Shown here piece by piece: positions 1-64,000 of a DNA stretch of 64,000 bases; within the stretch, counting starts at the first letter, position 1, and the number at the start of each line of letters is the position of its first letter. Position numbers and translations under genes: made by a program. The DNA lies in NCBI GenBank assembly GCA_025201365.1, contig JAIXMF010000009.1, positions 372,001 to 436,000 of the forward strand. Direction: 5' to 3'. The DNA comes from Syncephalis plumigaleata. Lineage: Eukaryota > Zoopagomycota > Zoopagomycetes > Zoopagales > Piptocephalidaceae. Below the pieces are notes generated by a model. That model made no database searches and was not told the DNA's origin. It saw only the letters and a list, made by a program, of their open reading frames with translations.

Positions 1-89
1 ATTCTAATTGGCGAGATATCCTATGTCACTTGTCATGCTTCTTATATGAGTAAATCTATAACAATATACTAATTCATTATTCTATTAGA

Positions 90-348
90 TGCACACATCA
101 AATTGTAAAGATGACATGAAAGGTAAAGGATTCGAGTATCGGTATGGAATCGGGATATGGCAGCATGTCTGACCTTTATTCAGATTATTCTCAGTCTTCG
201 CAATGGAAATGGTGTTCCAACACAACTACATCAAAGTGCCATTACTTCTAAACTTCAAGAAATGAAGGACAACAAAAGCAACTTATCCGTGATACTTAGC
301 TTCACATCTAAATACGTAAGTTTATTAACATAGCTATTATTTATTAGT
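90..348 (+). mobile_element. C-terminal remnant of a TnpB/Fanzor-like or Mucoromycota transposase-type ORF
   Basis: The translation contains VWNRDMAACLTFIQIILSLR (127 onward, frame 1) and runs open to a GTAAGT donor at 316; a following TTATTAG would join a stop codon directly. An upstream stretch from 90 has cysteine- and lysine-rich sequence in a second frame, joined if the GG at 140-141 were GGG. The NRDxxAC motif recalls the last RuvC motif of TnpB/Fanzor proteins and of repeated transposase-like ORFs of Mucoromycota, which I recall but could not search. Only the end of the ORF is inside the window, so its integrity and family are uncertain. It could instead be the 3' end of an unrelated host gene. 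Confidence 0.3.
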
Positions 349-1087
349 AAACAGCAAATGGCTAACTGCGCTAATTGGTTGGAAAAGTACTGTATGTCAA
401 TCATTTCATTACAGACCAATCCACATTACACACACATGCATACACGCGTGCACGCACACAACACGAACACGGGCACACACACACACACAAGAGTACATCC
501 AACCATATTACTCGCGCACTCAGATGCTTATCTACTCTACCATCACTTTCTTTCTCGTTTTCATCTTACTTCACATTCTGTCGTGTCGGTGTATATCTTT
601 GTGTGTACGCCGTTAACTATTTCATATTTCATATATACTGGTAAGCAATAGTAATAATTCATAGTGATATGCTAGTTAGTTAGTTAGTTAGTTAAGTAGT
701 ATACACTTGTGGATGAAGTACTAGTCATAGCTGGATGAGTGGTGACAGTAGTAGCTTCTAGATGGGGTGATAACGTGTGATGAGCAAATACAAATACACG
801 TCGCGACAATATGGTAGTAATAAAAATAGTAGCAATAATGATGAGAGTGATACTGTGATGGTTATGGCGGTGCATCTTTACTTATTACTTAACAAGATAG
901 CTAACTCATTGTTGTTTTATTGTTGTTATTAGTTGACTTGATTTAGCGGAATTATTCAAGTAAGTTACTATACGGAAACAACTGTAATATAAGAGAGAAA
1001 GCGCTAACATGTATATTCTATGATATTAATGACAATGACATCAGTCTTATTCTCTCATCTCTATAGCTATTCCCTTATCTATTCACC
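349..1087. other. intergenic region upstream of LC8, with microsatellites and a likely 5' UTR intron
   Basis: No convincing coding gene is present. It holds a CA-rich microsatellite (about 424-490), a GTTA repeat (about 675-695) and, just before the LC8 start, a GTAAGT donor at 960 paired with CTATAG ending at 1066. That pair looks like an intron in the LC8 5' UTR. A 63-codon minus-strand ORF (684-872) begins with a hydrophobic signal-like stretch, but nothing else supports it. Confidence 0.5.
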
Positions 1088-1516
1088 ATGAGTACTACTG
1101 CCAACAATAGCAGCAACGGCAATAACAATAATGGCGCGGATGCTAACAGTAATAATATTGTTCTAAAGAATGTTGATATGTCCGATGATATGCAAAAAGT
1201 GGCAATAAAAATTACACAACAAGCGATGGAGCAGTATACAGTGGAGAAAGATATTGCGGCGCATATCAAGCGTGAATTCGACAAGAAATACGGCACCACC
1301 TGGCATTGTGTTGTAGGACGTAACTTTGGCTCCTACGTAACGCATGGTAAGTAGTAATAGAGAGAACACTCGACATTTTATTCCATCAATCTATGTACAT
1401 ATATACTAATTCATATCGTATACTATTGTTGTACATTGTCAATTATCATAGAGACCAAGCACTTTATCTATTTCTATCAAGGAGCAATTGCAGTGCTTCT
1501 TTTCAAGTCGGGATAA
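1088..1516 (+). CDS. dynein light chain LC8 (DYNLL)
   Basis: LC8 is the small hub protein of cytoplasmic dynein that dimerises many partners. Exons are 1088-1346 and 1452-1516, giving 107 residues. After an Asn/Gly-rich N-terminal extension of about 20 residues the LC8 fold starts ([20 protein letters not shown]), followed by [35 protein letters not shown] and, in exon 2, ETKHFIYFY...LLFKSG. Canonical LC8 is about 89 residues, so the extra length is the low-complexity N-terminus. The exon junction falls within the conserved THET motif and restores it exactly. The family call is secure; a role outside dynein cannot be judged from sequence. Confidence 0.95.
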
Positions 1517-1843
1517 TACTTACTTACCTACTTGCATATCCCATTGTCATATACATACGCTTGCTGCGTGTATTCTCATGTATATGCATGTGCATGCGTA
1601 CTAATATGCCATTATCAATTGACTTTTAATATACCGCTGCAATATACTGCGTCATTTACCAGTTCTATACTATATAGTAGTTTGAATAATCATGTTGTGT
1701 CATCATCATCATTGTTATTATTTGTATTACGTGTCATTCTATCATTGTCATATAGAAAGTAGACTTTAGAAGAGCAAAAGCAAGAGGAATCATCATGTAT
1801 TGCGATGGTGTAATCGTATTTCATCATCTATTGTTATACTATA
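1517..1843. other. convergent intergenic spacer
   Basis: AT-rich spacer between the 3' ends of LC8 and the uL23m gene. No exon, repeat or RNA was recognised. Confidence 0.5.
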
Positions 1844-2302
1844 CTATGCATTGGATTGTGTGGTTTCTTGAGCGGGTACAGCTTCATTACCCTCAGATGA
1901 TGCGGTAGAGGTTGGTCTCTTCCATCCGCGTAGTTTGGCGCGCATCCGTTCGTGGAAACTTCTTGCTTGTTCACCGCCAAAATCGCGATCGATATTGGGT
2001 GGTTCCGGAAAGTAGAATTCATCTTCTAGCGTGACAATCACCTTCTTCCAGCTTGGGTCCCGTTTAACACGCGCAATACCCGACTTTGTGATTTTAGATC
2101 GTTCCTTACCGAGGAACACAGTTGTACGTACGTCCAACACGCGTACACCATAGAGATGCCAAAGATAATCACGTACGTCTAACTTATTGACGTGTGGTTC
2201 AACGCGAAACACCGCTTGATTAGGCGGTAAGTTCGAACGTACGAACGTGAAAATAAGATTAGGGAAATAGACCCGTTTTCCACCGAATTTCACCGCAGAC
2301 AT
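1844..2302 (-). CDS. mitochondrial large-subunit ribosomal protein uL23m
   Basis: Component of the mitochondrial ribosome near the peptide exit tunnel. It is a single uninterrupted ORF of 152 residues, unusual in this intron-rich window. The N-terminal half carries the L23 fold: VYFPNLIFTFVRSNLPPNQA, VFRVEPHVNKLDVRDYLWHLYGV, then a hairpin and KKVIVTLEDEFYFPEPP. The C-terminal tail is charged and low complexity. It starts 268 bp from the divergent UTP15 start, so the two probably share a promoter region. It matches fungal Mrp20/MRPL23-type proteins by pattern; orthology was not tested. Confidence 0.88.
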   Translation of the reverse strand: MSAVKFGGKRVYFPNLIFTFVRSNLPPNQAVFRVEPHVNKLDVRDYLWHLYGVRVLDVRTTVFLGKERSKITKSGIARVKRDPSWKKVIVTLEDEFYFPEPPNIDRDFGGEQARSFHERMRAKLRGWKRPTSTASSEGNEAVPAQETTQSNA

Positions 2303-2569
2303 GATGTAGCCAGGTAGAGATCGTATACTGAAGGAAATGAATACGCTAGAATACGGTGGTAAACGAATAAATGAAAAATAGTATGATAATAGGTGGATGT
2401 GATATGATTTGTCAAATCAGAATGGTAAGAATTCTACTAGTGTGCAAAAATAAAGCAAAGTAAATTTTGGTTTTCTTCTTTTTTCTATCGACTCTAGTCA
2501 TTATTTTACTTTATTGTCATAAATAGTACGCGATTCACTGTGATTGTTTATGCACGATTAACGAACGAG
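2303..2569. promoter_or_regulatory. bidirectional promoter region, uL23m / UTP15
   Basis: A 267 bp divergent interval holding both 5' UTRs. T-rich tracts at about 2465-2490 lie near the middle. No specific operator was recognised. Confidence 0.4.
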
Positions 2570-4673
2570 ATGTCGCAGCCAACACCCTCCTATCGACGAC
2601 TAGCCATTAAGCAGTATCCGAGGTTATCCTCACAAAGAGAGAATATCGATGGTAAATACTGGAAGAAATTACAGGTACTTTTTATTACTATATTATAGAA
2701 GATAGATAGACAGACATAAGCTGAATAGTATTGTATATTAATCATGTATGATAGTCGCCAGCATTAATTAAAGAGTATGGCACCATTAATGCCATTAGTT
2801 TCTCGCCTACTGCCCCGCATGATTTTGCCGTAGCAGCTTCAGCGCGTATTCAACTCTATCACGGCCGTACACGTACCGTACAACGCACGGTATCACGTTT
2901 CAAGGAACCGGTCCACTCTGTAGATTTTCGTAATGATGGCAAACTATTTGTAGCAGGTGATGGAGAGGGATTAGTACAGATATTTGATGCAAGCAGCCGT
3001 GCCATTCTACGTACACTACGTGGTCATACTCGGTAAGTAACAATGATAGTAAGAGATACATATCAAATAGCCTATTAATCATGATATATATACATTGTAA
3101 ATGTCATCCTTTGTAGACCAGTTCATGTAACACGATTTGCTTCCAATAATACGCAAATACTTAGTTGTTCCGATGATCGATCAGTACGACTCTGGGATGT
3201 ACCAAGTGAACAAGTGGTAGTTCAATTCGATGAGCATCAGGTAATGCTTACTTGCCATGAACATGTGTGTAATAGACTAGTATTGATGTTGACATGTAGG
3301 ATTATGTACGTGCTGGTCGATTCTCGAGTGATTCCCCATCATTGTTTATAACTGCATCGTATGATCATACTGTTCGACTATGGGATGCACGAACACAACA
3401 ATGTGCCATGACAATGCAACATGGTCAACCGGTGGAGGATGTTATAGCATTCCCTGGTGGTGGCCTGATTGTATCAGCAGGTAAACATATGTTTGTATAT
3501 TAGTTTAATAGACATAGGAATAACAACTAGATGCTTATTATTGCTGTTACAGGTGGACCGACACTCAAGGTATGGGATCTACTCGCTGGCGGTCGTCTAG
3601 TACAAGCCATTGGCAATCATCAAAAGACGGTGACCAGTCTTGCCTTTGCTCTAAATGGTACTCGATTAGTGACAGGTTCGCTGGATCAACATGTTAAAAT
3701 CTATGATCCACTCAACTGGCAAGTTGTGCATACATTCTCGCAACCGGCACCGATTCTTAGTCTAGGCATATCGGTAAGCTATATACACGATGATTACTAG
3801 AATAGAATACTCGAACTAATCCATCATTTCTCTTATGCTTGCCGGTATAGCCGGATGATTCAGTATTAGCCATGGGTCTATCTAATGGCATGCTATCATT
3901 GCGACATCGTCGTCAAACGGAAAGCGAACACGTCTACCAAATGGGACGTGTAGATGCAATGCTTCGTAGCACGTATGACTACCGGGCACATGGCGGTAAT
4001 GCTCATGAAGGCACGCAAGAAGACTTTGTCGTCGAGGCACGTCGTATTAAACGACTAGCACCGTATGATAAGTTCTTGAAAGCATTCCAATATGGTAATG
4101 CACTCGATGCAGTACTCACCGGAGTAAGTGATAAACAAACAGGCATACATACATGCATACATGTCTAACTAGTGCACTAACGACACACGATAATGATTAG
4201 AATTATGAAGCGGTTATTGTTGTATCATTACTACAAGAACTCATACATCGTGGTGGATTACGTATAGCATTATCGAGACGTGATGATGTAGCATTGAAGC
4301 CATTGCTACGTTTCCTATGTAAACACATTCGTCAACCTCGTTACAGTACCACTCTACTTCATGTTACAGAGACTATTCTTAGTAAGTTATCATCTAGTAG
4401 CAATAGTAGCAGTAACACATTGACTAATACATGATTGATCCGTATAGATATCTATGAACCAGTATTGGCCGAATCACCACTTACTACCGATTTATTAGGC
4501 AAACTAAAGACTGCCGTTTTATGGAGATACGTCAGCAACAAGAACTCACGCGTGTTATGGGTGCATTAGAGATGGTGCTATCCTTATCGATGTTAAGTAG
4601 TACCACTGCATCATCTAATCAAGAACCTGCATCGTCCACACAAGAGGATACGATCGAGTCGCGTGCAACATAG
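2570..4673 (+). CDS. UTP15: U3 small nucleolar RNA-associated protein 15 (WD40)
   Basis: UTP15 belongs to the t-UTP/UTP-A complex of the SSU processome, which links rDNA transcription to 18S rRNA processing. Eight exons: 2570-2674, 2755-3032, 3117-3240, 3300-3480, 3553-3773, 3851-4123, 4201-4381 and 4448-4673. The product has an N-terminal segment, about seven WD40 repeats ([49 protein letters not shown]) and the UTP15 C-terminal helical domain ([28 protein letters not shown]). In the last exon the frame of [20 protein letters not shown] does not match that of [20 protein letters not shown]. One extra T in the run at 4517-4520 would join them, so I infer an assembly base loss. Confidence 0.9.
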
Positions 4674-5847
4674 AGAGAAACCAATTCGTAATTATTGAAT
4701 GATTTCTTATGGAAATCGCTTTCGTCGTCGTCGTCTTCGTCTTCTTCTAATTCGTATCTATTCCTTTGACTTGGTTATTACTCGTTTATTACTATAAAAA
4801 GCCATTTACAATGATATGCACTAAATGGAAAGTGTTCAGGATTCGTATACTTTTATCGTTATTATCAGTCAAGCAGATATCTACTCATTTTCATATAATG
4901 ATGATGACTATAATGACGACTGACAGATACATGATGCATACGTTATTGTATGCAACTAACTGGATAATGCAGCAAATACAGTGAATGAGCATATATTGAA
5001 GTATAAATGAGCGTGGATTGGAATGCTAATCGGCCCTTGTAATTTGATGCCATTTCACTCTCACGCGCATTCATTCCTTGATGATCATTGGATGGCATTT
5101 GTATTAACTGACACGCGTATTGGCTTGTTAAAGAAGGGGTAGCTCAGCTAAAGACACAGACACAGACACAACCAATCAATCAGTCAGTTAATCAGTTAGC
5201 CAGTTAGCTAACCCGTTAGACGCATATCCGCACACACACACGCATCAGTTTAATTCACAAGTATTACAGGCGATAAGATAGAAGTAATAGTAATTGTGAT
5301 AATAATAGTATTAGCATACACACACACACACACACACGTGTAGTAGTTAATACGCAAACTTGCACACACGGTTAACTCACCTTCATCTTATTCCATTTGT
5401 TCTCGTCGACACACTCACTCGCTCGCTCCACTCACACTCATCCATCTATAGTCTCGTCCCTTGTTGCTAGTCTTTTGTTCTAAAGAGTTGCGTCATCTAC
5501 CACTACTACCTCTTCTATTATCGTTATCATCTATACTACTATTGCTATCTCCTACTACTACTCCTATTGTTGCCCCCGTATATTGGCTTTGGCTTCTACT
5601 CTCTCTCTATTGATATTATCGCGATCTTGGCCGTGCCAAAATCTCAGCTTTCACTATACTCTCCACTCGAGTATAGTCTTGTTTAATCACGTGCCTCCTA
5701 TTATTTGGCTGTTCTTTTGTCATCTCTATCCTATTGGTAAGTAAAGTGAACTAGTTAGTTAGCTAGATGAGTGACTAGTTAGTTAGATGTTATTGAATTG
5801 TTGGCATGGCACTAACCACGCGTTACGCGTATAGATCCATCTGCGCC
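4674..5847. other. intergenic region and MAP kinase 5' leader with a 5' UTR intron
   Basis: No coding gene seen. The stretch holds imperfect CAGT/GTTA repeats (about 5155-5215), CA microsatellites (about 5230-5245 and 5318-5338) and pyrimidine-rich sequence (about 5400-5620) typical of a transcription start region. A GTAAGT donor at 5737 and an ATAG acceptor at 5834 lie just upstream of the kinase ATG and look like a 5' UTR intron. Confidence 0.5.
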
Positions 5848-7302
<1,455 letters not shown>

Positions 7303-7897
7303 TCTCGCTATTCAACGATAAAATGTGACTGATTCGCCGTATAGATACCTCGTCGGTCGGTGCATTCTTTCTAATACAAGTTTGTTGTTACCCTTTGCGA
7401 ATGTTTTAGGCCACTCTATGGTGGTGGATAACAAAGATCGTATTTTGTATACACGCGTATGATGTGTGTATCGAATACGATCTAGTGTAAACGCCGACGT
7501 ATTTCCTTCTTTTACCTTTTGCATTAAAACTTAATGCGTCTTTTAATCAAACATCTTGCTTGCTAAATGTAACAAATGATGCGCATGTTGATTGTCTAGG
7601 ATTGACTACAGAGACAATAGTCAATATACATTGAGTAATATCGAGAATGATCATTTACTACTTATTCTAGCACTACTCGTACGAAGAAATGTATACGAAC
7701 ATCATGATGTTTATTGACGGGTAATATGCAATAGAAATAAACATGATGATGGATAGCGAGGATTTGCTTGCTACTCAGTCCATAGCATGTATAATCATAA
7801 GGAAGCAACAAGTGGACCACACTAATAACCGCCTTTGTTGGGTTGTCTTGGATTTGCTGCATCGAGTTTATACTATTTGACCAGAATGACAAGTTAT
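7303..7897. other. spacer between the MAP kinase and the micro-exon gene
   Basis: Convergent 3' ends flank this interval. A 70-codon minus-strand ORF (7312-7524) and part of another (7662-7901) show no family motif and no splice support, so I treat them as chance. The interval probably holds both 3' UTRs. Confidence 0.45.
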
Positions 7898-8990
7898 TCA
7901 ACAGTATTCTACTCCATTATTACATGAGTGACTTGCCTTGTTATGTCCTGGTTCTATTGACATGATACATACAAATACGTACGAATAGTTTAGCTGATAT
8001 CTTTGTATTCAATTGACACTTCACTTACTTGTATAGACTGTCATAGTTGAAGTACACAATGAATTAGTGAGCTATTTCATCGTTTAATAATGTAACAACC
8101 ACTTACGCCATACTATTGTAATGAGAAATAAGCATGCATTTATACGATTAATGTACAATTCAATCCTGTGTTTAGTAAACTATCGGTATACTTTACGTAC
8201 CACCTAGCAATCATAGAGTACATTGTATTATTACATTGATCGTTAATAGTTAATACGTGTAACTTACCTTTTCCTATTGATGTTCATTTTAATACAATCA
8301 TTGAGTATTACTACTTTGATATAAGAACTTAAATCACTCGCTTACCATCTAGTAGTACAGAACGTAACAAGTAAGTACAACTATTACACATACGCATATT
8401 AATTGCTTACCATCTTCAACTAATAGTAAAAAGCAATAGCAACATATCATAATCGATTAGCGGGTCATAGTTAGTGTATACCTCGTCAACACTACTCACT
8501 CCAGGTACCGGCTAATTAATGGAATGTCATAGATATTAGTATGATTGAAACAATAATGCTAGTAGTACGTCTATACTCACGTGTCTCTATAGCAACAATT
8601 AATTTCGTAGAAAGAGATATATAGTGTAAGATGGCTTGTTGATCAGAGTAACGCTTGTATTACGACTTACGAGCTAATAAAATAACAGTAATAATGATAA
8701 TAATTTAGTCTTCCTAGCATCATGATAACGTAATCAATAAATGGCAAACTCACTTACCTGTATCGTTTTTATTGCAAATATTCATGATGCAATCGTCATT
8801 AGTGTATATCCTATTAGCGTGGCTACAATACTTACGATGTGTTACCGCTAGAATGCATGTTAGCTTAAATACCAATCTATTACATATACATACCCGTAGT
8901 ATCAGGGAGTGGACGGGCATTCGTCGTAGATCCCATTGTAATGGTCAATACCATTACCATAATGCAGGTGGATGCAATAGTAGCTTTCAT
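7898..8990 (-). CDS. secreted cysteine-containing protein encoded by a micro-exon gene
   Basis: Function unknown. Twelve coding exons read in order on the minus strand: 8894-8990 (97 nt), 8758-8847 (90), 8671-8673 (3), 8581-8586 (6), 8500-8511 (12), 8411-8419 (9), 8346-8348 (3), 8268-8273 (6), 8201-8203 (3), 8107-8112 (6), 8029-8037 (9) and 7898-7953 (56). All internal exons are multiples of three and every junction is phase 1. Micro-exons are flanked by YAG acceptors and GTAAGY, GTGAGT or GTACGT donors, and the introns after exon 2 are 62-88 nt. The 300 nt joined sequence has no internal stop and encodes 99 residues. Exon 1 gives a signal peptide (MKATIASTCIMVMVLTITMG, probable cleavage after STTNA). 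Exon 2 carries three cysteines (RKYC, NDDC, NICNK); the micro-exons add A, QT, PGTW and so on; the last exon adds HSC and EYC. The layout resembles schistosome MEGs and aphid bicycle effectors, but no sequence homology is claimed. No transcript evidence is available. Confidence 0.65.
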
Positions 8991-9501
8991 ATTGATGGAC
9001 AATAGTATGCAGAATAGAAAAAAATGCTTGTGAATGATAGATCAATAAGCATACCTGTCATGTCATCAAGCTGATATTTATGACAAACTATTGTCTAGTT
9101 TCATTCTACATGGCTGCAAAGGTTCAAAGGTGCAATGATCATTAGACGGACATTGCTATTTGTGTATATACACGCAATTGAATCATGACCATGCAAGCCT
9201 TATTGCTAGACTAGTTCGTGTGGTCTAAATGATAAGTTAGTGCTGCAATGGCTTGTAAAGAAGTGTAAAAATAGCAAGCCTTTGCAGTACTCCGATTCCA
9301 TTTCATGATGATCATAACGTAATGGCAGCAGTAGTGATATTGCTGATCTATAGTTTAGCATGCTATACATACATATACATATGCAATTACGAAAAAGAAC
9401 CATCCTCTAATCATTTGTATTTCTAAGAAAGTATTTTAATAACATGGTGTGCATTACATCTAGTGGCCCAAATCCTTTCTTCTTCTTCTTCTACTACTTC
9501 T
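8991..9501. other. upstream region of the micro-exon gene and 3' flank of RPB9
   Basis: No protein motif found. A GTATGC donor at about 9055 (minus strand) followed by a pyrimidine-rich tract could mark a 5' UTR intron of the micro-exon gene. The 65-codon minus-strand ORF at 9206-9403 is unsupported. Confidence 0.4.
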
Positions 9502-10110
9502 CTATCCTGTCCATAAGTAACGGCAATCCTTGTTGACGCACACGTAGTAGAGCGTCATTTTCGTATCAACTCGACGGGAACTTGACTGAAAGTACACGGC
9601 TTCCGTTGAACCGCAAAGCGGACACGCACTGGTGGTACGAGGCTGCGTGTATTATTCATTGTATCGCATCAATATCAATCCAATGAATGATGTCATCACT
9701 TACCAGCGAGGGATCGCTACTTAGATCCATATGCGCCATATTGCCTTCACTATACACACACACACGTATACGAGATAGCTTGAATATCATACGCAACAAT
9801 AATTATTCACTGTTTATCACTTACCTCGGTGCCTGTTGCACGATATGCTCGTACACTCGATAATTGTCGGCATGTTCGCGATAGTCGCAGTTACGACACG
9901 CGTACATTAGACGTCGATGAGCACGATCCTCCCAAGGATAAAGCATATTGGAACTATAGAAGAATAGTGTTAACAATACGCTCACCATTACTGTTATTGC
10001 CGTTGTTATTAACAAGACCGCTAAACGAATACTTGCCAGATTTTGCAATACTTGAACGTGGGCCGCGTCGTCGACTGCGCCTCGTTGGTTTGATTAAAAA
10101 AGTTCTCCAT
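9502..10110 (-). CDS. RPB9: RNA polymerase II subunit RPB9
   Basis: RPB9 is the small zinc-ribbon subunit of Pol II that affects start-site choice, fidelity and TFIIS-linked cleavage. Exons (transcript order): 10037-10110, 9825-9953, 9704-9749 and 9502-9642, giving 129 residues. The first zinc ribbon reads FKYCKIC...NMLYP...[13 protein letters not shown]. The second reads [13 protein letters not shown]...[18 protein letters not shown]. The first intron (9954-10036) must use a GC donor (GCAAGT) with a TAG acceptor. Only that junction recreates the second cysteine of the first ribbon and the frame into NMLYP. The N-terminus is about 18 residues longer than usual. It is divergent from the complex I gene 213 bp away. 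Confidence 0.93.
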
Positions 10111-10323
10111 TACAGTCGAGGCAGTGTATAATGTCACGAGATGTGGAATATCGAGAATAAGTTGGAAAAGCCCTTCTTCAACTCTTGACGCTTCCTTTTT
10201 ATTCACTCTTTCTGTCGTGTTCCACTCTACTCTGCTCTGCTTTTTTTACTATCGTTGCCGTTATTGTCATCAACGTTTCCACTTCGTATTCTGCTTTATT
10301 TGATTCTAGTCAATACTATCATC
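10111..10323. promoter_or_regulatory. bidirectional promoter region, RPB9 / NDUFA1
   Basis: A short divergent interval with a T- and CTCT-rich centre (about 10190-10260). It must hold both start-site regions. No named element was recognised. Confidence 0.4.
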
Positions 10324-10774
10324 ATGCCTGTCCCGTTCGAAGCACTACTACCACTCGGTGTTATCATTGGTATGGTGAGCTTAACCGGTATTGGTTTGCG
10401 TGCCGTGAAGACCTCAGCCAACGGAAGTCATGTAAGTAAGCATATACGCGCGTGTACTATGTATTAGCGTTAGTGAATGATTATATATATTTACTAACGC
10501 GATATTTCACCTAAAGAATCCACGCTACAACATAGATAACTGGGATCAGTCCATGATGCGTCGTGACGAACGTCTTACCGGATCTCCACGGGGCCAACAA
10601 GTAAGTGATAAAGGAATCGCAAACGCGTCAATTCAACAGTGTAGATACACGTTTATTAACCATGTAAACATCCTTGAATGGATGATATCTACCTCCTTAC
10701 AGAGTAATGAAAAGGCACCAGAAGAGTTCTCCGTGAATAGCATTTGGTACGCAGAGAAGGTGCCACTCATTTAA
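10324..10774 (+). CDS. mitochondrial complex I accessory subunit MWFE/NDUFA1
   Basis: A small membrane-arm subunit of NADH:ubiquinone oxidoreductase. Exons 10324-10431, 10517-10600 and 10703-10774 give 87 residues. It begins MPVPFEALLPLGVIIGMVSL, a single transmembrane helix with the short fungal-type N-terminus. Then come the matrix or intermembrane tail motifs NPRYNIDNWDQSMMRRDERL, TGSPRGQQ and the C-terminal NSIWYAEKVPLI. The pattern matches fungal NDUFA1 homologues in length and order. Its presence implies the organism keeps respiratory complex I. Confidence 0.85.
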
Positions 10775-10922
10775 GATGCCACTTTGTTGCTGTTATTATT
10801 ATTACTACACCCTGGCTATGCTACATCTGCATTGATAAACAACAATTGGCCATTATCATTCATGTTGATTGTTGTCCAAGTGTCATGTACTATATATTAT
10901 CTTTATTCTATTCCAGTCTAGT

Positions 10923-13900
10923 CTAGTCTACATTAGATTGATCATGAACCAACTCGGCAAATCGATAGCCTTGAATACGTAACCAATTATCGGCTATTTT
11001 ACCCGAATAGAATAGTTCACTAATGAGCATTTTGATTGATTAGTTAATTAGTTAGCTATTATTGACTATTATCCAATTACCGTGCCGTGTAAACTTCGTT
11101 GATTACATCGCAAAGCATTTCACTTTGTCGTGTGTTCTCCAATGCAGAAGATAGACGATGTTGAATTTGCTCTAGTTGATTATAATCCTTGTTGTGAATG
11201 GTTTCTATATTAACAACACGTAGCAATTATTAGTAGTTGTAATTGATTAGTCGTCATTTAACACTTTGTATTGCAATTTACCTGTCAATAGTTTAACGGT
11301 AGGATATCGTGTTTCCCGATCTATTGCAGCCAGCTCTCCATGCTTATCTGCAAGTAATGGCAGTTGTAGAATCTGATTAACTAGCAAATACCATTCAAAT
11401 ATTAGCTTGCTATCATCTTAATGAAATCAATCACTCACCATGCAGTAGACTTGATTGTTGCAAATGAGCTATTAGCTGTTGTTGCTCAGTCTCTATGGCA
11501 TGCTGTTTGATGACTAAATAGAGAGTAGTATTAGTATTCCTATTCATTGATATATATATATATATATGTATATATCTTGTTGTACCTGTTGCACCTAGAC
11601 TACCCAGATAGTCTGGCATAAGTTGTAATGTCTACATGTAATTAGTCAGTGTCCATTAATCACGCAAGTTGCTTACTTGATAAGGTCTAAAATGGATGGC
11701 ATTGTAAAATTCAATAATGGCTGGATCAGTTTGTACACGATGATTCAGTAATGAGTTACGTAATTTCGATTGGATATCCTGTTGACTGTAACAAGTACAA
11801 TGAATTAGGTATGTCAAAATACTACACTGTCATCTAGTACTTGCTCATTTGTAGGTATTTGTATAATTTGACCACGCGTTATATCGGTGCTATTGAATAA
11901 CGAACACTCTTAGATAGGCAGCCCAGCAATCTTGTTCATGCTTAACAAGTAACGGGGCTAATGGTGCCGTTGTTTGCTGACAAATGGATGATGTCTATCA
12001 TTGTACGTTACACATAATAATAATAGCAATATATTACTCAACTAACCTGTAGACTCAGTTGGGATATTCGATCACGAAGTACGGTAGTAGCTTTTTGCAA
12101 TTGTTTTATCCATAAACGTCGCTGTGCCTTATTGTTATATGATTTGTGTTGGTATTAGCAAGTAGTATATAAGTAATTGTGTACAAGTATCATTACCAAT
12201 TTTCATCAAGTAGATTAATGACTTGCCCTCCATGGATTGTCTAGTTTCATCACTCGGATTGCGTGTAATGCTACTTGAATGATCCAGATATCTTGCTTGT
12301 AGTATTTTTATAGCCTTCTCCAATCCAGATATTCGTGTTGCACTTATGATCGTATTCTATTACCGTTGAATTAGTCAACTATCAATTATTGCTTGCTAAC
12401 TACACACCTTACTGTACTCGCACGTTTCTCATCTGGTATATGTTTGCTATTGCTTGACGTAATGCCGTTTCTCCTTGCGAGATATGATCAGTCAATTCTT
12501 TACTATCAGCTTCAAGACGTTTAATATCCGCGAACAGTTGAATATGTGCTTGTAGACGATCCTGATTATTCTTGTAAATACCATATCAACCCATTACTCA
12601 TTCATTCTTACCTCGATGGTTGCCCATAATGCTTTATATCCTTGTTCTTCCATTGCTTTTCTAGCATATATATATATTTATATATATGTGTGTGAATACA
12701 TGTAAGTTATTCGTTCATCATCATCATTCATTAGTATACCTCATTGCTTGTGCATCAATGGTAAATCAATACGTGCTATCCTATCCTTGACTGACTGACT
12801 CGATAGCTTGAGCATAAGTGCAATTGCCTTTAGTAGTATGACTGGATGTGTCGTATCGTAAAGTTCCTATGATTTACGATTATGTCATGGTAAATTAGCA
12901 TTCAATCCAACTAATAGTAACTAGTATTTACCTTGATTTGTATTAGCATGTGTTTCTGTGTTCCCTCATCAACTGCGGTATTTCTATCACATTTAATAAG
13001 GACTAATTAGTAACGGATATATACTAGTGTAGATCACTTACAATGAAAGATGTTGCTGAAATACTGGTTTCATTTGATTAATGACCATAAGTAGCTTTTT
13101 CTAAATAATCATTACTTAGCATACAACAGGATCATACATCTCTTGCAACTATGACTATTACTTACTTGTATCTCAATTATATCCGAATCACCACCATCTT
13201 TCAGTGTTGCCCTACTATTCAGATTGTCATTAGTATAGTAGCTCATCTAGAGTGTATATAATCTAATTACCGATTACATGCAAGTCGTGTCATTTTGGTC
13301 AAGGTAACGCTGTGATTATTCAATTCATTGATATTGATTGTGCCTGATAACGAAAACTACGCTTAAGTTGGATTCTATGCTGTACGCGTCTTATTTCTCC
13401 TCCAATATCTGCACTGCCTTCTCTAATTATCATATGGATAAGCCATTAGTGACATCTAAAATGCATATCGTCATCAACTACCTTTAGCATCAATCTTGTC
13501 CACCATCTCTTGACATCGTTGCTGCTGCATCTCCGTACGATGAGCTGCCTCATTCAATGCTTCGTTGTATTCCTTTCGCCTCTCCGCTAATCGAATATGC
13601 TCCGTGGAATACTGATCAAGTGGCAATTGATGCTTCTCATAGGCACTGTGAATATTTGATATACTTATGAGTAGTTTGTATATCATCTTACGATGTACTT
13701 ACCATTGAATTGCTTGTCGTATTTTGGCAACATATCTAATACATTTGAATATTCATTAGTTGTTTATCAATCAATCAATCAATCGATATTCACTTACGTG
13801 CGTGCAAATAGTCGTTCTCTTAAATGTTGCAACATAGGTGGTAGTGCACCTCGACATATTCTACACGCTATATGCATTAGTGATGGATTATTTCTCTTTT

Positions 13901-14177
13901 GTCAAATAGCTTACTCCTCAAGATTCTCTGGCTTCAGCGAGTCCTCTTCTTCTTCACTAGTCGCTTGACTTGTATTTATTAGTGTAGCATTCGGTTGATA
14001 GCCCAATTCCTGCGTTAACCACGCGTGTATTTGCTCAGCTAATTGAGTAGACGAGTTACCAGTATCATTAGTCGTTGTATCTGAACTACTACTCTTAGTT
14101 GCTATCGAGGATACTAGCGATGAGGTAGCGCGTGGTCTGCGCATAACAGTGGACCTTGCACTTGGTCGTGTTGTCAT
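10923..14177 (-). CDS. coiled-coil protein, probable augmin subunit HAUS5
   Basis: Augmin recruits gamma-tubulin to existing spindle microtubules. The gene has many short exons. Those placed with confidence are 13915-14177, 13798-13860, 13703-13735, 13482-13645 and, at the 3' end, 11081-11204 and 10923-11019. The N-terminus reads LAEQIHAWLTQELGYQP ... ICRGALPPMLQHLRERL ... TYVAKIRQAIQ. This is the order seen in HAUS5/AUG5 (helical start, CRG-x-L-x-P-x-L-x-F/H, then V-K-x-I-R). Long Glu/Gln/Arg-rich coiled coil follows (EKHQLPLDQYSTEHIRLAER). The end reads RELFYSGKIADNWLRIQGYR, which resembles the [20 protein letters not shown] end of human HAUS5. Middle exon limits are not resolved and at least one junction needs a frame correction. 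It could be another coiled-coil spindle protein. Confidence 0.5.
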
Positions 14178-14522
14178 GTCGCGTTAGTGTAGTAGTAGTA
14201 GTAGTAGTAGTTTTCTACGCGAGTAATCGTGACCAATATCGAGTAATAGCAAGTGAAACTAGAGGAGAAATGTAAACATACACACTCCAATTTATTTGCC
14301 CATTTTAGTTTGCTTGTTGTTCTACGGTATTCGATACTTTCATTATTTTCATTATCATTATTATTATTGCTATTAGTAACGTGCATCTCTAGTATATGAG
14401 TGGTATTGCGTTTTCCCGCTACTTCTGTTCTATCATCGTCTAGACCGCTGTGTATTTCTTCATTCTTCTTACCTTCCGCTGCTGTTTCAACTTGACCCGT
14501 GAATACTGCATACTACTCGATA
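14178..14522. promoter_or_regulatory. divergent promoter region with a TAG trinucleotide repeat
   Basis: Lies between the HAUS5-like and centrin-like starts. A TAG microsatellite lies at about 14187-14209. Asn-rich minus-strand translation at 14174-14386 is a low-complexity artefact. Confidence 0.4.
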
Positions 14523-15326
14523 TGGCCTCATCTAGTAATCGAATGAGTACAAGCTCCGAATCACGTACACCATCACCGCCAAGGTAAGCAAGGGTACGAG
14601 GAAGATCGACAAGAGTCCTAGTCCCTTTCCGGGATTGGCTCATGCGCAAGCATCTCGACTATCACTGACCGCGGAGGAAATGGAGGATATTCGGGAGGTG
14701 TTTGAGATATTCGACTCGGATAAGGATGGCATGCTCAATGAAATTGAACTACGGGTAAGCAGCGACAGTATTGATGATGCTACATTGTAATTAACCATGG
14801 CTGTTGTTATTGCGTAGACGGCATTTCGAGCACTTAGTCTACCGCTTAGACCATCGGAAATAGCTCGTATATTATCTAAAGCAGGGAAACGATCCGATAA
14901 GTCGCCTGAAACACTCGTTAGTTACAAGGATTTTCAACATTATGGTAGGTAATCATTACTATTACTATAATCGTTACAGCTATTAGCGTACTGATACAAT
15001 TCAATGAATGTAGCTACTCATTTTGTACTTCGTAAATCACCGGAATATCATATTCAAGATGCCTACCGTTTATTTGACATCGATGGTAAGGGTGGTATCA
15101 CGGCCGATGACTTGCAACGAGTAGCCATGGAACTGGGTCAAAGTGTTGACGAGGCAGAATTTCATCGTATGATTCAAGAGTTTGATAAAGATGGCGATGG
15201 CAAAGGTAATCGTGTGATATAGCAAGATATCCTAACTAATTAATAACCAATATGATATCACTATTGCTATGAGTAGTAACGGAAATGGAGTTTGCAAATA
15301 TCTTACAACCAGGAGCAGGAGATTGA
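14523..15326 (+). CDS. centrin/caltractin-like EF-hand protein (Cdc31 type)
   Basis: A calcium-binding protein expected at the spindle pole body or in nuclear pore/mRNA export complexes. Exons 14523-14754, 14818-14944, 15014-15205 and 15277-15326. The first EF-hand is preceded by LTAEEMEDIREVFEIFDSDK, the standard centrin opening. The second is degenerate (LSKAGKRSDKSPETL). The third is FDIDGKGGITADDL and the fourth FDKDGDGKVTEMEF. The N-terminus is Ser/Pro/Lys-rich. ATG 14523 is not in frame with the EF-hands unless the GG at 14583-14584 is GGG, which gives SPPRVSKGTRKIDKSP. The exon lengths sum to one base over a multiple of three, one base off frame in agreement with this. Weakly acidic spacing in EF2 suggests it does not bind calcium. 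Confidence 0.85.
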
Positions 15327-15620
15327 TACACTGAGATATATATATATACTGATATCGATATTTGATTGTATAGTGATGAGATTTAAATTAGAAATAAACT
15401 AGTATGATTTGTATTAATTTATCATCGATCCTTATTTGATTGTAATGACGATGCAAGTATTGATATGAAGTCAACTATCGATTGCCATCGTATTTTGTGT
15501 AATCTATTAGCGCATTATATAAGGTAAAATGAGTAATGAAAATAATTGAGCGTTTTCTTAGAATTTATTTCTTTTTTATTATTGCCCGTCAATTAGCTGA
15601 GGGTAATTGAGTCATTTGCA
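15327..15620. other. intergenic spacer and AsnRS promoter
   Basis: AT-rich and without recognised features; it lies between two genes in tandem orientation. Confidence 0.4.
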
Positions 15621-17200
15621 ATGTTGCTGGCTAGTCATACTTACACGAGAATGCTGCTACCGGTGGTGAAACGACGATTCTACTCGTCTGCTCGTGTGTC
15701 ATGGGGAGACCGGACAATTCGTCAAATACTACGCGAACGACAAGCCGGGGAAAAGACGCGCGTGCAAGGTTGGATTCGTTCGGTACGCGTACAGAAAAAC
15801 CAGACATTTATCGATATCAATGATGGCAGTACAACCAAGGGAATACAAGCTGTTGCCGAACAGTCTATACCTAGACTGAGTGCAGGTTGTGCAGTTCAAG
15901 TGGACGGTCAATTGGTAGATAGTCCGGGACGTGAACAATCATTGGAGTTATCCGCCAAGCATATCAATGTCATTGGAGAATGTGATGCTGAGGTAAATGA
16001 CTAACAGTAGTAGTAGCAGTAATGGCAATATGCATCTAATGAATGTAATAGCTTTATCCATTACAAAAGAAACGACATACATTTGAATATCTACGTGATT
16101 GGCCACATCTACGAGCGAGAACACGTACACTAGGTGCGATATTACGCACGCGTAATGAAACAATTCAAGGATTCCATGTGTTCTTTCAGGTACTAGATTG
16201 AATATCAGTGTCATGCTATTACTCACGTTCACTTTGTTAGAATAATGATTTTCTACAAATTAACACGCCTATACTAACAGCACACGACTGTGAAGGTGGT
16301 GGCGAGGTATTTCGTGTAATGTCGAATGCAAACAGTACAGCTGACCATGCATCCACTCACGGTAAGGATAGCAACGAGTTTTTCGGTCGACCCGTCTACT
16401 TGACCGTATCGGGTCAGCTTCATTTGGAGGCAATGGCAATGGCGGCATCCCGTGTCTACACGTTGAGTCCGGCATTTCGTGCTGAACCATCGCAAACATC
16501 ACGACATCTAGCCGAGTTCTGGATGCTAGAGGCAGAGGTGTCATTTATCAATGAACTCGATCAGCTGATGGATTTATGCGAGTCATGTATCGTGACTACC
16601 ACTAGACGATTACGCGATCGATTGCCTGATGAACTGGCATTGTTCACCCGTTGGATTGATCCTAATCTAGCGGAGCGTATTCGACTGCTATCCAATGATG
16701 ATGATAAATCCTATGCACGTATCACGTATACTAAAGCGATTGAAGTACTACAACAAGCATCGACCACGTTTAAATTCGCACCAGTATGGGGTGCATCACT
16801 TCAAAGTGAACATGAACAATATCTGGCGGATCAGTATTGTCGTTCACCGGTATTCGTCACTCATTATCCGGCATCGATAAAACCGTTCTACATGTCAGTA
16901 GACGCACCAGATAGCGGGAAATCAACGGTAGCATGTATGGATTTATTGATTCCAGGTGTGGGAGAACTAGTGGGAGGAAGTCTACGCGAGAATAACGAGA
17001 CAACGCTGAAAACACGTATGACGGCAGCCGGTGTAGATCCGGTGGAGCATGCGTGGTATTTGGAATTGCGCAAGTTCGGTGGTGCACCTCATGGTGGATT
17101 CGGACTAGGATTGGAACGCTATCTACGAGCGATTACTGGAATGAACAGCATCAAGGATTTAATACCGATGCCACGAGCCATTGGTCAATGTCAAGCCTAA
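15621..17200 (+). CDS. mitochondrial asparaginyl-tRNA synthetase
   Basis: Charges mitochondrial tRNA-Asn; class IIb synthetase of the Slm5/NARS2 type. Exons 15621-15992, 16052-16189 and 16241-17200 give 489 residues. An Arg-rich, Ser-rich presequence ([15 protein letters not shown]) is followed by the OB-fold anticodon-binding domain ([20 protein letters not shown]). Next come class II motif 1 ([20 protein letters not shown], with [10 protein letters not shown]), motif 2 ([28 protein letters not shown]) and motif 3 ([16 protein letters not shown]). Length and motif order are complete. Its stop lies only six bases from the stop of the convergent fructosamine kinase gene, so the two transcripts must overlap or end in each other. 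Confidence 0.95.
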
Positions 17201-17206
17201 TAATCG

Positions 17207-18511
17207 CTAGTGGTATTCACTCAATAGTTGTCTCATCAATCGAATAGCACCATCACGATACGTCGTACTATTCATTATTATGTAATGATTCAGCTGATGA
17301 TATAGCTCGTACAATTTCTGCCGTCGATTATATCCTTGATTAGGAGGGAAGGCCTGGTTGTATATTTCATAAAAATCTATAATAAACAATGCTAATGAAC
17401 AACTAGTGGCTAATAGTGTACACTCGAGTCATTACCATTAGATAGACCGCCAACATATTGATAATGCCAAACTCTGCTTCATGATGACCCTACTTGCATA
17501 GTTAGTGATGATATTGGTAGGGATAACTAGCACTGACTATACACCTACAAAATACATGGCAGGATCGTATATTATTGCCTCGCCTGTATCAGTTCGAATA
17601 CCCCAATTACCACTCCCTAATAGATGGATTGATATTAGATAATAGAAGATAATAGTAATGCTACTTGCTACTTGCATAGTCACCATGAATTAGACTAGGC
17701 GTAATGGATGTGTCATCGCCAATGATCTGCGGTACCATTTCATGAGTGCTGTCCTAGTCCGTTAGTTGTTTATCGTGTTTAAGCATGGTAAGCAATGGTT
17801 GAAGACGTTGATCCCGCCAGAATGTCGACCAACTACCAGGCCATGCCTTATTCGTCTGTGGTGTAGTGCCACAGAAAGTGGTACATGGAAATCCATAGTG
17901 ACGTGTATACACATTACTCTTATTTGACGTAATGTGGAATTCATCTAGATTAAGTTCGTTGATCTGTGCTATCAATGGATCACTACTATCGAACGATGTG
18001 ATGGCACTGATTCGATGTAACTCCACGAGACGATGAGCCAGCTTGCGCTATCCTCAATGGTTATCGAATAGAAGGGATGACCAGATTGTTTACTTGCCTG
18101 TGCATTCGCATCATGTCGACTGGACATCTCGACATACTCCATAACGAGATAGGCGCCTCGACCGTTGTCTAGTGTGCCATATAGCATGGGTTGCGGTGCA
18201 AATCCCTTGATTGCATGATTAATCAACGAAAGCGACAAATACTCGGCTTGAAACATCGATAACGCATTGTCTCCTTGTTGTATCTATGGCGTAATTAATT
18301 ATTAATTCGATCGTTATCATGAATGAATAGCAGTTTGATAAAAAAAGCAAAAGAAAGTAGCTTGTACCTTTACAAAGAACACGCCTTGATCTGTTTCGTA
18401 TCGACAAGTATCGCTAATACATCCGCCACTAATGCTCGATACTTTATGTACAATGGTGCAGTAACCGTGTTGTTGAAGTGCTACCACAATCGATGGATTT
18501 GGTTTTACCAT
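17207..18511 (-). CDS. fructosamine-3-kinase family protein
   Basis: Phosphorylates sugars attached to protein lysines (ketosamines), which destabilises the adduct and repairs glycation. The gene is split into several exons. Recognisable pieces in order are SISGGCISDTCRYETDQGVF, FVKVQ (nucleotide-binding lysine), MFQAEYLSLSLINHA, ATP-pocket GRGAYLVMEYVEM, WPGSWSTFWRDQRLQPLLTM, the catalytic loop LIHGDLWSGNWG, the metal-binding YDPAMYFGGHHEAEFGI and the end MRQLLSEYH. Exon limits inside were not fully fixed. The Cys and Gly of the P-loop-like SGGCIS region are kept, as in FN3K proteins. The start MVKPNPSIVVALQQHG is the best in-frame Met. Confidence 0.88.
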
Positions 18512-18747
18512 TGTTAAAAATGTGATAATAAAGCAATCAAGTGTAAATGTTCTATAGAAGATAACAAGACACAATATACAACTATTTATACCGTCATTGA
18601 TAGAGTATTCGAACAAAGGGGTATGCAATGCGATATGATTCGTACATGTATTGGTTAATCATGTGTTTATTGTACTGAACGAATAAATGTTAAGGAACCA
18701 TCATCATGGTGTAATATGGTACATGCACATAGAATATACGTAAACAT

Positions 18748-19137
18748 CTACGTGAAATTGCTTGTTCGACCACATTTACGACATTCTCTATGGCGCAGTA
18801 ATACTATACTTAATAAACCGAACGGAAATAGGAATAGAGACAGGAGAATACATGGAATTAAATAGATACACGTCCAGCAATGTGGTCGTCCATCAACACA
18901 TAGGTGATCATTAGGACGAGGTGCGTCAATCATGTAATACGTCATCGGTGACAATTGATGCGAGGACATGAGTGCTACACGATTGACATAGGGCGAGGAC
19001 GATGCTGTCGGTAATGGTGCCGGTGCGTGTATCAATAGCGGTTTAGCCGCTACCTTCCTCGGTGGATGATAGGGTGTAGTCCATATTGACTGAGTATCAG
19101 ATGAATTGGATTTTGGATAGAGGATAGGATACTCCAT
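18748..19137 (-). CDS. BRI3-like small membrane protein
   Basis: Single-exon ORF of 129 residues from the first ATG (MEYPILYPKSNSS). The N-terminal half is Pro/Ser-rich and cytosolic-like. The C-terminal half has CxxC-type cysteines before the membrane segment (HCWTCIYLIPCILLSLFLFP), the FPFG motif, then RHRECRKCGRTSNFT. This Cys pair / hydrophobic helix / CxxCG layout matches the BRI3 (brain protein I3) family, related in design to LITAF-like monotopic proteins of endosomes and lysosomes. Cellular role in fungi is unknown. There is no intron, and the gene follows the kinase gene in tandem by about 240 bp. Confidence 0.75.
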   Translation of the reverse strand: MEYPILYPKSNSSDTQSIWTTPYHPPRKVAAKPLLIHAPAPLPTASSSPYVNRVALMSSHQLSPMTYYMIDAPRPNDHLCVDGRPHCWTCIYLIPCILLSLFLFPFGLLSIVLLRHRECRKCGRTSNFT

Positions 19138-19730
19138 TGTAGAGATCAATGAGATCTACTAGACTAGCACACGATATACGTACGTATGAATGTATATATG
19201 AATGAATGAATTAATGGATAGTAGAAAGAACAAGAACTAGTATTGCTTCGCTTATGTCTTTCGTCTTTTTGATTTAATTTGTCTACAATCAGCCAGTTTG
19301 ATACGAATAATAATGATAAGAGTCGAGTTATAGAACACGAGAACATGAACACAGATATATAAAGAGATAGAGTGGCATTTTGTATTTCCATACGGAACCA
19401 ATAACCAATGCTGACAATGTGAAGAGACGATGATTTCTTGGCATTGCCAAGAGTTCCATCTTTGATCATCATCATCGTCATTTGCTAATCAACTTCTAAC
19501 ACTGATACAAATAAACACGACCTTGTTTCTTGTTTTATTATATCATAAGAATAGCCATACTACCAATAACGGAACTGCGACAAGAAAGTATACCATCGTA
19601 ATAGCTTCGCATATATAAGCATTTTATAGATGTAACGATAAAATTGGATAATGTTAAAAGACATGCGTATTTGCTACTAAAATGAAGTAAATATTGTCGT
19701 GCGTGCGTGTGTGTATGTCCTTCTTGTTGA
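19138..19730. other. intergenic region between the BRI3-like gene and SmD1
   Basis: Tandem minus-strand genes flank this interval, so it holds the BRI3-like promoter and the SmD1 3' UTR. A 105-codon minus-strand ORF (19164-19481) has no motif and no splice context. An ATGA repeat occurs at about 19190-19215. Confidence 0.45.
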
Positions 19731-20386
19731 TTAACCACGACCACGTCCACGTCCACGACCACCACCGCGACCACCACGGGGACCACCACGTCCACGACCA
19801 CGGCCACGACCTACTGCATCTATTAACGAACAAGAACATACGAGAGATAATGTTAATGAATCTGTATATATGCATATATATATATATCAATCTATTTATG
19901 CTTACCGCCATCCTTCTTCTTCTTTGACTTGGCTTTAGGTGAATCATCCACTAGTAGCGTGTCTAGTGGTAGACTGTCCGGTAGGATAAAGTAGCGAATA
20001 TTATTACCACGAATACTTAGCGTGTCCAGACTGACAGGATCGCGATTCTTCACCGTCATCTTGACCATTTTCAAGTGTGTATTCATACTCATATCCACAC
20101 CTGCCAATAAGCGCATAAGTATAGTGCACTGATTCGTAATAGATTCTTATGGATCTACTCGAATACTCACCTGTAATAGTACCGTGCACCACTGTACCGT
20201 TCTTCAATTCGATGGTTACCACCTCATTGCTCAACTTCATCAAAAATCTACAATATAGATCATGAATAAATATGCATTCTATTTAGCGATCTTTCCAGTA
20301 TAGTTATACTATCTACTATATGTAGAAGTGTAATTTGACGTTAACAATAACAGGATAGACGTGTTCACTTACCTGACCAGCTTCAT
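19731..20386 (-). CDS. small nuclear ribonucleoprotein SmD1
   Basis: Core protein of the heptameric Sm ring on spliceosomal U snRNAs. Exons (transcript order) 20373-20386, 20171-20247, 19906-20100 and 19731-19813 give 122 residues. Exon 1 is only 14 nt and encodes MKLVR; the junction yields [20 protein letters not shown]. Sm1 and Sm2 motifs are intact ([40 protein letters not shown]). The C-terminus is the usual RG-rich tail ([19 protein letters not shown]...), a target of symmetric arginine methylation in the family. It is divergent from the Spc19 gene. Confidence 0.97.
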
Positions 20387-20633
20387 GATGTCGGGAAATA
20401 CGCGTACTGAACGAAAATCAACCGGAACTACGCTAATAGAATGAAATTGGGATGGATGCCACAACGGATACAACACTAAATGATGCAAATTTATGCATTT
20501 GTTCTGTTTGCCTAGGTGGAATGAGAGCTGCACATAAATAAATAAATAATATCGCGACTTTACCTTGCATCTATCTATCTATCTGTTCTTTCTCTCTCTC
20601 TTTCTATCCTCACTCACTTACTATTCGTTAAAC
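20387..20633. promoter_or_regulatory. bidirectional promoter region, SmD1 / SPC19
   Basis: A 247 bp divergent interval containing an AAATA repeat (about 20537-20550) and a CT-rich tract (about 20570-20610) just upstream of the Spc19 ATG. Confidence 0.4.
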
Positions 20634-22224
20634 ATGAATGAACAACTCGAGGGCTGTATCTCACGTTTACAGGAGATGAATGACGCGGTAACTAGACTAG
20701 ACATAAACAAGAATACACGCGTTAAATATATATTTATATTGTTAGTTACAAGTATGTACGCAAACACTTCAAACGGCTACACAGGACTTTCCTCGATTGC
20801 GAATGGTGTCCGCGTTACAACGAGTATGTAGTAAAAGTCATTGACGGAACTAGTAATAACACTTGTATTAGAACTATGAGTTTGTTACGGAGAAAGAGAT
20901 GCGAGCTGCTAAAGATCAAGTGGCCGACCAAGTAGAACCGCAAATGATCAATCTAATTAGTAAAGCAGAGGATATTCTTTGTGCTTTGGAGAAGGAACGC
21001 GATGAAATTGCCACCAAGGTAATGGTGGTGTAGATAGCAATCAATCGATGACTACTATATACTAATGCTATCAATGATCATTCAGCTTAATGAACCGGTG
21101 CACGAGGAGCAAGCAACACCGAGTAAGCGTACACCGGTTGCAAAGCCTGGTGCACCAAAGTTGATAGCTATTCAGCGAAAGAAGGATGCACTGATACGTA
21201 AAGCAACGAAACTTCGCAAGGAATTACAACGCAAAGTAATTGATTTCCAAGTATTATTTATACAATGCTAACGTGGTATAGGAACGAGAAATGAACGAGG
21301 CATTTGAAAAGAGTGAACAGGTAATAATTACATTTGAATGATAAATATCTATGCATATAACGTGAGACTAATCTACGATGACGCTAGACGGATGACAAAT
21401 CAATGAAAGATGATGACAGTACACCGGAGACTAGACAGAAGAATGCCGGTCATTATGAGGAATTGAACGAGGAATATAAGCTACTCGCTAAAGCACTAAG
21501 TAACCGACAAGCCGCGTTGGAGGCAGAACGAGCGTTGAAAGCCAAACAAGCAGAGGAAGCTAAAGCTGCATCGGCCGTACAACCAGCAATTAGTAAGTAC
21601 ACGCTTAATTGTTGCATTAACTGACGTGTACTTACTGCATTCTAGATTGGACTCATAAACTAAAGGTCTATCAACAGCAATTGTTGTGGCTCAATCAGAA
21701 TATCAATAATGGAGAAGGTAAGCTAATGAATATCGCTATTGCTTAATAGTAACAATAATGACTGTAGTATTACCTGGTAATGAAGTAATGGAATTGAAGA
21801 AGACGCTTGATACGGAACTACAAGAGGTAAACTGCAAACTGATACTAATCGAATATACACTGACTAATAGATGACAAACAATAATAATATTAGATGCGGT
21901 CAATTGAAAGTGTCGCAGCCAAGGAGAAGCATGCATTGGCGATTAGGCAGTGTAAAGCACTAGTGAAGCTATTCTATCCACAACGATCCATTGGTAATAC
22001 GATGGGTCGACTACTTGAATTACTACTTGAGACGAGTAATCGACAAGTTACAATGCGTGCCTTGGAAGAGGTAAACTAAAGAGTGAACAATGACATAACA
22101 TGAACAGCAAGTGATAACTTGAATGATTGAACTAGGAATTCCCGCCGGCTAGAGAATCACGTCATGGATTGAACAGGCAATTAGTTGGTTAAAGGAGCTG
22201 GGACTAGTGGCAACACGTAAATAA
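20634..22224 (+). CDS. SPC19: DASH/Dam1 complex subunit Spc19 with an extended C-terminus
   Basis: The DASH complex forms rings that couple kinetochores to microtubules. Exons: 20634-20687, 20746-20823, 20872-21018, 21086-21235, 21282-21320, 21388-21592, 21646-21717, 21768-21826, 21894-22070 and 22136 onward. The N-terminal ~95 residues fit Spc19: EQLEGCISRLQEMNDALQVC, ATQDFPRLRMVSALQR, YEFVTEKEM, VEPQMINLISKAEDILCALE. The remaining ~250 residues are coiled coil (LIRKATKLRKELQRK, EELNEEYKLLAKALSNRQAA). The end resembles a winged helix (RSIGNTMGRLLELLLETSNR, then SWIEQAISWLKELGLVATRK in a shifted frame). As written, the frame stops at 22190-22192; one extra base near 22150-22165 would carry it to the stop at 22222-22224. 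Typical Spc19 is 70-170 residues. A second gene fused to the first remains possible. Confidence 0.7.
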
Positions 22225-22585
22225 CCGAGGCTTACGACGATATACTTGCTGGTGATGAGCTTTTATATATTGAATTCACTAGTGGAAGTGCGTCACTGGT
22301 ATAGACTACTTTTTATTAAAGGATTGATACACATTGTAAACACTAATTGTATAGGATGCATAACTGAATATATGAAGATAGAATAACAAGTTAAATTGTA
22401 AGCAATCATGTATCAAACTAAATCTAATAGTTCTTACGATAAACACAAACTAGTGCCATTACCTATTACTTCCTTATACTCATGATTCTATGAGATTATA
22501 TCTGATGATGATGATGATGATGATGATGATGTAGAAATAGGAGCAATAGGCATACCATGAAGGTAAAGTGTAACACTCGATGATA
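22225..22585. repeat. convergent spacer with a GAT trinucleotide repeat
   Basis: A (GAT)n microsatellite occupies about 22503-22532. The rest is AT-rich 3' flank of two convergent genes, with no other feature. Confidence 0.7.
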
Positions 22586-23220
22586 CTAATGCTTTAACGG
22601 CAGGTCGTCCAACAATGAGACCCGGCAATGTCGAGCAGCCATGTCATTCCATCGGATAGCCATGCAATAGTCGCTGTCAGCCGGTAGATCAACTAGAACG
22701 AGTGGAGCAATGGAGCAACGCCATTCACGTATGGCATGCTGGCCGAATCCTTTGGCTGACAATAAAATGCCTATCGATTGCTCGCGTAATGCCACGCCTG
22801 CCATTCACGTATTGGTCCTGGTCCTAATTTGCCACGTAGACGTTTACATTGACAAATAACACGAACACGCTTTACTATATCATTATTACTTTCTTTGCTA
22901 TTCTCATTATTATCATGACTGGATGATGGTCGCAAGGTCCACCAACCGCGTAGATCGATGCCACGATCGCCTGCCCCACCACAACGTGCTACATCAATGC
23001 CTAAACGTGCAAGCACCTGTTCTGCCGTCTTCTCATAGGCAGTACCTCTATGAACATTGGTGTCTTCTTTGGTTGAATTGGAGGTAGCTATTGTCTGCAC
23101 ACTATTGTCTGTATCCTCATAGTTCGTAGATGAATTCCTAGTTTGTATTCGTAATAGTTGCACTTGACGAATAAACAATATTGACGGTGAATGAGAGGTG
23201 TGCACTAGAGATCGAAGCAT
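22586..23220 (-). CDS. RRG7-like mitochondrial protein (restriction-endonuclease-like fold)
   Basis: RRG7 is needed for respiratory growth in yeast and has a PD-(D/E)XK nuclease-like fold. Single exon. The N-terminus is Arg/Ser-rich and mitochondrial-like (MLRSLVHTSHSPSILFIRQV). The conserved core reads HRGTAYEKTAEQVLARLGID, GGAGDRGIDLRGWW (the D of the nuclease-like motif) and VRVICQCKRLRGKLGPGPIR (the QCK of the E/Q-x-K motif). The C-terminal part, MAGVALREQSIGILLSAKGF and beyond, is in another frame. Adding one A to the AA at 22804-22805 (plus-strand TT) would join IRE to MAGVALREQ. Nuclease-type residues D and QxK are present; activity is not known for the family. Confidence 0.8.
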
Positions 23221-23331
23221 AATAATATAATGTTAGGATACAAATATCGTTGTGTCGTGAACAACAGTTGAACGCGTCTGTTTTTATTTTATCGTTGTTT
23301 CTCGTTGTTTCTTTCTTGTTACTCTAGCAGT
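23221..23331. promoter_or_regulatory. 111 bp bidirectional promoter, RRG7-like / FHIT
   Basis: Only 111 bp separate two divergent ATGs, and the interval is T-rich with three GTTTCT-like repeats. It must contain both promoters and both leaders. Confidence 0.5.
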
Positions 23332-24029
23332 ATGTCCACGTTCGCATTCGGTCCTATTCGTATCTGTACCAGTCAGATATTCTTTGCCTCGCGTCTATCG
23401 TACGGCATAGTCAACTTGAAGCCACTAGTGCCGTAAGTGACTATACAGACTATCGTTGTGTATATCCATACTGACTCGCTTAACGACAACTTCCAGTGGA
23501 CGTATCCTTTGTCTTGACCGTTCATATTACTAAGCTTATACCTTAACAGTATTCTACAGATGTTCTAGTGGTTAGCAAGCGTAATGTGCCACGTCTCGCC
23601 GAATTGACGGGAGACGAGGTGGCCGATCTCTTTCAGAGTGCACAGAAAATTGCTCGAGTAATTGAGCAAGTTTACGAGGGAGAGGCGAGCACTTTAGCGA
23701 TGCAGGATGGACCGGCAGCAGGACAAACGGTGCCACACTGCCACGTACACATTATACCGAGAAGTCGAGGAGACTGGCCGAATAACGACGATGTCTATCG
23801 TGATTTGGACAAACAAAAGACGGAGCATATTATCGAGGATCTAAGTCGACCACCACGTAGCCCAGAGGATATGGTAAGTGCAAGTGGTCAAGAAGACTAT
23901 TCTCTCGTAGGATAGACAAGTGATAATCATGACACGTATTAATAATGAATATAGGCAGCCGAGGCTACTAAACTACGCGCCTTCTTCCCGATAATAGTTA
24001 TTGTTAACATGCACGTAATAACAGAATAA
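23332..24029 (+). CDS. FHIT-type diadenosine polyphosphate hydrolase (HIT family)
   Basis: Splits ApppA-type dinucleotides into AMP and the remaining nucleotide. Exons 23332-23432, 23497-23501, 23560-23873 and 23955-24029 give 164 residues. Exon 2 is only 5 nt (TGGAC), flanked by CAG and GTATCC, and is required to make PGHVLVVSKR. Motifs: FGPIRICTSQIFFASRLSYG at the N-terminus, PRLAELTGDEVADLFQSAQK, IEQVYEGEASTLAMQDGPAA GQTV, and the histidine triad HCHVHIIPRSRGDW with the FHIT-specific continuation NNDDVYRDLD. The last exon after FFP is weakly constrained, and its end may differ. Confidence 0.92.
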
Positions 24030-24235
24030 AGTCATATGAAATGTACATGTAATCCTAATTGATATTAAACTATGTCAATTGAATAGTAGATAGGATAAAA
24101 AAGTTTAATCTTTATTATATTACTATTATTACTAATGAGAGTTATACGGATCTAACGTTTAATAAAACGTCATGATCAAACTCATAGTGATAAGCGGTGT
24201 TAAACTGTAATAATCATAGTGAATAGATTTGCTCG

Positions 24236-25257
24236 TTAGTTCTTCTTGATCTTTGTGGCATCCGAGTGGATTTGCTGATGAATCAAGGCACCTGAGAAGA
24301 TAAAGAAGAGTTGATTAGCTAATGGTGTACAATTACTAAATGTACTACTACTACTACTACTATCACTTACTTAGATGATAAGCACCGCAAGCAAGAATTC
24401 CACTGGCAGTGTAGAAGATCAGTCGTTGCATATGATCGAATCGTCCCAGGAATGGGTATACCCAGAATCCATTCATGTGGAAGCAGAGTTGCAACCAGGC
24501 ACCATAACCAAATGCAAATAGCAACAAGCCCATTAGATGACGCTGGCTTCGTTTAAACGATGGATTAAACACGAACAACTCGGTGAATATCAACAGACCA
24601 GGGAAAAGATGCAATGCACAATCCATTAGCATGTCGACACTAGATGTAAGAAGACAATAAATGACAACCTAGTCAGTTCTATGATTTGTGACTTGTTATG
24701 CAGGTATACTTACGTTGGATCATCAGGATGATGCAACAAATGTGGATCAACTAGGAATAATGCCCAATAAAATAGTGTAATAATAAATTGTAACTAATAA
24801 TCGTAACAGCAATAGTAAACATTAATGAACATAGACTAATTAATAATAGTAATAATATAAAGAGAGAGTGAATACTAACTGGAAATCCGAGTATCATAAT
24901 AGCTCGTCTAGCAGCGGTCAATGCTTTGTAGGGTAGATTAGCCACTTTATTACGCGTATTTACACATATATATTAGTATGACGGGTTCTTGTTGCTTCAC
25001 CTACCTGAATTATTAATGATATTGCTGGCAAGGGCCAGAGCAAAAGTAATCCATACAAAAGACCAGCCCAATATGGTCAAATACTAGACAACGAATTAGC
25101 ATATGTTACATGTACATAGTTCTATTCCACTTACACCAAGTCTACCACCAAATCCCTGACTGACTTGTGTCTCCATATGGCGAAGAAACTCGAATGGATA
25201 GCTTAGAACTAGCAATCCCAGCCCGTGGAAGGTGAGCGAGGTCAATGACGAGGTCAT
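24236..25257 (-). CDS. FAR-17a/AIG1-like multipass membrane protein
   Basis: Animal relatives (AIG1, ADTRP) are threonine hydrolases that cut fatty acid esters of hydroxy fatty acids. Several exons encode about six hydrophobic helices. Order: MTSSLTSLTFHGLGLLVLSY, then PFEFLRHMETQVSQGFGGR, YLTILGWSFVWITFALALAS, PYKALTAARRAIMILGFP, DPHLLHHPDDP, MLMDCALHLFPGLLIFTELF, then HLMGLLLFAFGYGAWLQLCF HMNGFWVYPFLGRFD and FYTASGILACGAYHLS. The conserved active-site histidine of the family corresponds to DCALHLFPG, and the catalytic Thr lies in the earlier helix region. The tail ends in KIKKN, a dilysine-like ER retrieval signal. Confidence 0.82.
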
Positions 25258-25502
25258 GATGTTATAATTCGGACTTTGAAATAGGTAAATACGTAATATA
25301 AGAACAAATAAAAAAGAAAGCGTATAAACAAAGTATTAATAAAAGCGAGCGAGAGAGAGATGTAGCAAACTAATTAGTTTATTGGTATAGTTGCTTGAAA
25401 ACAACGGTAAATAACGATGACAAATAGAATAGTGAGAAAGAGAGAGTAGTAAGTAGTAAGTAGTATGAAGTGGAAAGAGATGTCGTAGAGGCAACCGCAT
25501 GG

Positions 25503-26837
25503 TTAGTCATCGGTGAATTTAATCGACCTTGAGCTGAAATCAATCTGGCCACCACGATAGCTGCCACGCTTCTTCTTGTTCTTCTCTTTGGTGAATCCTT
25601 TACCGCGTGTGACTATCAAGTCTTGATGTGCTTTGAATCCGTAAGAGTTCTCGTCGAATCCCTAAACAGTCAATCGATTATGCATAAGTTTAGCCTATTC
25701 CGTGTATTGACAACACAATCTACTTACACCACCCAAGAATGTGTTATCAGCTAGACGATTGTCGTGATAACTGACATCCTCCTCTTTAATACGACAGAAT
25801 GGCGTATTCTGTGATTTATCCTATCATTACTGTTAGTTAACTTGAATGTGTAACAAGCTTATTTCTTTGATGACTTACCTTTTTACTGGCTGTTTCCTTG
25901 GATTTGGATTTCTTACTAACATTGAGTGATCTAATTATTACATATTAATAAACTATGTTGTATATTAAACTAATCAATCTACATACGCAGTAGGTGTTGA
26001 CTCATCATGCTTTCGCTTCTTATTGCTGCTTGATTCTGCTGTCGATGATGATGATGCTTTCTTTTGCTTGGTCTTTGTATCTTCTTCATCTTCACTATCG
26101 CTGCTACTCTCACTATCACTATCTTCACTACTGCTACTGCTAGAATCACTATCGCTTTCTTTCTTCTTTTCCTCCTCTTCACTATCACTGTCACTGCTGC
26201 TGCTACTTTCACTTTCTTCTTCTTTTCCTCCTCATCGCTATCGCTGCTGCTATCACTGTCACTGCTGCTGCTGCTTGATTCACTATCACTATCCTTCTTC
26301 TTTTCTTCCTCTTCACTGTCACTATCACTATCTTCACTGCTGCTATCACTGCTATCACTATCACTGCTGCTACTGCTACTGCTACTGCTATCCTCGGTAT
26401 CTGACGAGTTTCCTTCTTCATCATCCTATTGTATCATTCTATTAGTAGATCATTCAACTAATTAGTCAAGCTATAAACACTTACCTCGGAGGATGAGCTA
26501 TCATAATATTAGCAATCAAATGACTAGTCAGTTCCATATCTTAACGATTCCTTCCATCCTTCTTACTAACCTGCTGCTGCTACCCATCTCCTTGACTAAC
26601 TTCATAAACTTTTCTATTTTTTTGGCATCAGACTTGATTTTCACATTCTTTATCTAAGTATTATTCATAGTAATCACTATTAGTACATGCTACATCCCGA
26701 TATACGCATATTAATCTTACGGTCTTTGTCTCTTTGTTGAAGGCATCCACCGTCTTCTTCAAGCTGAATTCCTCAAGAAGCGTACGCAAAACTTCTACTG
26801 CTTTCTCTTTCTCGGTTAAAGTGCAATGAGGTGCCAT
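25503..26837 (-). CDS. SRP40/NOLC1-type nucleolar phosphoprotein
   Basis: A chaperone-like protein of the nucleolus that shuttles H/ACA and C/D snoRNPs. The N-terminus is a LisH-like helix pair (LTEKEKAVEVLRTLLEEFSL, KKTVDAFNKETK). The middle is long Ser/Asp/Glu acidic tracts split by KKK basic blocks, encoded by TCN/GAY repeats (26040-26420). The C-terminus is the conserved SRP40 domain: TPFCRIKEEDVSYHDNRLAD NTFLGG, then GFDENSYGFKAHQDLIVTRG KGFTKEKNKKKRGSYRGG. Repetitive coding makes the reading frame in the middle uncertain, and the other-frame ORFs across it are shadows. Acidic tracts are expected casein-kinase-2 targets. Confidence 0.87.
26040..26420 (-). repeat. Ser/Asp-rich trinucleotide-biased tract within SRP40
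   Basis: Repeated CTATCACTG/CTTCTTC-like units on the plus strand encode alternating Ser/Asp/Glu and Lys blocks on the minus strand. The tract is protein-coding and prone to length change. Confidence 0.7.
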
Positions 26838-27328
26838 GGTTTATCGTCTTCAAATGGCGCACGCTAGGAATTCAGCAAAACAAAGAGTCAAGAAAAACAC
26901 GTAGCAATCAAGAAAGAATTCAAGACGATAAAAATATAGGATGGTGCTTTATTTCTTTTTTTTCTTTCTCTCTTCTCTCTTATAGCGTCAATAGTAAACT
27001 GTACCCATTGTAACTCCGTCCTAGGTTTCATGTAACATTATGATTTTTTAGTTTACCTTTTGCTGTAACTAACTGAGAAATAAACATAATTAAAACTGCA
27101 CAGTTTTAATCGGCTTTGTTCGTAAGTTGAATTGCATATATGACAGAGTACCCACGCGTTAGCGTTCATTATTTCCGTACTGGTAACAATAGTTCATATA
27201 CATATAGTTATTGCTCTCATCTTAGTCATATAATACATGCACTCTACTCATTGACAAGCACACACGTTAACCACTCTCATATTCTGTGACATCTTGCACT
27301 TTTCTATTTAATATCTCTTCGTTAAAGC
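26838..27328. promoter_or_regulatory. divergent promoter region, SRP40 / BUD6
   Basis: A 491 bp interval with T-rich tracts (about 26945-26985). No coding exon or named site was recognised. Confidence 0.4.
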
Positions 27329-29476
27329 ATGTCGAACCACGCACAGCGTCCTATAGGAACCGGTGACGGTAGAGCACCTACTCGTCCAATTATTCCAGGT
27401 ACAGGCCAGTCTGCAGTGCAAGGCCGTTCACTTCCCAACTATCAGGTCAGTCGAGTGCAAGTAGGAGTGAGCAGAGTTATGCGCAGCAACAAGAGCAACG
27501 ATATCGTGAATTGCTACGTCAAGAGCAACAACTGCAGCAGTTACAAAAGTCAGGCTCTTTATCGACAACGATAACTGCAGTAGCTGGAGGTACTGATAAT
27601 AGTTTGTCAGTTGGACAAGGCATTAAACGATCCACCAAATCGATCCGTCGTCTTTCTGCGGTGCGTCCTGGTGCCCACCAAATAACAGCGATGTTCGATA
27701 ATGACGCTCCTCTACCCGGTGTTCCCACTACAACGGCTATACCAAACAATAGTCTACCTAGAAAGGACTTGCCACCATTACCGGGAGCATCGGGAAGATC
27801 AGGCATGATGTCCAACACTAGCAATGTACCTAATAGTGATGTAAATATAACGCTCGATACAAGTAGTGGCACACCTCAGCCAGGTATGCGTTCTGCACCA
27901 GGATCACGTAAAAATACCATAACTGAGGGTAAGCTATAGATAATGACAACCTACAATGTTGTATACATCATCTAACTATATCATACTAGGCTCATCCGCA
28001 CCTAATACTAATGCTCAACGCACGTTATTCCTACAAGTTGGTCGTGAAACGAAACGGGCATCTTTCCCGAATGAGCCGCTAACCTTGGACGTGCTTAGCC
28101 AGCTATTTCGCAATCGTTTCTCTCGACTGGCCAGTATGACATCACCATTGCTTCCCATTCAAATTCGAGATCCAATGGTTGGTGTATTTTATTTATTAGA
28201 ACAATTATCTGATGTACGAGATAAATCTGTATTGCGCGTTCGAGTACCAGGCAAGTAATGCATATACACATACATATATATTAGAATGCAATGACTAACA
28301 GTGTAGATAATAGATGATGATCCATTGGATTTATTACGTAATAGGGTTGATCTTGGATTCACCGGTGTATCCACTTCGATCACCGATCTACGTGCATCAT
28401 TTAGCAAACAGCATGATTTATCGCAAGAATTGAAAAAGACCCAGGATGAGCTGGTGCTCAGTCAGCAGCAACAGCAAGAGAAGCTTGAGAGATCGCTAAA
28501 CCAGCTAGAACAGTTACAGCAACAGGTCGATGAATTCCGTGTAGAAAGTAAAAACGCCGTATCCACCGCTGATACTCCAGCAAAGAGCGTGGATACAAGT
28601 GTCGAGACTAAAGCATTACAAAGAGATTTACGTATGCTTCAGGAGGAGTTAGCCGCGATACGTCGTGCTTACGATACATTCCGTAAGGAGACCGGTGATA
28701 TCGTGGATACACTAGAGAAACAATGCACGGAACTTCGATCGGCACTGGAATTGGAACGTGTTCGACAGACCGGATCAGCTCGCGCGTTTATTACTGAAGG
28801 TCAAACGGTGATGGATGCGCGTACAGAAGCGATTGCCAGTAAGATCGAGGATGCCGAGGACATATGCAACGATATCAAGTTGGATCTGACGCAGAGACGC
28901 TCCATTCCAAGTGAGGCACGTATGAAGGTGGTACGTGAGGCATTGGCAACTGCTGATAAAGAACTCGACTCGCTCAATGCTATGGTCGAGGAAACGCGAC
29001 CAAAATGGAAGAGTGCTTGGGAGAGCGAGCTACAAGCTGTACTTAATGAACAACAATTCCTGAAGGATCAAGAGGAACTATTGCTAGACTTGCGCGATGA
29101 CACTACTCGATTATCCGAGTTATTCGATCAGTTGCAGCAAGTGGTTACGTTAAAATCGCGTAAAAGCACGCGTAAACAGCCTACACTTCAGGTTCTGTCG
29201 GCAGAGGAAGGATTCCTACAATTGAATCAAGTGATGCAAGAGATCACCTGCATTGAACCGGATTCTAATCGTCGTCTACAAGCATTGGAGCAAGCGGAGC
29301 GAATGCGTCGTCTTGAACTAGAACAGCAAGTGGGTGAATTCGAGCAGGAACTAGGCGATTTTGTCGCTGAGAAGAAACTACGACCTACGGGCGGGTTCGA
29401 AGAGACGGAACGTCGACGTGAAGAACGACGAAAAGAAACGATGAAAGCGATGCTTGCCTCAACACCGGGCAGATAA
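27329..29476 (+). CDS. BUD6: actin-interacting protein Bud6/Aip3 (polarisome)
   Basis: Bud6 helps formins nucleate actin cables at sites of polarised growth. Exons 27329-27928, 27990-28250 and 28314-29476. The N-terminus is Gln/Ser/Pro-rich. The AIP3 domain follows: LFLQVGRETKRASFPNEPLT, LDVLSQLFRNRFSRLASMTS, PIQIRDPMVGVFYLLEQLSD and SVLRVRVP; then coiled coil and the conserved core (LDSLNAMVEETRPKWKSAWE, LQAVLNEQQFLKDQEELLLD). The second intron (28251-28313) uses a GC donor (GCAAGT). Read this way it gives VPDDDPLDLLRNRVDLG with no stop. In exon 1 a GG at 27445-27446 must be GGG to join NYQ to QSSASRSEQSYAQQQEQ. This is a fungus-specific family. Confidence 0.92.
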
Positions 29477-29790
29477 TAATGCGATTGACGAATATGCTTG
29501 ACATGGTCAACATACTGCAATAACAGCTGGGTTAGCTAGTGTTGTTGTATCGTGTAATAACTGGATTGTGTATAAACCATCATTTATCATAATTAATCAT
29601 ATTTTGTGTGTGCAGTATATTTTGTGTGGATGACGTACACCATGAACATTGATTGCCACTCAATCAATTGGATTATTCATTCTATTGTCGATTATCACTT
29701 GTTCATCTAAGCTACTTCTCTCATCTTGCTTCGTCAACCTTACCAATCTTTACTGGCTTTTGTATTAGTGAACTCGATACTACTTGAACC
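29477..29790. other. tandem intergenic spacer, BUD6 to proteasome alpha gene
   Basis: AT-rich spacer with no recognised feature; it contains the BUD6 3' UTR and the next promoter. Confidence 0.4.
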
Positions 29791-31023
29791 ATGAGCGCCA
29801 TTGGCACCGGTGTACGTATTATAGTGCTAGTGATTATACTCGTATTTATGACTAATCTCACGAGTTAAACAGTACGATCTATCGGCAAGTACCTATTCGC
29901 CAGATGGTCGCATCTTCCAGATTGAATATGCCAATAAGGCAGTCGAAAATAGCGGGTAAGCTTACTAGTCTGCTTGTTGATATCATAATACTAACACTAA
30001 CACTAATATAATACATATAGTACTGCTATTGGTTTGCGTTGTAAAGATGGTGTAGTACTTGCTGTGGAGAAGCTTGTACAATCAAAATTGATGGTACCTG
30101 GTTCTAATCGTCGTATTCTTACGGTGGATAGACACAGTGGCATGGTAGGATGCTAGCATACATGCATATTCCTATTGCTATTGATAAAATTGCTAATAAT
30201 ATATCTACGATGATACTAGGCAATTGCTGGCTTGTTGGCCGATGGACGTCATGTTGTAAAACGTGCACGCGATGAAGCCGAGAACTACCGCGACATTTAT
30301 CGTGTACCTATTCCTGGAAAAGTAAGTATACATCAATAGTTTATTGCTACTATATCATATACTTACAGTTTAATGATAGATGTTGACCGATCGTATTGGT
30401 CAGTATGTCTCGATGCATACACTCTACTCGAGTGTACGTCCATTTGGTAGTGCACTACTAGTAGGTGCAGTGGACACTAATGGTCCTCACTATTCCTCGT
30501 CGAACCATCCGGTGTCTACTGGGTAAGTGAGACAACTAAATAAATGATTGCCATAGTATTTTCTTACTAATGACTGGTTATAATTAGGGTTATGCTGGAT
30601 GCGCTATCGGTAAAGGAAAACAAGTGGCAAAGGCTGAGATTGAAAAGTTGAAGCTCGATGAACTCACAGTGGTTGAGGGTGTTAAAGAAGCCGCTCGAAT
30701 GTAAGCGATATCTTCACTTGCAACAATAGCTCGTTATTGTCATCTAACATTGCATATCATGTCTAGTATTTACGCAGCACACGATGAAAACAAAGATCGT
30801 GAGTTTCAACTCGAGATGAGCTGGATTCCCGTAATCAATGGTGGACATCATCAGCCTGTACCATCGGATATTCAGGCAGAAGCTGAACAATATGCCAAGG
30901 TAATAATGAATGTCACGGAATAATCCTCTTTATATGACATGTTATCTAACTATTATTACAATATTATAATAGGATGCGCTATTAGGCGATGAGATGGAAG
31001 ACGATGAAGACGACGATATCTAA
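29791..31023 (+). CDS. 20S proteasome alpha-7 subunit (PSMA3/Pre10 type)
   Basis: An outer-ring subunit of the 20S core particle. Exons: 29791-29811, 29873-29955, 30021-30144, 30220-30321, 30380-30522, 30588-30700, 30767-30899 and 30973-31023. It starts [20 protein letters not shown], then the alpha-signature [20 protein letters not shown]. Further marks are [40 protein letters not shown] and, after the exon 5/6 junction, [20 protein letters not shown]. The C-terminus is acidic ([10 protein letters not shown]), as in Pre10/PSMA3. Exon 5 needs one extra C at 30490 to read [15 protein letters not shown]. The exon sum of 770 nt agrees with one lost base. Confidence 0.95.
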
Positions 31024-31558
31024 ATAGTGCATGACAATAGTTGAATTACGAGCGAGTAGATAAACGCCAGATTCTATATAGTAAACGTGGATACTTCTTT
31101 TTACTTGCACGCTATCACAACATATCAACTTTTAACTTGGTAACAATAATCACGATGATGATGACATTGTCTATAAATTATAAGAAACAGTGTCGGAAGA
31201 ATAATAGTACATGTGCCACCCTTGCTTTAATTATCTGTTACCTATTTTGCCACAAAATACATGTGCAACAAAGTATCTATAATAAGAAGTACTCATTTAT
31301 GTAAATGCAAACTATTTAAATAGACGGTCCAAGGACACTAAGAGAAATAACGCCACGATATTCAGAAAAGAAACTTTACCTCAAACCTTCCTATCTTGTT
31401 ATTCCCTCCAATAGTTCTAATCTCTCTATTTATCTTTTTGTCTCTTTAATATCTATAATATCTGCTAATAACGTGATGACCATTTATATCTAATTTATTT
31501 ATTGCTCAAGTTTACTATTTCTTTCTTTCTTTCTTTTTGTTGTCATTTGATAAGCAGT
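31024..31558. other. intergenic region
   Basis: Between tandem genes. A non-ATG 87-codon plus-strand ORF at 31041-31304 has no motif and was not accepted. A TTTC repeat (about 31518-31536) lies just before the next ATG. Confidence 0.45.
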
Positions 31559-34404
31559 ATGGCACCTGAAGTAGGTGCTAAAGCATTATTCCCCAATGCT
31601 ATGGGCGCTGTTATTCAAGAGGTGTACAATGTAAATCGTGATAAACATCGTAGTATCCGTATTACTATTGAGAATCATCATAGCACGCTTCGATTGTCGG
31701 GTGCGCGATTTCATTGCTATCAAAGTCGGTGTAAAGATGTGCCCAGTCATGTTATCGATGCTGCGTGTAGTCAGACCACGTATATTACATCTGCTGAACC
31801 TAACACGGCATGTACCGGTTATCTACTCTATCGAATACTCGATTGTCGACCGACACCACCGCAAGAGATGGAGTTATTCCTACTAATTATATGGGAGGTG
31901 CCAGTAATCGGTCCGAATCGTTGTCTACTAGAAGTGTTGCAAGCATCGGTCGGCTCACACTTGTTGCGCAGAGACGGCACGATAAAAGAGTTGGTGAAAT
32001 TTAGGCGAGAACACCGTCTCGTATCGACTACTCACGTCCAATGTCAAGGATGGCGCGTATCAGATAAGGCCTTCACTGCTATGGCCACTATGACAAATAC
32101 AGTTGATGCGAAACTCGAATTACGTATTACAAGCGTTGTGGAGGGTTCGACTAATCTGCTAGATTCACCGGAGCCTATTCCTTCAACGGGGTAAGTATCA
32201 CCGCGTTTGATCATAATAGTCATACCTATAAATCAGTCGATTAACTAGTTCTCATCTTTATTATTATTATTATTAAGTTTAATGGAACGAAACTTCAATA
32301 TAGATCCGTTACAATCCAATTCACTCTTACAAAATGGTAAGCATGATCATGTGTTACCTATCTAATAGTAGATGATGAGTATCTGAACCATGCTGTGTTA
32401 TGTCGTGTTATTTTCTAGACTCGTATTGCGGTATGCGGAAAAAGGCCAGTTTGACGATTCAGATCAACAATCAATCTCGTCAATTGTATCTGCGTCGTGC
32501 TCGTTTTCACATTAGAGATGGCAATGCAATGGATAATGCAATCGATGATGTTGAACCGAGACAACAATGCCTCATACCGCTAATGGCTCATCGTAAGCTT
32601 AAAGGCTTTCTCGTGTATAAGATGGACGACAAGCCAACAGGTGGTGATGGCAATGCTATCAAGTCGGATACAGCGGCTGCCTATCGTGATCATGGTCTAT
32701 TTCTAGTAATCGCCTGGTGTGTTCATCCTCGAAAGGGAAATCGTCTATGGGTGGACGTGGTTAGAGCGCGAGATGATATATTCCCGGGTAGCGATGCCTA
32801 TCTAGGCCAGTTCTACGATAGCTACATTCGCTACTTGCTTAGTGCATCGACACGACCCTCCACCTGGATGTCCAGTCATGGTGGTTGCTATCAATTCACA
32901 TCATTCATTGATGCAGGAATGCATAACATAGTATTGCCATTGAATATATGTGACGTATCATCCGATTTAACACGAGGAGAAGCACCATTATTCTTGCCTA
33001 ATTTAGGTATCGGGTAAGCATGATTGATTAGAACACAATTGTGGATTATTAACGTAGCTTGCAGGGTCACCATGAACAGCTCACTCGCGGAGATTACCGA
33101 TCTATTTGCACGGAAACTACACTGGAAGCAGCAGCAATTACTGCTTATTATCGAGAACACGCATAATGATCTTATATTGACGCCTATATGGCCTACAGAG
33201 AATATATCGCGACAGATTCATCAGGGTCGACACGAGATCTCGTCATTGAATCAATCGCGTCTTTTCTGGTCGAATGAGGGTATACGGGTGTACCAGCTCA
33301 TACAACGTCATCCTAAACTCGCCCCGCTCAATATCATCTACTTTCTGGTGGTGCGAGCCCGTGACACCGATATCAGTGTTGGTGTGATGGCAACATGGGC
33401 ATCCGCTTACAACGAGAGCTCCATCGACATGGACGCCATTGCCGACTACGTTCGTCGAGTGCCTAACATGAATCGATTGCCTATGGCACGACATATTCAG
33501 CAGGATATTCGTTTGAATAATGACACGCTATTCCAATTGACGGCTTTTCGCAATCTTACTATGCCATTTACCCTTACTCTTACCATAGGACATGCAAGTA
33601 GTCATCAGGTAGGAGAATCACTCGAGCAGACACATAACCAGTCGTGTATATCCTAACTGTGACTATTCTATTCTATTTTACGATAGATACATAATTGGCC
33701 GGAATCTCGTACATGGGCTATTCCTGGTGGTATGTATTGTTACTGCTACTATTATCATCATTGCTAGATACTAATGGTCTTATTGCTTAGCTGGATTATG
33801 GCGACCATTACAAGGTCATATTAACATGCCAATACCGCCAAAGCTACGTATCACCATGATTAACGATCATAATAATTTGAAGCTTGGTAGTGCACAAGTG
33901 TTTAGTACGGGTTATCATTTGGCCGCCTCGCCCGAAGTAACCTATCAACCATTGTCGAGATCGGTGTACAACTTCAATGCATTGCCTGCGAATGAGGAGC
34001 GTGATGTCTACCTGTTCCACACGTTGCATAATAATCCCAGTACGCTAGGTCTATGGTTTACAGTGCAAGCTCGTGGCACACTACTTGGCTATCGTGTCAG
34101 GTGCCAACTCGATGAAGCGGAGGTGGCATCGCTTGATATCCCGCTATCGACACCGTTACATAATGACACATCGTTACGCGAGCCGCATTCACCGCGTGAC
34201 ACCATCGCCTCGTTCCAGCAAGCGGATGGCTCCACCCTTTACGTGGCACTCTACGTGGGCAGTAGCATGAACGGCGAACGTACCGAATTGGTCGTTTGCT
34301 GGGCTGATCAACATGAAAAGGTGGAGGCATGCATTATTGCTTCTAATGGACGTTTACGCGCGTCTACACTAGGGACAAGCTCGTCATCCGATGCATCCTC
34401 CTAA
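31559..34404 (+). CDS. large protein of four tandem actinoporin-like beta-sandwich modules
   Basis: Function unknown. Exons 31559-32190, 32278-32336, 32419-33013, 33065-33608, 33687-33729 and 33791-34404 join in frame to 828 residues. I see four repeats of about 190 residues. Each opens with a beta strand pair of the form xIxIxNxxxxLxLxxARxH (SIRITIENHHSTLRLSGARF; SLTIQINNQSRQLYLRRARF; LLIIENTHNDLILTPIW; LRITMINDHNNLKLGSAQVF). Each then has a G-x-L/V-Y strand, a hydrophobic strand (ELFLLIIWEVP; GLFLVIAWCVH) and a closing strand pair. The opening NAMGAVIQEVYNVNRDKHRS before module 1 recalls the actinoporin N-terminus. No signal peptide follows the first ATG. The family assignment is a fold-level guess. 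No break was needed to read it, and it looks whole. Confidence 0.5.
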
Positions 34405-34614
34405 GCATCTATTATTATTATTATATTTATATTCACATATGATTGTAGCAGCATTATTTTATTCAAGTAATCACGATTAGTTTTAAATTTACGTAATAAA
34501 TCATAATCTTTTCTCCATTCTCCTTCCATTAGTCAACCTCTTCTTTCTCCTCTTCTCTACTTTTTCTTTAGTGTATCTGTGTTTCTACACCGTTCTCCCT
34601 CCACTTCGTTGACC
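34405..34614. other. tandem intergenic spacer upstream of SRP14
   Basis: T/C-rich promoter sequence (about 34505-34575) with no coding content. Confidence 0.4.
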
Positions 34615-35189
34615 ATGACTCGTATCAGCAACGATAAGGTAGAAGCTAGTTGGCATTCCACTTGCTAAAATATGACTAATCGTTATGCTATAGTTTATTG
34701 AGCTGATTCCAGCGTTATTTGCCAGTGCTCGTGATACTCATACAATCTATCTGACTCAGAAGCGGTGTATGTATTGTGATTGCAGTCGTTATACACATTC
34801 ACCTTCACTAATATACATACTATTGTTATTATCGGATAAAATAACTAGATGATTACACCAATAAGCCAAAGCGGTTACGAGTAAATGAGCCATCGGATGC
34901 AGAGTGTAAATTCGCGTGTCTTTGGCGACTTGTTTGCGATACAAAAAAGTATAGCACAGTTGTACGTTGATATCACAGCTGCTACTACTATTATTACTAA
35001 TAACGATATATATATATATAATAGGTGGAACCAGAAGATCAGACAAAATTCCTAGTAGCATATGCAGCGGCTGTTCGTTCGCAAGCAACCTCCTTAAAGA
35101 AGAAAGAGAAGCGACGTAAGCGTACTGCTGCCAAACCCGCTAATGGCAACAGCTACAACAACATCTTAATCATCACCTTAGTCATTTAG
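34615..35189 (+). CDS. SRP14: signal recognition particle protein SRP14
   Basis: Binds the Alu domain of SRP RNA with SRP9 and causes elongation arrest. Exons 34615-34638, 34694-34766, 34849-34961 and 35025-35189 give 124 residues. MTRISNDKFIELIPALFASA matches the SRP14 opening (SEQFLTELTRLFQKCR). YLTQKRYDYTNKP spans the exon 2/3 junction, matching the family's V-Y-I-T-L-K-K/R-Y-D. Exon 3 holds CKFACLWRLVCDTKKYSTVV, and exon 4 the FLVAYAAAVRSQATSLKKKE helix and a Lys-rich tail (KRRKRTAAK). All phases agree without correction. Confidence 0.9.
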
Positions 35190-35270
35190 TCATCGAGTAT
35201 ATAACCATATATATGTACGCAAAACAAAAAACACTAGTTTATTTCATGCAATTGCTTGCTTGCTTGCATG

Positions 35271-38200
35271 TTATCCCAATAAATCGGCAAATGGATCATG
35301 ATTAGATTTTGCTTGATTAGAGGTGCCACTCATGTTACTATTGTTACTTGTGGGAAGCACAGGTGTCGTCGAGGTATTACCACTGCCGAATAGATCGAAT
35401 AGATCGTTCATCGCTCCACCGCCGGATGATGTTGATGCATTACCTTGTGATGATGTAGCCGGTACTACTAGTGCATTATTACCAGTGGGTACTAGTGCAC
35501 CCATGCTTGGACCATCTAGCAAATCCATAAGCGATGGTGTAGCCTGTGAATTCGATGGTGGTGGCGAGGCAGCGTGGAAGCAGGCGGTGAAGTGGACATG
35601 TCAAAGTCCAGATCAAGTAGATCTTCAACGGCACTCTTTTGTACTTGAGCAGCCACTGCAGCCACGCTTCTTCTGCCGAGTTAGGAATACTAATAAGAGA
35701 GAATAATGCGAAAAGAATGATGATATCAATAGCTGTACTAACTAAATTACAATGACAATCTACTTACTTGACAGTCGATAGAGAAGAATCAGCGATAAAG
35801 TGACCAGCATCAACGATAGATTCGGGTAATTTGTGATAGACCGCGGCTAGTGTTGACAGATTGCAATAGCACCTCGAGTAAGGATGATGATACTGTCTCG
35901 ATCTCCATGTTAATAGGTGGTTTCTCCGCTAATACTACAGCCTAATAGATTATAAATTATATGGATTAGTATGCAGCAACTAATAAATATTGACTTGTCA
36001 TTACCTTAGCAGCATCAGGATTGGACGACAATAATCGCCAGTAGATGTAAGCACGATCACGAATATCCGGGTTATCGCATTCCTTGGTGGCAGCCTCTAG
36101 TGTTTGTATGACAATGTCTTGACCGTCACTTGGTCGACGTAGGAACATCTTTACTACTGCTGTAACAATTTGTAATTGTACCTATCACGAAACAGTATAA
36201 GCCTATTATCATTTGACATCTAGCCTTAATCCCCTACCATGGTTTCTCCTCCTTGAAGTTCTCCAGAAACTGTCCCAAAAGTGGAGCTGCATTCTCGATA
36301 CGATCAGCATACTCGCCTATAATCCAGATGAGCGATGCCTTTGCTTCAGGTTCATCCAATATATCCAGATTATCGCATAATACAGAAATCACTCCTTCGT
36401 ATTGATGGGGATATTTACGGAATATATCCTGCAAATACAAGTAAAAGATTAGTTACCGTTTCATCTTATCATTGTATACATGTACTTGCCTTGATGACAA
36501 TGATCACTTCCTGCACAACGTGATTGATTTTAGTTTGAATCAATTCGAGTAACAGTCGATACACCGTTCCGCGGCACCCTCCACCTTGACAGCGCATCGA
36601 CCGATGGCACGTACAGATCGTCGTACAAAGTCAATATCCACTTCGTTGGCATATCTAGCATCATCATTATTGTTATTATTGTTATTATTACTAGTTTATA
36701 TACAAATATCCATCATCTAGTCATACTTACTCTTTCAATTCCGTAAGTAAATGATCGATATTCTGTTCATTGACTAGTTAATAAGAATCTCGAGCTTCTC
36801 CAATTTCACGTATAATGGATCATTATACCGACAGAAAATACGCGCATTTCATTTCCTAATAGATTTGGCTGTTTCTGCAGAATAAGACTAATATTACGTA
36901 GTGCAACATATTGAATTTCAGGTGCTGATGACAATAGAGTCACTGTATGATTAGTATGTATGTATATATATATAGATATTGTTAGTATCTATCATGTGAA
37001 TTATTATAATTGGCACGTATGCACAATCAATATATCTAACCTAGTGGTGGTGTCATCTTCTTTAGTATTTGAGCACGGAATTCGGCATCTTCGATAAATG
37101 GCATATACACCAACAGGATCTATACATATATATGATATATTGTTAATTGAGTAATAATGCTAATGGATTACCCGATATGTCCACTTACTCTAATGGCCAC
37201 AACACTACACTACCATTGGCATGCTGCAAACGAGGAACAACCCGTTCACATATATTCGTAGCATCCTCGCTATCCCTTGGCGTGTAATTGACAATGGCAG
37301 TCAATACGGCAATCTGTCCCCATCTAATCTTACTTGTTAATGCGAGGCTTTATCACTTGCACACATTACAATGATGCCATCACTTACTCTGTACATTCAT
37401 TAAGAGCAATAAGTAATTTACTAATCATTCCTGAATCTACCGTAAATAGACCACCAGTTCCCGATGCTTCATTGATGTCCATGAGCGCGGTAACAGCATT
37501 GGCCACCACCTAATTACGTGTTAGCGACTACCTCTATTACTAGTAACACTGCTATTAAATCAACTTACCATGGGATTGGAATCGGCAACCAATTCACGAA
37601 GTACATCGATAAATCCATTGTCAACCGCTAATTCCGGACTGAGATCGTATAGTTTAGCCACATTAATGGCCGCGGTCTTACGTACGTATGGATTATCATC
37701 GCGTAGACACTTCATTAATGGCTCGCTAATAAAGTCTAGCATCTTATCGACACGAATGCATCCCATAGTACGAATGGCCAATGCTCGAATCAATGGATTT
37801 CTATCGCTTGTATCCTATAGTCATACTAGTGTTAATAGTGTACATGTCTATTAGCTATCTAGTAAACCTGTATTCACCTTAACAAACGTGTTCACTGCTA
37901 GAATCACTAGTTCTGGTTGTGTTTTCGCGTAGTTCATTAGATAGAGATAGACCAGTTTCTTTAGTTCCAAGTCATCGGTCTGCATATTCTTTAACATATC
38001 GGGGAATAGACTGCTGACATCCTTGCCAATCGTCATTTGCGCAATAACACGCTTTACGGTTTCCTTGCGTCGTATACGCTCATCGCTGTTCAGGTCGGCT
38101 CGTAGTTCCGTGAGTTCACCTAACGAAGAGTGAGTATATGCAATACAGTCGGCATCTACGCCCTACTTACCTCGACGCGTGTTGGCAAAGTAGTTTGGTG

Positions 38201-38273
38201 CACGTACGGCCGCGATAAAGTCATTGACCGCTCGTTCTACATCTGATAGTTGAATATTGGCTAGTGTATTCAT
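35271..38273 (-). CDS. beta-adaptin, AP-1/AP-2 beta subunit without ear domain
   Basis: Large subunit of a clathrin adaptor complex. The gene has many exons, starting [20 protein letters not shown]. Trunk HEAT-like repeats read [60 protein letters not shown] and [20 protein letters not shown]. The C-terminal part is a flexible linker ([20 protein letters not shown]) ending DPFADLLG at the stop. No appendage (ear) domain follows, as in fungal AP-1 beta (Apl2). A DLFDLF clathrin-box-like motif is visible. A few exon junctions are irregular (for example near 35560-35640 and 36780-36860), in line with base-loss errors elsewhere. AP-1 versus AP-2 cannot be fixed by eye. Confidence 0.9.
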
Positions 38274-38485
38274 GGTCAAACATAAACTACACTCTAGTGT
38301 AAATCAGCACTTGAATTGGAACAAGTTAAAGAGAAAGAGAGTGAGAGAAAGTACAACTCACTACTATAGTAGCAGGATATACTGAACAAAGAGTAGACAA
38401 TGTAACGTAGTAGCAGATGAGAAAGCGTTAACATGAACAAATGGCTACGTGTGTGTGTGTTGTAATAACAAATGAGTACATCGTT

Positions 38486-39872
38486 TTATTCAAAGTCAGA
38501 ATCAGGATCACCTAACGCAGTAAAATCAATGGCTTCCTACAATCATTCATTAGATTATTACTAGTTTAGAGCAAGGTTTGTTAACACCAAATAACTTACA
38601 GATATTGTTTCTGCTGCTGTTGTCGTTGTATCTAACGTGCTAGTATCTGGTGTTGATTGCCTCTTTCGACTTTTACGCGTCTTTGTATCCATAATATTAC
38701 CTAGATTTAAAGCTAATTCGAATAAACATTTAATACACATAGGTACATATGCATGCACGATAGTGTCAATGCCATACCTTCTTGTTCTGCATTTAATTCA
38801 CGTCGCATTGCCACCATATTACACTTTTCCAGTGTAGGCCGTCCTGTTTTTCCGTATAGGATAAGCATTAAATGAGTAAAATACTGGATCAGTCAATACT
38901 AACCTTCAACGCCTAAATCTTTTAGTATTGTTTGTAGACGTGCAATTTGTGATTTACCCGTTTTACAATCACTTAATTCCTTCGCCCTAGTTAATTCATA
39001 TTAATCATACGCTAATTCACAGCATTATGCATGTATATCTACCATTGCTTACGCACACCACACTTGAGGATATACTTTTTGAGTGTGCTAATCTTCTTAC
39101 TATCTGCATCCGATAGTTTAGATGATGATAATGATGATGATGTCTTTGTAGGCTATATCAAATAATTGTAAATATGTATTTCTACACTGCTAATTATCTA
39201 TAAACTAACCGCTGTTCCTTTACGTTTGGATGTTGATGTTGTTGATGACGATGACATTGATGACGTGGATGTGGATGTAGCACGATGTTTACGCGATTTC
39301 TTTACTGGTTGTTCATCTGCTGATTCCTACATATAACACGTATAGATTTAGAGTATTGATCTATTATGTTAACATTTGCGTGCTTACTTCATTTGCAGAT
39401 GAATTAGCGTCATCGTCATTGTCATCGTCATTGTCCTCCTCCTCCTCCGATGATATAACGGCATTAGATCTACGTCGTTTTGACGATACATTATCATGTT
39501 GAGTGGCATCTTTCGTATCCTGGATTTGTTGAGTTACTTTTATCTAGTTCAATAATCATAACACGCTATCAGTAACCATCATCCAATTGTTCATACATGC
39601 GTCGTACATATTCCTCATGCAGCAGTTGTTTGATTACTCCTTTGGCATTGCTGGAATCGAGTGACTTGTCAGCCAGTTGAAAGTGCTTCTCCAATTGACG
39701 TCGTATTTGTTTCTCTGTCACTGTTCTATCGTATATGTGTTATGACACGAGTAGTGATATCCTCGCACGCTACCACTTCCACTTACTGTATATCGCCCTC
39801 CTTCAATATGGTCCGAATTGCTTCACGAATAGTTTCGTGATCTTCCAGGACTGTGTCAATAGAAGTGGACAT
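38486..39872 (-). CDS. HIRIP3-type H2A histone chaperone with a DEK-C domain
   Basis: HIRIP3 is a nuclear chaperone for H2A/H2B that carries a CHZ-type motif. Multiple exons. The N-terminus (MSTSIDTVLEDHETIREAIR, then VTEKQIRRQLEKHFQLADKS and IKQLLHEEYVRRMYEQL) has the pattern of a DEK-C helical domain. A disordered acidic and basic centre follows (VISSEEEEDNDDDNDDA; RKHRATSTSTSSMSSSSS). The HIRIP3 core reads LKKYILKCGVRKQW, KELSDCKTGKSQIARLQTIL KDLGVEGRPTLEKC and VAMRRELNAEQE. The tail ends EAIDFTALGDPDSDFE. The DEK-C plus HIRIP3 order agrees with fungal and plant homologues as I recall. Divergent from HSP90. Confidence 0.82.
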
Positions 39873-40531
39873 GGTGATATTATTATGACAAAAGGATGTC
39901 GTATTATTTTTCCTTTTTCTCTCCCGCTTATCCTTCGTTAATTAATCGCCATTTTTTGCTTGCCTATATCAATCCCATTAGCGTAACTTGTTCGTTAATT
40001 GACCATTTGACAACTAGAGCATTCTATTCTAGACAATTTTGTTCAAGCATCTATAGCATTAAAGCTACCGTTTATCTGATACATTATTTGCAACATGACG
40101 TCACGCGAGCTACTCGAGGAAGGCCGTTTCATTGGCGGGTTGGAATGTTTTGCTTATAAATGACTTTGTTCAAGTCGCAATTCGACACCTAATCCGGATT
40201 GAGTAGCGATGGTTCCAGCATTTTCCATGACGTTCGCTCGAATGTGAATTTTTCTTTTTTCAATTCTCCAGTGTCAACCTCCTTAAAAAGGCCCGAATAC
40301 CATTGACGCGCACGCTTTAGCCGCTCACTTCACGGTCGTCTGTCTTTCCTTTCAACCACTATTACTTGTGGAAATTTCTCGTAGTGTGTTCATTCTACTC
40401 AAGTTCTCTGTAACTGCTACTACTACTACTGCTGCTATCGCTATCGCTTAGGCTGCACTTGTTTATTTCACTTTTCCGTTAACGTTTCATTGTTTGCATT
40501 GCGTACATCGTTGCCGTATAACAACAACAAC
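39873..40531. promoter_or_regulatory. divergent promoter region, HIRIP3-like / HSP90
   Basis: A 659 bp interval with a TATAAA at about 40154, a CCAAT-box complement, the candidate HSE and a CTACTACTACTACTGC repeat (about 40418-40436) in the HSP90 leader. No coding gene recognised. Confidence 0.5.
40212..40236 (+). promoter_or_regulatory. candidate step-type heat shock element upstream of HSP90
   Basis: TTC trimers start at 40213, 40223 and 40233, exactly 10 bp apart, the spacing of step-type HSF sites. Two GAA trimers follow at 40240 and 40246, and an inverted CCAAT lies near 40128-40132. Three TTCs with this spacing can arise by chance, but the position about 300 bp upstream of an HSP90 gene supports the call. 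Confidence 0.45.
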
Positions 40532-42661
40532 ATGGCCGATAACACCAATTCCGAGACTTTCGCCTTCCAGGCTGAAATCTCGCAACTTATGTCGCTTATC
40601 ATTAACACTTTCTACTCGAACAAAGAGATTTTCCTTCGTGAACTTATCTCCAACGCATCCGATGCTCTCGACAAAATCCGTTACCAATCGCTTACCGACA
40701 AGGCCGTGTTGGAGAGCTGCAAGGACTTGTACATTCGCTTGACCCCCGATCCAGTCAACAAGACATTGACCATCCGCGATACGGGTATTGGTATGACCAA
40801 GGCCGATCTCGTCCAGAATCTAGGTACCATCGCCAAGTCGGGTACCAAGAGCTTCATGGAGATGCTCCAATCCGGTGCTGACATCAGTATGATTGGTCAA
40901 TTCGGTGTGGGTTTCTACTCTGCCTACTTGGTGGCCGATCGCGTCCAAGTCATCACGAAGCACAACGACGACGAGCAATACATTTGGGAATCGGCCGCCG
41001 GTGGTTCCTTCACCGTCACGCTCGACACCGAGAACGAGCCATTGGGTCGTGGTACCGCCATCAAGCTCTTCCTCAAGGAGGATCAAGTCGAGTACGTCGA
41101 AGAGGCCAAGATCAAGGAGATCGTCAAGAAGCACTCGGAATTCATCGGCTACCCAATCCAACTCCTCGTGACCAAGGAAACTGAAACCGAAGTCACCGAC
41201 GACGAGGCCGAGGAAGAGGAGGTAGACGCCGAGAAGAAGGCCGAAGACAGCGCCAAGATCGAGGAGATCGACGAGGAGGAAGAGGGCAAGGAGAAGAAGA
41301 AGAAGACCAAGAAGGTCAAGGAGACCAAGACCGAGGAGGAGGAGCTCAACAAGACCAAGCCATTGTGGACTCGCAACCCGGATGACATCAAGTCGGAGGA
41401 GTACGACGCCTTCTACAAGGCATTGACCAACGACTGGGAGGATCCATTGGCCGTCAAGCACTTCTCGGTTGAGGGTCAGCTCGAGTTCCGCGCCATCCTC
41501 TACACGCCAAAGCGCGCTCCATTCGATATGTTCGAGACACGTAAGAAGCGCAACAACATCAAGTTGTACGTTCGTCGCGTCTTCATCATGGACGACTGCG
41601 AGGATCTCATTCCGGAATGGCTCAACTTCGTCAAGGGTGTTGTCGACTCCGAGGATCTCCCACTTAACATTTCGCGTGAAATCTTGCAACAGAACAAGAT
41701 CCTTAAGGTCATCCGCAAGAACATCGTCAAGAAGTGCATTGAAATGTTCGTCGAGATCTCGGAGGACAAGGAGAACTTCGCCAAGTTCTACGAGGCCTTC
41801 GGCAAGAACATCAAGCTCGGTATCCACGAAGACGCCCAGAACCGTGGCAAATTGGCCGAACTATTGCGCTTCCACTCCACCAAGTCCGGCGATGAGGCCA
41901 CTTCGTTGAAGGACTACGTCACTCGTATGCCAGAGAAGCAGAAGAACATCTACTTCATCACCGGTGAGTCGCGTCAAGCTGTCGAGAACTCGCCATTCCT
42001 CGAGGCATTGAAGAAGCGCGGTTTCGAGGTCTTGTTCATGGTTGACCCGATCGACGAGTACTGCGTCCAGCAATTGCGCGAATACGAAGGCAAGAAGCTC
42101 ATGTCCGTCACCAAGGAGGGTCTCGAGCTTGAGGAGGACGAGGACGAGAAGAAGCAATTTGAGGAGGAGAAGGCCGCTTTGGAGCCATTGTGCTCGGCCC
42201 TTAAGGAGATCCTCGGCGACAAGGTCGAGAAGGTCACCGTTGGCTCGCGTATCGTCAGCTCGCCATGTGTCTTGGTCACCGGTCAATTCGGTTGGTCCGC
42301 CAACATGGAGCGTATCATGAAGGCGCAAGCCCTCCGCGACTCATCCATGTCATCCTACATGGCCTCGAAGAAGACAATGGAGTTGAACCCATCTCATCCA
42401 ATTGTCAAGGCATTGAAGACACGCGTTGCCGCTGACAAGAACGATAAGACCGTCAAGGATTTGACCTTCTTGTTGTACGAAACCTCTCTCTTGTCATCTG
42501 GCTTCAGCCTCGATGATCCATCAGCCTTCGCCAGCCGTATCAACCGTATGATCAAGCTTGGTCTATCGATCGACGACACCGAAGAGACGGAGGAAGTAGC
42601 CGCCGACGAGGAGATGCCAGAATTGGCAGAAGCTGACTCCAAGATGGAAGAAGTCGACTAA
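40532..42661 (+). CDS. HSP90: heat shock protein HSP90 (cytosolic)
   Basis: ATP-driven molecular chaperone for kinases, receptors and other clients. Intronless, 709 residues from [20 protein letters not shown]. The N-terminal GHKL ATPase shows [43 protein letters not shown] and [13 protein letters not shown]. An acidic/basic charged linker spans roughly residues 220-285. The middle domain has [40 protein letters not shown] and the catalytic-loop Arg. The C-terminus ends MEEVD, the TPR-cochaperone motif of cytosolic HSP90. Codon use is strongly skewed to C-ending codons (AAG, GAG, ATC, TCG), unlike its neighbours, as expected for a highly expressed gene. A 335-codon antisense ORF is a shadow of that bias. 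Confidence 0.99.
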
Positions 42662-43064
42662 ACTAACAACCATGTCTGTCTCCTTCTCTTCTTCTTCTTC
42701 TCCATCGTCATCGTCGCTTATGTTGTTGTTATGTTCATGGTAAAACAAAATCGTATATTTCTCTAAATATTGCATATCATTCTCATCATGATACATAATA
42801 ATTACATGCTTTATTCCCCTTACTTCTTTCTTCATATTTCTTCATTTTATTTGCAGTTAATGCGACCATGCATTTTATACGCGTTTACTGTACTTTGACA
42901 CAGAGTGTACACATTTCTTTGTCATTAAAAATACATGAATGATATACATTTGTACAGTTGTGGTGCAACGAATGCTTAATTGTGAGTTATTAATGAACAT
43001 GATACAGTTGAATGTGAATATTATTTGCTTTTTTTAATTTATTATTATCTGTTTAATTTTCAAC
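42662..43064. other. intergenic spacer, HSP90 to MTG2
   Basis: HSP90 3' UTR and MTG2 promoter. Contains CTT/TCG repeats (about 42685-42715) and T-rich tracts. No gene seen. Confidence 0.45.
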
Positions 43065-44579
43065 ATGTTAAATTATCACTTACGAATCAGCAACCTATTG
43101 CGTGGTAGCATTCCTTGTGGAATGAACCGCAATGCTTTAGCATGTAACCTAAATCGTCAATATTATTGTTTTCATAGACAGTTGAGAGGTTATACCAGCA
43201 AGGTAGCGTAGTAATCAGCGAGTGTTCCGTCATATTCATATTATAATGTTTAGTATACAGGATTATCGGATATATGGAAGCTAGACGTTGAAGGTGGACG
43301 TGGCGGCGATGGCTGCGTCAGTTTTGCACGGTCCGGTGGTAGCGCGACTCGTGGTGGCTCGCTACGTAACTTTGGACGACCATCGGGCGGTGACGGCGGA
43401 CAGGGCGGTAACATTTGGATTGAAGCGAGTAGCGATGTCAGCGATTTAGGCAGTGTAAGAACGCCATTGCTACGCGGAAAACGAGGACAGTCAGGACGTG
43501 GTGATATGGTACGCGGTAGGGATGCTGAAGACACCGTTATACGCGTTCCCCTTGGTACTGTAGTGCGTCGACTACCATTAGCCACGGTATTTGAACCCGA
43601 TGAACTTACCAAAGATGCGATGGAAGCTGCGCAGGGCGTAACCACGGAAGGAATGTCGATGGAACATGAAGACCTGAAGCCTTACTACGTCTTCTACCCG
43701 GGATGGGAGGATCGAGGCGAGATATTGGAATGGGAGCAACAGGCAGCGCGTACATCTCAGGGCAAACGACTCTTGGAACAGATTGGACGACGTCCTCCTA
43801 GTACACCGCCACCTTCTTCCTCTGATGTAGTGATTGATGTTTATGATATGCTAGAGCCTGGCCAGCGTATTCTCATGGCTACAGGTGGGCAGGGTGGTCA
43901 TGGCAATCGATGGTTCGCCATGCGTGATCGACCTCCAGCCAAGTTTGCCTCGCGTGGATTAGCAGGCGAACAATGTCGACTGGAGTTGGAGTTGAAGCAA
44001 CTGGCTCAGGTGGGACTGGTAGGTGCGCCGAATGTTGGTAAATCGACATTATTACGCGCAATGACACGGGCACGTCCGGCGGTGGCCAATTACGCATTTA
44101 CCACACTTCGACCGGGCATTGGTGTGCTTGAATTCGAGGATGGCCTACAAATACGTATTGCCGATATACCCGGACTGGTAGAGGGTGCAGCTCAAGATCG
44201 TGGATTGGGACTGACGTTCCTACGTCATGTGGAGCGTACGCGTCTCCTTTTGCTTGTCGTAGATCTCACATCAAACGAGCCATGGTGCGGTCTCGACACA
44301 TTGATCAGCGAGTTGTCCGCATATAAAACGGATTTACTACAACGACCCGCGTTACTCGTTGCCAATAAAGCGGATACACCACAAGCAAAACAAAACTGGG
44401 ATCAATGGTGGCGACCATTAGTAACGACATCGGAATCGAGCATGTCCAGTAAACTTCCCGGGCCATTAGCATCCATACAATTGAAGGACATCATTGCCAT
44501 ATCGGCATTAGAGCAAAAGAATACTGATCGATTAGCTCGTCGAATACGTCAATTAGTGACATCGGATGAGACACAGTAG
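43065..44579 (+). CDS. mitochondrial Obg-family GTPase (MTG2 type)
   Basis: An assembly GTPase of the mitochondrial large ribosomal subunit. Exon 1 (43065 to about 43197) encodes a basic presequence (MLNYHLRISNLLRGSIPCGM). Exon 2 (43261-44579) holds the glycine-rich Obg domain (VEGGRGGDGCVSFARSGGSA, PSGGDGGQGGNIW), then an acidic insert of about 90 residues. Next is the G domain: GAPNVGKSTLL (G1), FTTLRPGIG (G2), DIPGLVEGA (G3), NKAD (G4) and SA (G5). The exon 1/2 frame agrees only if the intron (43198-43260) uses a GC donor (GCAAGG). A GT donor four bases later, at 43203, would need one extra base. Confidence 0.88.
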
Positions 44580-44657
44580 TTTATATCAATAAATCTGATC
44601 ACTTGACTTTTTTATTTTTGTTTTATTTTTATTTTTATTTTTGAATTCGCTATTACA

Positions 44658-46045
44658 ATGAGTACATTTCAAGTTGGTTATGCTCCGGAATTACTACGAA
44701 ATGCACCATATCCATTGCAGCATAGCTGTATAATAGGAAATACAGTCGACAATACTGATTATGTATATGATATACAAGATATGGGAGATGAACTATTGGC
44801 GATAACCACTTCCGCCAATCATAATATTCATCTTTATGATAAAACTCGACTAATACCTAAAGCGCAACTCGTATATCATCAAAACTCGGTTAGATGCATG
44901 CAACGCGTACGCAGTGCCAGTCATTTATTGCTATCCTGCGGGGATGATGGACAAGTGGCGTTATGGGATCTAAGGCAGCATGGCCATACACCTAGTCAAA
45001 TCTACTCTGGTAAGGAATACCATCAATTTATGTTTACTTATCCACTCAATAGTGAATGTATATATGTATATAGGTGCCGGTCAGATGGCACTATTATCAC
45101 TAGATCAGACAGATACATTGATTGCCGTGGGTACCGAATTGGTTGATTACGATGCCTATGTACTGTTCTGGGATACACGCAGTGGTAGCATGCTTAAAAA
45201 GTTTAGCGAAGGACATAGTGATGCCATTACACAAGTAAGTAAGCAAGCATGCTAATCATCAAATAGAATAGTATGGCTAATGGGTATATTCGCTTAATAT
45301 AGGTGCAATTCCATCCTAATAATCCGCAGTATTTGTTAACTGCTGCCATGGATGGCATGTTGAATATTTACGACTTGAATGAAACGGAAGAGGACGACAT
45401 GGTGATTGCATCGGCTAATACGGAAGCGTCCATTCATCGTGCTGACTTTTTCGGCCCATCCTTCGAATACGTCTATTGCCTAAGTCATATGGAAACACTT
45501 TCATTATGGAAAGGTGAAGATGTAAGTGTAATGGCATGGCATCTATCTATATATCTGTATGCTTATGCGTCGTGTTCTATTAGATGGATCCATTGTGCTT
45601 ATTCGGTGATGTACGTCGAGGATCTACCGATACAGCAACCATAGATTACGTTATCAATTGTCACTATGATACAGATGCACAGCGACTATTCATGCTATCT
45701 GGATCAAACGAGTAAGCTTTCATTCATTCATCTGGAATGACTATTTTAATCTAACAATTTATCATGTCAATGTCAATGTCAATATCAATGTAGGGGCGCA
45801 TTGCATATACACCATGTTAACATGAATCAACTACAGCATTGTGCATCTTTCGTAGCGGGTGGACACACCGAGATTGTTCGCAGTGTTCATTGGCAACCAC
45901 AGGTAGGTTGTTCATTTATGCTACACTATATATATGTATATATCTGATAAATACACAATGTATTAATCTGTTGTAACAGTCTAATTATCTAGTATCTGGA
46001 GGGGAAGACGGTAAACTATGTGTTTGGCAGTCCAACACACCATAG
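44658..46045 (+). CDS. WD40 repeat protein, WDR89-like
   Basis: Six exons (44658-45009, 45074-45234, 45303-45521, 45584-45711, 45794-45902, 45980-46045) join without correction to 344 residues. About six to seven WD40 blades are visible: TTSANHNIHLYDKTRLIPKA, SCGDDGQVALWDLRQHGHTP, VLFWDTRSGSMLKKFSEGHS, AAMDGMLNIYDLNETEEDDM, LSHMETLSLWKGED and VSGGEDGKLCVWQSNTP. The DVRRGSTDTATIDYVINCHY region and overall order fit WDR89. Function is poorly known. Its ATG lies 78 bp after the MTG2 stop. Confidence 0.75.
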
Positions 46046-46211
46046 AATGATATGAACTAAATTGCAACGATTGTCGTATATAATAAACAATGTTCTCTAT
46101 CTATTAAAATACATTCATGTATTGGTACTTCTGTTATAAATTGTTGTGGTTATGTTGATGCTATCAATAATGGGTAACACTTCTCTTTCCTAAATTATAT
46201 TTCTGTTAAAT

Positions 46212-47766
46212 ATGTGCCACTTGAAGGAATTCGCGTTATTGAAATGGCCGGACTAGCACCTGCACCATTTGCTGGAAGTTTGCAGTAGACCATGAATGAC
46301 GAGTGTAATTAACTAGCTAGCCATGTTTAGGTATGTTACTGGCTGATTTTGGTGCTGACGTAGTGCGTGTTGAAAGACCAGCTACTATCAATACTGACGT
46401 ACTTACCAGGTAGTCATTCGTAGTTACATATATATATATATATATATAGTGGTATTTAATAGCTGTTATCCTATAGAGGGAAACGTTCCCTAGCTGTGGA
46501 TATCAAGTCACCAGAGGGTGTGGCGCTGTTACGTCAACTGGTAAAGCAAGCTGATGTTATCATCGAACCATTTCGTCCTGGTGTTATGGAAAGACTAGGG
46601 CTTGGTCCTGATGTCTACTAGCCGATAATCCACGTCTAATATTTGCACGACTCTCAGGATTCGGCCAACAGGGTGGGTAGCAGATGATAGACATCGTCAA
46701 TGATATGTTATTTATAGGTGATGATCATGATGATTAGGTGAGCATGCTTTGCAAGCAGGTCATGATATTAACTATTTAGCCATGGCTGGTTACTATCTGT
46801 AAGTATCTATTTGCTTGTTTCCATTATCGATCTAGTTGTAATATATCATGCTATTACGCTAGGAATTCAGACAAAACAATGAAACGCCACGCTTTCCGGT
46901 TAATCTACTGGGTAAGTCGCTAATGATGATAACAAATGATCAAGCATTATTACTATTACTATACTAACAACAAGAATAAGCCGACTTTGGTGGAGGTGGT
47001 ATGTTTTGCGTAACTGGTATTCTAATGGCATTATTGCAACGACATCGCACCAGTTGTGGCCAAGTGGTCGACGTATCCATTGTAAGTAGAATTAGCCAAA
47101 TGCTCGAGTAATAATTAATATGAACGATGAGCATAGACTGAAGGCGCTGGTTACCTTGGTAATTTCATACGTAGAATGAAGACTATCGGTGCACCCATAG
47201 AACTACTAAGAGGAGATGCGCCCTTTTACACGGTTTACATAACAAAAGACGATCAATACATGAGCGTGTAAGTGTTTATTATGCTATAACAATCAGATAA
47301 ACTAATTGATTGATTTGATAACATTGGTAGAGGAGCATTAGAACCGCAGTTCTACAATCAACTACTAAAGGGATTGGCCCTTAATCCGGATCAAGTGCCA
47401 GATCGACAAGATCCTCAGAATTGGTCTCAATTACACGCTACATTCGCGAGTATATTCGCCAGTAAGACTATAGATGAGTGGACTCGTATATTCGATAAAA
47501 CGGACGCATGCGTATTTCCTGTTCTAGCCTTGGAACAAGCTCCGCCACCTCCTCAACGTACACCACGACTTTCACTGGCACCGGAAGCAACGACAAACGA
47601 TCGGCACAGTCATGCTAGTCATTCACCAAGTGAAACACTCCTTGTTCCTGGTCAGCACACCATCCAAGTGCTAAAGGAATACGGCTGGAATGAACTGGAT
47701 GTAAGCAAGCTTATCGACAAGCGAATTGTACATCAAGCATCAAAAGGAGGCAACTCGCATTTGTAG
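46212..47766 (+). CDS. alpha-methylacyl-CoA racemase (CoA-transferase family III)
   Basis: Interconverts R and S 2-methylacyl-CoA esters during peroxisomal or mitochondrial branched-chain fatty acid breakdown. The gene has about nine exons, several very short. Motifs in order: [93 protein letters not shown], then the catalytic His/Asp region [37 protein letters not shown] and [14 protein letters not shown]. Single-base corrections are needed at the start (ATG followed by TG at 46214) and at 46615 (GTC TAC versus GTC CTA). The C-terminal SHL resembles a PTS1 peroxisomal signal. Confidence 0.87.
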
Positions 47767-48059
47767 TTTCGATGATGGAAATGGAATTCCTAATCAAGAT
47801 TATATAAAAGGAAGCCGTCATTTCAATTTTATACGCATCGTAATAAACGGTCATCTGATCTTATCACATCGTTTTTTGATTCATTATAATTTGGTTTCGA
47901 ATACTACGCTTACACTTTGTTCCCTCTCTATCTCTATCTTTCTATCTCACTCACACATCTCTTACCTCATAGCATTGCAGTAGGCATAGTCTCTCCTTCT
48001 CTCTCCTTCTCTCTCTTCTCTGACTCTCGTTGTTACTATTTGTGTTTATTACCGCTAGC
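47767..48059. other. tandem intergenic spacer upstream of the syntaxin gene
   Basis: Pyrimidine-rich (CTCTCTCC, about 47985-48020) leader-like sequence. No other feature. Confidence 0.4.
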
Positions 48060-49407
48060 ATGTCGTTTTATGACCTTGAAGCAGGCCTGTCTACAGGTTC
48101 ACCTGCACCCATCAGTGCATCTCGTAACGGCCTACAATGTAAGTGATATGCATAGATATACATAGACTACTGCTACTACTACTATTACTATTACATGTTG
48201 TCAAGTCAGTGTTCAATATTGTCTGAGCACTATATTGACAATCATACGTGTCGTACTAATACATCTCGTTGACTATTCTAGCCCCTGATCCGGCCTATAC
48301 TGAACTCATCAGCCGGATTCAAACACGTGTGCTAACAAGTAACAGTAATAACACTCGTATACAACGACTTATCCAGCGACTTGGTACTCACAATGATTCG
48401 CAAAAGAATCATGACGAATTGTAGGTTGCACAAACTAGCATGAATGCATTATCACGCTTATTAATTCATTTGTAAAGACACACACTCCTTGAAGAAACGC
48501 ATAAGCTTGTATGCGATACAATGGCCGATATTAAGCGATTGGGATCATTTCCGGGTAAAACACCACAAGAAATGGTATGTAATAATGCGAATACATGAAC
48601 ATCTGTGTGGAATACTAAGAAACTTGTATAGAAAGCGAGAAAACTCGAGCAACAAAAGTTATCGCGCGATTATCAAATGGTAATGGATAAATTCAAAGGT
48701 GCACAGCAGTTTGCGGCAGAACGATTGCAAACACTTAAAGTACGAGCTGAAGCGCAGCACAAACAGAATGCAATGTAAGCGATACATATAATTGTTGTTG
48801 ATGATGCAATTGCTAACTAATACGTATATATATATAGGAAAACATCAGAGGATGATCTCCTTGATTCAGATCCTACTGAAGATCAACCATTATTATTAGA
48901 GATAACAATGAATCACAACGGTAAGTAGTAGCAATATGAATAGATGATATACTGCAGTCATCTAATGGCAGCTTATTCGTTATAGTATTCGATTACAACA
49001 AGTAATGGAGAATGATGTTACGTTTAATGAGTCGATTATTCAACAACGCGATGCAGAAATCACAGAAATGAACAAGGTATCACGCAGCTCAATGAGATAT
49101 TCCGAGATCTTGGTACAATTGTTACTGAACAGCAAACACTTTTAGGTAATTAGTGCCATTACATTGATAAATGAACTACGTGTTACGTATTACGTATTAC
49201 GTATTATTAGTCTAATACTAATCTGTTGTATTGTTAGATAACATTGAACGTAATGTTGATACGGTAGCCGTGTCGACACAGCGTGGTGCCGAAGAGTTGA
49301 CTACAGCCAATCGATACCAACGACGTGGACGTCAACTTAAATGCTATCTACTGTTGATTCTATCCATTATTCTAGCCCTTGTTATTCTACTAGTGTTTAT
49401 GGTTTAA
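48060..49407 (+). CDS. Qa-SNARE, Pep12/syntaxin-7-like
   Basis: A tail-anchored SNARE of the endosomal/vacuolar route. The N-terminal Habc helices are LISRIQTRVLTSN, RIQRLIQRLGTHNDSQKNHD and THKLVCDTMADIKRLGSFPG. They are followed by MKARKLEQQKLSRDYQMVMD and KFKGAQQFAAERLQTLKVRA. The SNARE motif reads ESIIQQRDAEITEMNKGI, then TQLNEIFRDLGTIVTEQQTL (zero-layer Gln in TEQQ) and DNIERNVDTVAVSTQRGAEE. It ends in one hydrophobic helix (CYLLLILSIILALVILLVFM V). The frame inside the SNARE exon needs GG at 49076-49077 to be GGG. The exon near 48900-48990 is poorly resolved. Confidence 0.85.
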
Positions 49408-49562
49408 GCAAACATACGCGCTAGTCGAGTCATTGTCATTATCCTGTCAGTAGTACAAGTACAAGTTTATTTCATAGCCATTATTGTAAACCATTCTTAT
49501 TGTTATTCTACAATAAATGAAGCATCCTATCCAGTATCATGCATGGAATGTAAAATACGATA

Positions 49563-49946
49563 TTACTTGAGCTTTTTCATCTCTTTATCTAGCTGCTCCT
49601 TGAATGCTTCGGTGAAATCGTTGGCTCGCTTCATCGTCTCCCATTTCTTGATTTGTCCTGCTACTTCACTACCTAGAATGAACAAGTAAGTATATGCTGT
49701 CCTTCTCTCTCTTTCTCTTGACTATACCACGAAATACAAGCTAGTCAGTCAGTCAGTCAGTCATCACCTACCTTTCTCTGATAATTCTTCTACCTTTTCA
49801 TGTGTTCTTGCTGCCATTCTATGAAACGCTGGACTTTCAAGCAGCTATAGTCTAGGTGGTTAGTTGCATACACTGGATAGACACGATCTGTATACCTTTT
49901 CTGTGATATGTTTCTCGGCCAGTTGACGAAGTATATGCTTGAACAT
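49563..49946 (-). CDS. small hypothetical protein, possibly mitochondrial
   Basis: Not recognised. Exons (transcript order) 49896-49946, 49772-49844 and 49563-49672 join in frame to 77 residues. It starts MFKHILRQLAEKHITEKLLE, then SPAFHRMAARTHEKVEELSE, and ends KANDF-like acidic/basic helix EAFKEQLDKEMKKLK. The sequence is predicted helical and Lys/Glu-rich. The pattern L-x-S-P-A-F-x-R with T-H/R-x-V-x-E resembles small conserved mitochondrial proteins of fungi, but I cannot name the family. All three introns or exons obey GT-AG with consistent phases, which supports a real gene. Confidence 0.6.
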
Positions 49947-50598
49947 TTTGAATTCAAAAAGAAGGGAAAAACGAGACAATCTGTGAGTAAGAATGGCTTC
50001 TAGATCAATTATACAGACTGATAATGTCAAAAAAATACACGTGATTTGATTGCAGTTTTACCAGGCGTGCTCATTCTACTGCCTCAGACACACACACACA
50101 CACAAATGATGATGTGGTATTTCAATGGTTCAAAGTAGCCTTTTCCCTCTCTTGAACCACTCACTCACTCACTCACTCGTCGCCGTTCTACTTGCACTTT
50201 CTTTCTCCCTCCTTATTGGGTGTGCATTAGTGTACACAGACTACACCTGTTATAGTATAGTATAGTATATATACACGGTACTTGACACAATAACCTATCT
50301 ACCTGGTAAGAATACTGCTGCTGTGTTGTTGTTGCTGTTGTTGTTGTTGTTGCAGGTGTGAGCAAAGTGGGATCGAGTAGAACGCGTGGTGTATTATAGT
50401 CGGGATCATGCAACGTTGATCAGTAACGTGACAGTAATGTGTACGGAATCAAGTCGAATTCCAAGATGAACACGTCAATATGCGGTGTAATCTAGTACAA
50501 CCTATTTATGCAAATATATTAATATGTAATGCAACTGTAATTCAACTTTAGTTACAACTACGACAACTAGTACAACAACAAATATCGCTCGTTTATTG
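49947..50598. promoter_or_regulatory. divergent region upstream of the G3BP-like gene
   Basis: CA repeat (about 50089-50106), CACT repeat (about 50157-50179), TATAGTA repeats (about 50253-50272) and TTG repeats (about 50324-50356). No coding gene is supported here. Confidence 0.5.
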
Positions 50599-52341
50599 AT
50601 GGCTTCTACTACTCAAACGGCCGTGCAAAATGCCGCTGCTTCCAACGTGCAAGCTGCGTCTCAGCCTACCGCGGAGGCCTACGAGATTGGATGGATGTTT
50701 GTCCAGCAGTACTATACATTTCTGAATAAGGAACCGGGTCGTCTTCATTGTTTCTACACTAAAAAGTCCAAGATGGTTCATGGCAATGAAGGTGAAACGG
50801 TAAACACACTACAAGGTCAAAAAGTAAGCATCGACATGTGTATTGATTTAATAAGACAATCTAGCTATAGCAATATACATCATATACATCATATGCATCT
50901 CTAGGAAATCCACGACAAGATTACCGAACTTGGTTTTGACGACTGTCACGTTCTAGTGTCGAATGTTGACAGTATGGCATCCCTCGATGGTGGCATCATC
51001 ATTCAGGTGTTGGGCGAGATGTGCAATCGAGGAGGTGCTTCTCAGAAGTTTGCGCAAACATTCTTCTTGGCCGAGCAACCCAATGGCTACTACGTGCTTA
51101 ACGACATCTTCCGCTTCCTAAAAGACGATGTAGGCACTGAATACGAACAAGTGGAAGGTACAATGGCACAGCTACAACAGCAACAGCAACAACAACAAGT
51201 GCCTACGTCCATTGAGGAAACATTAACCATTCCGGAAACAGCCGCTGAAATGACGATACCTACTGCTGCGGCTCCAGTAGCAGCACCCGTTGAAGTAGTA
51301 GCGGTAACCGAGCCATCTGCAGCACCTACAACCACCACACCCGTTAAAAAGGCAGAAGCGGTAACTCGTACTGCACCTGCTGCGGAACAACCAAAGTCCA
51401 ATGGTGTAAAACCCATTGCCGCGACACCAGCACCAGCTAAGCCCGATCAAGTAAAATCTACGTTAGCCGTTGATAATAAGGCTGGCACACCACGTGCAGC
51501 ATCTGCTCCAGCTGGTACAGCTAAATCGGCTGCATCTTCAGCGGCAGAAACACCAGCAGCTGGATCTCAACCCTCGGTTAAATCATGGGCCAACCTAGTG
51601 GCAGGTAGACAGGCAGCCGCAGCCGCAGCAGCAGAAGCGCGTAATGCACCCGCATCTACCGCTAATGCTAGCAAGGATACGCAAGCCACTACTACTAATG
51701 CAACTACCACGCCAGCCACTAATAATGCAAATGCGCAACAAGTAGCTACCAATGCACCAACAGGTGGTCCACGCGGTCGATTCCATACTCGTGGTAAGAT
51801 AATCATCATAACAATAGTAAATAGTACTAGTAGTAATAATACAAAACATGACATATAGATGAAGCTGCCGTTGTTTATGTAAAGGGAGTATCTGACCGTA
51901 TTAATGCGGACACCCTCAAGGCATACTTGAATGATACTATTGGACCCGTTAAAAGTATAGATCATATTGCAGCCAAGGTATAATACATTGATGATTAATT
52001 ATGATGACAGCAACAACAACAACTAATAATATTGCTATGATTAGAACTGTGCCTTTGTAGAGTTTTCCAGTGTAGATTTGGCTAAATCTGCCATTGCTCG
52101 TGCTAACTTTGAGTTACGCGGTACATCGTTTACCATTGAAGAGCGTCGTCGTTTCGTACCTCATGGTGGACGTGGTGGTCGTGGCGGAGGTCGTGGTGGA
52201 TTCGATCGTCGTGATAGTGGCGGCAGCGATCGTGGCTCATTTGATCGTGGCACATCGGGTGGATTTGGCGGTCGTGGTGGACGCGGTGGACGTGGCGGTA
52301 GTCGAGGTGGTGGCAGCGGTAATCGCCCACTAGACAAGTAA
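50599..52341 (+). CDS. G3BP-like RNA-binding protein (NTF2-like + RRM + RGG)
   Basis: G3BP proteins nucleate stress granules and bind ubiquitin proteases (the Bre5 role in yeast). Exons 50599-50823, 50905-51793, 51859-51977 and 52045-52341 give 509 residues. The NTF2-like domain spans residues ~28-150 (EIGWMFVQQYYTFLNKEPGR LHCFY; EIHDKITELGFDDCHVLVSN; FLAEQPNGYYVLNDIFRFL). A long Ala/Pro/Thr/Gln-rich disordered centre contains KSWANLVAG, which fits a USP10/Bre5-like region. The RRM (AVYVKGVSDRINADTLKAYL; NCAFVEFSSVDLAKSAI) leads to an RGG tail. The frame is intact throughout. Confidence 0.93.
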
Positions 52342-52506
52342 ACAAAAATGAGTGTATGCGCGTTTGTGTATGACGTTTAACAGTCGCGATCTCATGTTTG
52401 CTACTCTCGATTGAAAACTGATTTTTTACATATAAAAATAAGAATGTTTTGCATCCACACACACACACACACAGATTTGTTCATTCCATTTATTTGTTTA
52501 TTTATC

Positions 52507-53535
52507 ATGAATTCCAATACTAGTAGTACTTTGAAGCAGCTATCAAGAACCACCTGATTACAATGCACTATCGCTAGCAGAACTAAAAGTAGGTATATAT
52601 ATATATATGACATTGCTAGTATGTACATCAATAGGAGGAACTAAACGAGTATACAGGAATTAGCGCGTAAATACGGGCTTAGACCTGGCTCGAAACAAGT
52701 AATGGTCAAGCAATTACTCAAAATATGGAATATTTACATATACACGCGATAATAATACTGCAGCTGCTGTAGCAGAAAACAGAAGAATGACGATACAAAT
52801 ACACCGCTAACAACAAGCACGTCAACTAACAAATTGGATGAATCAAACAGCGATTCTGACAATACGGATACAGCGGTAACAACAATGATAAACGTAACGA
52901 AAGAAGCCGAGCACAGCATTCTATTATAGAACTATCAACCGATTCAGCACATACTTCAGATGAGAAGATTCAGATGATGAAGAAGCTGATATGTTGACTG
53001 CAAATCTATCTCGCTTACAAGTTCAAGATGACAATGATGATGCAAATGCGATTATTGAACATTTGGATGATTTAGATGATGATATTCTACCTAATGATGC
53101 ATTGCTAATCTATGCTGGTCAAGATGAAGAGGAAGATGAGGAAGATGAGGAAGGTAAAGAGGAAAATGACATTGATACTACTCGTGAATTAGATATCAAA
53201 ACACAAATTATACAGGCAATACAACAGGATAAACAATTGTATACAAGGATACTTCATTATAAGTAAGCTATATGATAATGGTGTCATTATATTCTAACAG
53301 TAGAGGGAATAATAGCCTATTGAGATAGAAGCACTGCATAAACAGTTGAGTAAGCAGGGCATTGTATGTACACTAGTTCAACTACGTCAATTGTTAGACA
53401 ATGAGGTAATTATCTAATGATTACATAGCAAGCTATTATGTATCTATTCATTCATAATTTGCATTAGGGAATTGTTACGTATTCTTCACAATCATCTGGA
53501 CGTAGAGTAAAAACAAGATGTAAAATAAATAAATG
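52507..53535 (+). CDS. SLX4-like structure-specific endonuclease scaffold
   Basis: SLX4 activates the SLX1 nuclease at branched DNA. The short gene has a SAP-like helix motif typical of Slx4 (ELARKYGLRPGSKQVMVKQL LKIW), an acidic middle (DDANAIIEHLDDLDDDILPN; DEEEDEEDEEGKEEND) and the C-terminal SLX1-binding helices (TQIIQAIQQDKQLYTRILHY, KPIEIEALHKQLSKQGIVCT, LVQLRQLLDNEGIVTY). The start exon holds MNSNTSSTLKQLSRTT, then changes frame before DYNALSLAELK, so the start is uncertain. It is much shorter than budding-yeast Slx4 (748 residues), closer to the C-terminal part only. Confidence 0.6.
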
Positions 53536-53725
53536 AATCATATAATGAATTAGACAATTTAATTGTAATGTTTACGTATGTGCTAGATTAGATGAAATGT
53601 TATAAGTCAATTTATACAAAGATAATCTAGTAGAATACGCTGGTTTACGTAGTATTATGACTAGAATCCATATCGTCTATTAATAAACAAGTCAATTAGT
53701 ATTCATGCAGTAATGCTCATCTACA

Positions 53726-55683
53726 TTACTGCTGCTTACCTTGATTCTGCTTGATCTCATCTTTTATTAGTTGATTGACGAAACTCTTGAATAATTGAAC
53801 ATACGGCTTCAGTGATGTCTTCTCCACATCTAATCGACATCATTGACTTGTTAGTGTATGTTATATTATGTTATTCTTAACCGTATTATATACCAGATAT
53901 TTTTCGTCGTGTTGTCTCGGTGTTGCCATTGTTAGCGAGTTCACTTTCGGCCTTCTTGTCGAATGTATTGATTTCATCAATCAAATCCTCGATTGTTGGC
54001 ACTTCGAGTGGATTGAATTGTTCGCATGAAGCAGCATCAATTGGAACACATACTCGTCCTGCAACGTGTACATTAACTGTAAGCCAATATGGTCATGCAT
54101 TATTAATATGTAGTACTTGCCTGTTACAGGATGAATTGAGAATGGACTCTTAAGTAAATGCTTCAACTGACTAGTAACCTTGTCATCGAGTCGTGGATAC
54201 ATGTATTGAAACATGATATCACGAGCCAAATGGTTTGAGAATGTGCGTTTAGCACGCTACTTATTGTTAGCATCGCGGTGATGTAGTAACTTGCACATAT
54301 ATTCACTTACTGGATTGGGAGGATTCTCGATTGCTTTAACTAATGAAGCCCATCGTTGCACGGAATCATGCGGTGTCTCCTCGTTTGACCATTGTTTACC
54401 TAGCATTGGACGTATATCTAGTAGATACAGGTCAGTATATGCGTTCACTATTTAGCATCGATACCTACTGTCATCACCAACTATATCTAACACTTTACGC
54501 CATTGTTCCGGATTGCCTAATACGTTCTGCTTTTTGAGAATGGATTCTTCAAAATATTGATTGAGAACGCTCATTGATAGTTGCAACGATGGCGGTAGAA
54601 TGGCAGGTAAATGAACTTTACGCGTCTTCTGTATGCCGCCCTATATTTCATACAAATGATAATGATGATCAGCATCTACTAATAATATATATATATATGT
54701 CATCGCTTACCTTGATTACTTCAAGCCATCCAACTATCGCTTTTCTGCCTTCATCACTTAAACGTCGTGCTCGTGAATCGCATACCCAACAATGAACACC
54801 ACGTCTTCCGCTATACACCCATAATCTATGTTTGAATCCGAAGTCATCTAATATACCATGCATTAATAAATAAAGCAAATGTCGTTTATTGACTAGCTAA
54901 GCTACCTCTTAATGCTCTATCCATGATCTTAATGGCAATAGTCATGAAATCCCAACATTTGAGACATATATCAGCACCACTACAATGGAATGAGCGTATT
55001 ATCATCATATTAGTGAATGCCAATACACATGCCTAATAAACAATAGTGATTTATCTAGTATCATACCTGCAACATGTGCGTATCTCGTCGTAATCCGTCA
55101 TATCAATATCGAACACTAATTCCTTCTCTAATGGTTGAAACGCGCCTTGTCGTAGTGTCTTCTTATCTTTAGGCTAGTCATTAATCGTGTATTAGTATGT
55201 TATATACATAAAGATGAAACTGCTATTACCTTTGCATTGTAGATGGCACCATATCAATCTTCGTCGGGCACATACGCAATAATTCGGCACGTAACTCGTC
55301 GGCATCCTTGAATGATTGGAAGCGAATATAGATATCATTTTGGAACATGAAACTAAACTCGCGATTCTGGAAAGTAGGTCCTGCAACTGAATACCACGAC
55401 ATTTAGCTATTACACTCAACTAGCATACAGACTACTCACTAGGCCCGCAATTAAGCCATTGAAAGTATGGCTTATACGGAAATAGACGCTGATAATACGC
55501 GCGTAATAATAGTGCCAAACTATCCTTTTGCAATTCCTTTCGTTCTCTATCAGCTCGTTAGCATTAGCGGGAATACACGTTATTAGTAAGAAAAAGGACA
55601 TACGCTATTTCCCATGCTGCTGCCGCTGCCTCAATCTCTCGCTGGCTGCTCACGTCCAGTTGCATATCAGTGTCGTCTGTCAT
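53726..55683 (-). CDS. PRI1: DNA primase small (catalytic) subunit
   Basis: Makes RNA primers for DNA polymerase alpha. Multiple exons, beginning [20 protein letters not shown]. Motifs in order: [60 protein letters not shown] (the catalytic DxD), then the zinc-binding cysteines in RTCC and [20 protein letters not shown]. Next are [24 protein letters not shown] (the S-G-R-R-G-x-H nucleotide site) and [20 protein letters not shown]. The C-terminal helix is [20 protein letters not shown]. All expected catalytic residues are visible. Intron phases were checked only for the first exons. Confidence 0.93.
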
Positions 55684-55860
55684 AGTTATAAATATTATAA
55701 AGTTGAAGGAGGAAGAAGGAGTAGAAGGAAGAGGAGAAGGAAAAAAGAAGTAAGCGAATTAAATAAACATTCTCGTGTTTTTTCTCTCTCCTCTCAATCT
55801 TCACCGTGCATTTATGCATTTTATATACGTTCACTTTGTCCCTTTCCTCCTCCTTGATCC
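55684..55860. promoter_or_regulatory. bidirectional promoter region, PRI1 / mS23
   Basis: A 177 bp divergent interval, GAAGGA-rich at about 55705-55750. No specific element identified. Confidence 0.35.
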
Positions 55861-56759
55861 ATGACGTATAAAAACGCTCCCTCAAACGTGGCGCAAACCG
55901 TGTCGCGTCTACTGCAGGCACGTATTCTTAAGAAGCAGCCAGTATGGTTGTCTGCAGTCAAACAATACCCGCCAGGCCGTCAATTATTCGAGTATCGCAG
56001 TTTGATACGCGTGGTTTGCAACCATTCGAGAAGAAAACGAGAATGAGAATGAGAATGAAGACGACGAGATTAGCGATCAAAGCAGAGACAACGACTAGGT
56101 GCTGCACTATCAACTCGTCGTGTCACTAAACGATATAAGCCAGTGCGTCCACCGGTCATTGTCTATCCTGAAGATGCACTTCGTCGACGATTCTACCAGG
56201 ATCATCCGTATGAATTGAGTAGACCACGACTTCTACTCGAGAGAGACGGACATAATCGACGTGATTGGACACGTCTATGCCAAGAAGGCGAGAGTCCCAC
56301 GGGAGAACAGTAAGTTCCATGGTATTTGCATGAAGAAGAGAAGCAATAACATGTATACACACTTACTAATGCCGTTTATTATTGATGTGTCAATATTAGC
56401 GTGGTGCAATATCAGTTGTATCTCATGTCAACTGGTCTACCGGAGAATGAAGCTTACGCACAGGCTACTTCAGAATTCTACGCTATTCGTGCTCGCGAAG
56501 ACACAGCGCGTCGATTGGCACAACTAGAAGCGCAACATTTTGGCGCTAAACCTATCAAGACTGCTCTGGCTGTTGGCATTGAAAAGGAAGAGGAAGCATT
56601 GGCAAAGAGTCGTGAAATACTAAAGATTCGAAATGAAATGTAAGTCAATCGAGCATATATGTTATCATTTACTAATTGATTACTGACATGTTTATGTAAT
56701 ATCTACCATGTTACTATAGGCGTATGATGCAAAACTCGGCAGCAGAACAACCTATATAA
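55861..56759 (+). CDS. mitochondrial small-subunit ribosomal protein mS23 (Rsm25 type)
   Basis: A structural protein of the mitochondrial ribosome. Exons 55861-56308, 56400-56639 and 56720-56759. N-terminus: NVAQTVSRLLQARILKKQPV WLSAVKQYPPG, as in fungal mS23. A second block reads PVRPPVIVYPEDALRRRFYQ DHPYELSRPRLLLE, and the third YQLYLMSTGLPENEAYAQAT with SEFYAIRAREDTARRLAQLE. In exon 1 the CC at 55977-55978 must be CCC to reach SIIRVSQFDTRGLQPFEKKT, and a further correction is needed near 56095. The (GAGAAT)n-like acidic stretch at 56036-56062 is a repeat-prone site. The basic N-terminus has no clear cleavable presequence. Confidence 0.85.
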
Positions 56760-56882
56760 ATTAACATTTGCATATAATAAATATGATCTATCCTTTATTA
56801 TACTACTATTACTACTATTCAAGTAGATCTACATCTAGTTGATATTGTTTATTTCTAACATAGCAATGTACTCTCATGAGTA

Positions 56883-59435
56883 TTAGTCCATTTTAAGATT
56901 ACGATAGATTTTACAGACAAATCGACTTGATGCGATATAACCTATTGCACCTATAATTGATATGGCATGGTATTATTAACATATATATATATATAAAAAT
57001 ACGAATAAAATGTATATTACCTAGTATGACAAATAGTGCAGCACAACCAATTGTTATATTGACGAGATACAGACTTGTTTGTATTAATCCGGTCATCCTA
57101 TAAATGAATATGAATGAGCTCTATGATACTCTATCGCATGATAAGCAACAACTTACTTTGTAGTAGTAACAAAGTAATACATCAAATAGATATACACGTA
57201 GAATGCAACCGATCCACCTGCTAGGAATGACTTCCAATGCCTAATTCATTATAGTTAGCATCGAATACGAGGAATAGTTACACATCTGCTTGGTAATAGT
57301 TACCATCGATGTTCCTCGGCACTTAGTAGGTAATACGTCATTAGAACGGTAATATTAGGAGTTACAATACCAAGAAGCATAGACATATGAAGATGAACCC
57401 GTAAACGTAGAATGTATCCAATGTCCATAGAGATACGAGGAAATAGTGTACGGCTATGAGTATCAAGCAGAATGGTAGGATACCGGCCAATACAACCATC
57501 AATACTGGTTCTAGATATCTAAATTGACCATTTAATGTTAGCGAATGCTTATCACAGTGAATGACCTGATTACTTTGGCTGTTCCGGCACTACACGAGCA
57601 ACGGGATATACACGGCAGGGTGGTTCCCAACGACTTCCATGCTTTCTCCCAACAATTGCTCCAAGCAATGATAACGGACAAATAATCAATAGCCATACAA
57701 TAATGAGTAGTAACTAGACGGGAAGGTAGAATAAGTATACTTGCTTGTCGTATTAAATGCTTACTACTTACTGTCTTCTTGAATGAAATAACTGAAGTAT
57801 CTGAATCTATGTAGGCAGCTATGTTAATTGGAATGTTTGTCAGTGCAACAATTGCCGGCCATAGACTGGCAGCTAAAAGAGTGCATCGAACCCAACGTCG
57901 ACCTAACAAAAGAAAGAAAGAAACCAGAAACGATTAAGCAAATACACATAGATAATGTACTAGTCTACAATACTCACCACCATACATTCGATAATATTTG
58001 CCACTAATATAACCGGCCACAAATGAAGTAGCAGCATATGTAAGTACTATGCAGTGCTTGTAGATTCGGATCTTTATAGTCAAGATTAGTAGTTCATTCC
58101 AATAAATACTAACAGTTATAACTAGATCATTCCCACTTACTCTTCATCAAAGACACCGCATAGTTGCAGTAGGATGGTGATTGCTAGCATCACACCCATA
58201 TGATATCCCGTACCCAACAGAGTGGTAAACATGCTAAGATGACGTGGTGGACGTAGAACATCACCGTATAATTGTTTCCAACCGTAATCATCACCTAAAT
58301 CACAATCCTATATATTTATGTTAAGAAGCTGAATAATCGATTCAATAAGCTGTTTATCATTCATGGTACTCACTAGATCACCAAGTAATCCTGTTTTACG
58401 ATTGTATCGCATGAGATCCTTACGTAATGACCGTGTAATGATGGCAATAATTACTACATAATTGATATAGCAAATAGGAAGAATCCGTAAACATCATACC
58501 AGCGAATCTATAACACAACGGTTAATTATACATCACTAGCTGATTAACTAATAGATTAATCTTTACATACCTGGAATGAGAAGAATGATTCTGCTGCTTG
58601 ACGAGTATATCGTGATTTGAATGGCTTATCCGTTGTAATCCATTCCACCGAATAGGTATAATGAATGGAAAGACGAACTAGACGACTAGAAGAGAGAGAA
58701 ATAGGATTGGCAGGCTTAAGATCAATGTCGATGATTCTACTATTGTCATGATAGAATGTAAATGCTTGATGCGTATACAAGTACTTTTGCTCAGTTGCCG
58801 CATCATATATGCCTATAAAGGCCCAGATTGGCAAACCATCTTTATGTACCGGTTAACTCGTATACTCACTCGATAATGAACAACAATAGATTCAACTTAC
58901 CAATGGATAACTCATACCAGTATTTATGCTCGATAGCAAATTGGAATTTAGTAATATCTGTTGACTCAACGTAAATGGATCACATAATGATGTCTTGTAC
59001 TATTCACTGTTGCATAATGAGATATTTAGTATATGATAATAGTGAAATACCAGTGCTTGCTTACCTTGAAATTGTATTGCCATACCGGCATTAATTGGTT
59101 TTGCATCTTGGAATATCTCCCTTAACGTCTTTTGCTCGCGATAAACTATAGGCTGCGCGGGTGGACAATAGGGCAACTGGTCAAATGCATAGGTCTCGAA
59201 TGGATTATCATAGGGTCCTATAGCATTCCGCCAGACTACAACAGGATCTCCGCGAATATACTAGTAGTATCAAGAATATAGACAAGGTGAAACAGTAGTT
59301 GCAAGCAGTTAATAATTCAGTATTAGTTCACAAGTGAATAAGGTCAATTACCAGGTGACTATACTCGTCTGCTGCAGTCCAGTTGTCTGTAAGTAGTACG
59401 AGTAGACAAATTGCTAAGAGGTAACGAGTCAACAT
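56883..59435 (-). CDS. transmembrane 9 superfamily protein (TM9SF/EMP70)
   Basis: A nine-helix protein of the Golgi/endosome membranes involved in cargo sorting and membrane-protein topology. About twelve exons. The N-terminus is a signal peptide (MLTRYLLAICLLVLLTDNWT). The large lumenal domain includes LREIFQDAKPINAGMAIQFQ, LSQQILLNSKFAIEHKYWYE and TYSVEWITTDKPFKSRY. The cytosolic loop before the membrane region is RTLRKDLMRYNRKTG, then DDYGWKQLYGDVLRPPRHLS. The hydrophobic helices follow, with the family-typical WPAIVALTNIPINIAAYI and the PIN/IAPCILFY-type regions. The C-terminal cytosolic end is KIYRNLKMD, with Lys near the tail as in TMN proteins. Best match by pattern is TM9SF3-like. Confidence 0.85.
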
Positions 59436-59750
59436 TGCGCTATGATGGAGTATATTTCATGACGTGTAAACAGGCTTGATAGCAAGTCAAGTCGATCTTT
59501 ACAAAAAATGGTTTGACAGTTTTCAGTTGGGATAACTACCAATCGGAATGGATCATTCAGAAAGATGCTACGATAATGATGAAGAAGGCAATACTCGTAA
59601 TACTAGTAATAGTAATAGAAAGAGAGTAGAGCTGCACCCGACACGAATCTACTCTTTTTTCACTTGTTGTTGTCGTCGCTACTGCCGCTACTCTCTCATC
59701 TATCGACGTTTGTGTCGTTCGCTATAATCAACTCTGCCACGCTTACTACA
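59436..59750. promoter_or_regulatory. bidirectional promoter region, TM9SF / ATP14
   Basis: A 315 bp divergent interval with TAG/TAA repeats (about 59592-59616). No other feature seen. Confidence 0.35.
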
Positions 59751-60498
59751 ATGCAATTCCGCGCTACTTCATTGATTGTACGCTCTTTGCGTCAGCCATC
59801 TTACCAGGTAAGTTGATCGGTTCACTAGTCAAATCACGACAACTGTGATCCGTAGTATGACATTAACGAATCACGCGTCTATTCTCAACTATCACGATTA
59901 ACAATAACAATGATGATAATGAATATTCAGGCTGCACGTACATTTATCGCTCCTTCTGCAGTTGTATCCAAAGGTAATTGCCTCACACATAGTATAGTAT
60001 AGTATACTATTATTATTTGGTTTAACAGTAGTTTTCTTCAGATGCTGTACAAGATGTCTTTATTCGAGAACTACGTAACTACAAGCCAACTGCTACTGTA
60101 GGTTTAGTAATAACAATAATAATATGACTACCATGATTGATGTATTATTCGTATCGCTTACTATATGAATGGATTAGGCAAAGGGAAGTGAATTGGATCA
60201 AGTAAAGACATTCCAAGCACCTGCAGCACCAAAGGTAAGGAACTCTTGCTACACATTATGTTTTATTTAGAGACAGTAGCAATAACAAATGATAATGACT
60301 CATAATATAATGGCTATACTGATGGTGTGCATTTGATAATAGGCACCTGTTGTCGAGGACGATATCACGGCTGCTATTGCCGAATACGCCCGTGATGACG
60401 TGCCAGCGACAACTCAATCGGCCGGTAGCAACAGCGACGCACTCCCCGTCGAGTATCTCATTCCCAAGGAGGCTGAACCCGTAGAGGAAGCCCATTAA
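59751..60498 (+). CDS. ATP14: mitochondrial F1Fo ATP synthase subunit h (Atp14)
   Basis: A peripheral-stalk subunit found mainly in fungi. Exons 59751-59807, 59931-59973, 60042-60097, 60178-60234 and 60343-60498 give 122 residues. The presequence MQFRATSLIVRSLRQPSYQA is basic and hydroxylated. The mature part reads DAVQDVFIRELRNYKPTATA, then KGSELDQVKTFQAPAAPKAP and the acidic ITAAIAEYARDDVP. The order matches Atp14/F6-type subunits (VQDLFLKELKAYKP). Phases are consistent without correction. Its acidic C-terminus (EYLIPKEAEPVEEAH) is typical of the family. Confidence 0.93.
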
Positions 60499-61216
60499 AC
60501 CGTTTGTCATCGATCGTTCTAGAATGAACCACAGCGTGCTATACACTCTACATCACTTGTGCTCTTTACTTTTATTACATTATAATTAAAGGTACTGATC
60601 TGCAAGCAGTGTAGAATGAGTCATTATTTCTTGACAACCATTTGTTAATGACCATGTGTTCCTAATGCGTTGTCTGATTAATTATCGTGTGTGGAGAGAG
60701 GTAACAAATAGATATAATTGTATGGGTGTCTCTCTGTGTCTCTGTGTGTATGTTAGCATGAATGATGTGTCTGACTGATGAATATGTGTAAAGCCTCGTC
60801 ATTCATAGCTTACTCATACGTTGGTTCCAGCATGTATATAAACCTCGTATCATTGTCAACTTCCTTATCGTCTCGCTCTTTCCCGTGATTTATTCTTCTT
60901 TTTTGTTGCAACTCGCCCCTTTTAACCTTGTCACTCGTTTGTTCGTTGTTCGTTCTTGCTTACTTACTTACTTTCACTTTCACTATCACTTTACTGCTTA
61001 AAGCAAACTATCACTGTTCATATCTTTTTATCTCTTTCTCTCTCTCCTTTCCCTCCTTTCTCTTTACCACGATTACCGTACTACACTTTCTAGTCAAGTA
61101 TACTTTTTAGATTAGTGTAGATATCCCTCGTTACAGTTGACTTGCCACCTCATTCGGCTACTCTCTTTCTCTTTCTTTCTCTCCCTTTGTGTGTGTGTGT
61201 AAACTGCCCAGTAAAT
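60499..61216. other. intergenic region and NBR1-like leader
   Basis: 718 bp without a gene. The second half is strongly T/C-rich (about 60860-61200), as expected for a core promoter and 5' leader, with TACTTACTTACT (about 60960) and GT repeat (about 61188-61202). Confidence 0.45.
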
Positions 61217-64000
61217 ATGTCAGTCACACCTACTTCTACTACTACTCCCACCGATTGGGTATGTTATTGCGCTGCCTACTACAAGGGACAAAATTTCGAG
61301 ACCTTCTGTAGTAGTGCTAGTGATATTAAATTGGACAAGCTCAAGGATAAGGTAAGTAACATCTTGTATATAGGGGATAATGACATCGAGTGTATATGCA
61401 TATCATGTTATTTCTTGGCAGTAATGACTAACATGCTTATTTCCGTTTAGTAAGAGAAGAGTGCAACATATCGGACCTCTTGAAGTTTTTGTCTATGACG
61501 AATCAGCGCGTGCAATTAAGCAACATCTATTTACTGATGAATTGCTTAAAAATGCTATTGAGTTACTTAAGCAAATTGTAAGGATAATGATAGATCAAAA
61601 CGTCTATTTTGATAGTGAAGAGTGATACCTGGCCTGGCAAAGAGTACCCGATTTTTGCAAGGTGCGACAAACGCAGAACAACTACTAAACACAGGTGAGT
61701 GTTTGGTATTCTAGCATTGCATAAATGCAAACGACTAATTTGGTTGCGATGCAACCCTTTAATTGTTTCTTTGTTTTGCTATGTTACCACGTAAAGTAAA
61801 CAAGAGTGACATTGATGCGGTAAAGACGCAACTTGCCACTATTTACCGAAAGATTGAAGAGTTATCGCAAAAGATTGCCAGTCCTGCGCCAGCATCCACC
61901 AATGGCTCATCCCCAGTTCAATTGGATGCATCGGTGATGATCGATGAATTGACTAGAGCACCCAAGAGTCAGTTGTTCCTACTTGAACAGCAAGCACTTG
62001 AATTGGCCGCAGAAATTCAAGAGAAAAGCCAGCGAATCATTAATGGTGCCACTGATATTGCTTCGGCAATTGCATCAGCTTCATCTGTCGCTGACAATAT
62101 AAGCAAGACAGTTACCGAGGAGCCATCTCCACAAGCAAGCAATACCGGATCAAATGGCAATGGCAACGGTAATTGCCGTGGTGCCAGTAATCTAGTAGTG
62201 ATGTGCGATGGTTGCGGTGAACTAAGCAAGGAGTACGCGTACACTTGTCTACAATGTGATGATTTTGACTTTTGTCATGGCTGTTATAACTCGTCGATTG
62301 TCCGTGCACATCATCCAGCTGAACATCAGTTTATGAAGATTACATGCTCGCCACAACCGCATTCACCTACATACTCATCCGCGGCGGCACAGCCATCATC
62401 ATCACCAACAGAATTGAAGCCATCATCTGTAACCGCATCAGGTAATATTACATTATACATTATTACTATTCTTGTTTACTAATTATAGCCTACTAGATCT
62501 GTCGTTACCATCAAGCATGGTGTGATTTCTGCGATACATTGATCGCTGGATATCGCTACAAGTGCGAGCAATGTCCCGACTTTGATCTGTGTGGAAAGTG
62601 TATCGGTCGTGCCGTATCTCATCATAATAGTCATACCTATAAGGTTATCGAGGCGCCTAAAGACTCCAGTTCAGAGTGCGTGCCACTTCATCGAGATGTC
62701 CAAGTAGATCAGCATCATTAGCATCATACGGTGCCACCAATAGAAGTCGAAGTTGGTTGCATGCTCATACCGCTCCTGTCCGTCACACCAATGTTATTTG
62801 CGATCATTGTAATCGTCGCATTGTAGGTGTTCGCTATAAGGTACGTAATAGCTAGAGCATTAATAGTAACGATATAACATAGAGTAACAACACGATACTA
62901 ACATTGATTTATATGATTGATTAATATTAGTGTGGCAATTGCTCTGACTTGATTTGTGTGGTAGCTGTGAATCAGCCGGATTACATCAGCATGATGCTGA
63001 TCACGTATTCCTTAAGATCAAACGACCATTGCCATATCCGATCTCCACTTCTACTGCATTGTTACCGTCGCTTTACATGCGTCGTCCCATTTCAACCGGA
63101 TCAATATGCGCGTATCGTAATGAACCATTGTAAGTAGCTATTTTCATTTATTAATGACAAATACTTATCGTAATTGTATGATAGGTCTATTGATGTTTTA
63201 GATCGAGCCATTACAGCGGCTACTAGAAATGAACCGCAGAGATCAGTGCACCAAAGGCTAGTTGCAATAGTGTGGATACACTTGTTAATACACCATCCAC
63301 GCCCAAACCATCGGATAGTCTAAATTTACCTGGTTCATTCGTTCCAGCAGCAGGAATGTATGTGTTACACAATATACTCATCATTGATGCTTACTAATGA
63401 TCATATACTAATTAATTAATAGACAATCACCATCTACTAGTGGTCAAGCAACTACACCTGAATTGTACACGGCCACCTTTATTAATGATGCTAGCGTGGA
63501 TGATGGTACTGTGTTCTCTTCGGGAGAAAGTTTGTCAAATCATGGACTATAGCCAATCATGGTACTATTCCTTGGCCAACTGGCGTGAAATTGATCTATG
63601 TTGGTGGTGATCGTATGGGCGATGTCACAAGTGTAGACATGCCAGTGCTGGCCAGTAATGAGCAAGCACCCATTAGTGTTGACTTGGTGGCACCAAAACA
63701 TGCTGGATTGAAGACTTCCTATTGGCGATTAGTCCAGGCAGATGGACTCGATTCGGTGATCATCTATGGTGTGAAATCCAAGTGGCTAGCAACAATGCCA
63801 CTAGTCAGATTGACAATAACGAACAAGTTGAAGAAGAAGAGAAGAGGAAGAGGAGGAAGAAATTGTAGATATGACAGCTGCTGTTGATATTGTATAACGA
63901 AGGATGCTCATGAATCGAGCACTAGTCCGATACTACGACCAATGATACATCATTCTCTATTTCTGTAGAAGATGAAGATGAAGACGAAGAAGACGAAGAG
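61217..64000 (+). CDS. NBR1-like selective autophagy receptor, partial at the window end
   Basis: Receptor that bridges cargo to Atg8 or the Cvt/ESCRT path. The N-terminal PB1-like region starts VCYCAAYYKGQNFETFCSSA, then VREECNISDLLK and VYDESARAIKQHL (partly in shifted frames). A linker coiled coil is KVNKSDIDAVKTQLATIYRK. Three ZZ zinc fingers follow: MCDGCGELSKEYAYTCLQCD, WCDFCDTLIAGYRYKCEQCP and a third at about 62780-63020 (ICDHCNRRIVGVRYKCGNCS). The FW (four-Trp) domain is TFINDASVDDGTVFSSGESL, ANHGTIPWPTGVKLIYVGGD and HAGLKTSYWRLVQADG. Several exons need single-base corrections. An acidic tract reaches the window edge, so the 3' end is missing. Confidence 0.88.

Follow-up and report, generated by a model that had tools for sequence, protein, structure and literature searches.

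Secreted-protein micro-exon genes are best known from schistosomes and aphids. Papers on these and other systems are cited here by PMC number, each from a partial text. Schistosome micro-exon genes (MEGs) have micro-exons of 6-81 bp according to the text of one account and 3-81 bp according to its abstract, mostly 15 bp, and introns of 0.1-5 kb (PMC10526429). In fungi, Trichoderma virens Xlr2 contains one regulatory microexon (PMC11121469), and KEX2-type proteases cleave at KR, RR or KK (PMC6339444). The genus Syncephalis is mycoparasitic and S. pseudoplumigaleata is an obligate mycoparasite; the partial text of that paper uses neither "intron" nor "exon" (PMC6784888). A search of the open-access literature, with most subscription journals outside its scope, found no fungal micro-exon gene family. 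An earlier sequence-only reading of the DNA analysed here knew of no description in fungi; this stands for gene families within that literature and has to be narrowed for microexons as such, Xlr2 being in print (PMC11121469).

We analysed a 64,000-nt stretch of the Syncephalis plumigaleata genome (the window) that carries a candidate gene of this kind. It is in our judgement highly likely that the locus is a real gene encoding a small, cysteine-containing protein that is secreted, and one instance of a micro-exon architecture widespread in this mycoparasite, in which tiny exons downstream of a leader exon would encode the mature peptide. The re-derived gene model joins 12 exons of the minus strand (8990..7898) into 300 nt with a single open frame of 99 amino acids plus stop (Table 1). 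Every junction is in phase 1 and nine consecutive micro-exons of 3-12 nt, all multiples of three, precede the last exon, which reproduces the structure first proposed, where no strand had been named. The introns measure, in order, 46, 84, 84, 69, 80, 62, 72, 64, 88, 69 and 75 nt; the range of 62-88 nt given for them earlier thus holds for ten and fails for intron 1. GTRMGY fits the donors of all nine micro-exons, and TAG or CAG occurs exactly once within 21 nt upstream of each, always at a distance divisible by three, in agreement with the acceptor and donor rule claimed at the outset. Two further donor-like sites in the same stretch do not fit, one at 8753 in the exon-2 donor region (CAG at 4 nt) and one at 7982 (CAG at 11 nt). 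With nine symmetric micro-exons, strong splice sites and short introns, the transcript would be spliced serially by intron definition.

The predicted protein begins with a hydrophobic leader whose hydropathy peaks at 2.98 over residues 9-17; the signal peptide, also postulated before, is called from hydropathy only, and its cleavage point was set by eye. Five cysteines lie past residue 24, the number previously assigned to the mature part, and the C-terminal end is HSCNNGVEYC. When skipping of the micro-exons was computed, the frame stayed open in 512 of 512 combinations, and the in-frame skipping suggested earlier is formally possible. The fungal part of the proposed convergent architecture is likewise borne out, the host being S. 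plumigaleata and the gene combining symmetric micro-exons with a predicted secreted, cysteine-containing product.

Table 1. Features of the window gene, in exon order, and of other loci. Locations without a contig name are positions in the window.
Feature	Location	Strand	Length	Details
Exon 1	8894..8990	-	97 nt	start codon, predicted signal peptide MKATIASTCIMVMVLTITMGSTTNA, phase-1 end, donor GTATGT
Intron 1	8848..8893	-	46 nt	re-derived model; below 62-88 nt
Exon 2	8758..8847	-	90 nt	three of the five mature-part Cys; donor GTAAGT
Micro-exon CTC	8671..8673	-	3 nt	model, donor/acceptor scan, frame-blind parser
Micro-exon AGACAC	8581..8586	-	6 nt	model, donor/acceptor scan, frame-blind parser
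Micro-exon CCGGTACCTGGA	8500..8511	-	12 nt	model, donor/acceptor scan, frame-blind parser
Micro-exon TTGAAGATG	8411..8419	-	9 nt	model, donor/acceptor scan, frame-blind parser
Micro-exon ATG	8346..8348	-	3 nt	model, donor/acceptor scan, frame-blind parser
Micro-exon GAAAAG	8268..8273	-	6 nt	model, donor/acceptor scan, frame-blind parser
Micro-exon GTG	8201..8203	-	3 nt	model, donor/acceptor scan, frame-blind parser
Micro-exon TATGGC	8107..8112	-	6 nt	model, donor/acceptor scan, frame-blind parser
Micro-exon TCTATACAA	8029..8037	-	9 nt	model, donor/acceptor scan, frame-blind parser
Last coding exon	7898..7953	-	56 nt	two further Cys and stop codon
Four successive open frames	31472-34404	+	~210-240 aa each	alike by eye; first frame scanned, no Pfam match
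Obg-like open frame	43254-44579			100% identical to an NCBI S. plumigaleata protein
L026	C1:1381800-1386000	-		leader-exon frameshift: pseudogene or assembly error
L033+L035	C362:301650-306600			predicted gene, 45 consecutive one-codon exons
L036	C1:2255300-2257500	+		small gene; predicted mature end SSCTRRRCYDD
L037	C1:2472700-2475300	-		leader exon with RR-bounded repeats, alpha-factor-type precursor-like, then 3-8 nt micro-exons and stop
Two similar arrays	C58:10437-12722 and C223:612325-614608			acceptors read as 6-nt exons; acceptor possibly shifted by one codon

Searches with the window protein against 5.8 billion proteins returned two candidates and no relative at E <= 10. The protein matched no Pfam family above the cut-off and no PDB entry, and DNA and protein searches of its own genome recovered only the window, apart from one weak match, and no paralog. 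There is thus no direct comparative support for the exons of the window gene. The Pfam family ThuA (E 0.027, 15.2 bits) lies under its cut-off of 33.4 and was rejected, as was a match on C13 (L005, E 0.03), which sits in an intron-rich gene that we take, by eye, to be FG-GAP-like; this match was ascribed to chance. Rfam gave no match at gathering scores anywhere in the window.

The genome search that the sequence-only reading had recommended, for further genes in which a signal peptide precedes a series of very short 3n exons, was strongly positive. The pattern GTAAGT-N50..80-TAG-N3..12-GTAAGT matched the genome 1,628 times (861+767) versus 289 (147+142) in reversed controls, and among the matches listed (the first, on C1 and C2) they group in arrays. 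A pattern for 3-nt exons with a branch-point-like CTAA (CTAA-N20..48-YAG-NNN-GTAAGT) gave 2,159 matches (1125+1034) versus 159 (88+71); matches do not equal distinct exons here, at least one exon being counted twice. The same pattern with a 4-nt exon matched 93 times (45+48) versus 201 in controls (88+113), and with a 6-nt exon there was no genome-wide excess (140 versus 134). A leader-exon pattern of 34 places, allowing up to three mismatches, matched 166 times (91+75) and its control not once (0+0), a count of leaders and not of arrays confirmed behind each. Some leaders may lie on contigs present in duplicate, as one rare variant found on both C186 and C362 suggests, and the number of genes may therefore be smaller. 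A 134-nt leader stretch was at least 91% identical in all 40 scored candidates (40 of 175), and an 80-nt consensus of the array introns has 174 matches in the genome at E <= 0.001.

Thirteen array loci were read (L026-L034, L036, L037, L039 and L040). Their leader exon ends in phase 1 and measures 94 nt in eleven loci, 91 nt in L026 and 253 nt in L037; in L033 it encodes MKFSAIIAIVVAVVALTSLVAVEASPVLDRR. In the main family, three micro-exons after the leader (3+3+5, 3+9+2, 3+9+5 or 9+9+2 nt; four in L028) shift the reading frame to phase 0, and past this point almost each exon is one codon. In this dominant family nearly every amino acid would accordingly have a phase-0, 3-nt exon of its own. 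Up to 45 single-codon exons follow in series between related introns of ~80 nt, as in L033, whose 45 consecutive one-codon exons contribute to the predicted peptide GLAKCNPINGSMDYVYWKPIVPGYWGPINPGLCCYRTPSMEKEECAPEKS-stop. L027, L030 (APQLGAVTGLGGKGGK), L031, L032, L034 and L040 are short members. The last exon of main-family arrays is short and contains a stop in frame (TAAGCA or TAAGCG; TGAGCG in L031).

Frame-blind parsing gave ten of the 13 loci (L027, L029-L034, L037, L039 and L040) a predicted prepropeptide whose frame, beginning in the leader, is uninterrupted until a stop in the terminal micro-exon; the L034 parse includes a doubtful 14-nt exon. No clean frame was obtained for L026 (exon-1 frameshift), L028 (one 2-nt unit) and L036, where the parse ended before the last exon, an ordinary one that holds the stop by eye. 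The parser was set by hand in places, namely the first donor for L037 and a raised longest intron for L028, L036, L039 and L040. In a tally of ten loci, which left out L026, L036 and L037 and took in L039 in part, 215 of 247 micro-exons were 3 nt long. The 203 3-nt exons past the third micro-exon use all 20 amino acids and contain no stop codon; 9.1 stops are expected by base composition (P 9e-5) and 4.1 by positional composition (P 0.015). Intron lengths are free of any such constraint, with 42, 57 and 60 introns at remainders 0, 1 and 2 modulo three (L026-L034). GC-AG introns occur among the micro-exons, TGG being followed by GCAAGT in L028 and L029 and CTG by GCAAGT in L037.

RR precedes the mature part in ten of 12 unbroken leaders; L029 has KRKR and L036 has none. 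Three of the four long loci (L028, L029 and L033) have in common the framework C ... W-x-P-x(4-5)-CC ... C with each residue on its own exon, and the fourth, L039, lacks the CC framework; these cysteines were taken from the parsed peptides, the peptide alignment having misplaced them. The leader, the dibasic site in most loci, the cysteine frameworks in some, the many copies and the strong divergence fit secreted peptides that would be used at contact with another organism, with cleavage presumably at the dibasic site before the mature peptide. Five introns of L037 score E < 0.001 against the array-intron profile. Downstream of the stop in L026-L029, L033, L034 and L037, a similar stretch around CATCATCAAGTAGATAT and GGTATTCAAGTC was noticed by eye; it looks like a shared 3' UTR of otherwise different genes.

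L030 and L031, which may be either alleles or paralogs, share 99% identity across a 194-nt stretch covering 5' flank and exon 1 and differ by whole units. A GGT unit is present twice in L030 and once in L031, and both L030 GGT introns are 100% identical to the single L031 one; conversely, a CTT unit is present twice in L031 and once in L030, the two L031 introns being 100% and 97% identical to the single L030 one. The introns of two GCC units in L027 are 95% alike. These comparisons show that the predicted intron-plus-codon units are gained or lost whole, which would keep the frame by construction. Through such duplication or loss of related units, peptides could grow, shrink or change one residue at a time at no risk to the frame. 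Kinship among the array introns was judged from consensus and profile searches, global pairwise identity being a poor yardstick: its mean is 70% within L033, and unrelated-looking introns reach 56-68%. A profile built from seven loci found 11 introns at E < 0.001 in L040, a locus outside the profile.

Proteins in NCBI allowed some of these predictions to be compared. An alignment of seven predicted array peptides matched 19 proteins, 13 of them named S. plumigaleata, and two of the 13 were compared with the DNA. P0121 comes from the L033 locus and contains 40 of 45 one-codon exons in order; P0126 comes from L039 and contains 33 of 35, giving 73 of 80 together. Five of the seven absent exons have non-GTAAGT donors, and the other two are indistinguishable from a neighbour encoding the same residue. 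The five L033 exons that P0121 omits mostly have non-GTAAGT donors, and some exons with such donors do appear in the two proteins. The models lack a stop or run into introns, and several others read into introns by eye. Given these faults and the frequent omission of non-GTAAGT exons, the models may be software predictions that are not based on transcripts, and we rejected them as transcript proof. Five short proteins from jgi and ena sources (P0135-P0139; E 1e-6 to 0.013) have a similar leader, and relatives of the arrays therefore seem to exist beyond the present assembly; four of the five have a tail resembling read-through into intron 1.

The anatomy of these genes allows alternative skipping as a possible source of isoforms. 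The chief competing view, to which we give about even chances, is that splicing is constitutive, with micro-exons arising incidentally from intron gain and unit duplication, and with the evolution of gene copies as the only source of diversity. Near-consensus splice sites at most micro-exons (GTAAGT at 38 of the 45 one-codon exons of L033), the whole-unit differences between L030 and L031 and the room that 166 leader matches leave for copy-based diversity all speak for it. Against it, the five missing exons with non-GTAAGT donors fit skipping; software bias would account for them equally well, and the omissions could be real skipping or a software limit. This view opposes the isoform part only, and its odds are not to be added up with those of the preferred explanation.

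A less likely origin for the architecture is intron invasion, in which repeated insertion of introner-like elements would have divided ordinary exons into micro-exons. The array introns are mutually related across the genome, and fungi are known to contain introner-like elements (PMC4457414), both in keeping with such invasion. However, the exact 3-nt spacing of up to 45 exons in series, the whole-unit duplicates of L030 and L031 and the close similarity of the L027 GCC introns fit tandem unit duplication better, and the introns of the window gene are unrelated to those of the arrays. When the window introns were compared with a profile of 155 array introns, they scored no better than background (best 3.9 bits), and kinship was rejected.

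In both the window gene and the arrays, the leader exon ends in phase 1 and there are tiny 3n exons between short introns with GTRMGY donors and YAG acceptors. The window leader differs from the MKFSA leader exon of the array family (L027-L034, L039 and L040), and in place of phase-0 single-codon exons the window gene has phase-1 micro-exons with one to four codons' worth of bases. With architecture in common but leader, phase, exon length and intron sequence not, the window gene is best regarded as a separate instance and no member of the array family. Among the loci read, L036 is closest to it in style, with phase-1 micro-exons of 3-6 nt and a short cysteine peptide at the end.

It is very improbable that the window gene consists of splice motifs threaded by a reader into an open frame of an AT-rich intergenic stretch, even though its protein lacks a homolog or paralog. 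GTRMGY occurs at 14.9 per kb on the minus strand of 8757-7954, versus 2.0 (plus) and 2.4 (minus) per kb over the whole window, a roughly sixfold enrichment over the minus strand. We defined a chain as successive units of YAG, an exon of 3-15 nt divisible by three, and GTRMGY, separated by introns of 45-110 nt. The longest chain is nine at the window gene, versus two in 200 kb of its contig (both strands) and two in 6 Mb of order-3 Markov sequence; 5,000 dinucleotide shuffles of the locus never exceeded three. When exons of any length from 1 to 15 nt were admitted, the values became 11 versus two, three and three. The frame-blind parser recovered the same nine micro-exons and split exon 2 differently, into 12 + 4 nt. 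A chain of nine units is not a chance product. The lone TAG or CAG at a 3n distance from each micro-exon donor and the excess of about 2,000 matches over control for 3-nt exons genome-wide, with none for 4-nt exons, argue in the same direction, and the gene model is very probably correct. Less likely still is a non-coding nature of the arrays, as satellites or as splice-signal decoys, a view suggested by tandem units of ~82 bp in which three bases between splice sites vary, and opposed by spacing at 3 and not 4 nt, the stop-free 203 codons, the hydrophobic, signal-like start of the leader, the retention of a terminal stop (TAA in most loci, TGA in L031) and the cysteine framework common to three of four long loci.

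The preferred explanation, a real window gene within a widespread micro-exon architecture, draws at the level of sequence on how the genes are built, on the departure from chance, on the restriction of array exons to 3 nt, on how large the leader family is and on the whole-unit difference of near-identical copies; it implies that such genes would be transcribed and spliced and their products secreted, with a possible role in host contact. A bolder possibility, which we consider less likely than not, is that a one-codon-per-exon system of S. plumigaleata uses skipping and intron recombination to produce secreted peptide libraries against a variable fungal host, and that the window gene is an independently built version with one to four codons per exon. 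If so, any codon could be skipped in frame, or recombination between related introns could add, lose or swap single codons. For a gene design in which almost each amino acid has a separate exon, no report in fungi was found in the open-access literature. At least two forms lacking a detectable relation in one fungal genome point to repeated invention in host-dependent organisms. A predicted series of up to 45 single-codon exons challenges ideas on the shortest exon that a spliceosome handles in series, and the arrays make residue-by-residue gene evolution through unit duplication testable. The NCBI models examined lack parts of the genes, and searches with the window protein found no match; families of this kind may thus go unnoticed in other genomes.

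Like schistosome MEGs, the window gene combines an N-terminal signal peptide with a run of short, mostly 3n exons, here nine of 3-12 nt; its product is secreted (here by prediction), has few conserved motifs beyond the signal peptide and is hard to annotate automatically (PMC10526429). Unlike MEG exons, mostly of 15 bp, those of the window gene measure 3-12 nt and those of the arrays mostly 3 nt, and the window-gene introns of 46-88 nt fall short of the 0.1-5 kb of MEGs and of their long-intron criterion (PMC10526429). The aromatic motif that the partial text of PMC10526429 places after the MEG signal peptide is absent from the window protein by eye. A further MEG trait is the production of isoforms through alternative splicing of central exons; in the window gene, all 512 skipping combinations would keep the frame open. 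MEGs belong to a different kingdom, and no sequence relation to the window protein was found at E <= 10. Aphid bicycle genes resemble the present genes in having a secretion signal, fast evolution and hundreds of paralogs per species, and in being identified by gene structure where sequence is insufficient (PMC13041983); the C-Y-C motif pair by which the partial text of that paper defines them has no counterpart in the window protein, where no C-Y-C was seen by eye.

KEX2-processed repeat proteins (KEPs) likewise have a signal peptide and dibasic cleavage sites, and L037 agrees with their definition, with a signal peptide (by eye) and at least three KEX2-bounded repeats, three RRDHVPPAAFRSLE and one RRDYILPPALSPLS, in exon 1 ahead of the micro-exons (PMC6339444). 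Unlike KEPs, the other array genes read carry one mature peptide and no repeats, and repeats and an RR site are both absent from the window protein (PMC6339444); "exon" occurs zero times in the main text of that paper as far as it was available. T. virens Xlr2 offers the likeness of a functional microexon in a fungus, but a single one in a transcriptional regulator, versus micro-exon runs in predicted secreted proteins here (PMC11121469). The array introns finally resemble fungal introner-like elements as related spliceosomal introns multiplied in a fungal genome; unlike those invasive introns, they stand in tandem at 3-nt spacing, with a codon in each unit (PMC4457414).
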